A stretch of DNA of 64,000 nt from Curvibacter soli (GTDB taxonomy: Bacteria > Pseudomonadota > Gammaproteobacteria > Burkholderiales > Burkholderiaceae_C). The translations under genes and the position numbers were made by a program. Shown here piece by piece: positions 1 through 64,000 of the stretch (its first letter is position 1; each line of letters starts with the position of its first letter). The notes beneath the pieces are model-generated. The model made no database searches. It was not told where the DNA came from and worked only from the letters and a program-made list of their open reading frames with translations. The stretch is taken from the NCBI RefSeq assembly GCF_029211125.1, contig NZ_JARGEN010000021.1, positions 1-64,000 of the forward strand. Reading direction: 5' to 3'.

Positions 1-76
1 CTTACAGCTTCCCTAGCCCCTCCCCAGTCCCCTGGCGAGGGGCTTTCGGGTTCCTGGGGTGCATAGAGTCCATGCC

Positions 77-478
77 ATGGTCACGGAATACAGTATCAGC
101 GACCTTGCCAAAGAGTTCGATTTGACAACGCGGGCCATGCGCTTCTACGAGGACATGGGCTTGCTGGAGCCGAGGCATGAAGGGCCCAGCGGGCGCAAGC
201 GCGTGTATTCGGCGCGCGACCGCACCCGCCTGCGACTGACACTGCGTGCCAAGCGGTTGGGCCTGAGCTTGAGCGAGGCACGGGACATCATCGATATGTA
301 TGACAGCCCGCGTGACACGGGGCCCCAATTGCACAAGTTCCTCATGGTGTTGGAGCAGCACCGCCGGCAGCTCGAAGAGCAGATGGCGGATTTGCAAGTC
401 AATCTGAGCGAAGTGCGCGCCCACGAGAAAGAGGCGCGTGCGCTGCTGCAAAAGCTCGAAAAGAAGAACGACCTCTGA
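77..478 (+). CDS. liuR: MerR-family regulator, LiuR-like
   Basis: A 133-residue MerR-family transcription factor. The N-terminus (SISDLAKEFDLTTRAMRFYE, residues 5-24) is the helix-turn-helix, followed by the wing (PSGRKRVYS). A long helix after residue 80 (LEQHRRQLEEQMADLQVNL) is the dimer coiled coil. No cysteine cluster for metal binding is visible, which fits LiuR, the regulator of branched-chain amino-acid and acyl-CoA catabolism, better than a metal sensor. The ATG at 77 is preferred over the in-frame GTG at 59 because the family domain begins there. A dyad matching a MerR-type operator lies 12 bp after the stop, so the gene may act on the next promoter. Thiolase and acyl-CoA dehydrogenase genes downstream agree with a LiuR role, which is inferred. 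Confidence 0.85.
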   Translation: MVTEYSISDLAKEFDLTTRAMRFYEDMGLLEPRHEGPSGRKRVYSARDRTRLRLTLRAKRLGLSLSEARDIIDMYDSPRDTGPQLHKFLMVLEQHRRQLEEQMADLQVNLSEVRAHEKEARALLQKLEKKNDL

Positions 479-489
479 ACGCGGCATAA

Positions 490-511
490 TTGACGTTTAC
501 GTCAACGTCAA
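490..511. promoter_or_regulatory. Probable LiuR/MerR operator dyad
   Basis: A 22-bp near-perfect inverted repeat beginning TTGACGTTTACG and ending TCAACGTCAA: 20 of 22 positions are symmetric. It lies between the MerR-family gene and the carbonic anhydrase gene, 43 bp before that ATG. It resembles the ACGT-rich palindromes bound by LiuR-type regulators; the assignment to this regulator is inference from position and shape. Confidence 0.65.
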
Positions 512-553
512 TCAAGACTGCGGCTATGCTTGCGCAACTGAGACAATCCGGCC

Positions 554-1204
554 ATGCCCCTGAAAGATCTCTTCGCCCACAACCGCGCCTGGGCCGCACA
601 GATGGAGCGCGAGCGGCCGGGTTTCTTCACCAGCTTGGTGAAGCAGCAAACGCCGAAGTACATGTGGATCGGCTGTTCGGACAGCCGCGTGCCGGCCAAC
701 CAGATCACGGGCCTGGAGCCCGGCGAGGTTTTCGTCCACCGCAACGTGGCCAACATCGTGGTGCATTCCGACCTCAACGCGCTGTCCGCCATTCAGTTCG
801 CCGTGGAGCGGCTCAAGGTCGAGCACATCATGGTGGTGGGCCACTATGGCTGCTCGGGCGTGCAGGCGGCGCTGGAGCGCGCCCGCATTGGTCTGGCCGA
901 CAACTGGCTGCGCCACATCCAGTCGGTGCGCGACCACCATCGTGCCTTGCTGGACCGCCTGCCGGAACATCAACGCGCCAACGCCCTGTGCGATCTCAAC
1001 GTGGTGGAGCAGGTGGTCAATGTCAGCGTCAGCACGGTGATGCTCGATGCCTGGGCGCGCAACCAGAAGGTCATGGTGCATGGCTGGGCCTTCGGCGTAC
1101 ACGATGGCCTGCTGCAGGATCTGCACGTGACAGTGTCGTCCACTGAATCGCTAGAAGGCGTCTATGCAGCCGCGGTAGAGCGCATATCCGCCAGATACGC
1201 CTGA
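554..1204 (+). CDS. can: Beta-class carbonic anhydrase
   Basis: 216 residues; interconverts CO2 and bicarbonate in the cytoplasm, supplying bicarbonate to carboxylases. The zinc-site motif CSDSR with its Cys and the Asp-Arg pair lies near residue 40, and the second zinc motif HYGCSGV near residue 97. Length and motifs match the beta class. The ATG at 554 begins [13 protein letters not shown], a typical N-terminus of the family. The gene stands 17 bp before aceK. The dyad upstream suggests control by the MerR-family protein, which would tie bicarbonate supply to acyl-CoA carboxylation; that link is inference. Confidence 0.95.
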
Positions 1205-1221
1205 AGGGCACAGGACCGGTC

Positions 1222-3072
1222 ATGGCCAAGGTCATCTTCCCGCAGCGTCTGGACGTGCCTGAGGCCTATGACATAGCGCGCGCGATGATGGACGGCTTCA
1301 ATCGCCACTACCGCCTGTTTCGTACCGAATCCGCACGCGCCAAGCACCGTTTCGAGACAGCCGACTGGCACGGCCAGCAGCGTGCCCAGCGTGAGCGCAT
1401 CGAGTTCTACGACCTGCGCGTCAAGGAATGCGTGACGCGGCTGGAGAAGGAGTTCAAGGCTGGCGAGCAGCCCATGGAGGTATGGCACCAGGTCAAGCTG
1501 CACTACATCGGGCTGCTGGTAGACCACCACCAGCCCGAGCTGGCCGAGACCTTCTTCAACTCGATCACCACCAAGATCCTGCACCGCACGCATTTCCACA
1601 ACGATTTCATCTTCGTGCGGCCCGCGATCAGCACCGAGTACATCGAGAACGACGAGCCCGCCGCGCGCCCCACCTACCGTTCGTACTATCCCGCCCACGA
1701 TTCGCTGCTCGGCACGCTCGCGCGCATCGTCACCAACTTCCAGATCCAGCGCCCGTTCGAGGATTTCGAGCGCGACATCGGCTACGTGCATGCCGCCATG
1801 CGCCAGCGCATCGACCCGATGCGCCTGCGCGCCAACTTCCAGCTCCAGGTGCTCGCCAGCCTATTCTTCCGCAACAAGGGTGCTTATGTGGTGGGCAAGA
1901 TCATCAATGGCTTCAACGAAGTGCCGTTCGCACTGCCCATCTTGCACGGCGAAGCGGGCCGGCTGGTCATCGATGCGGCGCTGTTCGGCGAAGACGATCT
2001 GCAGATGCTGTTCAGCTTCGCGCGCGCCTACTTCATGGTGGACATGGAGATTCCCGCGGCCTATGTGCACTTCCTGCGCTCGCTCATGCCGCGCAAGCCG
2101 CGCGGCGAGATCTACAACGCGATCGGCCTGGCCAAGCAAGGCAAGACATTGTTCTACCGCGACTTCCTGTTCCACCTGAAGCATTCCAGCGACCGCTTCC
2201 GCATCGCGCCAGGCATCAAGGGCATGGTCATGCTGGTGTTCGACCTGCCCTCGTTCCCCTATGTGTTCAAGGTCATCAAGGACTACTACCCGCCGCAGAA
2301 GGACACCACGCGTGCGCAGATCGCGGCCAAGTACCTGCTGGTCAAGCAGCACGACCGCGTGGGCCGCATGGCCGACACGCTCGAATACAGCGAGGTCGCC
2401 TTCCCCCGCGAGCGCTTCGAAGACGAACTGATCGCCGAGATCGCACAGTTCGCCCCCAGCCAGCTCGAAATCTCCGACCGCGACGGCGACGGCAACGTCG
2501 AGGTCATCATCAAGCACCTCTACATCGAGCGCCGCATGATCCCGCTCAACATCTACCTGCAGGAAGCCTTCGATACTGGCCTGCATGAACCACGCGCACG
2601 GGCCCAGATGGAAAAGAGCGTGATCGACTATGGCAACGCCATCAAGGACCTGGTGGCCGCCAACATCTTTCCCGGTGACATGCTGTGGAAGAACTTCGGC
2701 GTCACGCGCAACGGCAAGGTCGTGTTCTATGACTACGACGAGATCGAATACATTACCGACTGCAACTTCCGCCGCGTGCCTGCGCCGCGCCACGAAGAAG
2801 ACGAGTTCAGCGGCGAAGTCTGGTATCCCGTCGGCCCGCGCGACGTGTTCCCTGAAACCTTCGGCCCCTTCCTGCTCGGCAACGACGCCGTGCGCGAGGT
2901 GTTTTTGCGCCACCACGCCGACCTGCTCGACGCGGCGTTCTGGCAATCGCACAAGGAGCGCATCCAGGCCGGGCATGTGTACGACGTGTTTCCCTACGAG
3001 CGCGAGCGGCGCTTCCCGCCATCCAGAGTCCCCCTGTCCCCCACCCCATCCAAGGAGATGAACCATGCCTGA
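1222..3072 (+). CDS. aceK: Isocitrate dehydrogenase kinase/phosphatase AceK
   Basis: 616 residues, slightly longer than the enterobacterial enzyme. AceK reversibly phosphorylates isocitrate dehydrogenase and so sets the split between the TCA cycle and the glyoxylate shunt. The N-terminal half is the all-helical regulatory domain. The kinase domain follows, with the [20 protein letters not shown] segment near residue 330 and the catalytic region [10 protein letters not shown]...[10 protein letters not shown] near residues 490-515. The stop overlaps the next ATG by 8 bp, so aceK and the thiolase gene are probably translationally coupled. No aceA or aceB is in the window. Confidence 0.97.
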
Positions 3073-4246
3073 ATCCATCGTCATCATCGGCGCCGCGCGC
3101 ACGCCCATGGGCGCGTTCCAGGGCGACTTCGCCAGCCTGGCGGCGCACGACCTCGGCGGCGCCGCCATCCGCGCGGCAGTCGAGCGCGCGGGCATCGCGC
3201 CCGACCTCGTCACCGAAGTGCTGTTCGGCAACTGCCTCATGGCCGGCCAGGGCCAGGCCCCGGCGCGCCAGGCCGCATTCAAGGGCGGCCTGCCCAAAAG
3301 CGCGGGCGCGGTCACGCTCAGCAAGATGTGCGGCTCGGGCATGAAGGCCGCCATGTTCGCGCACGACATGCTGCTGGCCGGCAGCCACGACGTGATGGTC
3401 GCCGGCGGCATGGAGAGCATGACCAACGCGCCCTACCTGCTGCAGAAAGGCCGCAGTGGCTACCGGCTGGGCCACGACCGCATCTTCGACCACATGATGC
3501 TCGACGGCCTGGAGGACGCCTACGAGCCCGGCCGCTCCATGGGCACCTTCGGCGAAGACTGCGCGGCCAAGTACGGCTTCACCCGCGCCGACCAGGACGT
3601 CTTCGCCATCGCCAGCGTGCAGCGCGCCCAGGCCGCCACGCAGTCGGGCGCGTTCGCGGCGGAAATCACGCCCATCGCCGTCAAGACCCGCGCCGGCGAA
3701 ACCGTGGTGTCCATCGACGAAGGCCCGACCAAGGCCCGGCTCGACAAGATCGCCCAGCTCAAGCCCGCGTTCAAGAAGGACGGCACCATCACCGCCGCCT
3801 CCAGCTCCAGCATCAACGACGGCGCCGCCGCGCTCGTGATGGTGCGTGCATCCACCGCCGCCAAGCTCGGCGCCAGGCCGCTCGCGCGCATCGTCGCCCA
3901 TGCCATGCATGCGCAGGAACCCAACTGGTTCACCACCGCCCCCGTGGGCGCCACGCAGAAGGCACTGGCCAAGGCCGGCTGGAGCGCGAAGGACGTGGAC
4001 CTGTGGGAGGTCAACGAAGCCTTCGCCGTCGTGCCCATGGCGCTCATGCAGGAGCTGAACGTGCCGCACGACATCGTCAACGTCAACGGCGGTGCCTGTG
4101 CACTCGGCCACCCCATCGGCGCCAGCGGCGCGCGCATCATGGTCACGCTGATCCACGCGCTGCAGGCGCGCGGCAAGAAGCGCGGCCTGGCCACGCTGTG
4201 CATCGGCGGCGGAGAGGCGACCGCAGTGGCGCTTGAACTGCTCTGA
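3065..4246 (+). CDS. Acetyl-CoA acetyltransferase (thiolase)
   Basis: 393 residues, the normal thiolase length. It condenses or cleaves acyl-CoA and acetyl-CoA. The active Cys is at residue 89 in KMCGSGMKA. The second conserved block [19 protein letters not shown] lies near residues 338-356 and carries the catalytic His. The final block reads [13 protein letters not shown], with Cys followed by GGG where many homologues have GGGQG. Translation starts inside the end of aceK. Downstream lies an acyl-CoA dehydrogenase, so the pair may serve fatty-acid or branched-chain acid breakdown. Biosynthetic and degradative thiolases cannot be separated from the sequence alone. Confidence 0.93.
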
Positions 4247-4255
4247 TTTACTCAG

Positions 4256-4300
4256 TTTTTGATAGCTGCCAGCGCAGGTGGAATAAGCGCTAGGGGCACT
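4256..4300 (+). repeat. Dispersed ~55-bp repeat, copy 1
   Basis: Contains TTTTTGATAGCTGCC, then GCGCAGGTGGAATAAGCGCT. The same series of blocks recurs at about 5877, 14930, 27869, 33379, 41119, 57178 and 59734. Here it fills the gap between the thiolase and acyl-CoA dehydrogenase genes. Orientation is taken from the GATAGCTGCC block. Confidence 0.8.
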
Positions 4301-4343
4301 TTTTATCCATAAATGGCCCGTCCCCGCGGGCCGGGAGACAAGC

Positions 4344-5474
4344 ATGCTGCTGACCCCAGATCAGGAGGCCATCCGCGATACCGTGCGCGCCTTCGCCCAG
4401 GCTGAACTCGCGCCGCATGCCGCACGCTGGGACAAGGAACACCATTTCCCGCAAGACGCTCACCGCGGCCTGGCCGCGCTCGGCGCCTACGGCATCTGCG
4501 TGCCCGAGGACCTGGGCGGCGCGGGCCTGGACTATCTCAGCCTGGCGCTCGTGCTGGAGGAAATCGCCGCCGGCGACGGCGGCACCAGCACCGTCATCAG
4601 CGTCACCAACTGCCCCGTCAACGCCATCCTGATGCGCTACGGCAGCGCGGCGCAGCAGCGGCAGTGGCTGGCACCGCTGGCGCAAGGCGAGATGCTCGGC
4701 GCCTTCTGCCTCACCGAGCCGCAGGTGGGCAGCGATGCCTCGGCGCTGCAGACCACCGCGGCCCGCGAGGGCGACGTCTATGTGCTCAACGGCGTCAAGC
4801 AGTTCATCACCAGCGGCAAGAACGGGCAGGTCGCCATCGTCATCGCCGTCACCGACAAGGCGGCAGGCAAGCGCGGCATGAGCGCCTTCATCGTGCCCAC
4901 CAGTACGCCGGGCTACCGTGTGGCGCGGCTGGAGGACAAACTGGGCCAGCACAGCAGCGACACCGCGCAGATCCTGTTCGAGAACTGCCGCGTGCCGGTG
5001 GAAAACCGCATCGGCGAGGAGGGGGAAGGCTACAAGATCGCGCTCTCGGCCCTGGAGGGCGGGCGCATCGGCATCGCCGCGCAGAGCGTGGGCATGGCGC
5101 GCGCCGCGTTCGACTGCGCGCTGCAGTATTCGAAGGAACGCCAGAGCTTCGGCGCCGCCATCTTCCAGCACCAGGCCGTGGGCTTTCGCCTGGCCGACTG
5201 CGCCACGCAGATCGAGGCCGCGCGCCAGCTCATCTGGCACGCCGCCGCGCTGCGCGACGCGGGCCGGCCCTGCCTGAAGGAAGCCGCCATGGCCAAGCTG
5301 TTCGCCAGCGAGATGGCCGAACGCGTGTGCAGCGCGGCCATCCAGACGCTGGGCGGCTACGGCTACGTGCGCGACTTCCCCGTGGAGCGCATCTACCGCG
5401 ACGTGCGCGTGTGCCAGATCTACGAAGGCACTTCGGACGTGCAGAAAATTCTCATCCAGCGCGCGCTGGCCTGA
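4344..5474 (+). CDS. Acyl-CoA dehydrogenase
   Basis: 376 residues; FAD-dependent alpha,beta-dehydrogenation of an acyl-CoA. The N-terminal helical domain, the central beta domain with the FAD-binding stretch GAFCLTEPQVGSDASAL (near residue 120), and the C-terminal domain with ERQSFGAAIFQHQAV are in the normal order. The C-terminal IYEGTSDVQK carries the catalytic Glu of the short- and medium-chain type. The stop overlaps the next start (TGATG). Chain length and substrate cannot be fixed; with the upstream thiolase and the LiuR-like regulator, a short or branched acyl-CoA is plausible. Confidence 0.93.
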   Translation: MLLTPDQEAIRDTVRAFAQAELAPHAARWDKEHHFPQDAHRGLAALGAYGICVPEDLGGAGLDYLSLALVLEEIAAGDGGTSTVISVTNCPVNAILMRYGSAAQQRQWLAPLAQGEMLGAFCLTEPQVGSDASALQTTAAREGDVYVLNGVKQFITSGKNGQVAIVIAVTDKAAGKRGMSAFIVPTSTPGYRVARLEDKLGQHSSDTAQILFENCRVPVENRIGEEGEGYKIALSALEGGRIGIAAQSVGMARAAFDCALQYSKERQSFGAAIFQHQAVGFRLADCATQIEAARQLIWHAAALRDAGRPCLKEAAMAKLFASEMAERVCSAAIQTLGGYGYVRDFPVERIYRDVRVCQIYEGTSDVQKILIQRALA

Positions 5475-5875
5475 TGGCGCGGCCCGGGGATGCATGCCCC
5501 TGCGGCGGCGGCCCGGGCTACCCGGCCTGCTGCGGCCGCTACATCGACCACTTCGACGCCACGCCCGCGCCCGATGCAGCGAGCCTCATGCGTTCGCGCT
5601 ACACCGCCTTCGTGCGCGAGGACGCGGCCTACCTGCTCGCCACCTGGCACGCCGGCACGCGCCCGCCGCAGGTCGGCTTCGAGCCCGGCGCGCGCTGGCT
5701 GGGCCTGGAGGTGCGCGGCGCGCAGCAGCAGAGCATGGACCACGCCACGGTCGAATTCGTCGCCCGCATGCGCGACGCGGACGGTCGCGCCCACCGCCTG
5801 CACGAGCGCAGCCGCTTCGTGCGCACGCAGGGGCGTTGGTACTATGTGGACGGCGACCTCCTCGCCTCTTCATAA
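5474..5875 (+). CDS. ychJ: YchJ family (UPF0225) protein
   Basis: 133 residues. The N-terminus CPCGGGPGYPACCGRYI is a SEC-C-like zinc motif with four cysteines, followed by SLMRSRYTAFVREDAAYLLATWH, the signature of the YchJ/NTF2-like core. The end RFVRTQGRWYYVDGD is also typical. Molecular function is not established for the family. The ATG overlaps the stop of the acyl-CoA dehydrogenase by one base, so the two are probably co-translated. The gene ends next to a dispersed repeat. Confidence 0.9.
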   Translation: MARPGDACPCGGGPGYPACCGRYIDHFDATPAPDAASLMRSRYTAFVREDAAYLLATWHAGTRPPQVGFEPGARWLGLEVRGAQQQSMDHATVEFVARMRDADGRAHRLHERSRFVRTQGRWYYVDGDLLASS

Positions 5876-5876
5876 C

Positions 5877-5931
5877 CAAATTGGCCCGCAGCGCTTATAA
5901 AACATGCGCAAGCAGCTATCAATTTCATAGT
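5877..5931 (-). repeat. Dispersed ~55-bp repeat, copy 2
   Basis: Inverted copy of the family: CAAATTGGC, GCGCTTAT and GCAGCTATCAA appear in order on the plus strand. It fills the whole gap between ychJ and the HAD gene. Confidence 0.75.
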
Positions 5932-5937
5932 ATCCAG

Positions 5938-8071
<2,134 letters not shown>

Positions 8072-8095
8072 GCGCCGCCTGCGGCGGCTGGCGCC

Positions 8096-8129
8096 CGGCT
8101 GATCCGGCCCGTCCGCACGGGATCAGCCG
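8096..8129 (+). terminator. Hairpin after argG, possible terminator
   Basis: A 10-bp perfect stem, CGGCTGATCC paired with GGATCAGCCG, around a 14-nt loop, 24 bp after argG. It is followed by AGCGTTTCT, a weak T-run, so it may need help from Rho or act as an RNA 3-prime end stabiliser. Confidence 0.5.
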
Positions 8130-8223
8130 AGCGTTTCTGCCGGTATCGCGCCGTGACATGCACGGGTCGCGCAAACGCGATAAGGTTGCCCCTCTGTCTC
8201 TGTCTTTCTTCGAGGAATCCGCC

Positions 8224-9273
8224 ATGGCCCAAGCACTCGCCTATGCAGCAACGTCCCCCAGCAGCCCGCTGGGCCCGTACACCATCGAGCGCCGTACGCC
8301 CGGCGATCTGGACGTGGCCATCGACATTCTCTACTGCGGCGTCTGCCACTCCGACCTGCACACCGCCCGCAACGAATGGGGCGGCACCGTCTACCCCAGC
8401 GTGCCGGGCCACGAGATCGTGGGCCGGGTCACGGCCGTCGGCGCGCTGGTCAGCAAGTTCAAGACCGGCGATCTCGTCGGCGTGGGCTGCATGGTGGACA
8501 GCTGCCAGCACTGCGTGCCCTGCGCCGAGGGGCTGGAGCAGTACTGCGACAACGGCTTCACCGGCACCTACAACGGGCCCGAGCAGGGAACGGGCGCCAC
8601 CACCTACGGCGGCTATTCCAAGCAAGTCGTGGTGCGGGAGAGCTTCGTGCTCAAGATCACGCACGACGACGCCACGCTCGCCGCCGTGGCGCCGCTGCTG
8701 TGCGCGGGCATCACCACCTATTCGCCGCTGCGCCAGTGGCAGGTCGGCCCGGGCCAGAAGGTGGGCATCGTGGGCCTGGGCGGCCTGGGCCACATGGGGG
8801 TGAAGATCGCCGCTGCCATGGGCGCGCACGTGGTGCTGTTCACCACGTCGGAGGGCAAACGCGCGGACGCGCTGCGCCTGGGCGCGCACGAGGTCGTGGT
8901 GTCGAAGAACCCGGACGAGATGGCCGCCCACATGGGCAGCCTGGACTTCGTCCTGAACACCGTGGCCGCACCGCACAGCCTGGACCCATTCATCGCCCTG
9001 CTCAAGCTCGACGGCACCATGACGCTGGTGGGCGCGCCGGCCAGCCCGCACCCGTCGCCGGCGGTGTTCGGCCTGATCATGCGGCGCCGCCGCATCGCCG
9101 GCTCGCTGATCGGCGGCATCCGCGAAACGCAGGAGATGCTGGACTTCTGCGCCAGCCACGGCATCGTCTCGGACATCGAGATGATCCGCATGGACGAAAT
9201 CAACACCGCCTACGAGCGCATGCTGAAAAGCGACGTGAAGTACCGTTTCGTGATCGATATGGCAACGCTCTGA
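8224..9273 (+). CDS. Zinc-dependent NAD(P) alcohol dehydrogenase, YahK-like
   Basis: 349 residues, medium-chain dehydrogenase/reductase of the cinnamyl-alcohol-dehydrogenase/YahK group. The catalytic zinc ligands are in CGVCHSDLH (near residue 40) and PGHEIVG (near 62). The structural zinc cysteines are in CMVDSCQHCVPC...QYC. The Rossmann fingerprint is GLGGLGHMGVKIA near residue 183. It probably reduces aldehydes to alcohols with NADPH. The ATG at 8224 fits the family N-terminus; the open frame further upstream lacks similarity. The substrate is not known. Confidence 0.93.
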   Translation: MAQALAYAATSPSSPLGPYTIERRTPGDLDVAIDILYCGVCHSDLHTARNEWGGTVYPSVPGHEIVGRVTAVGALVSKFKTGDLVGVGCMVDSCQHCVPCAEGLEQYCDNGFTGTYNGPEQGTGATTYGGYSKQVVVRESFVLKITHDDATLAAVAPLLCAGITTYSPLRQWQVGPGQKVGIVGLGGLGHMGVKIAAAMGAHVVLFTTSEGKRADALRLGAHEVVVSKNPDEMAAHMGSLDFVLNTVAAPHSLDPFIALLKLDGTMTLVGAPASPHPSPAVFGLIMRRRRIAGSLIGGIRETQEMLDFCASHGIVSDIEMIRMDEINTAYERMLKSDVKYRFVIDMATL

Positions 9274-9275
9274 CA

Positions 9276-9442
9276 CGGCGGGCTACTGCCCGCAAGGAGG
9301 AGCAACGCCGCATGGCGCGCCGAGCGCGGTGCTGGCAGGTGCATCGCACTCTCACCCACGAGGCGAACGCCATCGAAGCCGGCAACGCTCGATTTCCTGC
9401 GGCCTGGCAAGGGATGCAAAGCGGTCAACTGCCGTTTCCAGG
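9276..9442 (+). repeat. ~230-bp dispersed element, copy A (left end missing)
   Basis: Shares GCGGGCTACTGCCCGCAAGG, a following ~100-bp block, and the end CGGTCAACTGCCGTTTCCAGG (positions 9422-9442) with copies at 11110, 46140 and 47901. The right end matches an inverted terminal sequence seen on both sides of the 46140 copy; the left end is absent. The rest of this 308-bp gap (9443-9581) holds no gene I recognise. Confidence 0.75.
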
Positions 9443-9581
9443 ATCATTAGGGCAGTGGTTGGCCAGCGCGTGTCGACACGGACGTGCGCGGCAGAAGCTT
9501 TGCCTCGGCAGGCCAAACCCCTGTGGCGAGGGCCGTGGGCGGGACGCGCCAGAGGCTCTCGATGAGCGCGACGGTGACCAA

Positions 9582-10865
9582 TCAGGGCAAGACCCGCTGC
9601 AGGGCCAGCACACCCACAAATGCCAGCGTGTGTGCCACGATGCCCGGCGCCACAGCCAGCGCATAGCGCCAGCCGCCGCTGGCCAGTGCCACGACACATT
9701 TGCTGCCCGCATGCACGAGCAGCGCGGACATCAGGGCCGAGACGATGGCGGGTGCCGCTGTGCTGTCCGGGCCGCCCCGCACCAGCACCGCAGCCGTGGC
9801 GGCATGCACATCGGCCAGGGCCGCCAGCATGGCACCGGCCCGCATGCCCGCATCGCCTTGCCACGCCGTCAGCAAATGCACGCCCACCTGGATGCCCGTG
9901 AGCAAGGCGGCAATGATCAAGGCGTCGCGCAACTTGAACATGGGAGCATCGGGCAGCACACCGGCAGCCGCCGCGGGCGCGTGCCCGCCCGCCGCGCCCC
10001 GACCGCCCCACCACCCCAGGGCGGCCGCCACACAGCCCCCTGCCAGGGCCGGCAGCCACAGCCGCGCCAGCCACTGCGGCTGCGCCGTGGCGGCCACCAC
10101 CACGATCTGCACCATGGTGGCCACGCACGACAGCAGGGCCGCCCCCGCATGGGCGCGCGGCGCGGCCTGGCCGGCACGCACCTCCATGCCCAAGCTGGCA
10201 ATGGTGGCGGTGCTTGACACAAACCCCGACGCCAGCGCCGACAGCGCCATGGCATGGCGCGCCTGCATCAGGCGCCGGCCCACATGCGCCAGCGACTGGA
10301 TCACCAGCAGCACGATGACCAGGCGCACCACCACCTGCGGGTTCAACACCCCTTGCCACAGTGGCCTGTCGGGAACCAGCGGATACACCAGCAAGGCCAG
10401 CGCGCCCAAAATGAGCCCGCTGCGCACCTCGCCGGGCTGCAGCCACTGGCTGGAAAACTGGTGCAAAGGGTCACGCAGCGCCAGCAGCCCCGTCACCACC
10501 ACGGCCAGGGCGGCGGCCAGCAACTGGTCGCGCACGCAGATCACGCCGATCAGGTAGGCCAGCAGCAGCGCGATTTCGGTGGTCACCCCCGGGTCGCCCG
10601 ACCGGTCGCGGGCATAGGCCACCACGGTCAGGGCCGCCACCAACACAGCCCCGACCACCACCAGCGCAGGAACAGCGGTCAGCGCGGCGGTGGCACCGGC
10701 AATGGACACCAGGGTGAATGACCGGACCCCGGCCAACGACCGGTAAGGCCCCGCCCCCTTGCGGCGCTCCCGCTCGATACCCATCAGCAACCCGCACCCT
10801 GCGGCACTCGCCAGCATGGCCAGCGCCGTAGAAAAATCTGCCACATCCTGCATGGACTTTTGCAC
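9582..10865 (-). CDS. MgtC/SapB-DUF4010 family membrane protein
   Basis: 427 residues, strongly hydrophobic. The N-terminal part (residues 10-150) contains GCGLLMGIERERRKG, the MgtC/SapB signature with a conserved acidic/basic loop, and about four membrane helices. The C-terminal part (from about residue 180) is a DUF4010-type region with about seven more helices (ALASGFVSSTATIASLG). The cellular role is unknown; related MgtC proteins are linked to growth in low magnesium. Convergent with the alcohol dehydrogenase gene. A strong hairpin lies upstream. Confidence 0.85.
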   Translation of the reverse strand: MQKSMQDVADFSTALAMLASAAGCGLLMGIERERRKGAGPYRSLAGVRSFTLVSIAGATAALTAVPALVVVGAVLVAALTVVAYARDRSGDPGVTTEIALLLAYLIGVICVRDQLLAAALAVVVTGLLALRDPLHQFSSQWLQPGEVRSGLILGALALLVYPLVPDRPLWQGVLNPQVVVRLVIVLLVIQSLAHVGRRLMQARHAMALSALASGFVSSTATIASLGMEVRAGQAAPRAHAGAALLSCVATMVQIVVVAATAQPQWLARLWLPALAGGCVAAALGWWGGRGAAGGHAPAAAAGVLPDAPMFKLRDALIIAALLTGIQVGVHLLTAWQGDAGMRAGAMLAALADVHAATAAVLVRGGPDSTAAPAIVSALMSALLVHAGSKCVVALASGGWRYALAVAPGIVAHTLAFVGVLALQRVLP

Positions 10866-10938
10866 CTTTCATCTCAGTTGCTCCACCGCGCTCGCGCGCC
10901 ACTCGCGACGCATGAAACTGGCGCAGCCCAATGCCAGG

Positions 10939-10975
10939 GATACCGCGCAACCGGCTTTGCCGGGCCGCCGGTATC
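10939..10975 (-). other. Nested hairpin upstream of the MgtC-family gene
   Basis: GATACCG and CGGTATC form a 7-bp perfect outer stem, and CCGGC/GCCGG an inner stem with an AAA loop. It lies about 75 bp before the MgtC-family start, inside a 419-bp gene-free stretch (10866-11284) that otherwise holds only repeat copy B. It could be a 5-prime UTR structure or an unrelated palindrome; I do not recognise a known riboswitch. Confidence 0.35.
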
Positions 10976-11109
10976 GCCCCCGGCGAGGGGGTTGGCGGCC
11001 ACACGCAGTGGGCAAGCCTGGGGGAGTGTTTCACTTCAGACCACCTTGCGCCAGACGTTCAAGCGCGAATGCGGCATCACGCAGGGAATATCGCGCCGCC
11101 GTGCGCAAT

Positions 11110-11230
11110 GAGCGCGGTGCTGGCATGTGCATAGCGCTCTCACCCACGAGGTGAACGCCATCGAAGCCGTCAACGCTCGATTTCATGCGGCCTGGCAAGG
11201 GATACACAGCGGTCAATTGCCGTTTCCAGG
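11110..11230 (+). repeat. ~230-bp dispersed element, copy B (partial)
   Basis: Shares AGCGCGGTGCTGGCA, CTCTCACCCACGAGG, GCCATCGAAGCC and the end CAATTGCCGTTTCCAGG with copies A and C. The left third is missing or diverged. Confidence 0.7.
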
Positions 11231-11284
11231 TTCAGCGCAGGAAAGCGTGGAGAGATGGCGTGCTTGCGCGGCCGAGCCTCGACT

Positions 11285-12766
11285 TCACTGGAACGCCACC
11301 TCGGCGAAGCTGCGCAGCTTGCGGCTGTGCAGCCGGTCCACGCCGCCTTCGCGCAGGATGTCGATGGCGCGCATGCCGATGCGCAGATGCTGGTCCACGC
11401 GCTCGCGGTAGAAGTGGTTGGCCATGCCGGGCAGTTTGATCTCGCCGTGCAGCGGCTTGTCGGACACGCACAGCAGCGTGCCGTAGGGCACGCGGAAGCG
11501 AAAGCCGTTGGCGGCTATCGCCGCGCTCTCCATGTCCAGCGCCACCGCGCGGCTCTGGCTGAAGCGGCGCTGGGGCTCGTTCTCGGGCAGCAGCTCCCAG
11601 TTGCGGTTGTCGGTGCTGGCCACCGTGCCGGTACGCATGATGCGCTTGAGGTTGGCGCCGGCCAGGCCGGTCACGTCGGCCACGCCCTTCTCCAGCGCGA
11701 GCTGGATTTCCGCCAGCGCGGGGATGGGCACCCACAGCGGCAGCTCTTCGTCTAGCACGTGGTCCTCGCGCACGTAGGCATGGGCCAGCACATAGTCGCC
11801 CAGTTGCTGGCTGTTGCGCAGGCCCGCGCAGTGGCCCAGCATCAGCCAGGCGTGCGGGCGCAGCACGGCCACGTGGTCGGTGATGGTCTTGGCGTTGGAC
11901 GGGCCCACGCCGATGTTGACCATGCTGATGCCGCTGCGGTCGGCGCGCACCAGGTGGTAGGCCGGCATTTGCGGCAGGCGCGGCGGCGGTGCGCCCAGCG
12001 TGTCGGCGGCCTCGGTGGGCAGGCCGGTGCGGCGCGTGACCACGTTGCCGGGCTCGATGAAGGCCACGTATTCGCTTGCCGGGTCGGCCATGGCCTCGTG
12101 GCCCAGGCGCACGAATTCGTCGATGTAGAACTGGTAGTTGGTGAACAGCACGAAGCTCTGGAACCATTCGGGCGCCGTGCCCGTGTAGTGGCGCAGGCGG
12201 TGCAGCGAATAGTCCACGCGCGGTGCGGTGAACAGTGACAGCGGCTGCGCCTCGCCGGGCTTGGCCTGCCAGGTGCCGTTGGCGATGCCATCGTCCATGG
12301 CGCCCAGGTCGGGCAGGTCGAACAGGTCGCGCATGAGCATGCGGCGCTCCGCGCTCAGGCTGCCTTCGATGTGGTCGTGCTCGGCGAACGAGAAGTGCAC
12401 CGGGATCGGCTGGGTGCTGGTGCCCACCTCGATTTCCACGTTGTGGCTCTGGCGCAGCAGGCGCAACTGCTCGCAGTAGTAGCCGCCGAACAGGTCTGGG
12501 CGCGTCAGCGTGGTCTCGAATCGGCCCGGGCCCTGCACGAAGCCGAAGGCCAGCGACGAAGGGATGCGCACCACCGTGTCGGTGTGGATGCGCACGAACG
12601 GGTAGCAGGCACGCACGTGGCCCGGCAGATCCTCGCCGGCCACGAAGCGCTGCATGGCGTCGCGCAGGTGCTGCAGGCTGTCGTTGTAGATGGTGCGAAT
12701 CTGGGCCAGGGCAGCATCGGGGTCTGAGAAGCTGGCGGGGGCGATGAAGGGCGGCAGATAGGGCAT
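11285..12766 (-). CDS. amn: AMP nucleosidase
   Basis: 493 residues; hydrolyses AMP to adenine and ribose 5-phosphate in purine turnover. The N-terminal Amn-specific domain (residues 1-170) is followed by the nucleoside-phosphorylase-like catalytic domain with ISMVNIGVGPSNAKTITDHV, LMLGHCAGLRNSQQLGDYV and the ALDMESAAIAANGFRF segment, whose Met-Glu pair binds ribose in this fold. The start at 12766 gives MPYLPPFIAP; the frame is open upstream but that extension is arginine-rich and unlike the family. Divergent from the small gene at 12936. Confidence 0.95.
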   Translation of the reverse strand: MPYLPPFIAPASFSDPDAALAQIRTIYNDSLQHLRDAMQRFVAGEDLPGHVRACYPFVRIHTDTVVRIPSSLAFGFVQGPGRFETTLTRPDLFGGYYCEQLRLLRQSHNVEIEVGTSTQPIPVHFSFAEHDHIEGSLSAERRMLMRDLFDLPDLGAMDDGIANGTWQAKPGEAQPLSLFTAPRVDYSLHRLRHYTGTAPEWFQSFVLFTNYQFYIDEFVRLGHEAMADPASEYVAFIEPGNVVTRRTGLPTEAADTLGAPPPRLPQMPAYHLVRADRSGISMVNIGVGPSNAKTITDHVAVLRPHAWLMLGHCAGLRNSQQLGDYVLAHAYVREDHVLDEELPLWVPIPALAEIQLALEKGVADVTGLAGANLKRIMRTGTVASTDNRNWELLPENEPQRRFSQSRAVALDMESAAIAANGFRFRVPYGTLLCVSDKPLHGEIKLPGMANHFYRERVDQHLRIGMRAIDILREGGVDRLHSRKLRSFAEVAFQ

Positions 12767-12935
12767 GCGGCTATTGTGCCCGCGCGCCGCATTCATGCCG
12801 GCGCACAGCCGGCGGCGGCGTATTCCTACATTCTGTTGCGAATGGCCCTGACGGGCCTGGCGGCGCATGGCGGCCTACAGTGGAAGCACCGAAGAACTGC
12901 GGCACGTTCCGCGTAAGACGAAAGGATTCACGGTC

Positions 12936-13199
12936 ATGAATGCCACCGCCGCGATCACCGCCAACCCGTTTGCCCTGATGGTCACGCCCGAGCAGGTGCT
13001 GCAGACCATGGAGCAGTCCCGCTCCCTGCGCGCGCTGCACCAGCAGCAGTTTCGCCCGCTCGACCGCGACGACGAGGAGGACGACGCGCCCGCCGCCGCC
13101 CTGCCGAGCGCTGCGGCTTCGTCCCTGCCCGAGACCGAGCCCTGGCTGCGCGGCATGACGCGCGTGCAAGCCAGCCTGTACCGCGCGGTATTGGCCTGA
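12936..13199 (+). CDS. Small hypothetical protein
   Basis: 87 residues. The N-terminal part (ANPFALMVTPEQVLQTMEQS) looks helical. The middle carries an acidic run (DRDDEEDDAP) and an alanine/serine linker, and the end TEPWLRGMTRVQASLYRAVLA is a second amphipathic helix. No signal peptide or membrane segment. The ATG at 12936 is chosen because an A/G-rich stretch lies before it. No family recognised; codon composition is like the surrounding genes, so it is probably real. Confidence 0.6.
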   Translation: MNATAAITANPFALMVTPEQVLQTMEQSRSLRALHQQQFRPLDRDDEEDDAPAAALPSAAASSLPETEPWLRGMTRVQASLYRAVLA

Positions 13200-13221
13200 C
13201 CCCCGGGGCGCCCTCAGGCTA

Positions 13222-13383
13222 GTGCAGTGTTCGATGCTTGGCGGCACAAATAAAAGCGATGCGTTTTGGCGCAGGGCAAGGCGCAAACCACAGCGATAGC
13301 CGCGTAGCTATCGCGAGGATTTGCAACGCCGCCATGCGTCAAAAGGCGCGGGTTTATGTGCTGCTTAGCGTTGAACACTGCAC
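13222..13383. repeat. 162-bp long-hairpin element (MITE-like)
   Basis: The left end GTGCAGTGTTCGATGC and right end GCGTTGAACACTGCAC are imperfect inverted repeats. Symmetry continues inward for more than 30 bp, with GGCACAAATAAA facing TTTATGTGCTGC. It ends 20 bp before dbpA, so it sits in that gene's promoter or leader. Half of the same element recurs at 46069-46132. Confidence 0.7.
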
Positions 13384-13403
13384 CAGGTGCCGATAATCGG
13401 CGC

Positions 13404-14831
13404 ATGACCACCGCCTCCACGCCGCCCGCTGCGCCGGGCTTCGGTGCCTTGCCCCTTTCCCCTGCCACACTCGCCAACCTGGAGGCGCTGGGCTACACGG
13501 CCATGACTCCCATCCAGGCCGCCAGCCTGCCGCCGGCCCTGGCCGGCCAGGACCTGATCGCCCAGGCGCAGACCGGCAGCGGCAAGACCGCGGCCTTCGC
13601 GCTGGCGCTGCTGGCCCGCCTGAACGCGCGCCGCTTCGCCGTGCAGGCCCTGGTGCTGTGCCCCACGCGCGAGCTGGCCGACCAGGTGGCCGCGGAAATC
13701 CGCCGCTTGGCGCGTGCCGAGGAAAACACCAAGGTCGTCACGCTCTGCGGCGGCGTGCCGCTGCGCGGCCAGGCCGCCAGCCTGGAGCACGGCGCGCACG
13801 TCGTGGTCGGCACGCCAGGCCGCGTGATGGACCATCTGGAGCGCGGCAGCCTGCAACTGGGTGCGCTGAACACGCTGGTGCTCGACGAAGCCGACCGCAT
13901 GCTCGACATGGGTTTCTTCGACGACATCGCCACGGTGGCGCGGCAGTGCCCCCCGGAGCGCCAGACGCTGCTGTTCTCGGCCACCTACCCGGAGGGCATC
14001 GCCCGGCTTGCCCAGCGGTTCATGCGCAGTCCGCGGCAGATCGCGGTGCAGGCCCGGCAGGGCGAGGCCCGGATCGACCAGCGCTGGTACGAGGTGCAGG
14101 AAAGCGAGCGCCTGCACGCCGTGGCGCTGCTGCTCGCGCATTTCCGCCCCGCATCCACGCTGGCGTTCTGCAACACCAAGCAGCAATGCCGCGACCTGGT
14201 GGCGGTGCTGCGGGCCCAGGGCTTCAGCGCGCTGGCGCTGTACGGCGAGCTGGAGCAGCGCGAGCGCGACCAGGTGCTGGTGCGCTTCGCCAACCGCAGC
14301 TGCTCGGTGCTGGTGGCCACCGACGTGGCCGCGCGCGGGCTGGACATCGCGCAGTTGGCTGCCGTCATCAACGTGGACGTGACGCCCGACCCCGAGGTGC
14401 ACATCCACCGCATCGGCCGCACCGGCCGCGTGGGCCAGGCGCAAGGCGAGGGCCTGGCGCTGAACCTGGCCAGCCTCGACGAGATGGGCAGCGTGGGCAA
14501 GATCGAGCAGTTGCAGGGCAGCGCGTCGCACTGGCATCCGCTGGCCGGACTCACGCCCGCCGGCGAAGGCCCGCTGCTGCCGGCCATGGCCACGCTGCAG
14601 ATCGTGGGCGGGCGCAAGGAGAAGATCCGCGCCGGCGATGTGCTGGGTGCGCTGACCGGCGACTGCGGCTACACGCGCGAGCAGGTCGGCAAGATCAACG
14701 TGAACGACTTTTCCACCTATGTGGCGGTGGACCGGCGCATCGCGCGCGAGGCGGTGCAGCGCCTGAATGCCGGGCGCGTGAAGGGCCGCCCGGTGAAGGT
14801 GCGGCTGGTGGACGATGCGGCGGATGACTAA
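13404..14831 (+). CDS. dbpA: ATP-dependent RNA helicase DbpA
   Basis: 475 residues. DEAD-box core: Q motif (GYTAMTPIQAASLP), Walker A AQTGSGKT, PTRELADQV, VLDEADRML, SAT, RGLDIAQL and HRIGRTGR in order. The C-terminal part (from about residue 395: TLQIVGGRKEKIRAGDVLGAL...INVNDFSTYVAV) is the DbpA RNA-binding domain, which in relatives recognises hairpin 92 of 23S rRNA during large-subunit assembly. The ATG at 13404 follows the 162-bp hairpin element. Just after the stop lies a fragment of dtd. Confidence 0.95.
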   Translation: MTTASTPPAAPGFGALPLSPATLANLEALGYTAMTPIQAASLPPALAGQDLIAQAQTGSGKTAAFALALLARLNARRFAVQALVLCPTRELADQVAAEIRRLARAEENTKVVTLCGGVPLRGQAASLEHGAHVVVGTPGRVMDHLERGSLQLGALNTLVLDEADRMLDMGFFDDIATVARQCPPERQTLLFSATYPEGIARLAQRFMRSPRQIAVQARQGEARIDQRWYEVQESERLHAVALLLAHFRPASTLAFCNTKQQCRDLVAVLRAQGFSALALYGELEQRERDQVLVRFANRSCSVLVATDVAARGLDIAQLAAVINVDVTPDPEVHIHRIGRTGRVGQAQGEGLALNLASLDEMGSVGKIEQLQGSASHWHPLAGLTPAGEGPLLPAMATLQIVGGRKEKIRAGDVLGALTGDCGYTREQVGKINVNDFSTYVAVDRRIAREAVQRLNAGRVKGRPVKVRLVDDAADD

Positions 14832-14834
14832 AGC

Positions 14835-14942
14835 ATGCAGGGCGCAGTGCAGACCGGGCGCTTCGCCGCCGACATGCAGGCGCACCCGGTCGACGACGGG
14901 CCGGTGACGATCCCGCTGCGCATCTATTTGCTATCAAAATAA
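14835..14942 (+). pseudogene. C-terminal fragment of D-aminoacyl-tRNA deacylase (dtd)
   Basis: A 35-codon open frame reads VQTGRFAADMQAHPVDDGPVTIPL, which matches the last ~25 residues of Dtd, including the conserved C-terminal GPVT motif. The first ~110 residues of the enzyme are absent, and the end runs into a dispersed repeat. A full dtd gene presumably exists elsewhere or was lost. The identification rests on residue pattern only. Confidence 0.65.
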
Positions 14943-14991
14943 GAGCTGCTACCGCAGGTAGAATAAGCGCTGGAGGCCGATTTGGCTTGAA
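14930..14991 (+). repeat. Dispersed ~55-bp repeat, copy 3
   Basis: TTGCTATCAAAATAAGAGCTGC, ACCGCAGGTAGAATAAGCGC and GGAGGCCGATTTGGCTTGAA in order. The copy supplies the last codons and stop of the dtd fragment. Its last 20 bases are identical to the end of the copy at 57178. Confidence 0.8.
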
Positions 14992-15020
14992 AAAGCAGAC
15001 GTTCCAGTCGCATTCCAGGT

Positions 15021-15503
15021 TCAGTAGGGGTTGGCGAACCCCAGCGCGCCGAGCAGCAGGATCTCCAGCGCCTCCATCTCCAGCGCATCGCGTTCGTTCG
15101 TCTCGTGGTCCCAGCCCTGGGCGTGCAGCGTGCCATGCACCAGCAGGTGTGCGTAGTGCGCCTGCAGCGTCTTGCCTTGTTCGGCGGCCTCGCGCGCGAC
15201 CACGGGCGCGCAGAGCACCAGGTCGGCCATCACCACGGGGCTTTGCGCGTAGTCGAAGGTCAGCACGTTGGTGGCGTAGTCGCGCCCGCGGAACTGCAGG
15301 TTGAGCGCGCGGCCTTCTTCCTCGTCCACGATGCGCACGGCGATCTCGCCGTCGCGCTGCAGCGCCTGCGCGATCCAGCGCGTCACCCGCGCGCGCGGCA
15401 GCGCTGCCCGGTGCGCGGCGTTGCCGTCGAAGCGGGCGAACTGCAGGCTCAGCGCGAGCTCCGGGGTGCCGGGGGCCTGCCGCCCTTGCCTTGCTAGGGT
15501 CAT
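15021..15503 (-). CDS. ybeY: Endoribonuclease YbeY
   Basis: 160 residues. The single-metal site [11 protein letters not shown], which supplies three His ligands, lies near residues 127-137. The upstream block [13 protein letters not shown] is also typical. YbeY matures the 3-prime end of 16S rRNA and takes part in ribosome quality control. The start codon lies 7 bp after the ybeZ stop, the usual gene pairing, and both read leftwards. Confidence 0.95.
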
Positions 15504-15510
15504 TTGCTAT

Positions 15511-16464
15511 CTATTTCGCGGCACTGCTGTCGCGCTTGTGGGCCGCGTCGTAGGCGTCCACGATGCGCGCCACCAGCGGGTGGCGCACCACGTCGGCGCT
15601 GGTGAAGCGGGTCACGGCGATGCCCTTGACGCGCTTGAGTACCCGCTCGGCATCGATCAGTCCGCTCATCTGCGTCTTGGGCAGGTCGATCTGGCTCACG
15701 TCGCCGGTGATGACGGCCTTGGCGCCGAAGCCGATGCGGGTGAGGAACATCTTCATCTGCTCGGGCGTGGTGTTCTGCGCTTCATCCAGGATGACGAAGG
15801 CGTGGTTGAGCGTGCGCCCGCGCATGAAGGCCAGCGGCGCGATCTCCAGCGCGCTGCGCTCGAACGCCTTTTGCACGCGCTCGAAGCCCATCAGGTCGTA
15901 CAGCGCGTCGTAGAGCGGGCGCAGGTACGGGTCCACCTTCTGGCTCAGGTCGCCGGGCAGGAAGCCCAGGCGCTCGCCGGCTTCCACTGCCGGGCGCGTG
16001 AGCACGATGCGCTGCACGGCGCTCCTCTCCAGCGCATCGACCGCCATCGCCACGGCCAGGTAGGTCTTGCCAGTGCCGGCGGGGCCGATGCCGAAGGTGA
16101 TGTCGTGGCTGGCGATGTTGTCCAGGTACATCGACTGGGTGGGCGTGCGCGCGCGCAGATCGGCGCGGCGCGTGGCCAGCACCATGGCGCCGTCGGCGGA
16201 CTCGGCCAGCGCGCCGTCGCCCGCGAGCATGAGCTGCACCGTGTCGGCGGCAATGGGGCGCTCGGCGATCTCGTAGAGCGCCTGCAGCATTTCCATGGCC
16301 TGCTGCGCGCGGGCCTTGGGGCCGTCCACCTTGAACTGCTCGTGGCGGTGGGCGATGACCACTTGCAGCGCCGCCTCGATGGTGCGCAGGTGCGCGTCCG
16401 TCGGGCCGCACAGGTTGGCCAGGCGCGCATTGTTGTGGGGAGTGAAGGTGTGGCGCAGGATCAA
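15511..16464 (-). CDS. ybeZ: PhoH-like ATPase YbeZ
   Basis: 317 residues. The P-loop GPAGTGKTYLAVAMAV lies near residue 130 and the Walker B segment HAFVILDEAQNTTPEQMKMF near residue 220. The PhoH-specific block ITGDVSQIDLPK follows. YbeZ is an RNA-associated ATPase that partners YbeY. The gene is divergent from ruvA, with 35 bp between the starts. Confidence 0.95.
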   Translation of the reverse strand: MILRHTFTPHNNARLANLCGPTDAHLRTIEAALQVVIAHRHEQFKVDGPKARAQQAMEMLQALYEIAERPIAADTVQLMLAGDGALAESADGAMVLATRRADLRARTPTQSMYLDNIASHDITFGIGPAGTGKTYLAVAMAVDALERSAVQRIVLTRPAVEAGERLGFLPGDLSQKVDPYLRPLYDALYDLMGFERVQKAFERSALEIAPLAFMRGRTLNHAFVILDEAQNTTPEQMKMFLTRIGFGAKAVITGDVSQIDLPKTQMSGLIDAERVLKRVKGIAVTRFTSADVVRHPLVARIVDAYDAAHKRDSSAAK

Positions 16465-16499
16465 GCCGATAATCCCAGTGGTATTGAGGAACAGGCCCC

Positions 16500-17078
16500 A
16501 TGATAGGCAGATTGACCGGAACGCTCACCGACAAGAACCCGCCCGAGGTGGTGCTCGACTGCCACGGCGTGGGCTACGAGGTGAGCGTGCCCATGAGCAC
16601 CTTCTACAACCTGCCCGCGCCGGGCGAGCGCGTGACGCTGCTCACGCACTTCGTGGTGCGCGAGGACGCGCAGGTTCTCTACGGCTTCGCCGCCGCGGAG
16701 GAGCGCGGCGCCTTCCGCCAGCTCATCAAGATATCGGGCATCGGGCCGCGCATGGCGCTGGGCGTGCTGTCGGGCCTCAGCGTGGCCGAACTGTCGCAGG
16801 CCATCACGCGGCAGGACGCGGGCCGGCTGGTCAAGATCCCGGGCATCGGCAAGAAGACCGCCGAGCGCCTACTGCTCGAACTGAAGGGCAAACTGGGCGC
16901 CGACATCGGCGCCCCCCCCGTGCATGCCGCCGCCAGCGACGCCCAGGCCGACATCCTGCAAGCCCTGCTGGCGCTGGGTTACAACGACAAGGAAGCGGCG
17001 GCGGCGCTCAAGGCGCTGCCGGCGGAGGTGGGCGTAAGCGAGGGCATCAGGCTGGCGCTGAAGGCGCTGGCCAAATAG
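16500..17078 (+). CDS. ruvA: Holliday junction DNA helicase subunit RuvA
   Basis: 192 residues. Domain I is the OB fold ([20 protein letters not shown]). Domain II has two helix-hairpin-helix motifs ([32 protein letters not shown]). A Pro/Ala linker leads to domain III (residues 145-192), which contacts RuvB. RuvA tetramers hold the four-way junction for RuvB. Unusually, ruvB does not follow directly: a protease gene lies between them. Confidence 0.97.
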
Positions 17079-17119
17079 GGGCTGTGCCCGAAATTGTCAC
17101 GAAGATTGAAAGAGCAATC

Positions 17120-18742
17120 ATGGCGAATGGATGGTGGCAGGGTTTCAAATGGGCTGCGCGCTGGAGTGCCTGCGCCGGCTTGGTCGTGGCGCTGGTCGCG
17201 TGCGGAGGGGGCTCCGGTGGGGACGATTCGGGCACATCCACCGCTGGTGGCGGTGACAGCAGCAACACGGGCAGCGGCAGCACGGGCACGGGTGACACTC
17301 CCACGACCCCCACGACGCCTGAGACGCCTGTCTGCACACCCGTCATCAGTCCGGTGCAGTATGCCGAGTACCACGTGGCCACCGCTACGAAGGCCGGGTC
17401 CGGCACGCCCAAGGCATGGAGCCAGACCCGCGTGGCGCCCGCGCCGCACAGCATCGAACTCGGCGCGCTCGCGCAGACCAAGGTGGCGCAATCGCTGCCG
17501 GGCGGCATGCGGCAGATCGGGCTGGCGCGCAGCGTGGCGCAGACCGGCGACAGCGACGCCACGGGGGCGCTGTTGCGCTGGCAGTTCAAGGCGGGTGGGG
17601 GCATGGCGGCGGCCATCAGCTTCCGCTCCACGGGTGCCCAGGGCATCCGGCTCGGCATTCTCGTCGACCAGGTGCCCGACGAAGCGGTGCTGCGGTTTTA
17701 TGCGCAGGGCGGTGGCAGTGTGTTCGAAGTGCCAGGCGCGGAAATCACGGCAGCCATAAGGCGCAACGTCGCTGCGGGCGACGCGGGCAGCGATGCACGC
17801 ACCTATTGGGCGCCAGACGTGGGCGCCGACGAGGTGACGCTGGAGGTCGAGCTGCCCCGGGGCACGGATCCTTCCACCTTGCGCATCGCGGTGCCGCGCC
17901 TGTCGCACTACGTCGTGACGCCGCAGGACAGCGGCTTGCGCGACAGCACCAAGATCGGCCAGGCGGAAGCCTGCACGGTGGATGTATCGTGCGACGCCAC
18001 TTATGACAACGAAAGCAATTCCGTGGCGCGCATGGCGTTCGTGGAAAACGGCAGCGCCTATCTGTGCACCGGCACCCTGGTGAACGACCAGGCGGCCAGC
18101 GAAACGCCGTATTTCCTGAGTGCGAGCCACTGTGTCGCAACGCAGACGGTGGCGTCGAGCCTGACCACCTACTGGTTCTACCGCGCAACCTCTTGCAACA
18201 GCGGCATCGCAAGCCAGCAGATGCGGGTTGTGGTGGGTGGCGCGACCCTGCTGTATGCGAATGGGCTGACAGATACCTCGTTCATGCGCCTGAACACCGC
18301 GCCACCTGCGGGCGTGGTGTATGCGGGCTGGCAAAGCGCGACGCCCGTGGCAGGAACGTCCGTGGCAGACATCAGCCACCCATCTGGCGACGTACAGAAG
18401 CTCAGCGTGGGCAGCATTTCCGGGTTTGGCACCTGCTCCAACATCAGCGGGGATAAGTTCACGTGCAGCAGCGCCACCGCCAGTACGGGCAACTTCGTCA
18501 CCGTCAATTGGACCAGCGGGGTGACGGAGAGCGGCAGCAGCGGCTCGGCGCTGTTCGCCTCAATCGGCGGGCACCGCTACCTGGTCGGCCAACTCACGGG
18601 CGGCACCGCAAGTTGCACGATCAAGAACGGTGTCGACTACTTCGGCCGCTTCGACCTCGCCTACACCGCAGCGTTGAGTCAGTGGCTGGGTGCCACACAG
18701 CAAAGCGGTACCACCTGCAGCACGTCTGCTGCGCAGCAATAG
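17120..18742 (+). CDS. Secreted lipoprotein, trypsin-like serine protease
   Basis: 540 residues. The N-terminal signal ends in the lipobox LVVALVAC (Cys near residue 32), followed by a Gly/Ser/Thr/Pro-rich linker to about residue 75, so it should be lipid-anchored. The C-terminal half resembles lysyl-endopeptidase-type chymotrypsin-fold proteases: YFLSASHC supplies the catalytic His, DTSFMRL the probable Asp and [11 protein letters not shown] the Ser (here SGSSGSA rather than GDSGG). Several cysteines suggest disulfides. It stands between ruvA (41 bp after its stop) and ruvB (13 bp before its start). The substrate is unknown. Confidence 0.87.
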
Positions 18743-18755
18743 TGGCCTCCGGCGC

Positions 18756-19817
18756 ATGACCATCCAGACCGATGACTTCGCCACCGCTCCGCAGTCGCGC
18801 GTGGTATCCGCCGTGCCTGCCTCACCGGGCGAGGAAGTCATCGAGCGCGCGCTGCGCCCCAAGCTGCTCGGCGAATACGTCGGCCAGGCCAAGGCGCGCG
18901 AGCAGCTCGAAATCTTCATCGGCGCGGCCCGCAAGCGCGGCGAGGCGCTCGACCATGTACTACTGTTTGGCCCGCCCGGATTGGGCAAGACCACGCTCTC
19001 CCACATCATTGCCGCCGAACTCGGCGTGAACCTGCGCCAGACCAGCGGCCCGGTGCTCGAAAAGCCCAAGGACCTGGCCGCGCTGCTGACCAACCTGGAG
19101 CGCAACGACGTTCTGTTCATCGACGAGATCCATCGCCTCAGCCCCGTGGTGGAGGAAATCCTCTACCCGGCGCTGGAGGACTACCAGATCGACATCATGA
19201 TCGGCGAAGGCCCGGCGGCGCGCAGCATCAAGCTCGACCTGCAGCCCTTCACCCTGGTGGGCGCCACCACGCGCGCGGGCATGCTCACCAACCCGCTGCG
19301 CGACCGCTTCGGCATCGTGGCGCGGCTGGAGTTCTACACCGACGAGGAGCTGGCGCGCATCGTCGCGCGCAGCGCCAGTCTGCTCGGCGCGCCGATGGAC
19401 GAGGAAGGCGGCTTCGAAATCGCGCGCCGCTCGCGCGGTACCCCGCGCATCGCCAACCGCCTACTGCGCCGCGTGCGCGACTACGCCGACGTGAAGGCCG
19501 ACGGACGCATCACCCGTACCATCGCCGACCTGGCGCTCGCCATGCTCGACGTGGACCCGCGCGGCTTCGACGTGATGGATCGCAAGCTGCTAGAAGCCGT
19601 GATCCATCGCTTCGACGGCGGCCCCGTGGGGCTGGACAACGTGGCCGCGGCCATCGGCGAGGAGGCCGGCACCATCGAGGACGTAATCGAGCCCTACCTG
19701 ATCCAACAGGGCTACCTGCAGCGCACGCCGCGCGGGCGCATTGCCACGCTGGCGGCGTTCCGGCATCTCGGCGTGGCGCCGCCGCAGAGCGCAGGCGGGT
19801 TGTTCGACGCTAGTTGA
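18756..19817 (+). CDS. ruvB: Holliday junction branch migration ATPase RuvB
   Basis: 353 residues. Walker A is [13 protein letters not shown] near residue 70, Walker [13 protein letters not shown] near residue 120 and sensor 1 LVGATTRAG near residue 165. The arginine finger lies in PLRDRFGI, and the C-terminal winged helix ends with [12 protein letters not shown]. The hexameric motor pumps DNA through RuvA-bound junctions. It follows the protease gene by only 13 bp. The CRISPR array begins about 70 bp after the stop. Confidence 0.97.
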
Positions 19818-20195
19818 GCCGCGCGCGCCTACCATCGCGTCGTGCACGGGAATCCACCAGAGATTGCTTTCTGACGTACCTGAATTTTCTGAGCTGCCTG
19901 CGCTGCAGCGAACCGTTGGCCCATCCCAACTCGCGCAGTTCTTCTTTTTTGAGCTGCCTGCACGGCAGTGAACTCAAAGGCATCGGCTGCCTGCGCGGCA
20001 GCGAACAGCTTGCAGAGTGCCAAGGTATTGGAGAAGACTTTCTGAGCTGCCTGCGCGGCAGCGAACCTTGCCGCAGCGCGGCGATTTCTCGGGTGACTTT
20101 TCTGAGCTGCCTGCGCGGCAGCGAACCTTGCGCTCGATGTATGCCCGCGCAATCCGAATTTCTGAGCTGCCTGCGCGGCAGCGAACGTTTTTCAA

Positions 20196-20371
20196 CCTAA
20201 ATCCGGCAGTTGAACCAACCGAAAAACTGAAAAAACCCAATATCCATGCGGGTTTCCAAAGACTTCGCGTGACTGCAGAGCAGTTCCAAATGGGTGAGTC
20301 TGGAAAGCATGGAAACTCAATGCGTGACAGGCACTTGCTCGAATTTTGGGGATTCAACTGCCGGAAATAGG
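20196..20371. mobile_element. 176-bp MITE inserted in a CRISPR spacer
   Basis: Terminal inverted repeats: CCTAAATCCGGCAGTTGAA on the left, CCTATTTCCGGCAGTTGAA on the right when inverted. It is flanked by the 5-bp direct repeat TTCAA (20191-20195 and 20372-20376). Removing the element and one TTCAA leaves 9 + 23 = 32 nt, the normal spacer length. A second copy with about six differences is at 47721-47896. No transposase is encoded. Ends starting CCTA with a 5-bp duplication recall IS1380-type elements, but the parent is not identified. Confidence 0.88.
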
Positions 20372-20576
20372 TTCAAATGCTTGAGCGTAGGCACCGGAAT
20401 TTCTGAGCTGCCTGCGCGGCAGCGAACAGACAGTAGAAGTTTTCGCTTGGGATGAAGATTTTCTGAGCTGCCTGCGCGGCAGCGAACTGCCCGTGCGGCA
20501 GCGAACTGCCCGTGCCGGAGGCCATGACCGCAGAGCATTTTCTGAGCTGCCTGCGCGGCAGCGAACTTGTCGTATG

Positions 20577-20817
20577 AGGGACTTGCAGAATTCGGATGAA
20601 TTTTTTAAACGCGCCAACGTGCGCTCAAAATAGACTGCGACCCCTCCCCCTACGCTGAACATGAAAAACGCCTCAAAACGCACGAGATCGCCTCCAAATC
20701 AATTTGCCCAAAATGGCCTCTAAAAATTCTCGTCAAAATTCCTCAAATCTTAGAAATTTTGCTTAAATTTTAAGCAAATTTAGACGAATTTCGGCAAAAA
20801 TAATTCTGCAAGTCCCT
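20577..20817. mobile_element. 241-bp AT-rich MITE-like element in a CRISPR spacer
   Basis: The left end AGGGACTTGCAGAATT and right end AATTCTGCAAGTCCCT are perfect inverted repeats. CGTATG flanks both sides (20571-20576 and 20818-20823). Removing the element and one CGTATG leaves 10 + 22 = 32 nt, a normal spacer. The interior is far more AT-rich than its surroundings, with a palindrome TTGCTTAAATTTTAAGCAA. No coding capacity. Confidence 0.82.
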
Positions 20818-23800
20818 CGTATGTGTAGCCCATTGCCGCCTGCCATTTCTGAGCTGCCTGCGCGGCAGCGAACGTGCAGTTCACGGAGAAGTTCGGCACG
20901 CCGTGTTTCTGAGCTGCCTGCGCGGCAGCGAACGAACCGCGCGGTGCTCGGCACGGGCCGATAGATTTCTGAGCTGCCTGCGCGGCAGCGAACTGCACGA
21001 CACCCGAGAGAGCCACGTTCTCGGCTTTCTGAGCTGCCTGCGCGGCAGCGAACCGGGAGTTACGGTTATCGGACGTTCCTCTGTATTTCTGAGCTGCCTG
21101 CGCGGCAGCGAACACAACCGACACGACCCATGCCTTGCAGATAGATTTCTGAGCTGCCTGCGCGGCAGCGAACCGGGCCGTCGAGCCCAGCACGGCGTCC
21201 TGCAATTTCTGAGCTGCCTGCGCGGCAGCGAACATGGAGGTGTTGTGGAGCCATGCGCTGCCGCTTTTCTGAGCTGCCTGCGCGGCAGCGAACCAAATGC
21301 AGGCCCGCCGGCAGAATCTGCGCTCTTTCTGAGCTGCCTGCGCGGCAGCGAACGCGGCAAAGCTGGCGCTGGCAACGCGCGGGAATTTCTGAGCTGCCTG
21401 CGCGGCAGCGAACGTGTTGCTGAGATGGAGACGCATCGGCATCGTTTTCTGAGCTGCCTGCGCGGCAGCGAACTAATCACTTGAGCTCGAGCTTTTTGAG
21501 GGACTTTTCTGAGCTGCCTGCGCGGCAGCGAACGGCAAACAGCCGCGCGGCGCCGGCAAGCCGGATTTCTGAGCTGCCTGCGCGGCAGCGAACGGCGGAG
21601 GCCGTCGCGTCCGCTGGACGAACAATTTCTGAGCTGCCTGCGCGGCAGCGAACGCTATTTATAGGGCTAAGGCAGGTGAGGCATGGTTTCTGAGCTGCCT
21701 GCGCGGCAGCGAACTCGTACTACAGCTTGGCCTAACAATGGCCCATTTTCTGAGCTGCCTGCGCGGCAGCGAACTGTGCGCTGGCTCTTGCTCACGGCCA
21801 GCACCATTTCTGAGCTGCCTGCGCGGCAGCGAACAAACGCCCTTTCCAGATGCAGAGGTCGAGAAATTTCTGAGCTGCCTGCGCGGCAGCGAACTAGCTG
21901 AAGAATCACCTGGTTGATGCTCCAGATTTCTGAGCTGCCTGCGCGGCAGCGAACGTGTTGCTGAGATGGAGACGCATCGGCATCGTTTTCTGAGCTGCCT
22001 GCGCGGCAGCGAACACCACGAGCTCGACGTCGTGCGGACGCCACCATTTCTGAGCTGCCTGCGCGGCAGCGAACAAATCAAAACAGTTGCGCGAGTAAGT
22101 GTCGGCTTTCTGAGCTGCCTGCGCGGCAGCGAACGGCTGATTGACGCGAACGTGCGCGGCCTTGTCTTTCTGAGCTGCCTGCGCGGCAGCGAACCGCTGG
22201 TGGTACGAGTGGCCCGAGACAAATGATTTCTGAGCTGCCTGCGCGGCAGCGAACACGGTGCTCCTTCTCCGATTCGTGTCCCCATTTTTCTGAGCTGCCT
22301 GCGCGGCAGCGAACCGTCTTCGGCGTCATGCGCACAGGCTTTGTGTTTTCTGAGCTGCCTGCGCGGCAGCGAACGTTCCTGCGCTCGGCCAAGTAATGGC
22401 CTATCATTTCTGAGCTGCCTGCGCGGCAGCGAACGTACTCCAGCCACTCGGCGGAGCCTTGAACAATTTCTGAGCTGCCTGCGCGGCAGCGAACGTGATC
22501 AGCGCATCCGGGGTCTTGCGTCCACTTTTCTGAGCTGCCTGCGCGGCAGCGAACGCGGACAGTACGGAATGCGTATGGCCCGTGCTTTTCTGAGCTGCCT
22601 GCGCGGCAGCGAACTGGACCGTGGACTGGCTCACCCCCGCCTTCTTTTTCTGAGCTGCCTGCGCGGCAGCGAACTCTTCCAGGATGGAAAGGTGCGCGGT
22701 GTCCTTTTTCTGAGCTGCCTGCGCGGCAGCGAACCGGTGATGATGTCCTGCGACTCTTCGGCCGATTTTCTGAGCTGCCTGCGCGGCAGCGAACGTATCC
22801 GTGACGCTGGACACATCGACCACAAATTTCTGAGCTGCCTGCGCGGCAGCGAACTTGACGACAGGGCCAGCAATGAGCGCGAGAAATTTCTGAGCTGCCT
22901 GCGCGGCAGCGAACACCACGCCGACCTCACGCAAAGCGTCGAACATTTTCTGAGCTGCCTGCGCGGCAGCGAACCATTGACATCTATCTCACGACGCAGG
23001 CCCCGCTTTCTGAGCTGCCTGCGCGGCAGCGAACTCGAGCTCGTGACGTCCGACCGCTCTCGACCTTTTCTGAGCTGCCTGCGCGGCAGCGAACGCCACG
23101 AGGCCGGCAGCGGGCGGACACCGCGATTTCTGAGCTGCCTGCGCGGCAGCGAACATGAAACGTTTGCTTTGCAGACTACAGGGCATTTCTGAGCTGCCTG
23201 CGCGGCAGCGAACAGCTTCACCCACGCAAATCAGCGACTGATCATTTTCTGAGCTGCCTGCGCGGCAGCGAACCATGTTCCTGACTCCTAAAAATGTTCC
23301 TGACATTTCTGAGCTGCCTGCGCGGCAGCGAACAATTGACAGTAATGTTCGTGCTCTTGCGGGTATTTCTGAGCTGCCTGCGCGGCAGCGAACAATCCGT
23401 AGTAGCAGGGTTCTCATCGCAAGCATTTCTGAGCTGCCTGCGCGGCAGCGAACTCGATGGTCATTGCGAGTGCTTCAACGGCCCATTTCTGAGCTGCCTG
23501 CGCGGCAGCGAACTTCGGCGGTGAAGTCTTGCAGTTGCTTGCAATTTTCTGAGCTGCCTGCGCGGCAGCGAACAATTGCCCGCTCCTGTTGATTCTGCTC
23601 GATCTTTTCTGAGCTGCCTGCGCGGCAGCGAACGACTTCTGTAGCTTCGCGTTCACTGGCCAAACTTTCTGAGCTGCCTGCGCGGCAGCGAACTCGAACT
23701 CGTGACGTCCGACCGCTGCCGATCTTTTCTGAGCTGCCTGCGCGGCAGCGAACTGGCCGGCGGACGCCGCGAGGCCGGGGCAGCCTTTCTGAGCTGCCTG

Positions 23801-26096
23801 CGCGGCAGCGAACATGGCTCCCCGTCCCCTCTGCGTGTCCCCATTTTTCTGAGCTGCCTGCGCGGCAGCGAACTCGAGCTGGTGGCGTCGGTCTGTCGCC
23901 GATCTTTTCTGAGCTGCCTGCGCGGCAGCGAACGTCCGCCGTCGTCCTGGTCGGCGTCCCCTTGATTTCTGAGCTGCCTGCGCGGCAGCGAACCCGAAAG
24001 CGCCCCGAGCACCGGGAGCCTTCAACTTTCTGAGCTGCCTGCGCGGCAGCGAACAGCTCCACTTCCTCCGGGTCGAGCAGGAGATATTTCTGAGCTGCCT
24101 GCGCGGCAGCGAACAAGCCGCGCATCTTCGAGCGGTACTCCTGGCTTTTCTGAGCTGCCTGCGCGGCAGCGAACCTGGCGATCGTCAACCTCTGGAGCAT
24201 CAACTATTTCTGAGCTGCCTGCGCGGCAGCGAACGCGGCTCTCATGGAAGTCGTTATCAAGGGAAATTTCTGAGCTGCCTGCGCGGCAGCGAACGATCAA
24301 CCAGCGCGGCAGTCTTGCCCGCGCCAGTTTCTGAGCTGCCTGCGCGGCAGCGAACGCCAACCCGATAGCAACGCCCCAGACGTCAGCTTTCTGAGCTGCC
24401 TGCGCGGCAGCGAACTCTTCGTGATCTTGGTATTCTTGGTCGCTGGTTTTCTGAGCTGCCTGCGCGGCAGCGAACTGGTTTCTCGTGCTCTTGTTGCGCT
24501 CGGGTTTTTTCTGAGCTGCCTGCGCGGCAGCGAACTTCCTTCAAGCTGCCCGCGAGTTGGTGCACCTTTTCTGAGCTGCCTGCGCGGCAGCGAACGCTCG
24601 ACCTCAAGGGGACGCCGGCCAGGACGATTTCTGAGCTGCCTGCGCGGCAGCGAACTGTTTCGTCGCAGCCTGGTTGCGCTGGGTTTTTTTCTGAGCTGCC
24701 TGCGCGGCAGCGAACTTCGGCGGTGAAGTCTTGCAGTTGCTTGCAATTTTCTGAGCTGCCTGCGCGGCAGCGAACCGCCCGCGCTGCATCAAGATCAGAA
24801 GCAACTTTTTCTGAGCTGCCTGCGCGGCAGCGAACTCGAGCTGGTGGCGTCGGTCTGTCGCCGGCCTTTTCTGAGCTGCCTGCGCGGCAGCGAACCACTC
24901 GGAGGAACTCTCGCAGCAGGCCCACGATTTCTGAGCTGCCTGCGCGGCAGCGAACATCTTCTGCGACACCGGCAACGAGCACGAAGATTTCTGAGCTGCC
25001 TGCGCGGCAGCGAACTTTCAAACATCATCCGCAGCAGACTCGCGTCATTTCTGAGCTGCCTGCGCGGCAGCGAACATTGCCGCGCGCAATGACTTGTTCG
25101 TTATCTGTTTCTGAGCTGCCTGCGCGGCAGCGAACCTGGCGCGCAGGCGCACGATCTTGATGTCGAGTTTCTGAGCTGCCTGCGCGGCAGCGAACGCGAA
25201 CGCCAGCATGGCCAGCGGACGCCTCGATTTCTGAGCTGCCTGCGCGGCAGCGAACAAGTTTGTGGGGCTCGATGAAGCAGCACTGCATTTCTGAGCTGCC
25301 TGCGCGGCAGCGAACACAAACCCACGCCACGCCTTCATGCGCGTCGCTTTCTGAGCTGCCTGCGCGGCAGCGAACGCCAAATTTTTCCGTTGAGCGCTGC
25401 ATGACTTTTTCTGAGCTGCCTGCGCGGCAGCGAACAGAGGAAGGAAGCTCTTCTTTCCCTTCTTCATTTTCTGAGCTGCCTGCGCGGCAGCGAACGACGA
25501 CATCCGAATCAGTCTTGCCAAGGACCATTTCTGAGCTGCCTGCGCGGCAGCGAACCTCCAGATGTGGCTGGACAATGAGCCCGATGTTTTCTGAGCTGCC
25601 TGCGCGGCAGCGAACGACAAGTTTCATGTCGTCAAGATGGCGAACAATTTCTGAGCTGCCTGCGCGGCAGCGAACACGAAATATCGTGCTGTCCACGACG
25701 CGCATGAATTTCTGAGCTGCCTGCGCGGCAGCGAACTTGGAGCACAAGGATTGCCTGGCCATCGTCAATTTCTGAGCTGCCTGCGCGGCAGCGAACGGGA
25801 AAATGTTGCAGATAAGTGCTGGCGGCCTTTTCTGAGCTGCCTGCGCGGCAGCGAACCAGAAGACATAGGACTGATAGCAAGCGCTGGTTTTCTGAGCTGC
25901 CTGCGCGGCAGCGAACCGTCTTCGGCGTCATGCGCACAGGCTTTGTGTTTTCTGAGCTGCCTGCGCGGCAGCGAACATCAGTGCCGAGCGCGAGCTGGCC
26001 TTTCGGGCTTTCTGAGCTGCCTGCGCGGCAGCGAACTTGAGCTCGTAGTGTTCGCCCGCCGTCGTCCTTTTCTGAGCTGCCTGCGCGGCAGCGAAC

Positions 26097-26225
26097 TCCA
26101 TCATAAGTTGCGCAACACTATGATTCTTAAAGAAAACTAACCCCAAAAAGCAAATGCCTCAAATTCACGGACTATCCGTTAACTCCTTGATTCTTATGGA
26201 CTTGGCATTGAGTCATGGAAAAGGG
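26097..26225 (-). promoter_or_regulatory. CRISPR leader
   Basis: 129 bp of AT-richer sequence between the last perfect repeat and the cas6f stop. It is upstream of the array on the transcribed strand. Decayed repeats are all at the opposite end, which supports this side as the acquisition end. It contains an IHF-site match and should hold the pre-crRNA promoter. Confidence 0.8.
26180..26192 (-). promoter_or_regulatory. IHF-binding site in the CRISPR leader
   Basis: The minus strand reads AATCAAGGAGTTA, a full match to the IHF consensus WATCAANNNNTTR, 84 bp from the first repeat. IHF bending of the leader is known to be needed for I-F spacer integration in other bacteria; here it is inferred from the motif. 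Confidence 0.65.
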
Positions 26226-26792
26226 TCAAAACCAGGGTACGGTTGCGCCATGACTCAAGCCATAGCAGTTGAAGGAGCCGGCTTGGGGGCTAGCTTGTAT
26301 CGGGACGTGTTCTACGAATAAGCAAAACCTCTGGCCGGTGGTGGCACTGTGCAGTTGCGTGAAAGGCAGGTTTGGCTGGCGTTGCGCGCTGTCGGGGATG
26401 GCGGCGGCAGCTTGCTCGGCAGTTTCGCCCTTGCGCAGCATGCGGCGGCGGCGCAGACGCTCCACGCTGGTCTTGAATTGGCGGCGTATCACGGCGCGGT
26501 GCAGGGCTCCGGTAGGGGCGGGGGACATGGCAGTCAGCGCGATGTGGTCGCGCATGCCTTTGAGCCAGTCTATGCCCATCAGGCGCGCCAGTGCTGCCTC
26601 ACTGCTATGCAGGCGCAGCACGGTGCCAAGTGTGCGTGGGTGCTGCTGGTAGCGCGGAAAGCTCACCCCTATGTCGTTTGCCTGCAATTGCACCAGTACC
26701 TGGTGCAGCTTGGCATAGAGTGCGCTCAGCAGATGGGCATGGCTGAACTCCGGGTCTGGGAGCAGCGTGATGTCAATGTAATGCGTGGTCAT
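26226..26792 (-). CDS. cas6f: Cas6f (Csy4), pre-crRNA endoribonuclease
   Basis: 188 residues from the ATG at 26792 (a GTG two codons upstream is also possible). Very similar in layout to Pseudomonas Csy4: HYIDITLLPDPEF at the start, the catalytic His in KLHQVL near residue 30, the arginine-rich helix VERLRRRRMLRKGE that binds the repeat stem near residue 115, and LHSATTGQRFCLF, where the catalytic Ser lies. The end CYGLSHGATVPWF is family-typical. It cuts each repeat below the CTGCC/GGCAG stem to leave the CUCAGAAA handle and stays bound in Cascade. It starts 12 bp after cas7f. Confidence 0.97.
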   Translation of the reverse strand: MTTHYIDITLLPDPEFSHAHLLSALYAKLHQVLVQLQANDIGVSFPRYQQHPRTLGTVLRLHSSEAALARLMGIDWLKGMRDHIALTAMSPAPTGALHRAVIRRQFKTSVERLRRRRMLRKGETAEQAAAAIPDSAQRQPNLPFTQLHSATTGQRFCLFVEHVPIQASPQAGSFNCYGLSHGATVPWF

Positions 26793-26804
26793 GGGCACTG
26801 CCTC

Positions 26805-27836
26805 TCAGCTTGCATCACCAAACACACCGCCGCGGATCAATATCGCCATCACGAAATGCTGTTGCTCCACAGGAGGGGGCTGGTCCTTGAGCAGCCAGTT
26901 GTCGAGCAGTGTGTAGAAGTCCAGCTTCTGCTTGGGCTGGCGGTAGGCCTTGCCTTGCGTGGTGACGGATCCGTACGGCTCCACGGCGATGGGGCCGAGG
27001 TCTTGCGCGCCTTCGTACCAAGTGTCAATGGTGCGCAGGGCGTTGCCGATTTTCTGCGAGTGGATGGCGGCGACTTCCTGCCCCTTGGGGCCGATCTGGT
27101 AGAGCGTCTTGCTCTTCTTGTCGCCGCGCCCTCGACCGAGGATCAACTCCTGCGATGGGAAAACTTCCTGCCCCGCGCCCATGCGGACGAAGGCGGTGAT
27201 TTGCAGCAGCACATGGGCTTGGCCGGCCAAGCCTTCGGCAATAACGGTACCCAGCGATGCAACTTCACTATTGATCGCGCCTTGCGCACGCAGGTTGTGG
27301 GTCAGCGCATCAAAAGACCAGGATTTTTCCGTTCGCCCGTTTATCAGGCGCGCCACGTTCACCTGCGCGCTTTCGGCGCCCAGGCGGTTGCGCCACAGGA
27401 ACCGACCATTGGCCAGGTTGACGGCGTAGCGGTTGGTCAGCTCGCCAAAGCCGTGTTGCTGCACATAGGCTTGCACGGTGTGCTGCAGCTTGGCCTGGTA
27501 TTCGGCGCTGTTGCAGGCCGATGGCGTGCCCGCGCCCGCCAGCACGCGCAGGGTGAATTGCACGCGCAGCGTGTCGGCATCAGCGGGTAGTGCGGCCACG
27601 TCCACCGTTTGCAGGTTGGGGTTTTCGATGTCGGCGTCGAGCTTGGCCGGGTCCTGGTCCTTGGTTTTCAGGCGGTTGCTGATCGTGCCGCGCACGGCCT
27701 TCTCGCGCACCTGGACTGGCGTCCAGGCGCTGGCGTCGGCCTGCGCGTCCCAGCGGCCGGCGTGGAAGACGGCGTCAGAGGGGTCGAGCTTGCGCTCGAA
27801 GGCGAGGACGGAGGCAGTCTTGAGGGTGTTCGACAT
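26805..27836 (-). CDS. cas7f: Cas7f (Csy3), Cascade backbone subunit
   Basis: 343 residues. Six copies of this protein coat the spacer part of the crRNA and force every sixth base out of the duplex. N-terminus LKTASVLAFERKLDPSDAVF, the central FLWRNRLGAESAQVNV block and the SQELILGRGRGDKKSKTLY loop are characteristic of the I-F subtype. The gene lies 103 bp after cas5f, a gap mostly filled by a dispersed repeat, and just before cas6f. Confidence 0.97.
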   Translation of the reverse strand: MSNTLKTASVLAFERKLDPSDAVFHAGRWDAQADASAWTPVQVREKAVRGTISNRLKTKDQDPAKLDADIENPNLQTVDVAALPADADTLRVQFTLRVLAGAGTPSACNSAEYQAKLQHTVQAYVQQHGFGELTNRYAVNLANGRFLWRNRLGAESAQVNVARLINGRTEKSWSFDALTHNLRAQGAINSEVASLGTVIAEGLAGQAHVLLQITAFVRMGAGQEVFPSQELILGRGRGDKKSKTLYQIGPKGQEVAAIHSQKIGNALRTIDTWYEGAQDLGPIAVEPYGSVTTQGKAYRQPKQKLDFYTLLDNWLLKDQPPPVEQQHFVMAILIRGGVFGDAS

Positions 27837-27868
27837 GGTGGTTCAATCCTTGATTACGGGGTTCGGAT

Positions 27869-27930
27869 CATCAAAATTCATAGCTGCCTGCGCTTGATAC
27901 ATAAGCGCAAAGTGCCAATTTCTTTCAAAT
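27869..27930 (+). repeat. Dispersed ~55-bp repeat, copy 4 (inside the cas operon)
   Basis: ATCAAAATTCATAGCTGCC, GCGCTTGATACATAAGCGC and GTGCCAATTT in order. It occupies most of the cas5f-cas7f gap, so it would be carried in the middle of the effector mRNA. Confidence 0.75.
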
Positions 27931-27939
27931 TTCTGGCAG

Positions 27940-29007
27940 TCAGTCATAGGCATAGACATCGCTTTCGTCTTCATCCTCCCATTCGCCTGGGGCGTCAGGC
28001 GCTGCATCGGCGGCGTAGCCGCTGCGGCAGCGGTACAGGCCTTGGGCGGCGTCGGTTTCGGCATGCCACAGCAGTTGTTCCAGGCTGCGCAGGCGGTGGG
28101 GGCTGATCCACTCGCCCAGCGAATAGACCGATTCGACGAAGCGCAGCGGCGTGGCGGCGTCGCGGGCATTGGCCACGGCGCCGGCCGCATGTTGGCCCGA
28201 CAGCGCGGCGTAGCCCACCGGAATGGGAACGATCCAGCCGCTGCCCCGTGGGCGCAAGGGGTCGTGCCAGCGCACCTTGCCGTCTGCGGCTTGAGGCTGG
28301 TCGGTCTGGGGACGCTCGGCCTCGTAGTTAAAGCGCGAGGCGTGCAGCCAGGCATCGAGCAGAGTGGCCTGCGGAGTGTGTTCGCGCAGCACGCGCAGCC
28401 GCTCGGCCAGCAGGTCGTCGCGCCCCACCAGCGCATAGCCGGGCAGCCATTGGCGGCGCCATTCGCGCAGCCGTGTGGCGCGTTGCTGCGTGTCATCGGG
28501 CAGCACGGCAATCCAGGGGCGCACGCGCCTGCCGAGTGCTGCGCGCGTTGGCAACAGGCTACCGCCGGCCATGCGCATCTGCGCCAGCACGCGGCTTGCG
28601 TCATCGGCCCATTGCTGCAGGGTGTCGGGCGCGTCCTGCACTAGGCGGGGCAGCGCGCCGGGAGCGCGTTTTTCCGAAACGCTGAAGACCAGCGTGATGT
28701 CAAGATGGATGCGCCCTTCCTCGACGATGGCGGCCGTGCTGCCGTCCTTGTCCACCGGGTTGCGGGTGAGGTTGAAGCTGTGCACATAGCCTTGCGTCGT
28801 CTGCTCCTGATAGTGGTGGCAGACCACGCCGACGCCATGCAAGTGCAAGGGGATGCCCGCCTGGTTCAGCTTGCGCTCCAGCGCCCACATCAGGCCGGTG
28901 AGGGCGGTGATGGCAGGGAAGCCGTGGGTGAGCGGGCTGGAGATGGCGTTGGCGTTCTGCACGCGCAGGTGGGGGAAGACCAGGATGGCCTGGGGGTGTT
29001 CGCTCAT
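27940..29007 (-). CDS. cas5f: Cas5f (Csy2), Cascade subunit
   Basis: 355 residues from the ATG at 29007, which overlaps the cas8f stop (ATGA). N-terminus AILVFPHLRVQNANAISSPLTHGFPAIT is typical Csy2. With Cas8f it holds the crRNA 5-prime handle and contributes to the tail of the complex. The last 30 residues are acidic (EWEDEDESD), which is unusual but terminal. An open frame upstream of the ATG is the shadow of cas8f. Confidence 0.96.
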   Translation of the reverse strand: MSEHPQAILVFPHLRVQNANAISSPLTHGFPAITALTGLMWALERKLNQAGIPLHLHGVGVVCHHYQEQTTQGYVHSFNLTRNPVDKDGSTAAIVEEGRIHLDITLVFSVSEKRAPGALPRLVQDAPDTLQQWADDASRVLAQMRMAGGSLLPTRAALGRRVRPWIAVLPDDTQQRATRLREWRRQWLPGYALVGRDDLLAERLRVLREHTPQATLLDAWLHASRFNYEAERPQTDQPQAADGKVRWHDPLRPRGSGWIVPIPVGYAALSGQHAAGAVANARDAATPLRFVESVYSLGEWISPHRLRSLEQLLWHAETDAAQGLYRCRSGYAADAAPDAPGEWEDEDESDVYAYD

Positions 29008-30317
29008 TGCGCAGCCTCCAGTTCCGCCTGCAGCACTTTTTTCCATTCACGCGCTTCAACTTCGCTCACGGGGAGCCCGGTCTTCCCGAGTTGCTGGTTC
29101 AGCCAGTTGGCAAAACGCTTGCCCACCTGCGCGGGCCAGTCCATCCATTGCCATTGGCTGGCAAACGCGCCTTCGCTCGGCAATGTGGCGCGCAATGGGT
29201 CCAGCCACAGTTGCTCTTCTAGCGCTAGGCGGTCGAAGCGGTTTTCCGGATCGGTGCCGGGGCGCGTCCAGCCTGCCGGCATGGCTTGCTGCAACTCCCC
29301 GGCCATCGATACCAGTTCATCGAGCAGCATGTCGATGTAGATCACTCGGCGCTCGCGGGTTTTCAGATTCGGTTCGGGGTCGGATGCGAGGAACTCTCGC
29401 AGCCCGCGCACGGCCTTGCGCACATCGGGGCGGGCGATGAACAGCCGGTCGAACACCGATTCGGCATGCGCGGGCAAGCGCCGCGCGCTGACCGCCCACG
29501 CGGGCGGCAGCGATGACAGCAGGTAGTTCACGCCACCGCGTTCGCTGTTGAGCTGGCTGATGTTCTGCGGCTTCGTTCCACCCATCTTCTGCACGGCCAG
29601 ATCGGGGTAGTCGTGGAGTACGCCGTCGTGCGCCTTGCGATCACGCCGAGCCTGGCGGGCGGCCTTGTTGGCTTCGTCGAAGCGATCTTCCTGAATCTGC
29701 GCATGCACCGCGTGGGCCAGCGATGTGGCAAACAGCGGCGCCAGCAGTTCGTAATCGCCATCGGCGCAGGCATCGCTGCCTGTCAGCCAGTACAACTGCT
29801 TGGCCCTTGTGTGCGAACTGGGGGGGGCAGCGCGCGGCTGCGTCAGGCCGACAAAGGCGTCGCGCAGCGATCGGGCCTGGGCGGGGTTATTGTGCAGGGC
29901 CTGAATGGCGGCTTCGTCCTCCGCTAGCAGTGCAGCCAGCAGGCTGCGGCCATCAAGCTCCAGCTTCAGGAATTTATAGACATCCAGCGCCCCGGCAGAG
30001 CCGACCACGTCGCCCGTGAACGCTGCGCCCAGCGCGTGGCTGCCCAGCACGCCGAGGCTGGGCAGACTGTTTGGCTCCACATACAGATTGGTGCCACGTG
30101 CGTCGGGGTGGATGGGTTTGAGGGAGTGGGTGACGGCCTGGATTTGCGTCACGCGCCGTGCGGCATCGTCAATCCAGGCATCGAACTGGTGCTGTGCCAG
30201 TAACTCCGCGCGTTTGGGGTCGTCGTCCTTGAGCTTGTCGAGCTTGGCCTGCAGGCGTTCCTGGATGAAAACATCAATAGCAGACCGCCAGAACGCTGGG
30301 TTGGTGGTTGGCTGCAT
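29004..30317 (-). CDS. cas8f: Cas8f (Csy1), large Cascade subunit, PAM reader
   Basis: 437 residues. Recognises the CC PAM and, with Cas5f, the crRNA handle. The ATG at 30317 is chosen because a strong Shine-Dalgarno (GGGAGGA) lies just before it. Family blocks: WRSAIDVFIQERLQAKLDKL at the start, THSLKPIHPDARGTNLYV near residue 80, GTKPQNISQLNSERGG near residue 235 and the C-terminal WMDWPAQVGKRFANWLN. It heads the effector operon cas8f-cas5f-cas7f-cas6f. Its promoter overlaps the target of a crRNA-like guide (30343-30374). Confidence 0.96.
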   Translation of the reverse strand: MQPTTNPAFWRSAIDVFIQERLQAKLDKLKDDDPKRAELLAQHQFDAWIDDAARRVTQIQAVTHSLKPIHPDARGTNLYVEPNSLPSLGVLGSHALGAAFTGDVVGSAGALDVYKFLKLELDGRSLLAALLAEDEAAIQALHNNPAQARSLRDAFVGLTQPRAAPPSSHTRAKQLYWLTGSDACADGDYELLAPLFATSLAHAVHAQIQEDRFDEANKAARQARRDRKAHDGVLHDYPDLAVQKMGGTKPQNISQLNSERGGVNYLLSSLPPAWAVSARRLPAHAESVFDRLFIARPDVRKAVRGLREFLASDPEPNLKTRERRVIYIDMLLDELVSMAGELQQAMPAGWTRPGTDPENRFDRLALEEQLWLDPLRATLPSEGAFASQWQWMDWPAQVGKRFANWLNQQLGKTGLPVSEVEAREWKKVLQAELEAAQ

Positions 30318-30340
30318 ACATCCTCCCTTAAAAATGTGAA

Positions 30341-30374
30341 CCATGATACTTGGAATCTTATATCATGTCATCCT
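30341..30374 (+). promoter_or_regulatory. cas8f promoter and partial protospacer for the crRNA-like guide
   Basis: Plus strand: CC at 30341-30342, then ATGATACTTGGAATCT. The guide segment at 30396 reads ATGATCCTTGGGATCT. The first 16 positions match except 6 and 12, the flipped-out positions in Cascade, and CC is the I-F PAM. On the minus strand the same DNA carries TGATATAAG (30365-30357), an extended -10 (TGN-TATAAG) about 40 bp before the cas8f ATG. Cascade bound here would cover the promoter. Repression is inferred. Confidence 0.75.
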
Positions 30375-30451
30375 GCCGTGGAGGTAGCTCAGCAAATGAT
30401 CCTTGGGATCTGTCTTCCGTGTTCCTTTTTCTGCCGCATAGGCAGATTTTT
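30368..30451 (+). ncRNA. crRNA-like guide (degenerate mini-CRISPR, CreR/CreA type)
   Basis: First pseudo-repeat 30368-30395: CTGCCG, GGAGG and TAGCTCAGCAA align with positions 6-28 of the array repeat, 19 of 23 identical, in transcribed orientation; the handle is CTCAGCAA against CTCAGAAA. The stem keeps pairing through one G-U. Next is a ~30-nt spacer-like segment from 30396, then a second pseudo-repeat stem CTGCCGCATAGGCAG (30431-30445, 13 of 15 identical) followed by ATTTTT, which may also end the transcript. Cas6f processing would give a guide aimed at the cas8f promoter. No expression evidence is available. Confidence 0.72.
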
Positions 30452-30470
30452 GTATTGACATAGTGAATAC
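30452..30470. promoter_or_regulatory. Dyad before brnT, possible antitoxin operator
   Basis: GTATTGACATAGTGAATAC is symmetric at 14 of 19 positions (GTATT/AATAC arms, inner AC/GT). It contains TTGACA, a perfect -35 hexamer, with TAATAT 16 bp later. That -10 would place the start of transcription after the brnT ATG, so the real promoter is uncertain. Type II antitoxins usually repress from such sites. Confidence 0.45.
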
Positions 30471-30480
30471 GAGAATTAAT

Positions 30481-30783
30481 ATGAACTCTGCAGATGTTCA
30501 CTACGAAGTCAACGGCGACCTGTTCGTCTGGAGCCGTGTCAAGGCCCAACTGAACTGGCGCAAGCATGGCGTGCGCTTCGAGGAGGTGGCCACCGTATTC
30601 GGCGACCCGTACTTCGTACTCACGGATGCGTCGCGCAACGACGAGGCGCGCGATGCGGCAATTGGTTTCGATGTCCATGCGCGGCTGCTATTCGTGGTGC
30701 ACGTCGAGATTGAGGACACGTGTATCCGAATCATTTCTGCGCGGCGAGCGGAACCCCGCGAAGAGGCTCTTTATGCTGACTGA
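30481..30783 (+). CDS. brnT: BrnT-family ribonuclease toxin
   Basis: 100 residues. The core FVWSRVKAQLNWRKHGVRFEEVATVF, the RLLFVVHVEIE strand and the C-terminal RIISARRAEPREEALY are the BrnT signature (RelE-like fold, RNase toxin). The ATG at 30481 is preferred over the GTG at 30463 because it is closer to the conserved core. Its last 11 bp overlap the next gene, the usual toxin-first order of BrnTA. It lies between cas2-3 and cas8f, on the opposite strand to all cas genes, directly after the crRNA-like guide. It could stabilise the locus; this is inference. Confidence 0.85.
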   Translation: MNSADVHYEVNGDLFVWSRVKAQLNWRKHGVRFEEVATVFGDPYFVLTDASRNDEARDAAIGFDVHARLLFVVHVEIEDTCIRIISARRAEPREEALYAD

Positions 30784-31057
30784 CCGTTTGAAGACCCGTT
30801 TGACGAAGGATCGACCGATGACGTCGATCACGCTGCGCATTCCCGTGGACGTGGTCGAGTCGATGAAGACCATCGCGCCGCAGCGCGGCTTCTCTGGCTA
30901 TCAATCCCTGCTCAAGTCCTACCTGAGCGAGGGGCTGCGCCGTGACGAGCAGCAATTTGCCGCCGCGACGCATGCGCGCCTGATCGAGGCGCTCAAGCGC
31001 CACGGGGTGCCGGTAGAGGTGATCGAGCAGGCAGAGCGCGACGTGGCGGCGGCTTGA
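30773..31057 (+). CDS. BrnA-like antitoxin, ribbon-helix-helix
   Basis: 94 residues. The segment MTSITLRIPVDVVESMKTIA followed by RGFSGYQSLLKSYLSEGLRR is a ribbon-helix-helix DNA-binding fold like those of BrnA/CopG antitoxins paired with BrnT. The start at 30773 overlaps the toxin gene by 11 bp, giving translational coupling. The stop lies 1 bp from the cas2-3 stop on the other strand, so the two genes are tail to tail with no room for separate terminators. It should neutralise BrnT and probably represses the pair. Confidence 0.8.
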   Translation: MLTDRLKTRLTKDRPMTSITLRIPVDVVESMKTIAPQRGFSGYQSLLKSYLSEGLRRDEQQFAAATHARLIEALKRHGVPVEVIEQAERDVAAA

Positions 31058-31058
31058 C

Positions 31059-34000
31059 TCAGCGTGTAGGAGTGAAGCCTAGCGCTTCATGAAATAGCCA
31101 GCCATCCCTGCTTTCAGGCAGGCTGGCGGTCGCATACCGCCCGGCGCATGCGCTCAGTGATTGCTCCTGACTCTGCGCCAGCCTCATCAGCTCCTGCAAC
31201 AAATCAATCTGCGCCCACGGCGTAAGGTTGGCGTTCGTGTTGAGCTTCAGCCGCACGGCGTGGCGCTGGTTTTCGTCCACGCACACGTAGAGTTTTTCTC
31301 CGCGCCGGTTGCCGTCATCCACGCGGTGCAGCAGCAGGCGCGCTTCATCCTCATCCGGCAAAAATGCCACGTCCACACGTGGTTGCCGGTCATGGCGGAA
31401 GCGCTGGAACTGCGGCAGCAGGCCGGTGAGCCACAGGTGTTCGGGGCTGGCCCAGTGCAGGCTTGCGGCACGGGTCACGGACGTCGTGCCGTGGCTGTCT
31501 GGGGGGCGGGGCAGCATGGCGTCGTGCATACGGGCGTGTTCCAGGTCGGCGAGGTGCTGGCCGGGGTTGAAGTGTGCCTTGGCGACGGCGATGCGTGCCC
31601 GGGCATCCACTGGCCACGCCGATGCGCCGTGGGTATGCTTGGCAAGCAGTTCCTGCAACTGGTGCGAGCGCAGGTGGAAGTGACGCGCGCTGTCGCGTTG
31701 GTCTTGCGTCTGGTCCATCTCGAAACCCGGCTTGCAGAAGGCGGCGCCGCCGGGCTTTTCGTAGGCTCGCAAGTTGCTGTCCATCACCGTCATATTCACG
31801 CCGGCAACCGCGCCGGGGCGGTGGCGGCGCACGCGGCCTGCCAATTGAATGAGCGAGCGCATCGATGACGGCTCGACCACGGCCCAGTCGTAATCGTGGT
31901 CGCGGCCCACTTCGGTAACGGGTGAGCCAAGCACGATGAACAACTGGTTGGACTGCGGACTGGCGTCGAGTAGTGCCCGAATCGCGGGTTGCTGTAGGGC
32001 CGCATCGCTGCCATCTGCCGCCGGGCGGCGGTTGAGCACCGTGTCCAGTTGCCGCTCGATGGCCGAGCGCGCCAGCAGCGGAAACTGCGAGTGGTAGACG
32101 CACAGGTGCACGCGCACGTCGGCTGCGGGTGCGCCTTGCGTGTACATCGCCAGTGCCACGTCGAACAGTGGCCCGATGTTGGCCATGCGGATCAGGCCGA
32201 AGCTCACGCGCTTTCCGCTGCCGGGGTCGATGGTGTGGTTCTGCGGCATCTGGTGCAGGCGCCATGCCTGCTCCAGCGCCAGACGGGCAAAGTCGGCGCG
32301 GCGCTCAGCTTTATCCATGCCATGCCATTTGTCGGGTAAAGCGGCGATCTGCGCGCGGCGGCGCACTTCGGCCTTGGCGAGTTGGGCCACGCGCTTTTGC
32401 ACGAAGCCTTCATGGGTGGCGCGAAAGTCCGAGCCATCGGCGCAGTCGGCGGCGCTCTGGTGGAACTCGTCCATCCACAGGCAGCAGATGTTGACCCGCT
32501 CGCCGGGCCGCTCGCTGCGATGCCGTTGGAACACGTCGCGGCCTGCGCGGTAAGCCAGGAACAGCCCTTCCACCAGCGCGGGCGGCAGGGTTGCCGACGA
32601 CAGCAGCACGCGGCTACCGAGCAGTCCGGCCCAATGCACCAGCCGCGTGAGCGCAGGCAGGTCTGCCATGTCGAAATCGTCCGGCTCATCGAGCACCAGA
32701 TCGCCCGTGAGCAGGCGCAGCATGGGCGCGATCTGGCGGCCTCCGCGCAGGCTTTCAGTGGCGGGCGTCAGGTGATCGACAGTGCAGACCAACAACGGCG
32801 CGGCCAGCAGGCGGCGCGCCTGTGCGTCGCCCATCAGGCGTTGCAGCAGCGGGTGCTGGTCGTTGCCCTCGAACAGCACCTGCCCGCCTTCGTCGAGCAG
32901 CGCCTGGCGCGATGCGGAGCCGGTGGCCTCAGCCTCGTGCTCCCAATGCTCGAACAGCGCGCGGCTGGCAGCGGCGCCGACCTGGATGGCGAGTTGCTCT
33001 TCGTTCAGGCCCAACTCGTTTTGATATACGCGCCCCATTTGCAGTGTCAACGTGCGCAGGCCCACAGCAAACGCGCAGCGCAGGCCCGTGGCCGGGTCGG
33101 CCAGCGCGTTCATGACGCGCGCGTTGCCCAGCGTCTTGCCGCAGCCCGTGGATGCCATGTTGACGATGAAGGTGCCCTGGCTGCCAGCGTGCTGGCGCAC
33201 GCTGGCAGCCAGATCGGCGGCCTTGTCCTGCCACTGAAAGCGCGCATCGCGGCTGCGCTTTTTCAGCGCCTTGTGGTTTTGCAGCGCCGGCAGGCTGCGC
33301 GCCAGCGTGGGCAGCGAGCGCGCGACCAGTGTGGCGTGGGCCTGCACGCCCAGCAGGTGTTCATCCAGGGTTTGATGAAAAATTGGCTTTTCGCTCTTAT
33401 CTGGCGGGCGCTGATAGCTATCGTTTTTGATGGTGTTGGCGTAGAGCGGATAGCCGGCATTGACGTAAGGCTTGCGCTGCCCATCGTCCCGGACGCTGGA
33501 GTAGTGGTGGTCGGCCAGCATCAGGCACAGGCGGGTCACGTGCATGGCGAACGGATCGTGCAGCACGGCGCCCTGCGCAGTGGATTCCAGCAGCTTGCGT
33601 GCATAGCGGGCGGCCTGCTTTCGCCACGGCACGGTCGTCACCGGCAGCCCATGGGGAAAGCGCCAATGGGACTGTACCGTGACGTTGTCCGCAGACTCCT
33701 CGCGCGGCTCGTTCCAGTCGGCGCTGAGGCGTTGCAGCAGCCCTTGCAGATCGGCAAGGTTCACGAAAGCGGGGTGCGCCCCGAAGCTCCGCCAGCGGCT
33801 GTGGGGCAGGTCGATGTCCGCATCGCTGCTGCCATCCTTGTGCAGCACCGGCATGCAGGGCAAGCGATGGTGCGTGAGCACCAGCCAGGCCACGGCCTGC
33901 GCCAGCGGCGGCATGGCGGTAAAGGGCAGGTGGTAGCGGGCCTGCGGCTCGTCGATGCCGTCGCGCAGCAAGCGGCCGTTGGAACAGTCCAGCCATTGCG

Positions 34001-34553
34001 CCTCGAAAGCGGTTGCATCCATGGCTTCATCGGCCAGCCGTTGCAGCCAGCCCGCATCGTCCTCGCCGCCCACGAAGGCCTGGAACAGCCGTACCGACAC
34101 CCATTCGTGCCGGTAGTGGTTGCGCTGGCGCAGGCTGGGGTTTTTCAGGCGGTTCTGGAAGGCGGCCGTCGCCTTGCCCAGGTCGTGCAGCAGCGCGGCA
34201 AGGGCGCCCAGCGCCGTCATCAGCGGCAGGTGGTGCCAGGCGCTTTCGTCGCCGGCGCGCAGCACGTTGCTGGCCGTGGTGTTGGTGGGCGTCGCGCCCT
34301 CGGCGTTGAACTGGCGGCCATCGCCCACCACCCACAGCAGCTCAGTGTGGTCCTTGGCGCGTATCCAGTGGCAGGCCACGGCGGTGTTCTTGCGGGCGGT
34401 CTGGCGCAGCAGCTTGCGCACGGTGTCCAGCCCGGCCTGGGTGATGGGCGTCTGCCAGGTGCGGTCGCCGCAGCGCTCGGCGAACTGGTCGAGGATGCGG
34501 CGCGTTTCGGTCAGCGCGCGCTTGCTGCATTGGGAGACGAACAGGACGTTCAA
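31059..34553 (-). CDS. cas3: Cas2-3 fusion, nuclease-helicase
   Basis: 1164 residues from a TTG at 34553 that overlaps the cas1 stop (TTGA), with GGGAG before it. N-terminal Cas2 domain (NVLFVSQCSKRALTETRRI, residues 2-90). HD nuclease domain with LHDLGK at residues 122-127. SF2 helicase: Walker A STGCGKT near 467-473, Walker B-like VLDEPDD near 618, SSATLP, and motif VI AGRVRRHRPG. Cas2 joins Cas1 for spacer integration; Cas3 is recruited to Cascade-bound DNA and degrades it. A dispersed repeat is inserted in frame (33379-33429) without breaking the gene. All catalytic motifs seen are intact. Confidence 0.96.
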   Translation of the reverse strand: MNVLFVSQCSKRALTETRRILDQFAERCGDRTWQTPITQAGLDTVRKLLRQTARKNTAVACHWIRAKDHTELLWVVGDGRQFNAEGATPTNTTASNVLRAGDESAWHHLPLMTALGALAALLHDLGKATAAFQNRLKNPSLRQRNHYRHEWVSVRLFQAFVGGEDDAGWLQRLADEAMDATAFEAQWLDCSNGRLLRDGIDEPQARYHLPFTAMPPLAQAVAWLVLTHHRLPCMPVLHKDGSSDADIDLPHSRWRSFGAHPAFVNLADLQGLLQRLSADWNEPREESADNVTVQSHWRFPHGLPVTTVPWRKQAARYARKLLESTAQGAVLHDPFAMHVTRLCLMLADHHYSSVRDDGQRKPYVNAGYPLYANTIKNDSYQRPPDKSEKPIFHQTLDEHLLGVQAHATLVARSLPTLARSLPALQNHKALKKRSRDARFQWQDKAADLAASVRQHAGSQGTFIVNMASTGCGKTLGNARVMNALADPATGLRCAFAVGLRTLTLQMGRVYQNELGLNEEQLAIQVGAAASRALFEHWEHEAEATGSASRQALLDEGGQVLFEGNDQHPLLQRLMGDAQARRLLAAPLLVCTVDHLTPATESLRGGRQIAPMLRLLTGDLVLDEPDDFDMADLPALTRLVHWAGLLGSRVLLSSATLPPALVEGLFLAYRAGRDVFQRHRSERPGERVNICCLWMDEFHQSAADCADGSDFRATHEGFVQKRVAQLAKAEVRRRAQIAALPDKWHGMDKAERRADFARLALEQAWRLHQMPQNHTIDPGSGKRVSFGLIRMANIGPLFDVALAMYTQGAPAADVRVHLCVYHSQFPLLARSAIERQLDTVLNRRPAADGSDAALQQPAIRALLDASPQSNQLFIVLGSPVTEVGRDHDYDWAVVEPSSMRSLIQLAGRVRRHRPGAVAGVNMTVMDSNLRAYEKPGGAAFCKPGFEMDQTQDQRDSARHFHLRSHQLQELLAKHTHGASAWPVDARARIAVAKAHFNPGQHLADLEHARMHDAMLPRPPDSHGTTSVTRAASLHWASPEHLWLTGLLPQFQRFRHDRQPRVDVAFLPDEDEARLLLHRVDDGNRRGEKLYVCVDENQRHAVRLKLNTNANLTPWAQIDLLQELMRLAQSQEQSLSACAGRYATASLPESRDGWLFHEALGFTPTR
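33379..33429 (-). repeat. Dispersed ~55-bp repeat, copy 5, in frame in cas2-3
   Basis: Plus strand shows AAATTGGC, CGCTCTTATCTGG, GGCGCTGATAGCTATCG and TTTTTGAT in family order (inverted). It encodes about 17 residues (around NDSYQRPPDKSEKPIFH) in the HD-to-helicase region of Cas2-3. Confidence 0.6.
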
Positions 34554-35548
34554 GCCACGCTCCCGGGCGCTGGGTGATTCGCCATGCGCGCGGTGTCCAG
34601 GGCGATGCGCTTGAGCGTGTCGATGATGAAGTCCAGCGATTCGCTGCGCGTGAGCGCCTCGATGCACTGGTGGCGAAACTGCTGCTCGTCGTCGCCGCGC
34701 ATGGCCGACAGGAACGCCTGCGGCAGGATGGCGGCGTCTTTGACCAGATCGGCCGCGTCGAACACCAGCCCGCCGCGCCGCGTCTTGCCGTGCAGCACCG
34801 CCAGCCCGTGCGGCAGGCCCAGCACCCAGGTGGCCGTTGCGCCCAAGCCGTAGGCCAGGTAGTTGCCGTGGTCGAGAAAACGGTTGGCCGGGTCAGTGCC
34901 CGCGCCGCGCTTGGCGCGGGTGAATTCGCCATAGCCTGTGGCATCCACGGCGAGTTTGAACAACGCCTTGGTCAGCCGGGCCTCGTCGGTCAGCAGCGCG
35001 GTCACATCGGGCGCGTTGGCGATCAGCGGGGTGAACTGCGCCGTGAGCGCCTGCAGCCGCGCCACATCGACTGCAAAGCCCGCTTCGCGCAAGCCGCGGG
35101 TGTTCCATTCGGCCAGCAGGCGCTGCATGCGCCAGGTCTGCAACTGTTTGGCGGCGTGCAGGCGCAGCTCGTCGTCGAACCAGAACCGCGCCCAGGCCTG
35201 AAGGTACTCGGTGGGGCGGTATTCGCTCTGCGGTGCGAGCCAGGCTACGTCCACATCGACCTCATTCGCGCTGAACAGCGGTGTGCCGCCACCACCGCAA
35301 AAGCCCACCAGCACGCCCGCTTTGGAGAGTTCGCGCATGGCGGCCTGGGTGATGGAGGTGCCCGTGCCCAGCAGGATGCTGGTCGTGTTGGCGATGGGAA
35401 TATTCCAGTAAAGGCTGCGCTTGCCCGCATCGGTTACGTATTCGACCCTGCCGCCGCTGACCAGGACGCGGCAATGCTCCAGGTAGTACAGGTTGGCGCG
35501 CTTGGAATGGAGGATGGCTTTGAGGTCGGATGCGGCAATGTCGTCCAT
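34550..35548 (-). CDS. cas1: Cas1, spacer integrase (type I-F)
   Basis: 332 residues. N-terminal beta domain (LYYLEHCRVLVSGGRVEYV) and C-terminal helical catalytic domain. Metal-site residues lie in DEARLTKALFKLA (Glu), LHGKTRRGGLVFDAADLVKD (His and Asp). GGGGTPLFSANEVD is typical of the I-F type. It forms the integration complex with the Cas2 part of Cas2-3. Translation of cas2-3 is coupled to its stop. Only 46 bp separate its start from the upstream aldolase gene, so the promoter must overlap that gene's end. Confidence 0.96.
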   Translation of the reverse strand: MDDIAASDLKAILHSKRANLYYLEHCRVLVSGGRVEYVTDAGKRSLYWNIPIANTTSILLGTGTSITQAAMRELSKAGVLVGFCGGGGTPLFSANEVDVDVAWLAPQSEYRPTEYLQAWARFWFDDELRLHAAKQLQTWRMQRLLAEWNTRGLREAGFAVDVARLQALTAQFTPLIANAPDVTALLTDEARLTKALFKLAVDATGYGEFTRAKRGAGTDPANRFLDHGNYLAYGLGATATWVLGLPHGLAVLHGKTRRGGLVFDAADLVKDAAILPQAFLSAMRGDDEQQFRHQCIEALTRSESLDFIIDTLKRIALDTARMANHPAPGSVA

Positions 35549-35594
35549 GGCGCACGCCAGTGTGCCCGAGATGCCGGGCCCTGGAAACTATGGG

Positions 35595-36761
35595 TTATGA
35601 GAGCGCGCCGCGCGCATCGACACGGAGCAGCCGCTCCACGGCGCCGCCTTCGAGCCCGCCGCGCACGCCCACCATCACGTCGTGCAGGTTCACGCTCGGG
35701 TCGCAGTGGCCGGGGATCAGCCACAGCATCTGCCCCAGCGCCGGCAAATGCCCGCCGGGCCGGCGCGCGCGCAGGATGCCGTGCTCGTCACCGCCGCTGG
35801 CGTAATCCAGGGCGTGGCGGTCGTCCTGCGCGAGCACGCGCGGCAGGCCCGAATCGATGGCGTGGCTCTTGTGGCCCGCGTCGCACACGGCGTGCGTGGC
35901 GCGGGCGCTGATGACCTGGGTCTTGACGAACAGCGCGTGCTCGAAATTGGGCTGCGCCGGCTCGCGTTCGTTGGCGGCATAGTCCGCGTCCATGAACAGG
36001 AACGAGCCGGCCTGCAACTCGCCGTACACGCCGCTGGCGGCCTCGTGCACCAGGGTGCCAGTGCCCGCGCCGGTGACCAGCGGCACGTCGATGCCGGCGG
36101 CGGCGATCAGGTCGCGCGTGCGCCGGGCCGCCTCCACCGCGCCGGCGATGGCTTCGCGCCGCGCCCGCGCGCTGCGCAGATGCTGTGCGCCGCCGTGGTA
36201 GGCGTGCAGGCCGGCAAAGCGCATCTGCGGCTGGCCGTGCACGGCCTGCGCGAGCGCGAGCGTTTCGGGGCCTGGCGCGGCGCCGCAGCGGCCCTGGCCG
36301 ACGTCGATTTCGATGAGCACATCCGCGGCGGCCCGTGCGGCGGCCAGGGCTTCGCCGAGCCGCTGGATGCCCTCCGGGCTGTCCACGGCAATGGCGAGGC
36401 GCCCGCCCCGCGCGGCCAGCAGGGCCGCGAGCCGCGCCACGCGCAGCAGCTTGTGCGGCGCGACCACCTCGTTGCTGATGAAGATGTCGTTCACGCCGCC
36501 CGCGGCCAGCGCCTCGGCCTCGGCGGTCTTCTGCACGCAGGCGCCGGTGGCGCCCGCGGCCTGCATCTGCAGGGCCAATTCGGCGCTCTTGTGCATCTTC
36601 GCGTGCGGGCGCCAGCGCACCTGGTGCTTGCGCGCGAACTCGGCCATGCGCTGGATGTTGCGCTCCATCGCGTCTAGGTCCACCACCAGGGCCGGCGTGT
36701 CGATCTGGTCCACGCGCTGGCCGGTGGTGGCGGGGTTGTAGGTGTCAGGTGGTGGTTTCAT
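35595..36761 (-). CDS. D-threonine aldolase family PLP enzyme
   Basis: 388 residues. Alanine-racemase-type N-terminal barrel with the PLP lysine in WRPHAKMHKS near residue 55. The C-terminal part has the metal-binding segment SGGDEHGIL and LIPGHCDPSVNLHD (His and Cys) typical of D-threonine aldolase, D-3-hydroxyaspartate aldolase and D-serine dehydratase relatives. It probably splits a D-beta-hydroxy amino acid into glycine or a keto acid and an aldehyde. The start overlaps the end of the phosphatase gene by 17 bp, suggesting one operon with it. Confidence 0.88.
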   Translation of the reverse strand: MKPPPDTYNPATTGQRVDQIDTPALVVDLDAMERNIQRMAEFARKHQVRWRPHAKMHKSAELALQMQAAGATGACVQKTAEAEALAAGGVNDIFISNEVVAPHKLLRVARLAALLAARGGRLAIAVDSPEGIQRLGEALAAARAAADVLIEIDVGQGRCGAAPGPETLALAQAVHGQPQMRFAGLHAYHGGAQHLRSARARREAIAGAVEAARRTRDLIAAAGIDVPLVTGAGTGTLVHEAASGVYGELQAGSFLFMDADYAANEREPAQPNFEHALFVKTQVISARATHAVCDAGHKSHAIDSGLPRVLAQDDRHALDYASGGDEHGILRARRPGGHLPALGQMLWLIPGHCDPSVNLHDVMVGVRGGLEGGAVERLLRVDARGALS

Positions 36762-37389
36762 CGAGCGCTCCGCTGGATCGCAGGTGCTGGGTGTCGGCCC
36801 AGCCGACCAGCATGAGGCCCGAGGGCGTCCACAGCAGCCGGTTGATGGCGGCGTTGCCCAGGGCCCAGGTGCGCGGCGCCTGCAGGTCCAGGCCGGTGGC
36901 GTCGCGGTACAGCACGTCCAGCACGCCGCCGTGGGCCACGAGGGCGATCAACTGGCCCGGGTGGCGCGCGGCCAGGCCGTGCGCGGCCTGGGTGACGCGC
37001 GTGCGGAAGCGGCGCAGCGACTCGCCGCCCTCGGGCTCGAAGTCGGGGTCGCGGCGGCGCCAGCGCAGGGCCTGGGCGGGCAGCGCGGTTTCCACCTCGG
37101 CGAAGGTCTTGCCCTCGAAGATGCCGAAGCCGCGCTCGCGCAGCGCGGGCGCGGCGTGCACCGGCGCGCCGGTCGTGCGGCCCACGGCCTGCGCGGTTTC
37201 CCAGGCGCGGGAGAGGTCGCTCGCGTAGATGGCCGATACGGGTTCCTCGCCCAGCGCCGCGGCCAACTGGCCGGCCTGCCGGCGCCCGGTGTCGTTGAGC
37301 GGGATGTCGAGATGCCCCTGGATGCGCGTGTCCACGTTCCAGGCCGTTTCGCCGTGGCGGATGGCGATGATGCGGGTCGGCTCTTCCAT
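36745..37389 (-). CDS. Histidine phosphatase family protein (phosphoglycerate-mutase-like)
   Basis: 214 residues. RHGETAWN with the phosphohistidine at residue 12, YASDLSRAWETAQAV, the ERGFGIFEGK block with the catalytic Glu, and VAHGGVLDVLYR with the second His. The length fits the cofactor-independent-of-2,3-BPG small phosphatase group (GpmB/CobC-like) rather than true dPGM. The substrate is unknown. Start at 37389 is three bases from the lipoprotein gene stop, so the genes are likely co-transcribed. Confidence 0.9.
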   Translation of the reverse strand: MEEPTRIIAIRHGETAWNVDTRIQGHLDIPLNDTGRRQAGQLAAALGEEPVSAIYASDLSRAWETAQAVGRTTGAPVHAAPALRERGFGIFEGKTFAEVETALPAQALRWRRRDPDFEPEGGESLRRFRTRVTQAAHGLAARHPGQLIALVAHGGVLDVLYRDATGLDLQAPRTWALGNAAINRLLWTPSGLMLVGWADTQHLRSSGALDETTT

Positions 37390-37392
37390 CGG

Positions 37393-38010
37393 TCAGCGCG
37401 GGATCTCGATGTTGATGCGGCGCGGGCCCTGCGGCGGCTGCGGAAAGTCGCGCAGCGCGGCATCGAACATGGCGGCCAGCGCGGCGGGATCGTCGTTCCA
37501 GAGGTCGTCGTTGACGGCGTGGGTTTCGTAGACGATCTGGTTGCTCGCCGTGTCGCGCATGACCAGGCCGATCTCATGCTGGTACAGCACCGTGGGCGGG
37601 AACCACCCCATGCCGCCGATGGACGAGCGGCGGCCATAAAAGCCCAGGCCCACGCCCATGCGCCAGCGCGGGCCGCCGTACCAGCCGTCGTTCCACCCAT
37701 CGTCGCGCAGGCGGCTGGTGGTCTGCATGCCCACCTGCACCGTGTAGCGCGCATGGGCGTCGTCGCGCTGCATGCCGACCTTGGCCAGCGCCTGCTCGGC
37801 GATGTCCTCCAGCGCCCTTTGCTGCACGGCGGCCTGCGGGGTCTGCTGCGAGGGCAGGCGCTCGAAACGGTAGGTGGCGGCGGGCAGCGGCTGCGTGGGC
37901 AGAGCGGAGAACGCCTGCACGTCGCTGTCGACCAGGCGCATGCCGCCGCAGCCGGACAGCGCCAGCGCGGCCAGGCAGGCAAGGGTGGTGGTGATGATCC
38001 GCTTCGTCAT
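37393..38010 (-). CDS. DUF4136-type lipoprotein
   Basis: 205 residues. Lipobox signal: TTTLACLAALALSGCGG, with the modified Cys near residue 21, so it should be anchored in an outer or inner membrane leaflet. The mature part has the DUF4136 pattern (RFERLPSQQ near the start, ALAKVGMQRDDAHARYTV, a Gly/Trp-rich central loop GWNDGWYGGPRWRMGVG, and IVYETHAVNDDLWND). No catalytic site is evident; the role is unknown. Confidence 0.85.
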   Translation of the reverse strand: MTKRIITTTLACLAALALSGCGGMRLVDSDVQAFSALPTQPLPAATYRFERLPSQQTPQAAVQQRALEDIAEQALAKVGMQRDDAHARYTVQVGMQTTSRLRDDGWNDGWYGGPRWRMGVGLGFYGRRSSIGGMGWFPPTVLYQHEIGLVMRDTASNQIVYETHAVNDDLWNDDPAALAAMFDAALRDFPQPPQGPRRINIEIPR

Positions 38011-38058
38011 GGTGAAAGGCTCCTGGGCACGGGGGGCCGCGCGGATGTGCCGGCCCGT

Positions 38059-38985
38059 CTACAGCGCAACGACTTGCAGCCCCGGCAGCGTGGGCGCCGC
38101 GGCGGAGAATGCTTCATGGTCGAAAGCCTTGTCGCCTTCGTCGCTGGCCACGCCGGTGGCGCGGATGTGCCGAAAATCATGCAGCTTGCCATCGAGCAGG
38201 TGGCTGGGCACCACGTCTTGCAGGGCGCGGAACATGTTGTCCACGCGGCCGGGGTATTTGCGGTCCCACTCGCGCAGCATCTCGGCCACCTGTTGGCGCT
38301 GCAGGTTCTCCTGGCTACCGCAGAGATTGCACGGGATGATGGGAAAGCCCTGCTGCCGGGCCCAGCGCGCGGTGTCCTTCTCGGCCACGTAGGCCAGCGG
38401 GCGGATCACCACGTGGCGGCCGTCGTCGCTCACCAGCTTGGGCGGCATGCTCTTGAGCTTGGCGGCGAAGAACATGTTGAGCAACAGCGTCTGCAGCATG
38501 TCGTCGCGGTGGTGGCCCAGCGCGATCTTGGTGGCGCCCAGTTCGCCGGCCACGCGGTACAGGATGCCGCGGCGCAGGCGGCTGCACAGGCCGCAGGTGG
38601 TCTTGCCCTCGGGCACCACGCGCTTGACGATGCTGTAGGTGTCCTGGTTCTCGATGTGGAACGGCACGCCGAGCTGGCGCAGGTAGGCGGGCAGCACGTC
38701 TTCGGGAAAACCGGGCTGCTTCTGGTCGAGGTTGACGGCCACCAGGTCGAAATGGATCGGCGCGCGGGCCTTGAGCTTGAGCAGGATGTCGAGCAGCGTA
38801 TAGCTGTCCTTGCCGCCCGACAGGCAGACCATGACCTTGTCGCCCGCTTCGATCATCGCGTAGTCGGTGATGGCGCGGCCCACCTCGCGGCACAGGCGCT
38901 TTTCGAGCTTGTGGCTTTCGCGTTCGATCCGGCGCTGGGCGGCGGCGGAATCGACGGGTTCGTTTTCGGTCCAGACGGCACTCAT
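38059..38985 (-). CDS. ttcA: tRNA 2-thiocytidine synthetase TtcA
   Basis: 308 residues. PP-loop [15 protein letters not shown] near residue 55. [10 protein letters not shown] near residue 135 and [12 protein letters not shown] near residue 220 provide the cysteines of the iron-sulfur cluster. It thiolates C32 of certain tRNAs. It stands between the DUF4136 gene and folB, 31 bp from the folB start, a common order in this family of bacteria. Confidence 0.96.
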
Positions 38986-39016
38986 GGCCGCGATTGTCGC
39001 ACCGGGGCGCCAACCC

Positions 39017-39388
39017 TCACCACTGGCCGGTTTCGAGCCGTATCGCCACTTCGCAGTCGTCGAAGATCTCCAGCTTGGCGATCTTCACGCGCACGCCCAC
39101 CACGCCGGGCAACTGCATCAGGCGCAGGGCCAGCTTGCCGATCAGGCTCTCCAGCAGGTTCACATGCTCCGCCGTGCATTCGTCGATGATGATCTTGCGC
39201 ACCTTGCGGTAGTCCAGCACGTGCAGGATGTCGTCGTCGCGCGGCAGCAGGTCCTGCGCGCCCAGATTCAGCTCGGCGTCCACCTGGATCGGCTGCGGCG
39301 CGGTCTTCTCGTGCGCGAGGATGCCCAGGTTGGCGGCGAAGCGCAGCCCGGTCAGCGTGAGTATCTGGGTGCCTTGGGTCGCGGACAT
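39017..39388 (-). CDS. folB: Dihydroneopterin aldolase
   Basis: 123 residues. [20 protein letters not shown] near the start, [11 protein letters not shown] in the middle and [13 protein letters not shown] (with the Glu that binds the pterin) are the family blocks. It cleaves dihydroneopterin to 6-hydroxymethyl-dihydropterin in folate synthesis. It lies 8 bp from the stop of the SDR gene and reads in the same direction, so the two form a small pterin operon. Confidence 0.95.
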
Positions 39389-39396
39389 GGCGGCCT

Positions 39397-40170
39397 TTAC
39401 ATGAGCGAGAAATCGCGCTCGAAGCGCATCAGGTGCTGGCCGCCGTCCACCAGCAGCGTGGTGCCGGTGATCGAGGGCGTCTCCAGCACGAACTTCACCG
39501 CCGCGGCCACGTCCCGCGGCGTGGAGGAGCGGCCCAGCGGCGAAAGCCGGTGCAGTTGCGCAAACCTCTCCTCGCTCAGCAGGTGGCTGGTGAGCGTGAG
39601 CCCCGGCGCCACGCCCGCCACCCGCACGCGCGGGGCCAGCGCCAGCGCCAGCATGGTGGTGGCCGCCTCCAGCGCGGCCTTGGAGAGCGTGTAGCTCAGG
39701 AAGTCGGGGTTCTGGTTCCAGAGCTTCTGGTCCAGCAGGTTCACCACCGCGCCGCGCACCTCGCCGCCACGGGCGGCCAGGTGCGCGTGCAGCGCCTGCG
39801 CCAGCACGATGGGCGCGCCGGTGTTGGCGCGCAGGTGCCGCTCCAGCGATGCGTAGCCGAAGGTGGCGGCGCCGTCATGGTCGAACAGCGCGGCGTTGTT
39901 GACCACCGCGTCCACCGCGCCGAAGCCTTGCACCACGCGCGGCAGCAGCGCACGCACCGCGTCCTCGTCCTGCAGGTCTGCATCAAAACCGGCGCTATCG
40001 CCCGCCAATGCAGCGCAATCAGCTATTGTTTTAAGAGCATCATCGTCCGAATGCCGGTAGTGCACGGCCACCCGCCAGCCGCCCGCGGCCAGCGCCAGCG
40101 CGATCTCGCGCCCCAGGCGCCTGGCGGCGCCGGTCACCAGCACGGTGCGGGGGCGTGGGGGCGTGGACAT
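39397..40170 (-). CDS. SDR oxidoreductase, pteridine-reductase-like
   Basis: 257 residues. The cofactor motif TGAARRLGREIA (TGxxRR-G) is the variant seen in pteridine reductases and FolM, favouring NADPH. NNAALFDHD and the catalytic YTLSKAALE (Tyr and Lys) follow, and the end VDGGQHL is standard. Being paired with folB, it probably reduces a dihydropterin or dihydrofolate; the substrate is inferred. The start at 40170 lies only 18 bp from the divergent methyltransferase start. The segment LKTIADCAALAGDSAGFDA coincides with a possible, diverged dispersed repeat (about 39988-40036). Confidence 0.87.
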   Translation of the reverse strand: MSTPPRPRTVLVTGAARRLGREIALALAAGGWRVAVHYRHSDDDALKTIADCAALAGDSAGFDADLQDEDAVRALLPRVVQGFGAVDAVVNNAALFDHDGAATFGYASLERHLRANTGAPIVLAQALHAHLAARGGEVRGAVVNLLDQKLWNQNPDFLSYTLSKAALEAATTMLALALAPRVRVAGVAPGLTLTSHLLSEERFAQLHRLSPLGRSSTPRDVAAAVKFVLETPSITGTTLLVDGGQHLMRFERDFSLM

Positions 40171-40188
40171 TCGGGGACAATCCGGGGC

Positions 40189-41286
40189 GTGACGACAAGA
40201 CCCGACAGTGTAGCGACCGCCCTGCACGCCCATATCGCGCGGGCCATTGCCGCTGCCGGCGGCTGGATCGGCTTCGACCGGTTCATGGCGCTGGCCCTCT
40301 ACACCCCCGGCCTGGGCTACTACGCCAACGATTCGGCCAAGTTCGGCGCCATGCCGGACACGGGCAGCGACTTCGTCACCGCGCCCGAGATGACGCCGCT
40401 GTTCGGCCAGACCCTGGCCGTGCAGGTGGCGCAGGCGCTGCAGGCCACCGGCACCGGCCAGGTGTGGGAATTCGGCGCCGGCTCCGGCGCGCTGGCCGGG
40501 CAATTGCTGGGCGCCCTCGGCGGTGCGGTGGAGCGCTACACCATCGTCGACCTGTCGGGCACGCTGCGGGCGCGCCAGCAGGCGCGGCTGGCGCCCTGGG
40601 GCGGCAAGGTGCAGTGGGCCGATGCGTTGCCCGCGCGCATCGAAGGCGTGGTGGTCGGCAACGAGGTGCTCGACGCCATGCCGGTCACGCTGCTGGCGCG
40701 CGTGGCCGGCCAGTGGTTCGCGCGCGGCGTGGCGCTGCACGCCGGTGCGCTGGCCTGGGCCGACGTGCCCACCCGCCTGCGCCCGCCGGTGGAAATCGAG
40801 GGCCCGCACGACTACCTGACCGAAGTCCATCCCCAGGCCGAAGCCTTCGTCCGCACGCTGGCCGACCGGCTGGCGCGCGGGGCGGCTTTTTTCATCGACT
40901 ACGGCTTTCCCGAGGCCGAGTACTACCACCCCCAGCGCCACATGGGCACGGTGATGTGCCACCAGGGCCACCGCGCCGACGGCGACCCGCTGGCCAGCGT
41001 GGGCGCCAAGGACATCACCGCCCATGTCAACTTCACCGGCATCGCCCTGGCGGCGCAGGAGGCGGGGCTCGACGTGCTGGGCTACACCTCGCAGGCGCGC
41101 TTCCTCATGAACTGCGGACTGCTATCAAAAATGGAGCTGTCGGCGCAGGCAGATAAAGCGCTGGCAGCCAAATTGATCCATGAACATGAAATGGGCGAAC
41201 TGTTCAAGGTGATCGCCCTGGGCGCGGGCGGCGCGGCATGGGAGCCGCTGGGTTTTGCGCAAGGCGACCGCACGCACCGGCTGTAG
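40189..41286 (+). CDS. Class I SAM methyltransferase, MidA/NDUFAF7 family
   Basis: 365 residues from a GTG at 40189. The SAM-binding block VWEFGAGSGALAGQL lies near residue 95, preceded by the family signature YTPGLGYYANDSAKFG and FVTAPEMTPLFGQ. In mitochondria the relative NDUFAF7 methylates an arginine of a complex I subunit; the bacterial target is not proved. A dispersed repeat lies in frame at 41119-41176 (around LSKMELSAQADKALAAKL). The gene is divergent from the folB operon. Confidence 0.9.
   Translation: MTTRPDSVATALHAHIARAIAAAGGWIGFDRFMALALYTPGLGYYANDSAKFGAMPDTGSDFVTAPEMTPLFGQTLAVQVAQALQATGTGQVWEFGAGSGALAGQLLGALGGAVERYTIVDLSGTLRARQQARLAPWGGKVQWADALPARIEGVVVGNEVLDAMPVTLLARVAGQWFARGVALHAGALAWADVPTRLRPPVEIEGPHDYLTEVHPQAEAFVRTLADRLARGAAFFIDYGFPEAEYYHPQRHMGTVMCHQGHRADGDPLASVGAKDITAHVNFTGIALAAQEAGLDVLGYTSQARFLMNCGLLSKMELSAQADKALAAKLIHEHEMGELFKVIALGAGGAAWEPLGFAQGDRTHRL
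41119..41176 (+). repeat. Dispersed ~55-bp repeat, copy 6, in frame in the methyltransferase gene
   Basis: CTGCTATCAAAAATGGAGCTG, GCGCAGGCAGATAAAGCGCTGG and CAGCCAAATTGATC in family order. It encodes about 19 residues near the C-terminus; the downstream frame stays open to the normal family end. Confidence 0.75.
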
Positions 41287-41427
41287 GGCGGCGCGCGCCG
41301 TGGGCGTGGCACCTGGGCGCCCAAGGGCCAGGCGCACATCTCCGGCATCGCCGGGCTGAGCCGCACGAACAGCCTGTTGCGTCTGCACCGGGACTCGATC
41401 AAGGAGAGGCGGCGGATCGAGAGTTCA

Positions 41428-42210
41428 TCAAGGCGCCGCGCCTGGAGTGGCGGGCGCGTCCAGCGTGGCGGCGTCGCTGCGGTCCTTCAGGCCCACGCCG
41501 GTCAGGCCCAGGCGGCGCGCCTCGCGGCACAGCCACCACAGGCGCGCGGCGGCGGCGGATGCGGGCAGGCCCTCGGGCCGCACGTTGGAGATGCAGTTGC
41601 GCTGCGCGTCGTGGCAGCCCACGCGCGGCTGCCAGGTGAGGTAGATGCCCAGGCCGTCGGGCGCGCAGAGGCCGGGGCGCTCGCCGATCAGCACCGCCGC
41701 CATGCGCGCGCCCAGCAGCGCGCCGATCTCGTCGCCCAGCGCCACGCGGGCCTGGGTGGCGACGACCACGGGGCCGAGCGTCCAGCCCGCCGGGGCCTGC
41801 GCCCGGATGGCCTGCACCAGCGGCATGGCGTTACGTTCCACGGCCAGCGACGACAGGCCGTCGGCCACCACCAGCAGCAGGTCGCAGCCACCGGGGGCGG
41901 CGGCCTGGCCCAGCCGCTGCGCATCGTCGGCGTCCAGGCGCCGGCCCAGGTCGGGCCGCAGCAGGTAGGTGGCGCGGTCGGCGGCGGCGCTGCGCACCAC
42001 CTGCGTGGCGCAGCCCAGGGATTGCAGACGCGCGGCCAGCGCGGCGGGGTCGAGCCGCACGTGCACCGCGTCGCGCGCCTGCGCGTGCGCCAGGCCGAAG
42101 CGCAGCAGCTCGTGCGTGGGCAGGGCGGCGCCCGCGCGGCCCAGGGCGATGCGCGCGGCGGTGTGGGCGCGCAGGTCGGCCCAGGGGTCGGGGGCGGGGC
42201 GGCGGTCCAT
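41428..42210 (-). CDS. eutC: Ethanolamine ammonia-lyase small subunit
   Basis: 260 residues. DPWADLRAHTAARIALGRAGAALPT at the start, LLRPDLGRRLD, LLLVVADGLSSLAV and ERPGLCAPDGLGIYLTWQPRVG are EutC blocks. With EutB it splits ethanolamine into acetaldehyde and ammonia with adenosylcobalamin. The start at 42210 is 2 bp after the eutB stop, so translation is coupled. No microcompartment genes are present. Confidence 0.94.
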   Translation of the reverse strand: MDRRPAPDPWADLRAHTAARIALGRAGAALPTHELLRFGLAHAQARDAVHVRLDPAALAARLQSLGCATQVVRSAAADRATYLLRPDLGRRLDADDAQRLGQAAAPGGCDLLLVVADGLSSLAVERNAMPLVQAIRAQAPAGWTLGPVVVATQARVALGDEIGALLGARMAAVLIGERPGLCAPDGLGIYLTWQPRVGCHDAQRNCISNVRPEGLPASAAAARLWWLCREARRLGLTGVGLKDRSDAATLDAPATPGAAP

Positions 42211-42212
42211 GG

Positions 42213-43610
42213 TCAGGCCAGTTGCAACTGGCGCATGCGCGCCAGCGCCGGGTGGTGCGCCGTGGCGGGCAGCAGGCGGCCCGCGCCGTCGATGATCTGC
42301 ATGCGCTGCAGCCAGGCCTCGAACTCGGGCGCGTGCCGCAGGCCCAGCGCCTGGCGCAGGTACAGCGCGTCGTGGAACGAGGTGCTCTGGTAGCCCAGCA
42401 TGATGTCGTCGGCGCCGGGCACGCCCATGATGAAGGGCACGCCGGCCACGCCCAGCAGCGTCATCAGCGTGTCCATGTCGTCGGAATCGGCCTCGGCATG
42501 GTTGGTGTAGCACACGTCGCAGCCCAGCGGCACGCCCAGCAGCTTGCCGCAGAAGTGGTCTTCCAGGCCGGCGCGGATGATCTGCTTGCCGTCGAACAGG
42601 TACTCGGGCCCGATGAAGCCGACCACCGTGTTGGCGAGCAGCGGCGCGAAGGCCCGCGCCACGCCGTGGGCGCGGGCCTCGCAGGTCTGCTGGTCCACGC
42701 CGTGGTGGGCGCTGGCCGACAGCGCGCTGCCCTGGCCGGTCTCGAAGTACATCACGTTGTCGCCCAGCGTGCCGCGCTTCAATGACAGCGCGGCCTCGCG
42801 CGCCTCGCGCAGCAGTGCGAGGCTGATGCCGAAGCTCGCGTTGGCCGCCTCGGTGCCGGCGATGGACTGGAACACCAGGTCCACCGGCGCGCCGTGCTCG
42901 ATCATCTGCAGCGTGTTGGTCACGTGCGTGAGCACGCAAGCCTGGGTGGGGATGGCCAGCCGCTCGATCACTTCGGCCAGCCTGTGCACCAGCCCGGTCA
43001 GCGCGGCCAGGTTGTCGGTGGCGGGGTTGACGCCGACCACCGCGTCGCCCGCGCCGTAGAGCAGGCCGTCCACCATCGACGCGGCGATGCCGCGCAGATC
43101 GTCCGTGGGGTGGTTGGGCTGCAGCCGCACCGCCAGGCGCCCGGGCAGGCCGATGGTGTTGCGAAAGCGCGTGACCACGCGGCACTTGCGCGCCACGGCG
43201 ATCAGGTCCTGGTTGCGCATGAGCTTGCTGGCCGCCGCCGCCATCTCGGGCGTGATGCCGGCGCGCACGGCGGCGAGCGTGTCGCCGCTGGCGGCGTCGC
43301 CGAGCAGCCAGTCGCGCAAGCCGCCCACCGTCAGGTGCGCGACGGGGGCGAAGGCGGCGGCGTCGTGCGTGTCGATGATGAGGCGCGTGACCTCGTCTTC
43401 TTCATACGGAACCAGCGCCTCGTTCAGAAAGGTTTCGAGCGGCACGTCGGCCAGCGCCATGCGCGCGGCCATGCGTTCCACCGCCGAGCCCGCGGCGATG
43501 CCGGCCAGCATGTCGCCCGAGCGCGCCGGCGTGGCCTTGGCCATCAGCGTGCGCAGGTCGGCGAACTGCCAGGTGTGGCCCGCAACCGTATGGGAATAGG
43601 GCGCTGGCAT
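42213..43610 (-). CDS. eutB: Ethanolamine ammonia-lyase large subunit
   Basis: 465 residues; catalytic alpha subunit, a TIM barrel that binds ethanolamine and the adenosyl group. Recognisable blocks: RFRNTIGLPGRLAVRLQPNHPTDD, GVNPATDNLAALTGL, VFQSIAGTEAANASFGI and DVCYTNHAEADSDDMD. Length agrees with the family. The start at 43610 lies 4 bp after the regulator stop. Operon order on the minus strand: DeoR regulator, eutB, eutC. Confidence 0.96.
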   Translation of the reverse strand: MPAPYSHTVAGHTWQFADLRTLMAKATPARSGDMLAGIAAGSAVERMAARMALADVPLETFLNEALVPYEEDEVTRLIIDTHDAAAFAPVAHLTVGGLRDWLLGDAASGDTLAAVRAGITPEMAAAASKLMRNQDLIAVARKCRVVTRFRNTIGLPGRLAVRLQPNHPTDDLRGIAASMVDGLLYGAGDAVVGVNPATDNLAALTGLVHRLAEVIERLAIPTQACVLTHVTNTLQMIEHGAPVDLVFQSIAGTEAANASFGISLALLREAREAALSLKRGTLGDNVMYFETGQGSALSASAHHGVDQQTCEARAHGVARAFAPLLANTVVGFIGPEYLFDGKQIIRAGLEDHFCGKLLGVPLGCDVCYTNHAEADSDDMDTLMTLLGVAGVPFIMGVPGADDIMLGYQSTSFHDALYLRQALGLRHAPEFEAWLQRMQIIDGAGRLLPATAHHPALARMRQLQLA

Positions 43611-43614
43611 GGCT

Positions 43615-44391
43615 TCAGGCCACGACCACGTGGTTGCCCGCGGCCTGCAGCGCCGACAGCGCCGGCATGGCGCGCGCCGCCGCGTCGGTGACGATGGTGT
43701 CGATGTCCTGCGGCCCCGCGTACACCACGCGGCTGGCCTGGCCGATCTTGCTGTGGTCGGCCAGCACCACGAGCCGCTGCGCCTGCTGCGCCATGGCGCG
43801 CGCCACGGCGGCATCGGGGTGCGCGAAGTTGGTGGCACCGTGCTGGTCATGCACGCCCACGGGCGAGAGCAGGGCCACGTCGGCGCGGTAGCGGTGGATG
43901 TCGGCCACGGTGATGTCGCCGTGCGCGGCCTGCGCCTCGGTGTTCACGCTGCCGCCCAGCAGGATGACCTGGTTGCGCGCGTCGCGGTTCTTGTCGGCGG
44001 CGGCCAGCCGCAGCGCGACGGCCAGCCCGTTGGTGATGATGGTCAGGCCCGAGAGGGCGGACAGCTCCTCGGCCAGCAGCGCCGTGGTGCTGCCGGCGTC
44101 GACGAACAGGGTCTGCCCCGGCTGCAGCAGTTGCACCGCGGCACGGGCGATGGCGCGCTTCTCCTTTGCGCGCACGGTCTGGCGCGCGGCCAGCGGCGGC
44201 TCGGGCGCGAGGCCCGTCGCCACCACGCCGCCATGCACGCGGCGCAGCGCGCCCAGGGCCTCCAGCTCCACGATGTCGCGCCGCACCGTCTCGCGCGACA
44301 CGGCGAGCTCCTGCGCGATGCGGTCGGTGCCCAGGCGCGAGACGGCGGCCAGCAGCATGCGGATGCGGACGAAGCGTTCTTCCTGCAGCAT
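43615..44391 (-). CDS. DeoR/GlpR-family regulator
   Basis: 258 residues. N-terminal winged helix (LLAAVSRLGTDRIAQELAVSRETVRRDIVELEALG, residues 12-45) with the DeoR signature. The C-terminal sugar-phosphate-sensor-like domain carries VDAGSTTALLAEEL and ITNGLAVALRL. Being the first gene of the eutBC operon, it may control ethanolamine use, but DeoR proteins usually sense sugar phosphates, so the ligand is open. The start at 44391 matches the family N-terminus MLQEERFVRI. Confidence 0.88.
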   Translation of the reverse strand: MLQEERFVRIRMLLAAVSRLGTDRIAQELAVSRETVRRDIVELEALGALRRVHGGVVATGLAPEPPLAARQTVRAKEKRAIARAAVQLLQPGQTLFVDAGSTTALLAEELSALSGLTIITNGLAVALRLAAADKNRDARNQVILLGGSVNTEAQAAHGDITVADIHRYRADVALLSPVGVHDQHGATNFAHPDAAVARAMAQQAQRLVVLADHSKIGQASRVVYAGPQDIDTIVTDAAARAMPALSALQAAGNHVVVA

Positions 44392-44729
44392 GGGCGGTGG
44401 GTCCTCCGTGGGGTCCGGAATGTTGCGGCGGGCACCCTGCGGCACCCCCCGGGAACGTGTTTTCAATTGCGATTGGGCGGAGATTGTGCGGATTATTGGC
44501 TGTGCACGGAAACACACAAGCACTGAATATGCCAACCGCTTGGCGGGCGCTGGACATGGGCTCCGGCGGGCGCGCGCCGGCGGCGGCCACGCCGCGCCGC
44601 ATGCGCAGGCGCCGGAACGCCTGCGCGCCGTGGGGCTGGTGGTTTTCGATACTACCTGGGAGTATCGTTTGCCGCCGCTTTTATTTATTGCGCTGGCGAG
44701 GTGCTTGGTGGGGAGTATATGAGTAGGCC
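44392..44729. other. 338-bp gene-free region upstream of the eut operon
   Basis: Contains the promoter region of the DeoR-eutBC operon. A dyad at 44647-44667 (CGATACT...AGTATCG, 17 of 21 symmetric) is followed on the plus strand by TTT; it could be an operator or a terminator between dgdA and this region. On the minus strand TTGTGT and AATAAT 16 bp apart (about 44488-44515) could be a promoter. No gene seen. Confidence 0.4.
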
Positions 44730-46133
<1,404 letters not shown>

Positions 46134-46139
46134 TTAGAG

Positions 46140-46372
46140 ACTAGAAACGGCAGTTGGATGCGCCTGCCGGTGCCGTGATCGGGGTGCCAGGCAAGGCGCG
46201 ACGACGCGGCGGGCTACTGCCCGCAAGGAGGAGCAACGCCGCATGGCGCGCCGAGCGCGGTGCTGGCAGGTGCATAGCGCTCTCACCCACCAGGTGAACC
46301 CCATCGGAGCCGGCAACGCTCGATTGCATGCGGCCTGGCAAGGGATACGAAGCGGTCAACTGCTGTTTCCAG
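46140..46372 (+). mobile_element. ~230-bp dispersed element, copy C (both ends present)
   Basis: Left end AGAAACGGCAGTTG and right end CAACTGCTGTTTCC are inverted repeats; the right end continues AGG. The inside has the GCGGGC/GCCCGC hairpin and the CTCTCACCCACCAGG block shared with copies A and B. Non-coding and MITE-like. The GGCAGTTG core also occurs in the ends of the 176-bp MITE, so both may use the same transposase. With the half hairpin element it fills the gap 46035-46425. Confidence 0.72.
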
Positions 46373-46425
46373 GTTCAATGAATCGAATAGTTTTCATCGC
46401 TGGCATCAAGTGAATTGATGACGAA

Positions 46426-46512
46426 ATGGCGCTCTCCCTCGACATCGGCCTGCTGCGCAGCTTCGCCGCCATCGCCCAGGCCGGCACGCTGGGCCGCGCC
46501 GCCGCCCGCGTT
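46426..46512 (+). pseudogene. N-terminal fragment of a LysR-family regulator
   Basis: Reads LDIGLLRSFAAIAQAGTLGR then AAARV, the first helix-turn-helix half of a LysR protein, and then loses similarity before the recognition helix. Only about 28 residues remain. The reading frame stays open into the next gene by chance. Confidence 0.65.
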
Positions 46513-46578
46513 CGCCGCGCATGTCCAGGCGGTGCTGGTGCTCCCCTGCGCCTGAGCGCGGCCCTACACTCGGCACCC

Positions 46579-46773
46579 ATGCTGCGCTGGTTCATCGTCA
46601 TCTTCCTGGCCCTTGCGCTCATCAGTTGGCTCTCGCCGCTGCTGCGCCGGCTGGGTTTCGGGCGGCTGCCGGGCGACTTCCGCTTCCGGCTGGGCGGGCG
46701 CGAGTGGGACATTCCGCTGGCCTCCACGCTGCTGCTGAGCTTCGCGGTCAGCCTGCTGACCAAGCTCCTGTAG
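46579..46773 (+). CDS. DUF2905 small membrane protein
   Basis: 64 residues. First membrane helix FIVIFLALALISWLSPLL, a loop with RLGFGRLPGDFRF, and a second helix TLLLSFAVSLLTKLL. The GRLPGD loop is characteristic of DUF2905. Function unknown. The ATG at 46579 is internal to a longer open frame whose first part is the LysR fragment. Confidence 0.85.
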   Translation: MLRWFIVIFLALALISWLSPLLRRLGFGRLPGDFRFRLGGREWDIPLASTLLLSFAVSLLTKLL

Positions 46774-46786
46774 AACGCACACTCCC

Positions 46787-47725
46787 ATGAAAGCCTGCAT
46801 CGACATCGGCGGCACCAAGGTGGCCGTGAGCCTGGCCGACGGCAGCGGCGCGCCGCCCGTGCACCGGCGCAGCGAGCCCACCGCCACCCGCGGCGACCGC
46901 GATGCGCTGGCGCGGCAGGTGCTGCGCATGGTGGATGCCGTGTGCGCCGACGCCGGACTGGCGCCGCAGAGCGTGGCGCAGGCCGGCGTGGCGTCCTGCG
47001 GGCCCTTCGTGCTGGACGGCGGCTGCCTGGAGGTGGCCAACCCCAATATTTGCGGCGGCATCGCCGGCCCCGCGCGCGGCCTGCCCAACGACTGGAAGAC
47101 CGTGCCGCTGGAGGCGCCGCTGCGCCAGCGCTTCGCGCGCCTGCGCATCGAGAACGACGCCGTGGCCGCGCTGGAGGCCGAGCGCCTATGGGGCGCGCTG
47201 CAGGGCAGCAGCCACTGCGCCTACGTGACCTGGAGCACCGGCATCGGCGCCGGCCTGTGCGTGGATGGCCGCGTGCTGCGCGGCAAGAACGGCAACGCGG
47301 GCCATGCGGGCCACACCTTCGCCAGCGACGGCGCGCACGGGCTGCTGTGCGGCTGCGGCAACGTCGGCGACGTGGAGGCGCTGGTGGCCGGCAACGCGCT
47401 GGCGCGCCGCTTCGCCAGCGAGGGCTGGGGCGACGCCGCCGGCCTGATGGCGGCAGCCGGCGCAGGCGACGCGCGCGCGCTGGCCGAGGTGGACGAACTC
47501 TGCCGCGTGCTGGGCCGCATGCTCTACAACCTGGTCGCGCTGCTGGACCTGGAGCGCATCAGCCTGGGCGGCGGCGTGTTCCTGCACCACCGCGCGCTGC
47601 TGCTGCCCAGGCTGCAAGCCGAAGTCGCGGCGCACCTGCCGGCGCTGACGGCGGGCGTGCGGCTCGTGCCGGCGGGGCTGGGGGAGAGGGTGGGGGATTT
47701 TGGGGCGGTGGCGTTGGTGGCCTAA
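46787..47725 (+). CDS. ROK-family sugar kinase
   Basis: 312 residues. Phosphate-binding DIGGTKVAVSLADG at the start; VTWSTGIGAGLCVDGRVLRG and the zinc-type ROK motif GHAGHTF...LLCGCGNVGDVEAL near residues 168-200. Likely phosphorylates glucose or an N-acetylhexosamine. The last codons run into the 176-bp MITE: the stop codon TAA (47723-47725) is made by the first bases of the element, so the native C-terminus may have been altered by a few residues. Confidence 0.88.
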   Translation: MKACIDIGGTKVAVSLADGSGAPPVHRRSEPTATRGDRDALARQVLRMVDAVCADAGLAPQSVAQAGVASCGPFVLDGGCLEVANPNICGGIAGPARGLPNDWKTVPLEAPLRQRFARLRIENDAVAALEAERLWGALQGSSHCAYVTWSTGIGAGLCVDGRVLRGKNGNAGHAGHTFASDGAHGLLCGCGNVGDVEALVAGNALARRFASEGWGDAAGLMAAAGAGDARALAEVDELCRVLGRMLYNLVALLDLERISLGGGVFLHHRALLLPRLQAEVAAHLPALTAGVRLVPAGLGERVGDFGAVALVA

Positions 47726-47896
47726 AAACGGCAGTTGAACCAACCGAAAAACTGAAGAAACCCAATATCCATGCAGGTTTCCAAAGACTTCGCGTGACTG
47801 CAGAGCAGTTCCAGTTGGGTGAGTCTGGAAAGCATGGAAACTCAATGCGTGACAGGCACTTGCTCGAATTTTGGGGATTCAACTGCCGGAAATAGG
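47721..47896. mobile_element. 176-bp MITE, copy 2
   Basis: Same length as the copy in the CRISPR array and about six differences from it. Ends CCTAAAAACGGCAGTTGAA and, inverted, CCTATTTCCGGCAGTTGAA. No clear target duplication here, which suggests later rearrangement; the right side abuts a piece of the ~230-bp element. Confidence 0.87.
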
Positions 47897-47900
47897 TTAA

Positions 47901-47950
47901 TTTCCTGCGGCCTGGCAAGGGATACGAAGCGGTCAACTGCTGTTTCCAGG
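47901..47950 (+). repeat. ~230-bp dispersed element, copy D (right end only)
   Basis: TTTCCTGCGGCCTGGCAAGG, then ATACGAAGCGG and CAACTGCTGTTTCCAGG, the terminal 50 bp of copies A and C. It directly follows the MITE. Confidence 0.75.
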
Positions 47951-48055
47951 TTAATTGCCCAGGATGTGCGCCTTCTCGCGCCCGAACTCCGTTTGCGTGA
48001 GCATGCCCTGTGGTGCAGCAAGGGCCTTGGCTTTGCCGAGCCGGGTGTGGCAGTT
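47951..48055 (-). pseudogene. C-terminal fragment of a SHOCT-domain protein
   Basis: The minus strand reads GMLTQTEFGREKAHILGN then stop, the usual end of a SHOCT domain. Upstream the frame (AKALAAPQ) soon loses similarity and no start fits. Its stop touches repeat copy D. The rest of the gap to 48086 shows nothing further. Confidence 0.5.
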
Positions 48056-48086
48056 CCGCGTCGGGGTGACACTGGGGCCGGTGGCC

Positions 48087-49070
48087 TCAGTCAAGGTCGT
48101 CGGCCAGGTCGCAATCCAGCCCTTCCCCCACCGTCTCCCGCGTCATCCGCGCCTCGCGGCGCAGCCATTCGCAGAACGCCTGTACCTCGGGTCGCGTTGT
48201 GCTGCGCGGGCCCACGATGAGCCAGTAGGCCATCGGCGACTCCAGGCGCTTGGCGGGCATCACTTCCACCAGGTCGCCGCTGGCCAGGCTGTCGGAGATC
48301 AGCGGCATGCGCGACAGCGCGATGCCCTGGCCCGTGAGCGCGGCCTGCGCCATCTGGCTGGCGTAGTTGAAGTACAGCCAGCGCCGCGGCGTGATCTGCA
48401 GGCCGTATTCGTCGAACCAGCGGCGCCAGGTCAGCAGCTCCATGTAAGCGCTGCGGTGCGAGTCGCCGGCTTCGATCAGCGTGAACTGCGCCACGTCCTC
48501 GGGCTGCTCCAGCCGTGCGCCGCTCTTGAGCAGCCAGGGGCTGGCCACCACGGTGAGCTGTTCGCCGAAGAGCCGCTGCGCGCCGTGCGGCACGCTGGCG
48601 GGCAGGGCGTAGCGCAGCGCCAGGTCCACGTCGGCGGTGTCCAGGTCCAGCGAGGTGTCGCTGGCGTCGATGCGGATGTCGATGTCAGGGTGCGTGCGCT
48701 GGAACACCTCCAGGCGCGGGATCAGCCACATCGACGCGAACGAGGCCCAGGTGGTGATGGCCACGCTCTTGCGCCCGGCCGTCTGGCGGATCTGCCGCAC
48801 GGCGCTGTCGATGCGCGCCACGCTGGACTGCGTGGCGCGCAGCAGTTGCGCGCCGGCGTCGGTCAGCTCCACGGCGCGCGTGTGGCGCAGGAACAGCGGC
48901 ACGCCCACTTCGTCTTCCAGCCCCTGGATTTGGCGGCTCACCGCCGACTGCGTGAGCGCCAGCTCTTGCGCCGCGGCGCGGAAGTTCAGGTGCCGCGCCA
49001 CCGCCTCGAAGGTGCGCAGGTGGCCCACGGGTATGGGGCGGGTGCGCAGGTGGGTTTGCGGTTGCTGCAT
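48087..49070 (-). CDS. LysR-family regulator (GcvA-like)
   Basis: 327 residues. N-terminal helix-turn-helix LRTFEAVARHLNFRAAAQEL then LTQSAVSRQIQGLEDEVG (residues 17-55). The C-terminal effector domain contains SVAITTWASFASMWLIPRL, SDTSLDLDTADVDLALRY and ALTGQGIALSRMPLI, as in the GcvA group. The ATG at 49070 is preferred to a TTG at 49106. Divergent from the DUF2917 gene, the presumable target region; the ligand is unknown. Confidence 0.9.
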   Translation of the reverse strand: MQQPQTHLRTRPIPVGHLRTFEAVARHLNFRAAAQELALTQSAVSRQIQGLEDEVGVPLFLRHTRAVELTDAGAQLLRATQSSVARIDSAVRQIRQTAGRKSVAITTWASFASMWLIPRLEVFQRTHPDIDIRIDASDTSLDLDTADVDLALRYALPASVPHGAQRLFGEQLTVVASPWLLKSGARLEQPEDVAQFTLIEAGDSHRSAYMELLTWRRWFDEYGLQITPRRWLYFNYASQMAQAALTGQGIALSRMPLISDSLASGDLVEVMPAKRLESPMAYWLIVGPRSTTRPEVQAFCEWLRREARMTRETVGEGLDCDLADDLD

Positions 49071-49203
49071 AGGGGTTTGTCTGGATTGATGCGTTTGCAG
49101 AATCAATAGAGTAGCGCGATTTCATTGGACTGCGTGGGGATGGCGCAACGATCATTCAACCTGGTAGGTTCAATTCCAGCAACGCCCATTGAGGAGTGAT
49201 GTG

Positions 49204-49737
49204 ATGTACGCCAACGACGTTCTCGAACTGCAACTTCCGTCGCAGGCCGCCGCGCCGGCCCGCAAGGCATTCACGGGTAGCTGGCGCCTGAATGCCGGGC
49301 ACGCCATCACGCTCGTGGCGCGTGGGCCGGCCCTGTTTCGCGTGGACGGCGGCTGCGCCTGGGTCACGTTCGACGGCCCGCAGCACGGCCCCGCCAACGA
49401 CTGGGGCGACCTGTTCCTGGTGCCCGGCCACGCGGTGCGCGTGGAGGCCGGCCAGCGCATCGTGGTCGAGGCGCTGGAGGCTGCGGGCGCGGCGCGCTTC
49501 CACTGGGATGCGGCCACCGCCGCGGCGGCGGCCAGCATGGGCCAGCGCTGGCAGGTCAGCGTGGGCGAGCCGCTGGCCGACCTGCGCCTGGCGCTGCACG
49601 GAGCCGCCGCGGCGGCGCTGCGGCTGGTCGGGGGTGTGGCGGCCTTCGCGTTCGCCGGCAGTGGCCGGCTCAGCGCCCCTTCTGGTAGTCCGGCGTTTCC
49701 AGCCGGCGCGCCACGAGCGAAAGCAGCAGCGTCATGA
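49204..49737 (+). CDS. DUF2917 protein
   Basis: 177 residues. The core WRLNAGHAITLVARGPALFRV then DGGCAWVTFDG and DLFLVPGHAVRVEAGQRIVVEA is the DUF2917 cupin-like beta sandwich. The C-terminus is Ala-rich with a hydrophobic stretch. In related bacteria such genes lie divergent to a LysR gene, as here. Its last 68 bp overlap the end of the ABC permease gene on the other strand. Function unknown. Confidence 0.82.
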   Translation: MYANDVLELQLPSQAAAPARKAFTGSWRLNAGHAITLVARGPALFRVDGGCAWVTFDGPQHGPANDWGDLFLVPGHAVRVEAGQRIVVEALEAAGAARFHWDAATAAAAASMGQRWQVSVGEPLADLRLALHGAAAAALRLVGGVAAFAFAGSGRLSAPSGSPAFPAGAPRAKAAAS

Positions 49738-50422
49738 CGAGGTACAGCGCCGAGATCATGAGGTAGGGCTCCCAGTAGCGCGAGTAGGCGCCCGCCACGG
49801 TGCGGGCGGCCAGCGCCAGCTCGGCCAGGCCGATGGCCGAGACAAGCGACGAGTCCTTGATGAGCGTGACGGCTTCGTTGACCAACGGCGGCACCATGCG
49901 CCGCGCGGCCTGCGGCACCACCACGTAGCGCATGGTCTGCGCGTGCGTGAGGCCCAGGCTGTAGGCGGCTTGCGTCTGCCCGCGGTGGATCGACTGGATG
50001 CCAGCGCGGAAGATTTCGGAGATGTAGGCCCCCGCGTTGAGCGAGAGCGCCAGCGCGCCCGAGAAGAAGGCGCCGTAGTTCTGACGGAATTCGGTGGCCA
50101 GCGGCCCGGAGAGCAGCAGGCCGTGGTCGGAATGGATCAGTGCAGGCATCAGCGCGAAGTGCACCAGCAGTATCTGCACGAACAGCGGCGTGCCGCGGAA
50201 GAAGGTGACGTAAGCCACGCCGAACCATTGCACGGGCCTGATGGCCCAGCGCGCCAGAGACCCGCGCGGCGGCGGGGCCTGGCGCGAACTGGTGACGAGC
50301 CCGAAGACCAGGCCCAGCGCCAGCCCGGCGACGATGGCCACGGCGGTGACCTTGATGGTCATCCACAGGCCGGATACGAACAGCGGCATGTAGCCGGAAA
50401 GGATGTTCCAGCGCAAGTCCAT
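49670..50422 (-). CDS. Polar amino-acid ABC transporter permease
   Basis: 250 residues, about five membrane helices. The EAA-type loop TQAAYSLGLTHAQTMRYVVVPQAARRMVPPLVN and the N-terminal FFRGTPLFVQILLVHF identify the HisM/GlnP family. It follows the binding-protein gene by 42 bp. No ATPase gene is in the window, so the ATP-binding subunit must be encoded elsewhere or shared. The neighbouring arginase and ornithine cyclodeaminase point to arginine or ornithine as substrate. Confidence 0.93.
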   Translation of the reverse strand: MDLRWNILSGYMPLFVSGLWMTIKVTAVAIVAGLALGLVFGLVTSSRQAPPPRGSLARWAIRPVQWFGVAYVTFFRGTPLFVQILLVHFALMPALIHSDHGLLLSGPLATEFRQNYGAFFSGALALSLNAGAYISEIFRAGIQSIHRGQTQAAYSLGLTHAQTMRYVVVPQAARRMVPPLVNEAVTLIKDSSLVSAIGLAELALAARTVAGAYSRYWEPYLMISALYLVMTLLLSLVARRLETPDYQKGR

Positions 50423-50464
50423 GTCGCGGTCGTCGTCGTGGGGCCGAGGGCGTGCGTGCGGTGC

Positions 50465-51355
50465 TTACTTCTTCGCCGGCTCGGCGGCGGCAGCCGGGGC
50501 GGCGTCCTTGGCGCCGAAGTACTGGGCGTAGATCTTGTCGTAGGTGCCGTCGGCCTTGATCGCGGCCAGGCCCTTGTTGAGCTTCGCCAGCAATTCGGCA
50601 TTGCCCTTGCGCACGGCCAGGCCGTACTGCTCGGGCGCGAAGCTGGGGTCGTTGACGGTCTTGAACTTGGAGCCGGCGTTGTTGGCCACGTAGTTCACGA
50701 TCACGCCGTTGTCGGCCACCACGGCATCGACGCCGCCGGCTTCGAGCTCCTTGAGCGCCAGGGGCGTGGATTCGAAGCGCTTGATGTTGGTGCTGTCCTT
50801 GCCGAGCATCTTGGTCACCACCTCGTCGCCGGTGGTGCCGGTCTGCACGCCGACCTTGAGCTTCTTCAGGTCGTCGAACTTGGTGACCTTGGACTTCTCG
50901 CCCACGGCGATGAGCTGGTGCGCGTCGAAGTACGCGTCGCTGAAGTCCATGGTCTGCTTGCGCTCGTCGGTGATGGTGATGGCCGACACCAGCAGGTCGC
51001 GGTCGCCCTGCGCCAGCGTGTTGAAGATGCCTTCCCACGGCGTGTTGACGAACTTCACTTCCACGCCCTGGCTCTTGGCCACGGCGGTCACCACGTCGAT
51101 GTCGAAGCCGACGATCTGGCCCGTGGCGTCCTGCGATTCGAAGGGCGCATAGGCGGCGTCGGTGCCGACCACCAGCGCCTTGGCCGGCGCCGGCGCGGGG
51201 GCGGCGGGCGCCTCGGCTGCCGGGGCGGGCGCGGGCGCGGGCGTTTCAGCCTGCTTGCCGCAGCCGGCCAGTGCCAGGCCGGCCAGCAGCAGGGCGGCGC
51301 CGCGCCACAGGTTGTCCAGCTTCGCGGTAGCGAAGTTCAGCGTTGTTGCGTTCAT
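50465..51355 (-). CDS. Amino-acid ABC transporter substrate-binding lipoprotein
   Basis: 296 residues. Lipobox LLLAGLALAGCG (Cys near residue 31), a Pro/Ala/Glu linker, then a type-II periplasmic binding fold: YAPFESQDATGQIVGFDIDV, AITITDERKQTMDFSDAYF, LKVGVQTGTTGDEVV. The ATG at 51355 has AAAGGAT before it. It precedes the permease gene. Substrate probably a basic amino acid, inferred from the adjacent arginine catabolic genes. Confidence 0.93.
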   Translation of the reverse strand: MNATTLNFATAKLDNLWRGAALLLAGLALAGCGKQAETPAPAPAPAAEAPAAPAPAPAKALVVGTDAAYAPFESQDATGQIVGFDIDVVTAVAKSQGVEVKFVNTPWEGIFNTLAQGDRDLLVSAITITDERKQTMDFSDAYFDAHQLIAVGEKSKVTKFDDLKKLKVGVQTGTTGDEVVTKMLGKDSTNIKRFESTPLALKELEAGGVDAVVADNGVIVNYVANNAGSKFKTVNDPSFAPEQYGLAVRKGNAELLAKLNKGLAAIKADGTYDKIYAQYFGAKDAAPAAAAEPAKK

Positions 51356-51475
51356 ATGGATCCTTTGCAATCAGCAAGTTGGGTAAAAGACCGCCATTGT
51401 GGCGTCAAAAACCGACGCACACGTCAGCACGGGTGGCGGTTAGAAGTGAACCCCGTGGAGCAAATTCCGTACCCG

Positions 51476-52435
51476 TTAAGTGCCGCGGTTGCGCACCAGG
51501 GTGCTTTTGCCGAACAGGCTTTCGACGAGATCGACCACCAGGCCGGCGGTCTGGTTGCGCACGTCCAGCGCGGGATTCAGCTCCACGATGTCGAGCGAGC
51601 CCAGGCGCCCGGTGTCGGCGATCATCTCCATGCACAGTTGCGCCTCGCGGTAGGTCGGCCCGCCGCGCACCGTGGTGCCGGTGCCGGGGGCGATCTCGGG
51701 GTCGAGGAAGTCGACGTCGAAGCTCAGGTGCAGGTGGATGCCCGGATCTTCCAGGCCGCGCAGCGCCTGCTGCAGGGTGGCGCGCATGCCGGTTTCATCG
51801 ATGAAGCGCATGTCGAACACCTCCACGCCCAGTTCGTTGACCATGCGCTTTTCTTCCTCGTCCACGCTGCGGATGCCGATCTGGCGGATGTCGGCGGGCG
51901 CCAGCGCAGGCACATGGCCGGCCAGGCCCGTGAGCTCCGCAGGCCCGTGGCCGCACAGGCAGGCCACGGGCATGCCATGGATGTTGCCCGTGGGCGAGAT
52001 GGAGGCGGTGTTGAAGTCGGCATGCGCGTCGAGCCAGACCACGCGCAACTGCTTGCCCGCGGCGCGGCAGTGCCGCGCCACCGCGCTGATGGAGCCGATG
52101 GCCAGGCTGTGGTCGCCGCCCAGCATCACGGGCATGCGGCCCGCCTGCAACTGCGCGTGCACCGCGTCGTGCACGCCTTGGTTCCATTGCACGCATTCGT
52201 CGAGGTGGCGAAAGCCGCCGCCGTCGCGAGGGCGCTGCGGGTTGGCGGGGCCGGCCAGGTTGCCCAGGTCGAGCACAGGGCCGGCGAGCTGCGCGATGGC
52301 CTCGCCCAGGCGCGCCACGCGCAGGGCGTCGGGCCCCATGCCGGTGCCGCGCGTGCCGGCGCCGATGTCGGTGGGCACGCCGATCAGCGCGATGCGCGCG
52401 GGAGGCTCTTCGGCGGTGGAGGCAAGGGCGTTCAT
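51476..52435 (-). CDS. rocF: Arginase
   Basis: 319 residues. Dinuclear manganese site: GGDHSLAIGS, WLDAHADFNT and LSFDVDFLDPEIAPGTGTTVRGG supply the conserved His and Asp ligands; GNIHGMPVACLCG is also typical. Converts arginine to ornithine and urea. The ATG at 52435 overlaps the ornithine cyclodeaminase stop (ATGA), so the two are coupled and channel arginine to proline. Confidence 0.95.
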   Translation of the reverse strand: MNALASTAEEPPARIALIGVPTDIGAGTRGTGMGPDALRVARLGEAIAQLAGPVLDLGNLAGPANPQRPRDGGGFRHLDECVQWNQGVHDAVHAQLQAGRMPVMLGGDHSLAIGSISAVARHCRAAGKQLRVVWLDAHADFNTASISPTGNIHGMPVACLCGHGPAELTGLAGHVPALAPADIRQIGIRSVDEEEKRMVNELGVEVFDMRFIDETGMRATLQQALRGLEDPGIHLHLSFDVDFLDPEIAPGTGTTVRGGPTYREAQLCMEMIADTGRLGSLDIVELNPALDVRNQTAGLVVDLVESLFGKSTLVRNRGT

Positions 52436-53511
52436 GCGTTCTCCAGCACTGCTGTGTGCGCCGCCGTGGTCGCGGGCGCGGGGCGCAGCAGCGCGTACAG
52501 GTTCTTCGGGTCGGGCAGGCCGGGCACCAGGTCGATGGTGTCGAGCAAGTGCAAGTCGCGTGCCATGCCGTGCATGTAGCGCAGCGCGGAATAGTCCTCC
52601 AGTGCGAAGCCCACCGAGTCGAACACCGTCACCTGCGCGTCGCTGGCGCGGCCCGGCGCCTGGCTTGTGAGCACGCGCCAGAACTCGGTGACGGGGAAGT
52701 CCGCCGGCATCTGCTGGATGTCGCCCTCCACGCGGGTCTGCGGCTCGTATTCGACGAACACGGCGCTGCCGCGCAGTACGCCGGGGTGCAGCTCGGTCTT
52801 GCCGGGGCAGTCGCCGCCCACGGCGTTGATGTGCATGCCGGGCTCCACCATGCCGGGGTGCACGATGGTGGCGCGGGCCTTGTCGGCGGTGGCGGTGGTC
52901 ACGATGTCGGCGCTCTGGGCGGCTTCCTCGGCGCTGGCGCAGACGTGCACGCGCAGCTTCCAGGGCCGCAGGTTGGCGGCGAGCTTGAGCATGGCGGCGG
53001 GGTCGGTATCGAAGATGCGCAGCGTGTCCACGCCCAGCAGCGCGTGGAAGGCCAGGGCCTGGAATTCGCTTTGCGCGCCGTTGCCGATCAGCGCCATCGT
53101 GCGGCTGCCGGGGCGCGCCAGCACGCGCGCGGCCAGCGCCGACATGGCGGCGGTGCGCAGCGCGGTGGTGAGTGTGAGCTCGCTCAGGAAAAGCGGCGCG
53201 CCCGTCCGCACGCTGGCCAGGGCGCCGAAAGCCATGACCGTGGCCATGCCGTCCTGCGTGTTGCGCGGGTGGCCGTTGACGTACTTGAAGGCATAGGTCT
53301 GCTGGTCGGCCACGGGCATCAGCTCGATCACGCCGTCGGGCGAATGGCTGGCGGTGCGGGCGGATTTGTCGAAGTCCTGCCAGCGCCGGTAGTCGGCCTC
53401 CAGGCAGTCGGCCATGCCGCGCAGGCAGTTGGCCAGCCCCACGCGGCGTACTACTTCGGCGGCGCGCGCGGGGCTCAGGAATCCGGTCTCGTTTCGTCGT
53501 GGGGTGCTCAT
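52432..53511 (-). CDS. Ornithine cyclodeaminase
   Basis: 359 residues. Mu-crystallin/OCD family: FKYVNGHPRNT near residue 75, the NAD-binding turn LIGNGAQSEFQALAF near 140 and VEYEPQTRVEGDIQ with the catalytic Asp. Converts ornithine to proline and ammonia. The ATG at 53511 is chosen because GGAGG lies 6 bp upstream; an ATG at 53538 is also in frame. Divergent from the Lrp-type regulator across 119 bp. Confidence 0.93.
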   Translation of the reverse strand: MSTPRRNETGFLSPARAAEVVRRVGLANCLRGMADCLEADYRRWQDFDKSARTASHSPDGVIELMPVADQQTYAFKYVNGHPRNTQDGMATVMAFGALASVRTGAPLFLSELTLTTALRTAAMSALAARVLARPGSRTMALIGNGAQSEFQALAFHALLGVDTLRIFDTDPAAMLKLAANLRPWKLRVHVCASAEEAAQSADIVTTATADKARATIVHPGMVEPGMHINAVGGDCPGKTELHPGVLRGSAVFVEYEPQTRVEGDIQQMPADFPVTEFWRVLTSQAPGRASDAQVTVFDSVGFALEDYSALRYMHGMARDLHLLDTIDLVPGLPDPKNLYALLRPAPATTAAHTAVLENA

Positions 53512-53630
53512 GGTCCGCCTCCGGTTGAGGGAAGTCATAGAGCATCGCAAACCGCCATGCAAAAGGGAATCGTCAAAAATGTAGTGAAATGCTGCGCAAA
53601 ATTGCGTTTTGCAGAATATCTATTGACGAA

Positions 53631-54056
53631 ATGATGGATGCCACGGACCACGATCTCATCGCGCTGCTGCGCGCGAATGCGCGCACGAGCATCGCCACGC
53701 TGGCCGCGCGGCTGAAGGTATCGCGCGGCACGGTCACCAACCGTATCGCGCGGCTCGAACGCGAGGGCGTAGTGGTGGGCTACACCGTGCGCCTGCGGCC
53801 CGAGTCCGAGCCCGCAGGCATCGTGGCGTGGACGAGTATCCTGGTCGAAGGCAACGAGGCGCGCAAGGTGGCGGCCAGCCTGCTCGGCGAGCCCGGCGTG
53901 GCGGCGCTGCACGACACCAACGGCAAGTGGGACCTGCTGGCCGAGCTGCGGGTGGAGAACCTCTACGCGCTGTCGCGCACACTGGACCGCATCCGTCTCA
54001 TCAAGGGCATCGGCAACACCGAGACCAGCATCCACCTGCAGACCTACCGCGCCTGA
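53631..54056 (+). CDS. Lrp/AsnC-family regulator of the arginine operon
   Basis: 141 residues (a second ATG follows immediately). Helix-turn-helix LIALLRANARTSIATLAARL then KVSRGTVTNRIARLEREGVV, and the RAM/AsnC effector domain. Divergent from the ornithine cyclodeaminase-arginase genes, so it probably controls them in response to arginine or ornithine; that is inference from layout. The 119-bp gap is AT-richer than its surroundings and must contain both promoters. Confidence 0.9.
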   Translation: MMDATDHDLIALLRANARTSIATLAARLKVSRGTVTNRIARLEREGVVVGYTVRLRPESEPAGIVAWTSILVEGNEARKVAASLLGEPGVAALHDTNGKWDLLAELRVENLYALSRTLDRIRLIKGIGNTETSIHLQTYRA

Positions 54057-54124
54057 CCGGACGGGCGCGGAACATTCATGCGCCTGTCACCCACTGCGGT
54101 TCCAATGGAGCCGGGAGTCCCGTC

Positions 54125-54628
54125 ATGTTGTTGCAGAAAACCGCCAAAGCCCATGCCGAACTGGCTCCTGGGGTCCGCACGCTGGGGTTGCGCGAGCGCT
54201 CGGTGCTGCTGCTCGCGGATGGCCGCAAGACCGACGCGGAGCTGCGCGCGCTTTTCGATGGCACCGGCGAGCGCATCGTCGCCCTGCTGCTGGCGCAGGG
54301 CTATCTGTCTGCGGAAGTGCAAGAGCCGCCTGCGCCCGCCGCAGCGCCCGCGCCTGCGCCCGCGCGTGTGGTCCAGACGCTGGCCGGCGCGCGCATGTTT
54401 CTTTTTGACATCTGCGAGCGCCTGTTCGCGCGCAGGGATCCGGCGCAGGCAGACTTTTTCCGGCAGGCGCTGCGCGAGGCGCGCGACCGCGAGTCGATGC
54501 TGCTGGTGGCCGACGAGATGATGGACGAGGTGACGCGTATCGCGGGGCGCGAGCGTGCCGATTCCATCCGGGAGCGCCTGACCGCGCTGTTGCCGCTCCA
54601 TGGAGCAGCAGCGCCCACCGATGCCTGA
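54125..54628 (+). CDS. Hypothetical protein with helical domains and Pro-Ala linker
   Basis: 167 residues. N-terminal part (LAPGVRTLGLRERSVLLLAD then GRKTDAELRALF) looks like a small winged-helix-type domain, followed by a Pro/Ala linker at about residues 65-78 and a helical C-terminal domain (ICERLFARRDPAQADFFRQA). No signal peptide. The next gene has a similar Pro-Ala tail and they may be functionally linked. Family not recognised; function unknown. Confidence 0.7.
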   Translation: MLLQKTAKAHAELAPGVRTLGLRERSVLLLADGRKTDAELRALFDGTGERIVALLLAQGYLSAEVQEPPAPAAAPAPAPARVVQTLAGARMFLFDICERLFARRDPAQADFFRQALREARDRESMLLVADEMMDEVTRIAGRERADSIRERLTALLPLHGAAAPTDA

Positions 54629-54726
54629 GTGGCCTTGCTATTTCTCGGCCTTCATCAAATTGTCATCAATTTGCGGCAAGGCTCTGCATAGAATTTCCGT
54701 TTACACAGCCCTGGCCACTCCCTTAT

Positions 54727-55050
54727 ATGAACGCAATCAAGCTTGCACGCAATTTCATTGCGACCGACCCTACCAGCGAAGCGGCGCGAACGCTCGCCGC
54801 CTTGGTGCTGGCGCTGGAATCCGCCGGCCCCTTTGAACTCAGCAGCCTCTACAGGCTGGACTACAAGCGCTTTCAGTTGGCCATCGACATCCTGGAAGAG
54901 TGGCGCATCGACCGCTACTACGCCGGCAAGGCCAAGTTGTTCGATCTGTCGCTGCAGGTCAGCGAGCTGCCACCTCCCGCTCCCGCGGCAGCGCCCGCAC
55001 CCGCACCCGCACCTGCGGCAGCGCCCGCACCCGTGCCTGACAAGAAGTAG
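54727..55050 (+). CDS. Hypothetical protein, helical with Pro-Ala tail
   Basis: 107 residues. Helical N-terminal 80 residues (ARNFIATDPTSEAARTLAAL, LSSLYRLDYKRFQLAIDILE) and a low-complexity Pro/Ala C-terminus ending in DKK. No signal peptide or membrane helix. An AT-rich stretch before it (54640-54725) probably holds its promoter. Function not known. Confidence 0.7.
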   Translation: MNAIKLARNFIATDPTSEAARTLAALVLALESAGPFELSSLYRLDYKRFQLAIDILEEWRIDRYYAGKAKLFDLSLQVSELPPPAPAAAPAPAPAPAAAPAPVPDKK

Positions 55051-55140
55051 CCCCGGCGCGCGCGACCCCTTCATTTTCACAGTGGCGTCATGGCAGCGCC
55101 GCAAGCTCGGCGGTTTCTTTCCCCGAACATTGCGAACACC

Positions 55141-56922
55141 ATGGACCGCCGCCAATTCCTTTCCCGAACCAGTTTCTTCGTCGTCGCCACCGCCGCGTCG
55201 TCACTGACCGCCTGCGGCGGTGACGACGATGGCGAGCCCCTCGGCCGCTATGCCTTCCCGCAGGGCGTGGCCAGCGGCGACCCCCGCGAAGCCAGCCTCG
55301 TCTTCTGGAGCCGCTGCGTGCGCACCGACGGCAGCAGCGGCGACGTGGCAGTGCGGCTGCAGGTCTCGACAAGCGATAAGTTCGACAGCCTGCTGGCCGA
55401 CGTGCCCCTCAGCGCCACCGCGGCCTACGACTACACCGTGCGCGCCAAGGTCACGGGCCTGCCCGCAGCCACGCGGCTTTACTACCGCTTCGCCGCCGGC
55501 GCCGACAAGAGCGCCGCAGGCCGCGCCAAAACCGCGCCCGCCGCCGGCGCGGCGGTGCCGCAACTGCGCTTCGCCTGGTTTTCCTGCCAGGACTGGAGCG
55601 TGAACCACTGGGCCGCTATGGACCTGCTGGCCGCCGAGGACGACCTGGACTTCGTCGTCCACGTGGGCGACTACATCTACGAAACCGTGGGCGCGGCGTT
55701 CCAATCCGGCGCGGCAGAGGCCGCGCATACGCGCATCCAGTTCCCCGACGGCACCACGCTGCCCGACGGCAGCCGCTACGCCACCACGCTGGCCGACTAC
55801 CGCACGCTCTACCGCACCTACCGGGGTGACGCGCGGCTGCAGGCCATCCACGCCAAGTTCCCCATGGTCGCCACCTGGGACGACCACGAGTTCAGCGACG
55901 ACTGCTGGCAGGACCACCAGACCTACACCAACGAGAACAAGCAGGAAACCGCGCGCCGCCGCGCTGCCAACCAGGCCTGGGTGGAGTACATGCCCGTGGA
56001 TTTCGGCGACGTGTCCTTCGACAGCGCCAACGCCGCCTACGACAATCTGCGCATCTACCGCGACTTCCGCTTCGGCAGCCTGATCCACCTCGTGATGACC
56101 GACGAGCGCCTGTACCGCGACGACCATGTGGTGAGCGAAGCCGCCATCGCCCAGGCCCAGGGGCACGACCCCGTCAACGGCAGCGACTCCATCGGCGCAC
56201 GCTACTTCGTGCAGCAGCCGGTGCTGCAGCAGTTGGAGGCCGGCAAGACCCAGGCCCTGGGCCGCGCGCCGTCCATCCTGGGCGCCGCCCAGACCGCCTG
56301 GTGGAAGCAGACCCTGCTGGGCAGCAGCGCGACCTGGAAGGTCTGGGGCAACGAGATCATGCTCAGCCGCATGTGGGCCGACCTGCGCGCCCTGGCCCCG
56401 GCGCCCTACGACGCGGTCTACGTCGTCAACTGCGACGGCTGGGACGGCTTCCCGAGCCACCGTGCCGAACTGATGCAATTCATCACGTCCAACAACATCC
56501 ATAACGTGGTGGCAATCACCGGCGATCTGCACGCCTTCCAGTGCGGCGTGGTGCGCGACAATCCCGATCCGGCGGTCGGCAAGCCCGCGCTGGTGGACTT
56601 CGTGGGCGCGGGCATCAGCAGCTCCAGCTTCTACTCCTACGTCAAGGTCGGCGCGGGCACCACCCCGCTGGCCGCGCTGGCGGCCACACCCGAAGGCTTC
56701 GACGGGCTGCTGCGCGCCAACAACCCCGACTTCGCCTACGTGGACCACGACGCCCAGGGCTACGCCTCGGCCACCGTCACGCCGTCGAGCCTGAACGTGG
56801 TCTACACCAAGGTCAAGCCGCTGAACGCCGACGGCACCGCGCCGGCCAGCCCGGTGCTCAAGCGCACCCGCATCACGCTGGCCGCCGGCAGCAGCCAGCC
56901 GGTGGTGCAGGACAACGTGTAG
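55141..56922 (+). CDS. phoD: PhoD-type alkaline phosphatase
   Basis: 593 residues. Signal sequence DRRQFLSRTSFFVVATAASS then LTACGG: a twin-arginine-like RR motif followed by a lipobox, so exported folded and possibly lipid-anchored. PhoD N-terminal domain (PQGVASGDPREASLVFWSRC) and the metallophosphatase core with VVHVGDYIYE, TWDDHEFSDD, and ITGDLHAFQ. Releases phosphate from organic esters outside the cytoplasm. The ATG at 55141 gives the signal peptide its normal start. Confidence 0.94.
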   Translation: MDRRQFLSRTSFFVVATAASSLTACGGDDDGEPLGRYAFPQGVASGDPREASLVFWSRCVRTDGSSGDVAVRLQVSTSDKFDSLLADVPLSATAAYDYTVRAKVTGLPAATRLYYRFAAGADKSAAGRAKTAPAAGAAVPQLRFAWFSCQDWSVNHWAAMDLLAAEDDLDFVVHVGDYIYETVGAAFQSGAAEAAHTRIQFPDGTTLPDGSRYATTLADYRTLYRTYRGDARLQAIHAKFPMVATWDDHEFSDDCWQDHQTYTNENKQETARRRAANQAWVEYMPVDFGDVSFDSANAAYDNLRIYRDFRFGSLIHLVMTDERLYRDDHVVSEAAIAQAQGHDPVNGSDSIGARYFVQQPVLQQLEAGKTQALGRAPSILGAAQTAWWKQTLLGSSATWKVWGNEIMLSRMWADLRALAPAPYDAVYVVNCDGWDGFPSHRAELMQFITSNNIHNVVAITGDLHAFQCGVVRDNPDPAVGKPALVDFVGAGISSSSFYSYVKVGAGTTPLAALAATPEGFDGLLRANNPDFAYVDHDAQGYASATVTPSSLNVVYTKVKPLNADGTAPASPVLKRTRITLAAGSSQPVVQDNV

Positions 56923-56929
56923 TCCCGTC

Positions 56930-57125
56930 GCCGGCCGGGCGCGCCCGCCGGTGTTCCTGGCCCATGGCCAGTGGGACGACAAGCTGCCGCCTCCTGGGCC
57001 GGCGCGCCGACGCCGGGCTGGCCGACTCGGGGCGCCGTACTGCACGCGCCTACTGCCCCATGGGCCATGCGCTCGTGGCGCCCGAGGCGGAGTGCCTGGC
57101 GCGCTGGCTGGGCGCAACGCCGTGG
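56930..57125 (+). pseudogene. Remnant of a carboxylesterase/phospholipase-type hydrolase
   Basis: PPVFLAHGQWDDKLP in one frame and RAYCPMGHALVAPEAECLARWL in another match the Asp and His regions at the end of small carboxylesterases. The two parts need a frameshift, and no N-terminal half exists. The remaining gap up to glmU (57238-57523) follows a dispersed repeat and contains only a short Pro/Arg-rich open frame, which I do not accept as a gene. Confidence 0.55.
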
Positions 57126-57177
57126 CTGTCCATGGCGGTGCAGGCGCCCGCAGGCTGGCACGGAAACCCACGGTCGC

Positions 57178-57237
57178 TACCAAAACAATAGCTGCCACCG
57201 CAGGAAAACAAAGCGCTGGAGGCCGATTTGGCTTGAA
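57178..57237 (+). repeat. Dispersed ~55-bp repeat, copy 7
   Basis: CTACCAAAACAATAGCTGCC, ACCGCAGGAAAACAAAGCGC and GGAGGCCGATTTGGCTTGAA; the last 20 bases are identical to copy 3. Confidence 0.8.
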
Positions 57238-57523
57238 GCCCCTCGGGCTTGGACATGACCACGACATCCGCATGCCTATGCTCGCGGGTGCCGCCCCACG
57301 CACCCCGAGCCGCAATGTCCAACCCGCCTCCCGCCGCAACGCCTGCGCCGCGCCGCACCGCGCCTGCGGCGCGGCCGCAGCCCGCCCCACGCCACAGCGA
57401 CTGGCGCCAGCAGCAGGGCGCCACCGATTTCCACAGTCCCGCGCCCGCGCCGCCGACCGATAATTCCTGGTTGGGGCAGCGCAAACGGCGCCGCCCGGTA
57501 CAGCGCAAACGGCGGGGTGGTGC

Positions 57524-58930
57524 ATGGCAGCAGTGGTGGATGTGGTGATCATGGCGGCGGGCAAGGGCACGCGCATGAAAAGCAGCGTGCCCAAGGTGCT
57601 GCACCGCCTGGCCGGGCGCCCCATGGCCGCGCACGTGCTGGCCGCCGCGCAGGCGCTGCAGCCCCGCCGCATCGTCGTGGTCACGGGCCATGGCGCGGAG
57701 CAGACCGAGGCCGCGCTGGCCGCCGCCGCCGCGCCGGGCACCGACCTGCGCTTCGCGCGCCAGATGCCCCAGCTCGGCACCGGCCACGCGGTGCGGCAGG
57801 CCGCGCCGCTGCTGCAGGGCGACGGCGTGGTGGTGGTGCTCAACGGCGACGTGCCGCTGATCGCGCCCGCCACCGTGCGCCGTCTGGTCGACGCCAGCGC
57901 GGGCGCGCGGCTGGCGCTGCTGACCGTGGAGCTGCCCGACCCCGCGGGCTATGGCCGCATCGTGCGCGACGCCGCCGGCGCGGTGCGCGGCATCGTCGAG
58001 CACAAGGACGCCACGCCCGAGCAGCACGCCATCCGCGAGACCTACACCGGCATCATGGCCGTGCCCGCCGCGCGCCTGCACGGCTGGCTGGAGCGGCTGG
58101 GCAGCAGCAACGCCCAGCACGAGTACTACCTGACCGACATCGTCGCCATGGCCGTGGCCGACGGCGTGGCGGTGGAGGGCGTGCGCACCGCCGACGCGGT
58201 GGAGGTGGCCGGCGTGAACAGCCCGCGCCAGCTTGCCGAACTGGAGCGCGCCTTGCAACTGCGCCAGGCCCATGCGCTCATGGACGGGCAGGGCGTGCGC
58301 CTGGCCGACCCGGCGCGCTTCGACCTGCGCGGCACGCTCGACTGCGCGCCGGACGTGGAGATCGACGTCGGCTGCGTGTTCGAAGGCCATGTGGCGCTGG
58401 GCGAGGGCGTGCGCATCGGCGCGCACTGCGTCGTCGCCAACGCGCGCATCGCCGCGGGGGCGGTGGTGCACCCCTTCACCCACATCGACGGCGAGGCCGC
58501 CGGCGTGGAGGTGGGCGCGGACGCGCGCATCGGCCCGTTCGCGCGGCTGCGCCCCGGCGCGCGCCTGGGCGCAGAAGTGCACATCGGCAACTTCGTCGAG
58601 GTGAAGAACAGCACGCTGGCCGACGGCGCCAAGGCCAACCACCTGGCCTACCTGGGCGACGCCACGGTGGGCGCGCGGGTGAACTACGGCGCGGGCGCCA
58701 TCACCGCCAACTACGACGGTGCCGCCAAGCACCGCACGGTGATCGGCGACAACGTGCACGTGGGCAGCAACAGTGTGCTGGTGGCGCCCGTCACCATCGG
58801 CGCGGACGGCACCGTGGGCGCGGGCTCCACCATCACCAAGGACACGCCGCCCGGCGCGCTGAGCATGACGCGCGGGCGGCAGGTGGCGATCGCCAACTGG
58901 AAGCGGCCCGTGAAGACGCCGCGCCGATGA
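57524..58930 (+). CDS. glmU: Bifunctional GlmU (uridyltransferase / acetyltransferase)
   Basis: 468 residues. The N-terminal pyrophosphorylase domain has VIMAAGKGTRMKSSVPKVLH. The C-terminal left-handed beta helix (from about residue 265) has hexapeptide repeats and the acetyltransferase His/Asn region NFVEVKNSTLADGAKANHLAYLG. It makes UDP-GlcNAc from glucosamine 1-phosphate for cell wall and LPS. The start at 57524 begins MAAVVDVVIMAAGKG. The stop overlaps the next gene's start (ATGA). Confidence 0.96.
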   Translation: MAAVVDVVIMAAGKGTRMKSSVPKVLHRLAGRPMAAHVLAAAQALQPRRIVVVTGHGAEQTEAALAAAAAPGTDLRFARQMPQLGTGHAVRQAAPLLQGDGVVVVLNGDVPLIAPATVRRLVDASAGARLALLTVELPDPAGYGRIVRDAAGAVRGIVEHKDATPEQHAIRETYTGIMAVPAARLHGWLERLGSSNAQHEYYLTDIVAMAVADGVAVEGVRTADAVEVAGVNSPRQLAELERALQLRQAHALMDGQGVRLADPARFDLRGTLDCAPDVEIDVGCVFEGHVALGEGVRIGAHCVVANARIAAGAVVHPFTHIDGEAAGVEVGADARIGPFARLRPGARLGAEVHIGNFVEVKNSTLADGAKANHLAYLGDATVGARVNYGAGAITANYDGAAKHRTVIGDNVHVGSNSVLVAPVTIGADGTVGAGSTITKDTPPGALSMTRGRQVAIANWKRPVKTPRR

Positions 58931-59718
58931 CCATGGACGGCCCCGGCGACGAGCTTTCGCAACTGCGCCGCGCGCTGGCCGAGCGCGAGCGGCAACTCGC
59001 TGACGCGCGGGCCGCGCAGGAGGACCTGCTGCGCGCCGTGTCGCACGACCTGCGCGCGCCCGTGCGCCACGCCACCGCGTTCGGCCAACTGGTGCGCGAG
59101 CTGGTGGCCGAGCGCGGCGGCATGGAAGAAGCCCTGGGCTACCTGGACACCATGGAGCAGTCCGCGCGCCGCATGGGCCGCATGATCGACGGCCTGCTGG
59201 AGCTGTCGCGCATCGGCCGCGCCACGCTGCAGCGGCAGCCGGTGGACATGGCCGCGCTGGTGGCCGGCGTGCGCGACGAACTCATGGCCGGCGCAGCCGC
59301 CACGGGCCGCGCCATCGAATGGCGGATCGCCCCCGGCCTGCCCGCGGTGCCGGGCGACGCCGCCTGGCTGCGCGTGCTGTGGGCCCACCTGCTGGGCAAT
59401 GCCGTGAAGTTCAGCCGGGAGCGTGCGCCCGCGCACATCGCCGTGGCCTGGGAGTGCGGGGAAGATGAGGCAGGCGCTGCGTGCTGCGCCTTCACCGTGC
59501 GCGACGACGGCGCGGGCTTCGACGCCGCGCATGCCGGCCCGCTGTTCGGCGTGTTCCAGCGCCTGCACCCGGAGTCGGAGTTCGAGGGCGTGGGCACCGG
59601 CCTGGCTGCGGCGCGCGCCATCGTCGCACGCCACGGCGGCGGAATCGCCATCCACGGCGCGCCACGGCAGGGCTGCGTGGTGCGCTTCACGCTGCCGCTG
59701 GAGGTGCCGGCCTTGTAG
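58927..59718 (+). CDS. Sensor histidine kinase without an obvious sensor domain
   Basis: 263 residues. A short coiled coil (RALAERERQLADARAAQEDL), H-box AVSHDLRAPVRH (His near residue 42), N-box LLGNAVKFSRE, G1 VRDDGAGFD, F-box LFGVFQRLHP and G2 GVGTGLAAARAIV. The catalytic core resembles phytochrome-type kinases. No membrane helix or sensor is present, so it would act in the cytoplasm or receive signals from a partner. It is translationally coupled to glmU. No response regulator adjoins it. Confidence 0.9.
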   Translation: MTMDGPGDELSQLRRALAERERQLADARAAQEDLLRAVSHDLRAPVRHATAFGQLVRELVAERGGMEEALGYLDTMEQSARRMGRMIDGLLELSRIGRATLQRQPVDMAALVAGVRDELMAGAAATGRAIEWRIAPGLPAVPGDAAWLRVLWAHLLGNAVKFSRERAPAHIAVAWECGEDEAGAACCAFTVRDDGAGFDAAHAGPLFGVFQRLHPESEFEGVGTGLAAARAIVARHGGGIAIHGAPRQGCVVRFTLPLEVPAL

Positions 59719-59733
59719 CTGGTTTTGCTTCTG

Positions 59734-59788
59734 TTTTGATAGCTGCCATCGCAGGTAGAATAAGCGCTGGAGCCATATTTGACTTGAA
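59734..59788 (+). repeat. Dispersed ~55-bp repeat, copy 8
   Basis: TTTTGATAGCTGCCATCGC, AGGTAGAATAAGCGCTGG and CATATTTGACTTGAA. It fills the gap between the convergent kinase and chemoreceptor genes. Confidence 0.8.
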
Positions 59789-59790
59789 TT

Positions 59791-61476
59791 TCATTGGGGC
59801 ACGGGCGCCGGGGCCGGTGTGCCCAGCGCCAGCGCTGCGGGTGCGGGGGGCTGTGGCGACCTGCCCCTCTTGCCGTTCTTGCGCAGGGCCGCCGCGTCGC
59901 CCATGGCCAGGCCATCGCCGCGCTGCAGGCGAAACACCTTTACCGTCTCGGCCACGGTCTGCGCCTGGCGTTCCAGCGCTTCGGCGGCGGCGGCCACCTG
60001 CTCCACCAGGCTGGCGTTCTGCTGCGTGATGCCGTCGATCTGCGCCACGGCGGCGTTGATGTGCGAAATGCCGGTCAACTGCTCGCCCGTGGCGTTGCTG
60101 ATCTCGCCGATCAGCGTGCTCACGCGCTCCACGGTCTGCAGCGCATCGGCCATGGTGGTGCGCGCGTTCTCGGCCAGTTGGTGGCCCGACGCGACCTTGT
60201 GGGCCGAATCCTCGATGAGCTTCTTGATCTCGCGCGCGGCTCCCGACGTGCGCTGCGCGAGCGCCCGCACCTCGCCGGCCACCACGGCGAAGCCGCGCCC
60301 ATGCTCGCCCGCGCGCGCGGCCTCCACGGCGGCGTTGAGCGCGAGGATGTTGGTCTGGAACGCGACGCCGTCGATCACCTGCGTGATCTCGCCGATGCGC
60401 TGCGACGACTCGCGGATGGCCTGCATGGTCTGCACCACGTCGTGCACCGCCTGGCTGCTGCGCTGGGCCACGCCGGTCGCCTCCTGGGCGAGCCGGCTGG
60501 CCTGCTGCGCCGAATCGGCATTCTGGCGCACCGTGCCCGTCATCTGCTCCAGCGCAGCGGAGGTCTGCTGCAGGCTGCTCGCCTGCGCCTCGGTGCGCGA
60601 CGACAGGTGCTGGTTGCCGGAGGCGATCTCTTCCGTGGTGGCGTACATGGTTTCCGTCTCGTCGCGGGCGTCGCGCACGATGGACTGCAGGTTCACATTG
60701 AGCTGATTGAGCGCGCGAGCGAGTTCGCCGATCTGGTCGCCGCGCCTCGAATCCATGCGGTGCGTGAGGTCGCCCGCGGCCATGCGGTTGCTGAAGTCGA
60801 GCAGCCCGTCCAGCGGCGCGATCGTCAGGCGCTGCATGTACCAGCCCGCCAGCATGGCCAGGGCCGCAAGCGCGATGGCCGCCATGACCGTGCCCATGCT
60901 GCCGCCCGGGATGCGGCCCGCGCCGAAGCCGGCGGCGACCAGCAGCGCGGCGGCCAGCGTCAGCTTGCCCCGCACGCCGGGCGTGAGCTGGCGCGCAAGG
61001 CGGCTCCACGGGTCGGTCCTGACGACATGCCCGGCCTGCAGGCCGGACACGGGGCGGCCGCTGCTGCGTTCGCTGCGCATGCGCGCGTACAGCGCCTCGG
61101 CGGCGTTGATGTCGGCGCGGTCGGCGGCGATGCGCACCGACATGTAGCCCACCGGGCGGCCATCCTCCACCAGCGGCGTGACGTTGGCCATGACCCAGTA
61201 GTAGCTGCCGTCCTTGCGGCGGTTCTTGACCGGAGCCGACCACGGGCGCCCGTGCTGGATGGTTTCCCACATGTCGCGGAAAGCCTCCTCGGGCATGTCG
61301 GGGTGGCGAATCAGGTTGTGCGGCTGGCCGAGGAGTTCCTCGCGCTCATAGCCGCTCACGGCCACGAAGGATTTGTTGCAGTAGACGATGCGGCCTTGGA
61401 GATCGGTGCAGGACACCAGGTTCTGACCGGGGGGGAACGGGAATTCGCGGTCAACGACGGGTAGGTTCGTGCGCAT
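59791..61476 (-). CDS. aer: PAS-containing methyl-accepting chemotaxis protein, Aer-like
   Basis: 561 residues. PAS domain at residues 15-120 ([29 protein letters not shown]), two membrane helices (about 170-190 and 195-218), a HAMP region ([20 protein letters not shown]), and the signalling hairpin [20 protein letters not shown]. As in Aer, the sensor is cytoplasmic and probably binds FAD to report redox state. The C-terminus is Pro/Ala-rich with no CheR pentapeptide. Confidence 0.92.
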
Positions 61477-61614
61477 CGGGGGGCTTCCTGTGTTTGATGG
61501 CCCGTGCGCTCCTGTGCCGCACGTACCGTTGCCAGTTTCGAATATAAGAGGGAACGGCGCTCGATGATGCGATGCGTGCGGCGGCGCGTCATGCCATCTT
61601 GATGCAGATCAAAT

Positions 61615-62118
61615 TCAGGCGGAGGCCCGCCGCTGCGGCGCGAGGTGCAGCCGGGGCTCGAACTTGGCCCGCTTGACGCTGAAGAAGGTCTTGACATTGC
61701 GCACGTTGGCGTCCTGCGTGAAGAGCCGCTGCGCCAGCGCCAGGTAGCCGGGCATGTCGGGCGCCTGCGCCACGAGCACGAAGTCCGGCCCCGGCGACAC
61801 GCGCCAGCATTGCTGCACCGCATCGTCGGTGGCCACGCGGGCCTCGAAGGCGTCCAGGCTCTGGGCGTCCTGCCGGTCCAGCGATACCTCCACGATGGCC
61901 GTGAGGCCATGGCCGATCACCGGAGCGAGCCGGTCGGGGCTCAGCAGGGCGACCTGCCGCTCGATGAGGCCCAGCTCCCGCAGCCGCTTCACGCGCCGCA
62001 GGCAGGTGGGCGGCGACACGTGGACCTGCTCCGCCAGGGCCTGGTTGCTCAGCGATGCGTCGCACTGCAGCGCATCGAGCAGGCGAAGGTCAATGTCGTC
62101 TATGGATTTATTTTCCAT
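61615..62118 (-). CDS. Lrp/AsnC-family regulator
   Basis: 167 residues. Helix-turn-helix LLDALQCDASLSNQALAEQV then HVSPPTCLRRVKRLRELGLI, then the AsnC effector domain (GLTAIVEVSLDRQDAQ, VLVAQAPDMPGYL). Divergent from glmS across 142 bp; it may regulate itself or a gene of amino-acid metabolism. Distinct from the regulator at 53631. Confidence 0.92.
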   Translation of the reverse strand: MENKSIDDIDLRLLDALQCDASLSNQALAEQVHVSPPTCLRRVKRLRELGLIERQVALLSPDRLAPVIGHGLTAIVEVSLDRQDAQSLDAFEARVATDDAVQQCWRVSPGPDFVLVAQAPDMPGYLALAQRLFTQDANVRNVKTFFSVKRAKFEPRLHLAPQRRASA

Positions 62119-62260
62119 AAAAAGTTAGTTTTTGAACTTTTATTCCGTTGAAGACGATCGAGGAAATAATAGTCCAAAAACATATGAAAATAGATGAAAA
62201 ATTCCAAACGACTCTGTCTAGGATGCGCTCCATTCCATTTCATTCGTCGGAGCAAACTCC

Positions 62261-64000
62261 ATGTGCGGCATCGTCGGCGCGGTTTCCACGCGCAACATCG
62301 TCCCCATCCTCGTGCAGGGCCTGCAGCGGCTTGAATACCGGGGCTACGACTCCTGCGGCGTGGCCGTGCATGCGGGCGGCGGCCTGCGGCGCGCGCGCAG
62401 CACGGCGCGCGTGGCCGAACTGCTGGAGCAGATTGCCGCCGACCACATCGAAGGCACCACCGGCATCGCCCACACCCGCTGGGCCACGCACGGCGCGCCG
62501 GTGGTGCACAACGCCCATCCGCATTTCAGCCACGGGCCGGGCAGTGCGCCGCGCGCGGCCCGCGTGGCCCTGGTGCACAACGGCATCATCGAAAACCACG
62601 ATGAGTTGCGCGCCGCGCTGCAGGCGCGCGGCTACGCGTTCGCCAGCCAGACCGACACCGAGGTCATCGCCCACCTGGTCGACAGCCTGTACGAAGGCGA
62701 TTTGTTCGAGGCCGTGCGCGCCGCCGTGGGCCGGCTGCACGGCGCCTACGCCATCGCCGTGTTCCACAAGGACGAGCCGCACCGCGTGGTGGGTGCGCGC
62801 GCGGGCTCGCCGCTGATCCTGGGCGTGGGCGCCACCGCCGGGGCGTCGGAGTCCGTGGATGGCGAGAACTTCATCGCCAGCGACGCCATGGCCCTGGCCG
62901 GCGTCACGGACCAGATCGTCTACCTGGAAGAGGGTGACGTGGTGGACCTGCAACTGGGCCGCTACTGGCTCGTCGACCGCGCGGGCCGGCGCATGACCGG
63001 CACCGAGCGCCCGGTGAGGACCGTGCACGCCCACAGCGGCGCGGTGGAGCTGGGCCCGTACCGCCACTACATGCAAAAGGAAATCTTCGAGCAGCCGCGC
63101 GCCATCGCCGACACGCTCGAAGGCGTGCAGGGCATCGTGCCCGAGCTGTTCGGCGACGGCGCCTACGAGGTGTTCAAGAAGATCGACAGCGTGCTCATCC
63201 TGGCCTGCGGCACCAGCTATTACAGCGGCTGCGTGGCCAAGTACTGGCTGGAGGCGATAGCGAAGATCCCCACGCAGGTCGAGATCGCCAGCGAATACCG
63301 CTACCGCGAATCGGTGCCCAACCCGAACAGCCTGGTCGTCACCATCAGCCAGTCGGGCGAAACCGCCGACACGCTGGCCGCGCTGCGCCACGCGCAGGGC
63401 CTGGGCCTGCGCCACACGCTCGCCATCTGCAACGTGGCCACCAGCGCCATGGTGCGCGAATGCGCCCTGGCCTACGTGACCCGCGCGGGCGTGGAGATCG
63501 GCGTGGCCTCCACCAAGGCGTTCACCACCCAACTGGCGGCGCTGTTCCTGCTGACGCTGGCGCTGGCGCAGGCCAAGGGCCGCCTGAGCGACGAGCAGGA
63601 GGCCGCCCACCTGAAGGCCATGCGCCACCTGCCCGCCGCGCTGTCAGCCGTGCTGGCGCTGGAGCCGCAGGTCATCAGTTGGGCCGAGGATTTCGTGCGC
63701 AAGGAGAACGCGCTGTTCCTGGGCCGGGGGCTGCACTACCCCATCGCCATGGAGGGCGCACTGAAGTTGAAGGAGATCAGCTACATCCACGCCGAGGCCT
63801 ACCCCGCGGGCGAACTCAAGCACGGCCCGCTGGCCCTGGTGACCAGTGCCATGCCAGTGGTGACGGTGGCGCCCAACGACGCGCTGCTGGAAAAGCTCAA
63901 GAGCAACATGCAGGAGGTGCACGCCCGCGCCGGGGTGCTCTACGTGCTGGCGGATGCGGATACCCGCATCGAAAGCGGCGAGGGCATCCATGTGATCCGC
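62261..64000 (+). CDS. glmS: Glutamine-fructose-6-phosphate aminotransferase GlmS (partial)
   Basis: 580 codons to the window edge; the 3-prime end is missing (about 30-50 residues expected). N-terminal glutaminase domain with the catalytic Cys2 in [12 protein letters not shown] and THTRWATHG. The two SIS domains carry [25 protein letters not shown] and GVASTKAF. It makes glucosamine 6-phosphate, the first step toward the UDP-GlcNAc that GlmU completes. The 142-bp upstream stretch is AT-rich and must hold its promoter. No glmS ribozyme is recognised. Confidence 0.95.

What the first reader, a model, noticed from the sequence alone, without database searches (positions are those of the whole stretch)
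30341..30451. A crRNA-like guide sits between cas8f and brnT and aims Cascade at the cas8f promoter
Seen directly: two degenerate I-F repeats (19/23 and 13/15 identity over the aligned parts, both in transcribed orientation) enclose a ~30-nt segment beginning ATGATCCTTGGGATCT. Fifty-odd bases away, directly after CC, the DNA reads ATGATACTTGGAATCT. The 16-base match fails only at positions 6 and 12, exactly the bases Cascade flips out, and the PAM is right for I-F. The target covers an extended -10 (TGATATAAG) of the cas8f operon. Partial complementarity would allow binding without cleavage. This is the layout of Cas-regulating RNAs (CreR) and CreA guides, so the operon should be repressed when Cascade is plentiful and released when it is blocked or depleted.
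Basis: partly seen in the sequence, partly recalled or inferred. Interest (0 to 1): 0.95.

Follow-up and report, generated by a model that had tools for sequence, protein, structure and literature searches.

The report
Self-regulating guide RNA beside CRISPR genes
A tiny degenerate CRISPR unit next to a bacterial CRISPR-Cas operon very probably makes a guide RNA that sends the CRISPR complex to the operon's own promoter and turns it down; this is a fresh example of a known kind of feedback, sitting unusually next to a toxin-antitoxin pair.

Summary
Two degenerate I-F repeats (30368-30395, 30426-30453) enclose a 30-nt guide (30396-30425). Its first 16 nt match a CC-flanked site (30343-30358) except at positions 6 and 12; none of 200,000 shuffled guides did as well. 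The protospacer covers the best promoter-like site before cas8f (ATGACA-17-TATCAT).

Decisive evidence is comparative. Such guide/target pairs occur in 34 of 62 distinct relatives and 10 of 29 further same-class loci. Guides differ between loci, yet each fits its own target. Positions 6, 12 and 18, not used for detection, match at about chance (5, 12, 13 of 45).

Best reading: a type I-F cas-regulating RNA (CreR) that represses cas8f and probably itself. CreR, and an experimentally shown I-F CreA in the same cas3-csy1 gap, are published: a new member of a known kind.

Less expected: 10 of 10 loci with a full type II TA in this gap carry the guide, and 0 of 10 have the RNA-toxin-like mini-ORF found in 16 of 25 guide-bearing loci without TA. 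No RNA data exist.

The parts
30341..30342 (+). CC, I-F PAM of the regulatory target
   Evidence: sequence
30343..30372 (+). protospacer for the 30-nt guide (to 30374 for a canonical 32 nt); 30343-30358 match guide positions 1-16 except 6 and 12
30343..30371 (-). cas8f promoter-like site ATGACA-17-TATCAT (10 of 12), covered by the protospacer
   Evidence: geometry compared over 45 loci
30368..30395 (+). psiR1, degenerate I-F repeat; hairpin 30373-30387, 8-nt handle CTCAGCAA 30388-30395
30396..30425 (+). guide (spacer-like) of the CreR-like RNA; predicted mature RNA 30388-30445
   Evidence: the ends are inferred from I-F crRNA processing (recalled)
30426..30453 (+). psiR2; hairpin 30431-30445 followed by ATTTTTG, so also a terminator-like site
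29004..30317 (-). cas8f (csy1), the gene whose promoter is targeted
   Evidence: PF09611 E 9.8e-135
27940..29046 (-). cas5f (csy2)
   Evidence: PF09614
26805..27836 (-). cas7f (csy3)
   Evidence: PF09615
26226..26798 (-). cas6f (csy4), expected processor of the guide
   Evidence: PF09618
20039..26096 (-). canonical I-F array, 94 exact repeats
30455..30482 (+). promoter-like site TTGACA-16-TAATAT before brnT
30481..30783 (+). brnT, cargo toxin gene downstream of psiR2 on the same strand (alternative start 30463)
   Evidence: PF04365 E 2.1e-23 for 30463-30780
30773..31057 (+). brnA-like CopG antitoxin gene
   Evidence: PF12441 26.4 bits, below its cut-off of 28
31059..34667 (-). cas3 (Cas2/3 fusion)
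   Evidence: PF21384, PF22590, PF21802
34550..35548 (-). cas1
   Evidence: PF01867

Best explanation
The stretch 30341-30453 is a type I-F cas-regulating RNA gene (CreR) together with its target. The RNA is transcribed rightward, Cas6f cuts both degenerate hairpins, and the Csy (I-F Cascade) complex takes up the guide. Through a CC PAM and about 14 pairs in the first 16 nt it binds the cas8f promoter; the short R-loop does not license Cas2/3. The bound complex covers -35 to -10 and shuts the cas8-cas5-cas7-cas6 operon down when free Cascade is plentiful. Competing crRNAs, anti-CRISPRs or loss of Cascade lift the block. Because the target lies between the two divergent genes and reaches into psiR1, binding should also limit the guide's own transcription. 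Shown here: anatomy, PAM, guide-target match, its co-variation in relatives, indifference at every sixth base, overlap with a promoter-like site. Inferred: transcription, processing, binding, repression.
For: Guide/target match beyond chance. Same arrangement in 34 of 62 distinct relatives (35 of 63 loci with the window) and 10 of 29 same-class loci. Before any strand filter, all 31 family-set hits of score 14 or more and all 11 class-set hits of 13 or more lay antisense to cas8f, and in all 45 accepted pairs the target lies between guide and cas8f. Co-variation: own 13.8, cross 5.1; near relatives L034 and L036 change positions 10-11 (GG to AG, GA) in guide and target alike. Positions 6, 12 and 18, unused in detection, match in 5, 12 and 13 of 45 against 44 of 45 at position 7. 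Promoter geometry, noticed on the same data: -10 abutting the PAM in 9 of 45 loci (background mean 2%), -35 abutting the PAM in 18 of 45 (background mean 7%, highest 22%). Effector genes match their Pfam models nearly end to end. Precedents: the I-F CreA of Acinetobacter in the same gap, 17 pairs of 20 with mismatches at 6, 11 and 18, rescue by compensatory mutation (PMC10097628; sections 6 and 8 read, passages of section 9); truncated I-F1 R-loops bind but do not trigger Cas2/3 (PMC7296934, abstract).
Against: No transcript evidence. No promoter for the guide RNA reached 9 of 12 in the scan. psiR1 and the whole RNA do not fold better than shuffles (z -0.32 and -0.57); only the psiR2 hairpin does (z -3.37). 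The handle differs from the array's at one base. 28 of 63 distinct loci lack a detectable guide, so it is dispensable. Five accepted relatives (L015, L034, L036, L047, L050; scores 11-13) lie within the range of the shuffles and rest on strand, handle and position. Positions 1-5 are uninformative because a run of 5 was required, and the other scored positions are raised by selection on the total. Taking only the single best promoter-like site per locus, its -10 overlapped the matched 16 nt in 5 of 34 loci, little above random placement (11%).
Confidence: 0.86

Rival explanations
1. CreTA-type module: the guide is an antitoxin (CreA) that keeps a toxin silent, with BrnT as the toxin or with a hidden RNA toxin between target and cas8f.
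For: brnTA lies directly downstream on the guide's strand; an I-F CreTA sits in the same gap in Acinetobacter; 16 of 25 guide-bearing relatives without a TA carry an SD plus mini-ORF between target and cas8f, 11 with AGA or AGG codons and three with ATA ATA.
Against: Only 25 nt separate PAM and cas8f here, with no mini-ORF. In the window the only other site of the guide is an AC-flanked 5-base seed in the same promoter region; none lies at brnT. In 10 further TA or antitoxin-only loci no comparable site exists at the TA genes, only weak ones (score at most 11 of 17, for example AC-flanked seeds near the HigA start of L036 and the HicA start of L047). brnT has its own promoter-like site and psiR2 looks like a terminator.
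Confidence: 0.08
2. Relic: a decayed mini-array whose spacer was taken from the neighbouring DNA and no longer does anything.
For: Repeats are degenerate and the match covers only 16 nt.
Against: In the window the mismatches within the first 16 nt sit only at positions 6 and 12, and over 45 loci these are the positions that fail; guides and targets change together; decay would scatter mismatches.
Confidence: 0.03
3. The two similar stretches are direct-repeat operators of a protein regulator.
For: Two similar 16-mers 53 nt apart next to a promoter.
Against: In each of 45 loci one copy follows a repeat-like handle and the other follows CC (both were detection criteria, so this part is by construction); the sequence differs between loci; the indifferent positions have a period of six, which was not put in as a requirement on those positions.
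Confidence: 0.02
4. Sponge: the RNA mainly soaks up Cas6f or Cascade, like phage Racr RNAs, and the target match is secondary.
For: Solitary repeat mimics can do this (PMC10651486, abstract start and passages).
Against: Co-varying guide/target match with PAM and promoter overlap.
Confidence: 0.01

Closest known systems
CreR (cas-regulating RNA): Liu et al. 2023 Cell Host Microbe, recalled and not held; described in reviews PMC12737573 and PMC13131331 (passages)
   Same: Repeat-like elements around a guide with limited complementarity to a cas promoter; autorepression expected.
   Different: PMC13131331 names I-B, I-E and V-A; here it is I-F, and a type II TA lies next to it.
Standalone mini-arrays of Shmakov et al. 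2023 NAR 51:8150 (citation seen, text not held; content recalled: includes an I-F1 mini-array tested as a regulatory guide, targets in cas8 promoters and TA cargo)
   Same: Same subtype, same kind of target, same kind of cargo, as recalled.
   Different: Could not be compared locus by locus.
I-F CreTA of Acinetobacter (PMC10097628, abstract, sections 6 and 8, passages of 9)
   Same: Same cas3-csy1 gap, psiR1-guide-psiR2, CC PAM, 17 pairs of 20 with mismatches at 6, 11 and 18.
   Different: There the target lies downstream of the promoter of a 33-bp mini-ORF RNA toxin; here the target covers the cas8f promoter and there is no RNA toxin.
CrePA (CreA guide and protein toxin CreP; PMC12737573 passages)
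   Same: Guide RNA and protein toxin near CRISPR-Cas.
   Different: CreP is described as a toxin, typically with a KilA-N domain, whose promoter the guide targets; here BrnT comes with its own antitoxin and no guide target was found at it.

Membership tests
CreR | crRNA-like gene with repeat-like elements that the linked Cas6 can process | tested here: inconclusive
   Sequence and hairpins present; processing not testable.
CreR | guide with limited PAM-proximal complementarity to a PAM-flanked site in the promoter of the linked cas operon | tested here: met
   14 of 16, CC PAM, promoter-like site 30371-30343; co-variation. That the site is the real promoter is a consensus match only.
CreR | Cas-dependent repression of cas transcription | not testable with these tools
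   needs a reporter experiment
CreR | generally not coupled to a toxin gene (PMC12737573 passage) | tested here: inconclusive
   brnTA is adjacent, but no guide target at brnT; read-through from the guide's promoter is not excluded.
I-F CreTA | guide target at the promoter or start of an RNA-toxin mini-ORF | tested here: not met
   25 nt between PAM and cas8f, no mini-ORF.
CrePA | guide target in the promoter of a protein toxin gene | tested here: not met
   no site with a run of 5 or a score of 11 at or near brnT
canonical CRISPR array | near-identical repeats | tested here: not met
   psiR1 has 9 of 28 mismatches to the array repeat

The most novel reading that the evidence does not exclude
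The cas3-cas8f gap of type I-F loci is a slot in which one guide RNA is paired with interchangeable guard toxins. In one form the guide silences an RNA toxin (CreT-like mini-ORF with tandem rare codons). In the other, seen here, the RNA toxin is gone, the guide silences cas8f and its own promoter, and a type II TA (BrnTA here; HigBA or HicAB-like elsewhere) sits behind the guide gene on the same strand, so that read-through from the guide's promoter makes the TA respond to loss of Cascade. This would be a protein-toxin addiction module driven from a CreR leader.
Probability: 0.15. Interest if true: 0.78.

Novelty: new member of a known kind. Interest (0 to 1): 0.5.

Why it matters
It shows that guide-based autorepression of cas genes is probably common in I-F systems well beyond one lineage, gives a natural record of which guide positions matter (every sixth base is ignored; pairing fades after about position 17), and suggests two fixed placements of the Cascade edge against the promoter (-10 or -35). 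It also makes testable whether RNA-toxin addiction and type II TA addiction replace one another beside the same guide.

Tried and rejected
A first scan used loci that were not all oriented and missed guides on minus-strand loci; orientation was then fixed by tblastn and the scan repeated, which is the one reported. A direct DNA search of the 181-nt region matched 1 of 399 family genomes, the own one. A second target of the guide at TA promoters was sought; only weak sites were found. A deliberate mismatch at position 6 was considered: 5 of 45 looks low against 25% (binomial 0.018) but is expected from base composition (permutation 0.37), so rejected. BrnT as a conserved CRISPR cargo was tested: 99 of 399 family genomes (own included) carry a BrnT match; comparing the listed coordinates by eye, none but the window's lies in a cas8f locus (its match list was cut).

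Rows dropped and thresholds: L035 (duplicate of L006); L060 (score 13, plus strand, no repeat). The family set was accepted at score 11 or more on the divergent strand, the class set at 13 or more with a hairpin; so class-level L094 (score 14, hairpin test failed, may be real), L102 and L103 (score 12, target on the wrong side of the guide) are left out. Of 32 class-level genomes with Csy1, 29 loci besides the own one were examined; G582 and G726 were not fetched. The family sample is 42 loci of 399 genomes (12 of them fetched) plus 22 named contigs.

Limits of the TA counts: the search used only BrnTA, HigBA and HicAB queries, so other TA families would be missed. The association of TA and guide (10 of 10 against 25 of 53, Fisher 0.0015) ignores relatedness. 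The exclusion of TA and mini-ORF (0 of 10 against 11 of 25 with AGA or AGG codons, Fisher 0.015) is confounded with the shorter distance from PAM to cas8f in TA loci. Shuffles of the same stretches gave an AGA/AGG mini-ORF in 0 to 5% of cases in the family set. HicAB is a weak name: the HicA candidate had no Pfam match and HicB lay below its cut-off.

Full report
What is there. The window holds a type I-F locus on the minus strand: cas1, cas2/3, then cas8f-cas5f-cas7f-cas6f and an array of 94 exact repeats. Between cas3 and cas8f, on the plus strand, lies a brnT-brnA pair (BrnT PF04365, E 2e-23; the antitoxin matches CopG just below its cut-off). In the 163 nt between cas8f and brnT (145 with the alternative brnT start) sit the features of the finding, confirmed by reading the sequence: CC at 30341-30342, the target from 30343, psiR1 30368-30395, the guide 30396-30425 and psiR2 30426-30453.

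Is it more than chance? The guide matches the target at 14 of 16 positions; the two failures are positions 6 and 12. Shuffling the guide 200,000 times against the 78 CC-flanked sites nearby gave 13 of 14 scored positions five times and 14 never. In a scan of 64 loci (63 relatives and the window; one relative is a duplicate, so 62 distinct), 31 of 64 scored at least 14 of 17, against 0 of 640 dinucleotide shuffles (two reached 13) and 0 of 64 coding controls (maximum 11).

What relatives say. With score at least 11 and the divergent strand, 35 of 63 distinct loci carry a guide/target pair. A same-class sample gave 10 of 29 further loci with score at least 13 and a hairpin. The strand was a criterion for the accepted sets, but before it was applied all 31 hits of at least 14 and all 11 class-level hits of at least 13 already lay antisense to cas8f, and in all 45 accepted pairs the target lies between guide and cas8f, which was not required. 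Guides differ: cross-matching a guide with another locus's target gives 5.1 of 15 scored positions on average, own pairs 13.8. Between the window and two near relatives (L034, L036) positions 10-11 read GG, AG and GA in guide and target alike. Positions 6, 12 and 18 were left out of detection and match in 5, 12 and 13 of 45, about what unconstrained bases give, whereas position 7 matches in 44 and position 13 in 41 of 45 (the latter are raised by selection on the total). Matching falls to 22 and 19 of 45 at positions 19 and 20. This is the pattern expected if the I-F complex reads the guide with every sixth base flipped out (recalled structural knowledge), and it speaks against operator-repeat and relic readings.

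Where it binds. On the cas8f strand the scan finds ATGACA-17-TATCAT at 30371-30343 (10 of 12 matches). The -10 ends exactly at the PAM edge and the protospacer covers -35 to -10. Over 45 loci the same placement (-10 abutting the PAM) holds in 9 (background mean 2%), and a second placement, the -35 directly beyond the PAM, in 18 (background mean 7%, highest single window 22%). These offsets were noticed on the same data. A test with only the best promoter-like site per locus was weaker: the -10 overlapped the matched 16 nt in 5 of 34 loci against 11% for random placement, and any overlap occurred in 12 of 34 against 27%.

How it most likely works. Transcription from left to right, two Cas6f cuts, loading into Csy, PAM-dependent binding of the cas8f promoter and steric repression. 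The I-F CreA of Acinetobacter, in the same cas3-csy1 gap, is the experimental precedent: 17 of 20 guide bases pair (not 6, 11, 18), repression in a reporter was about seven-fold and was lost without Csy4, and compensatory changes at positions 5, 7 and 15 restored function; a construct with psiR2 replaced was used (PMC10097628, sections 6 and 8 read and passages of section 9). I-F1 complexes with truncated R-loops bind DNA but do not trigger Cas2/3 (PMC7296934, abstract). That crRNAs and Acr proteins relieve CreR repression is taken from a review (PMC12737573 passages). The protospacer also reaches 5 nt into psiR1 (7 nt if 32 nt long), so the guide's own promoter is probably blocked too; that promoter was not found by the scan.

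CreR or CreTA? In the 25 guide-bearing loci without a full TA the PAM lies 43-322 nt before the first cas8f match. In 16 of these 25 a strong SD with a 9-14-codon ORF lies between target and cas8f, 11 with AGA or AGG codons (8 of them with two), and three (L043, L044, L048) with ATA ATA. These look like CreT RNA toxins, which in haloarchaea sequester rare arginine or isoleucine tRNAs (PMC9458426, passage). Three of 10 class-level loci have such an ORF. The window has 25 nt there and no such ORF, so its guide most likely regulates cas8f itself: CreR.

The TA neighbour. All 10 distinct loci in which a full BrnTA (1), HigBA (7) or HicAB-like (2) pair was found in the gap carry the guide, against 25 of 53 others (Fisher 0.0015), and none of the 10 has a mini-ORF. 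The TA lies behind the guide on the guide's strand in all 10. Against a direct link: no comparable guide target at the TA genes, a promoter-like site before brnT and a terminator-like psiR2 in the window, and 8 antitoxin-only loci of which 7 lack a guide (L033, L041, L042, L045, L046, L049, L052; L034 has one). In L032 HigB is 91-93% identical to that of L004-L006 while cas8f is 51-54%, so guide, target and TA seem to have stayed with the cas3 side while cas8f was exchanged.

Novelty. CreR and mini-arrays in type I, including I-F1 (Shmakov 2023, recalled, text not held), are known, so the guide is a new member of a known kind. I did not see the two promoter placements or the RNA-toxin / type II TA alternation in the abstracts, passages and sections that I read, but the two most relevant papers were not available.

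Noticed in passing
L018, L020, L024, L051, L054, L058 and others, between target and cas8f: CreT-like mini-ORFs with a strong SD and tandem AGA AGA or AGG AGA codons (ATA ATA in L043, L044, L048) in same-family and Halomonas-group I-F loci: probable I-F CreTA modules.
   Followed up: partly
L032 (HigBA locus): HigB 91-93% identical to that of L004-L006 but cas8f only 51-54%: recombination between guide/target and cas8f.
   Followed up: partly
L041, L042, L045, L046, L049, L052: A lone HicB-like antitoxin gene in the short cas3-cas8f gap without a detected guide; possibly a protein alternative for cas regulation.
   Followed up: no
G000 contig C69 7237-7253 (L068 1501-1517): Another genomic site of the guide, CC-flanked: 15 of 17 scored positions (the cas8f site has 14) but with a seed mismatch at position 7, about 28 nt upstream of a Y1 (IS200-like) transposase gene; no promoter-like site found there. 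By a rough hand estimate about 0.03 such sites are expected by chance.
   Followed up: partly
20187-20399 and 20567-20845: Two repeat-free inserts in the CRISPR array with inverted ends (TCCGGCAGTTGAA and GGGACTTGCAGAATT), MITE-like; part of the first recurs elsewhere in the window.
   Followed up: no
array 20039-26096: Three spacers occur twice exactly and three further pairs differ at 2 to 8 positions.
   Followed up: no
30455-30482: The promoter-like site before brnT overlaps the likely start codon (30481), so the real brnT start or promoter is uncertain.
   Followed up: no
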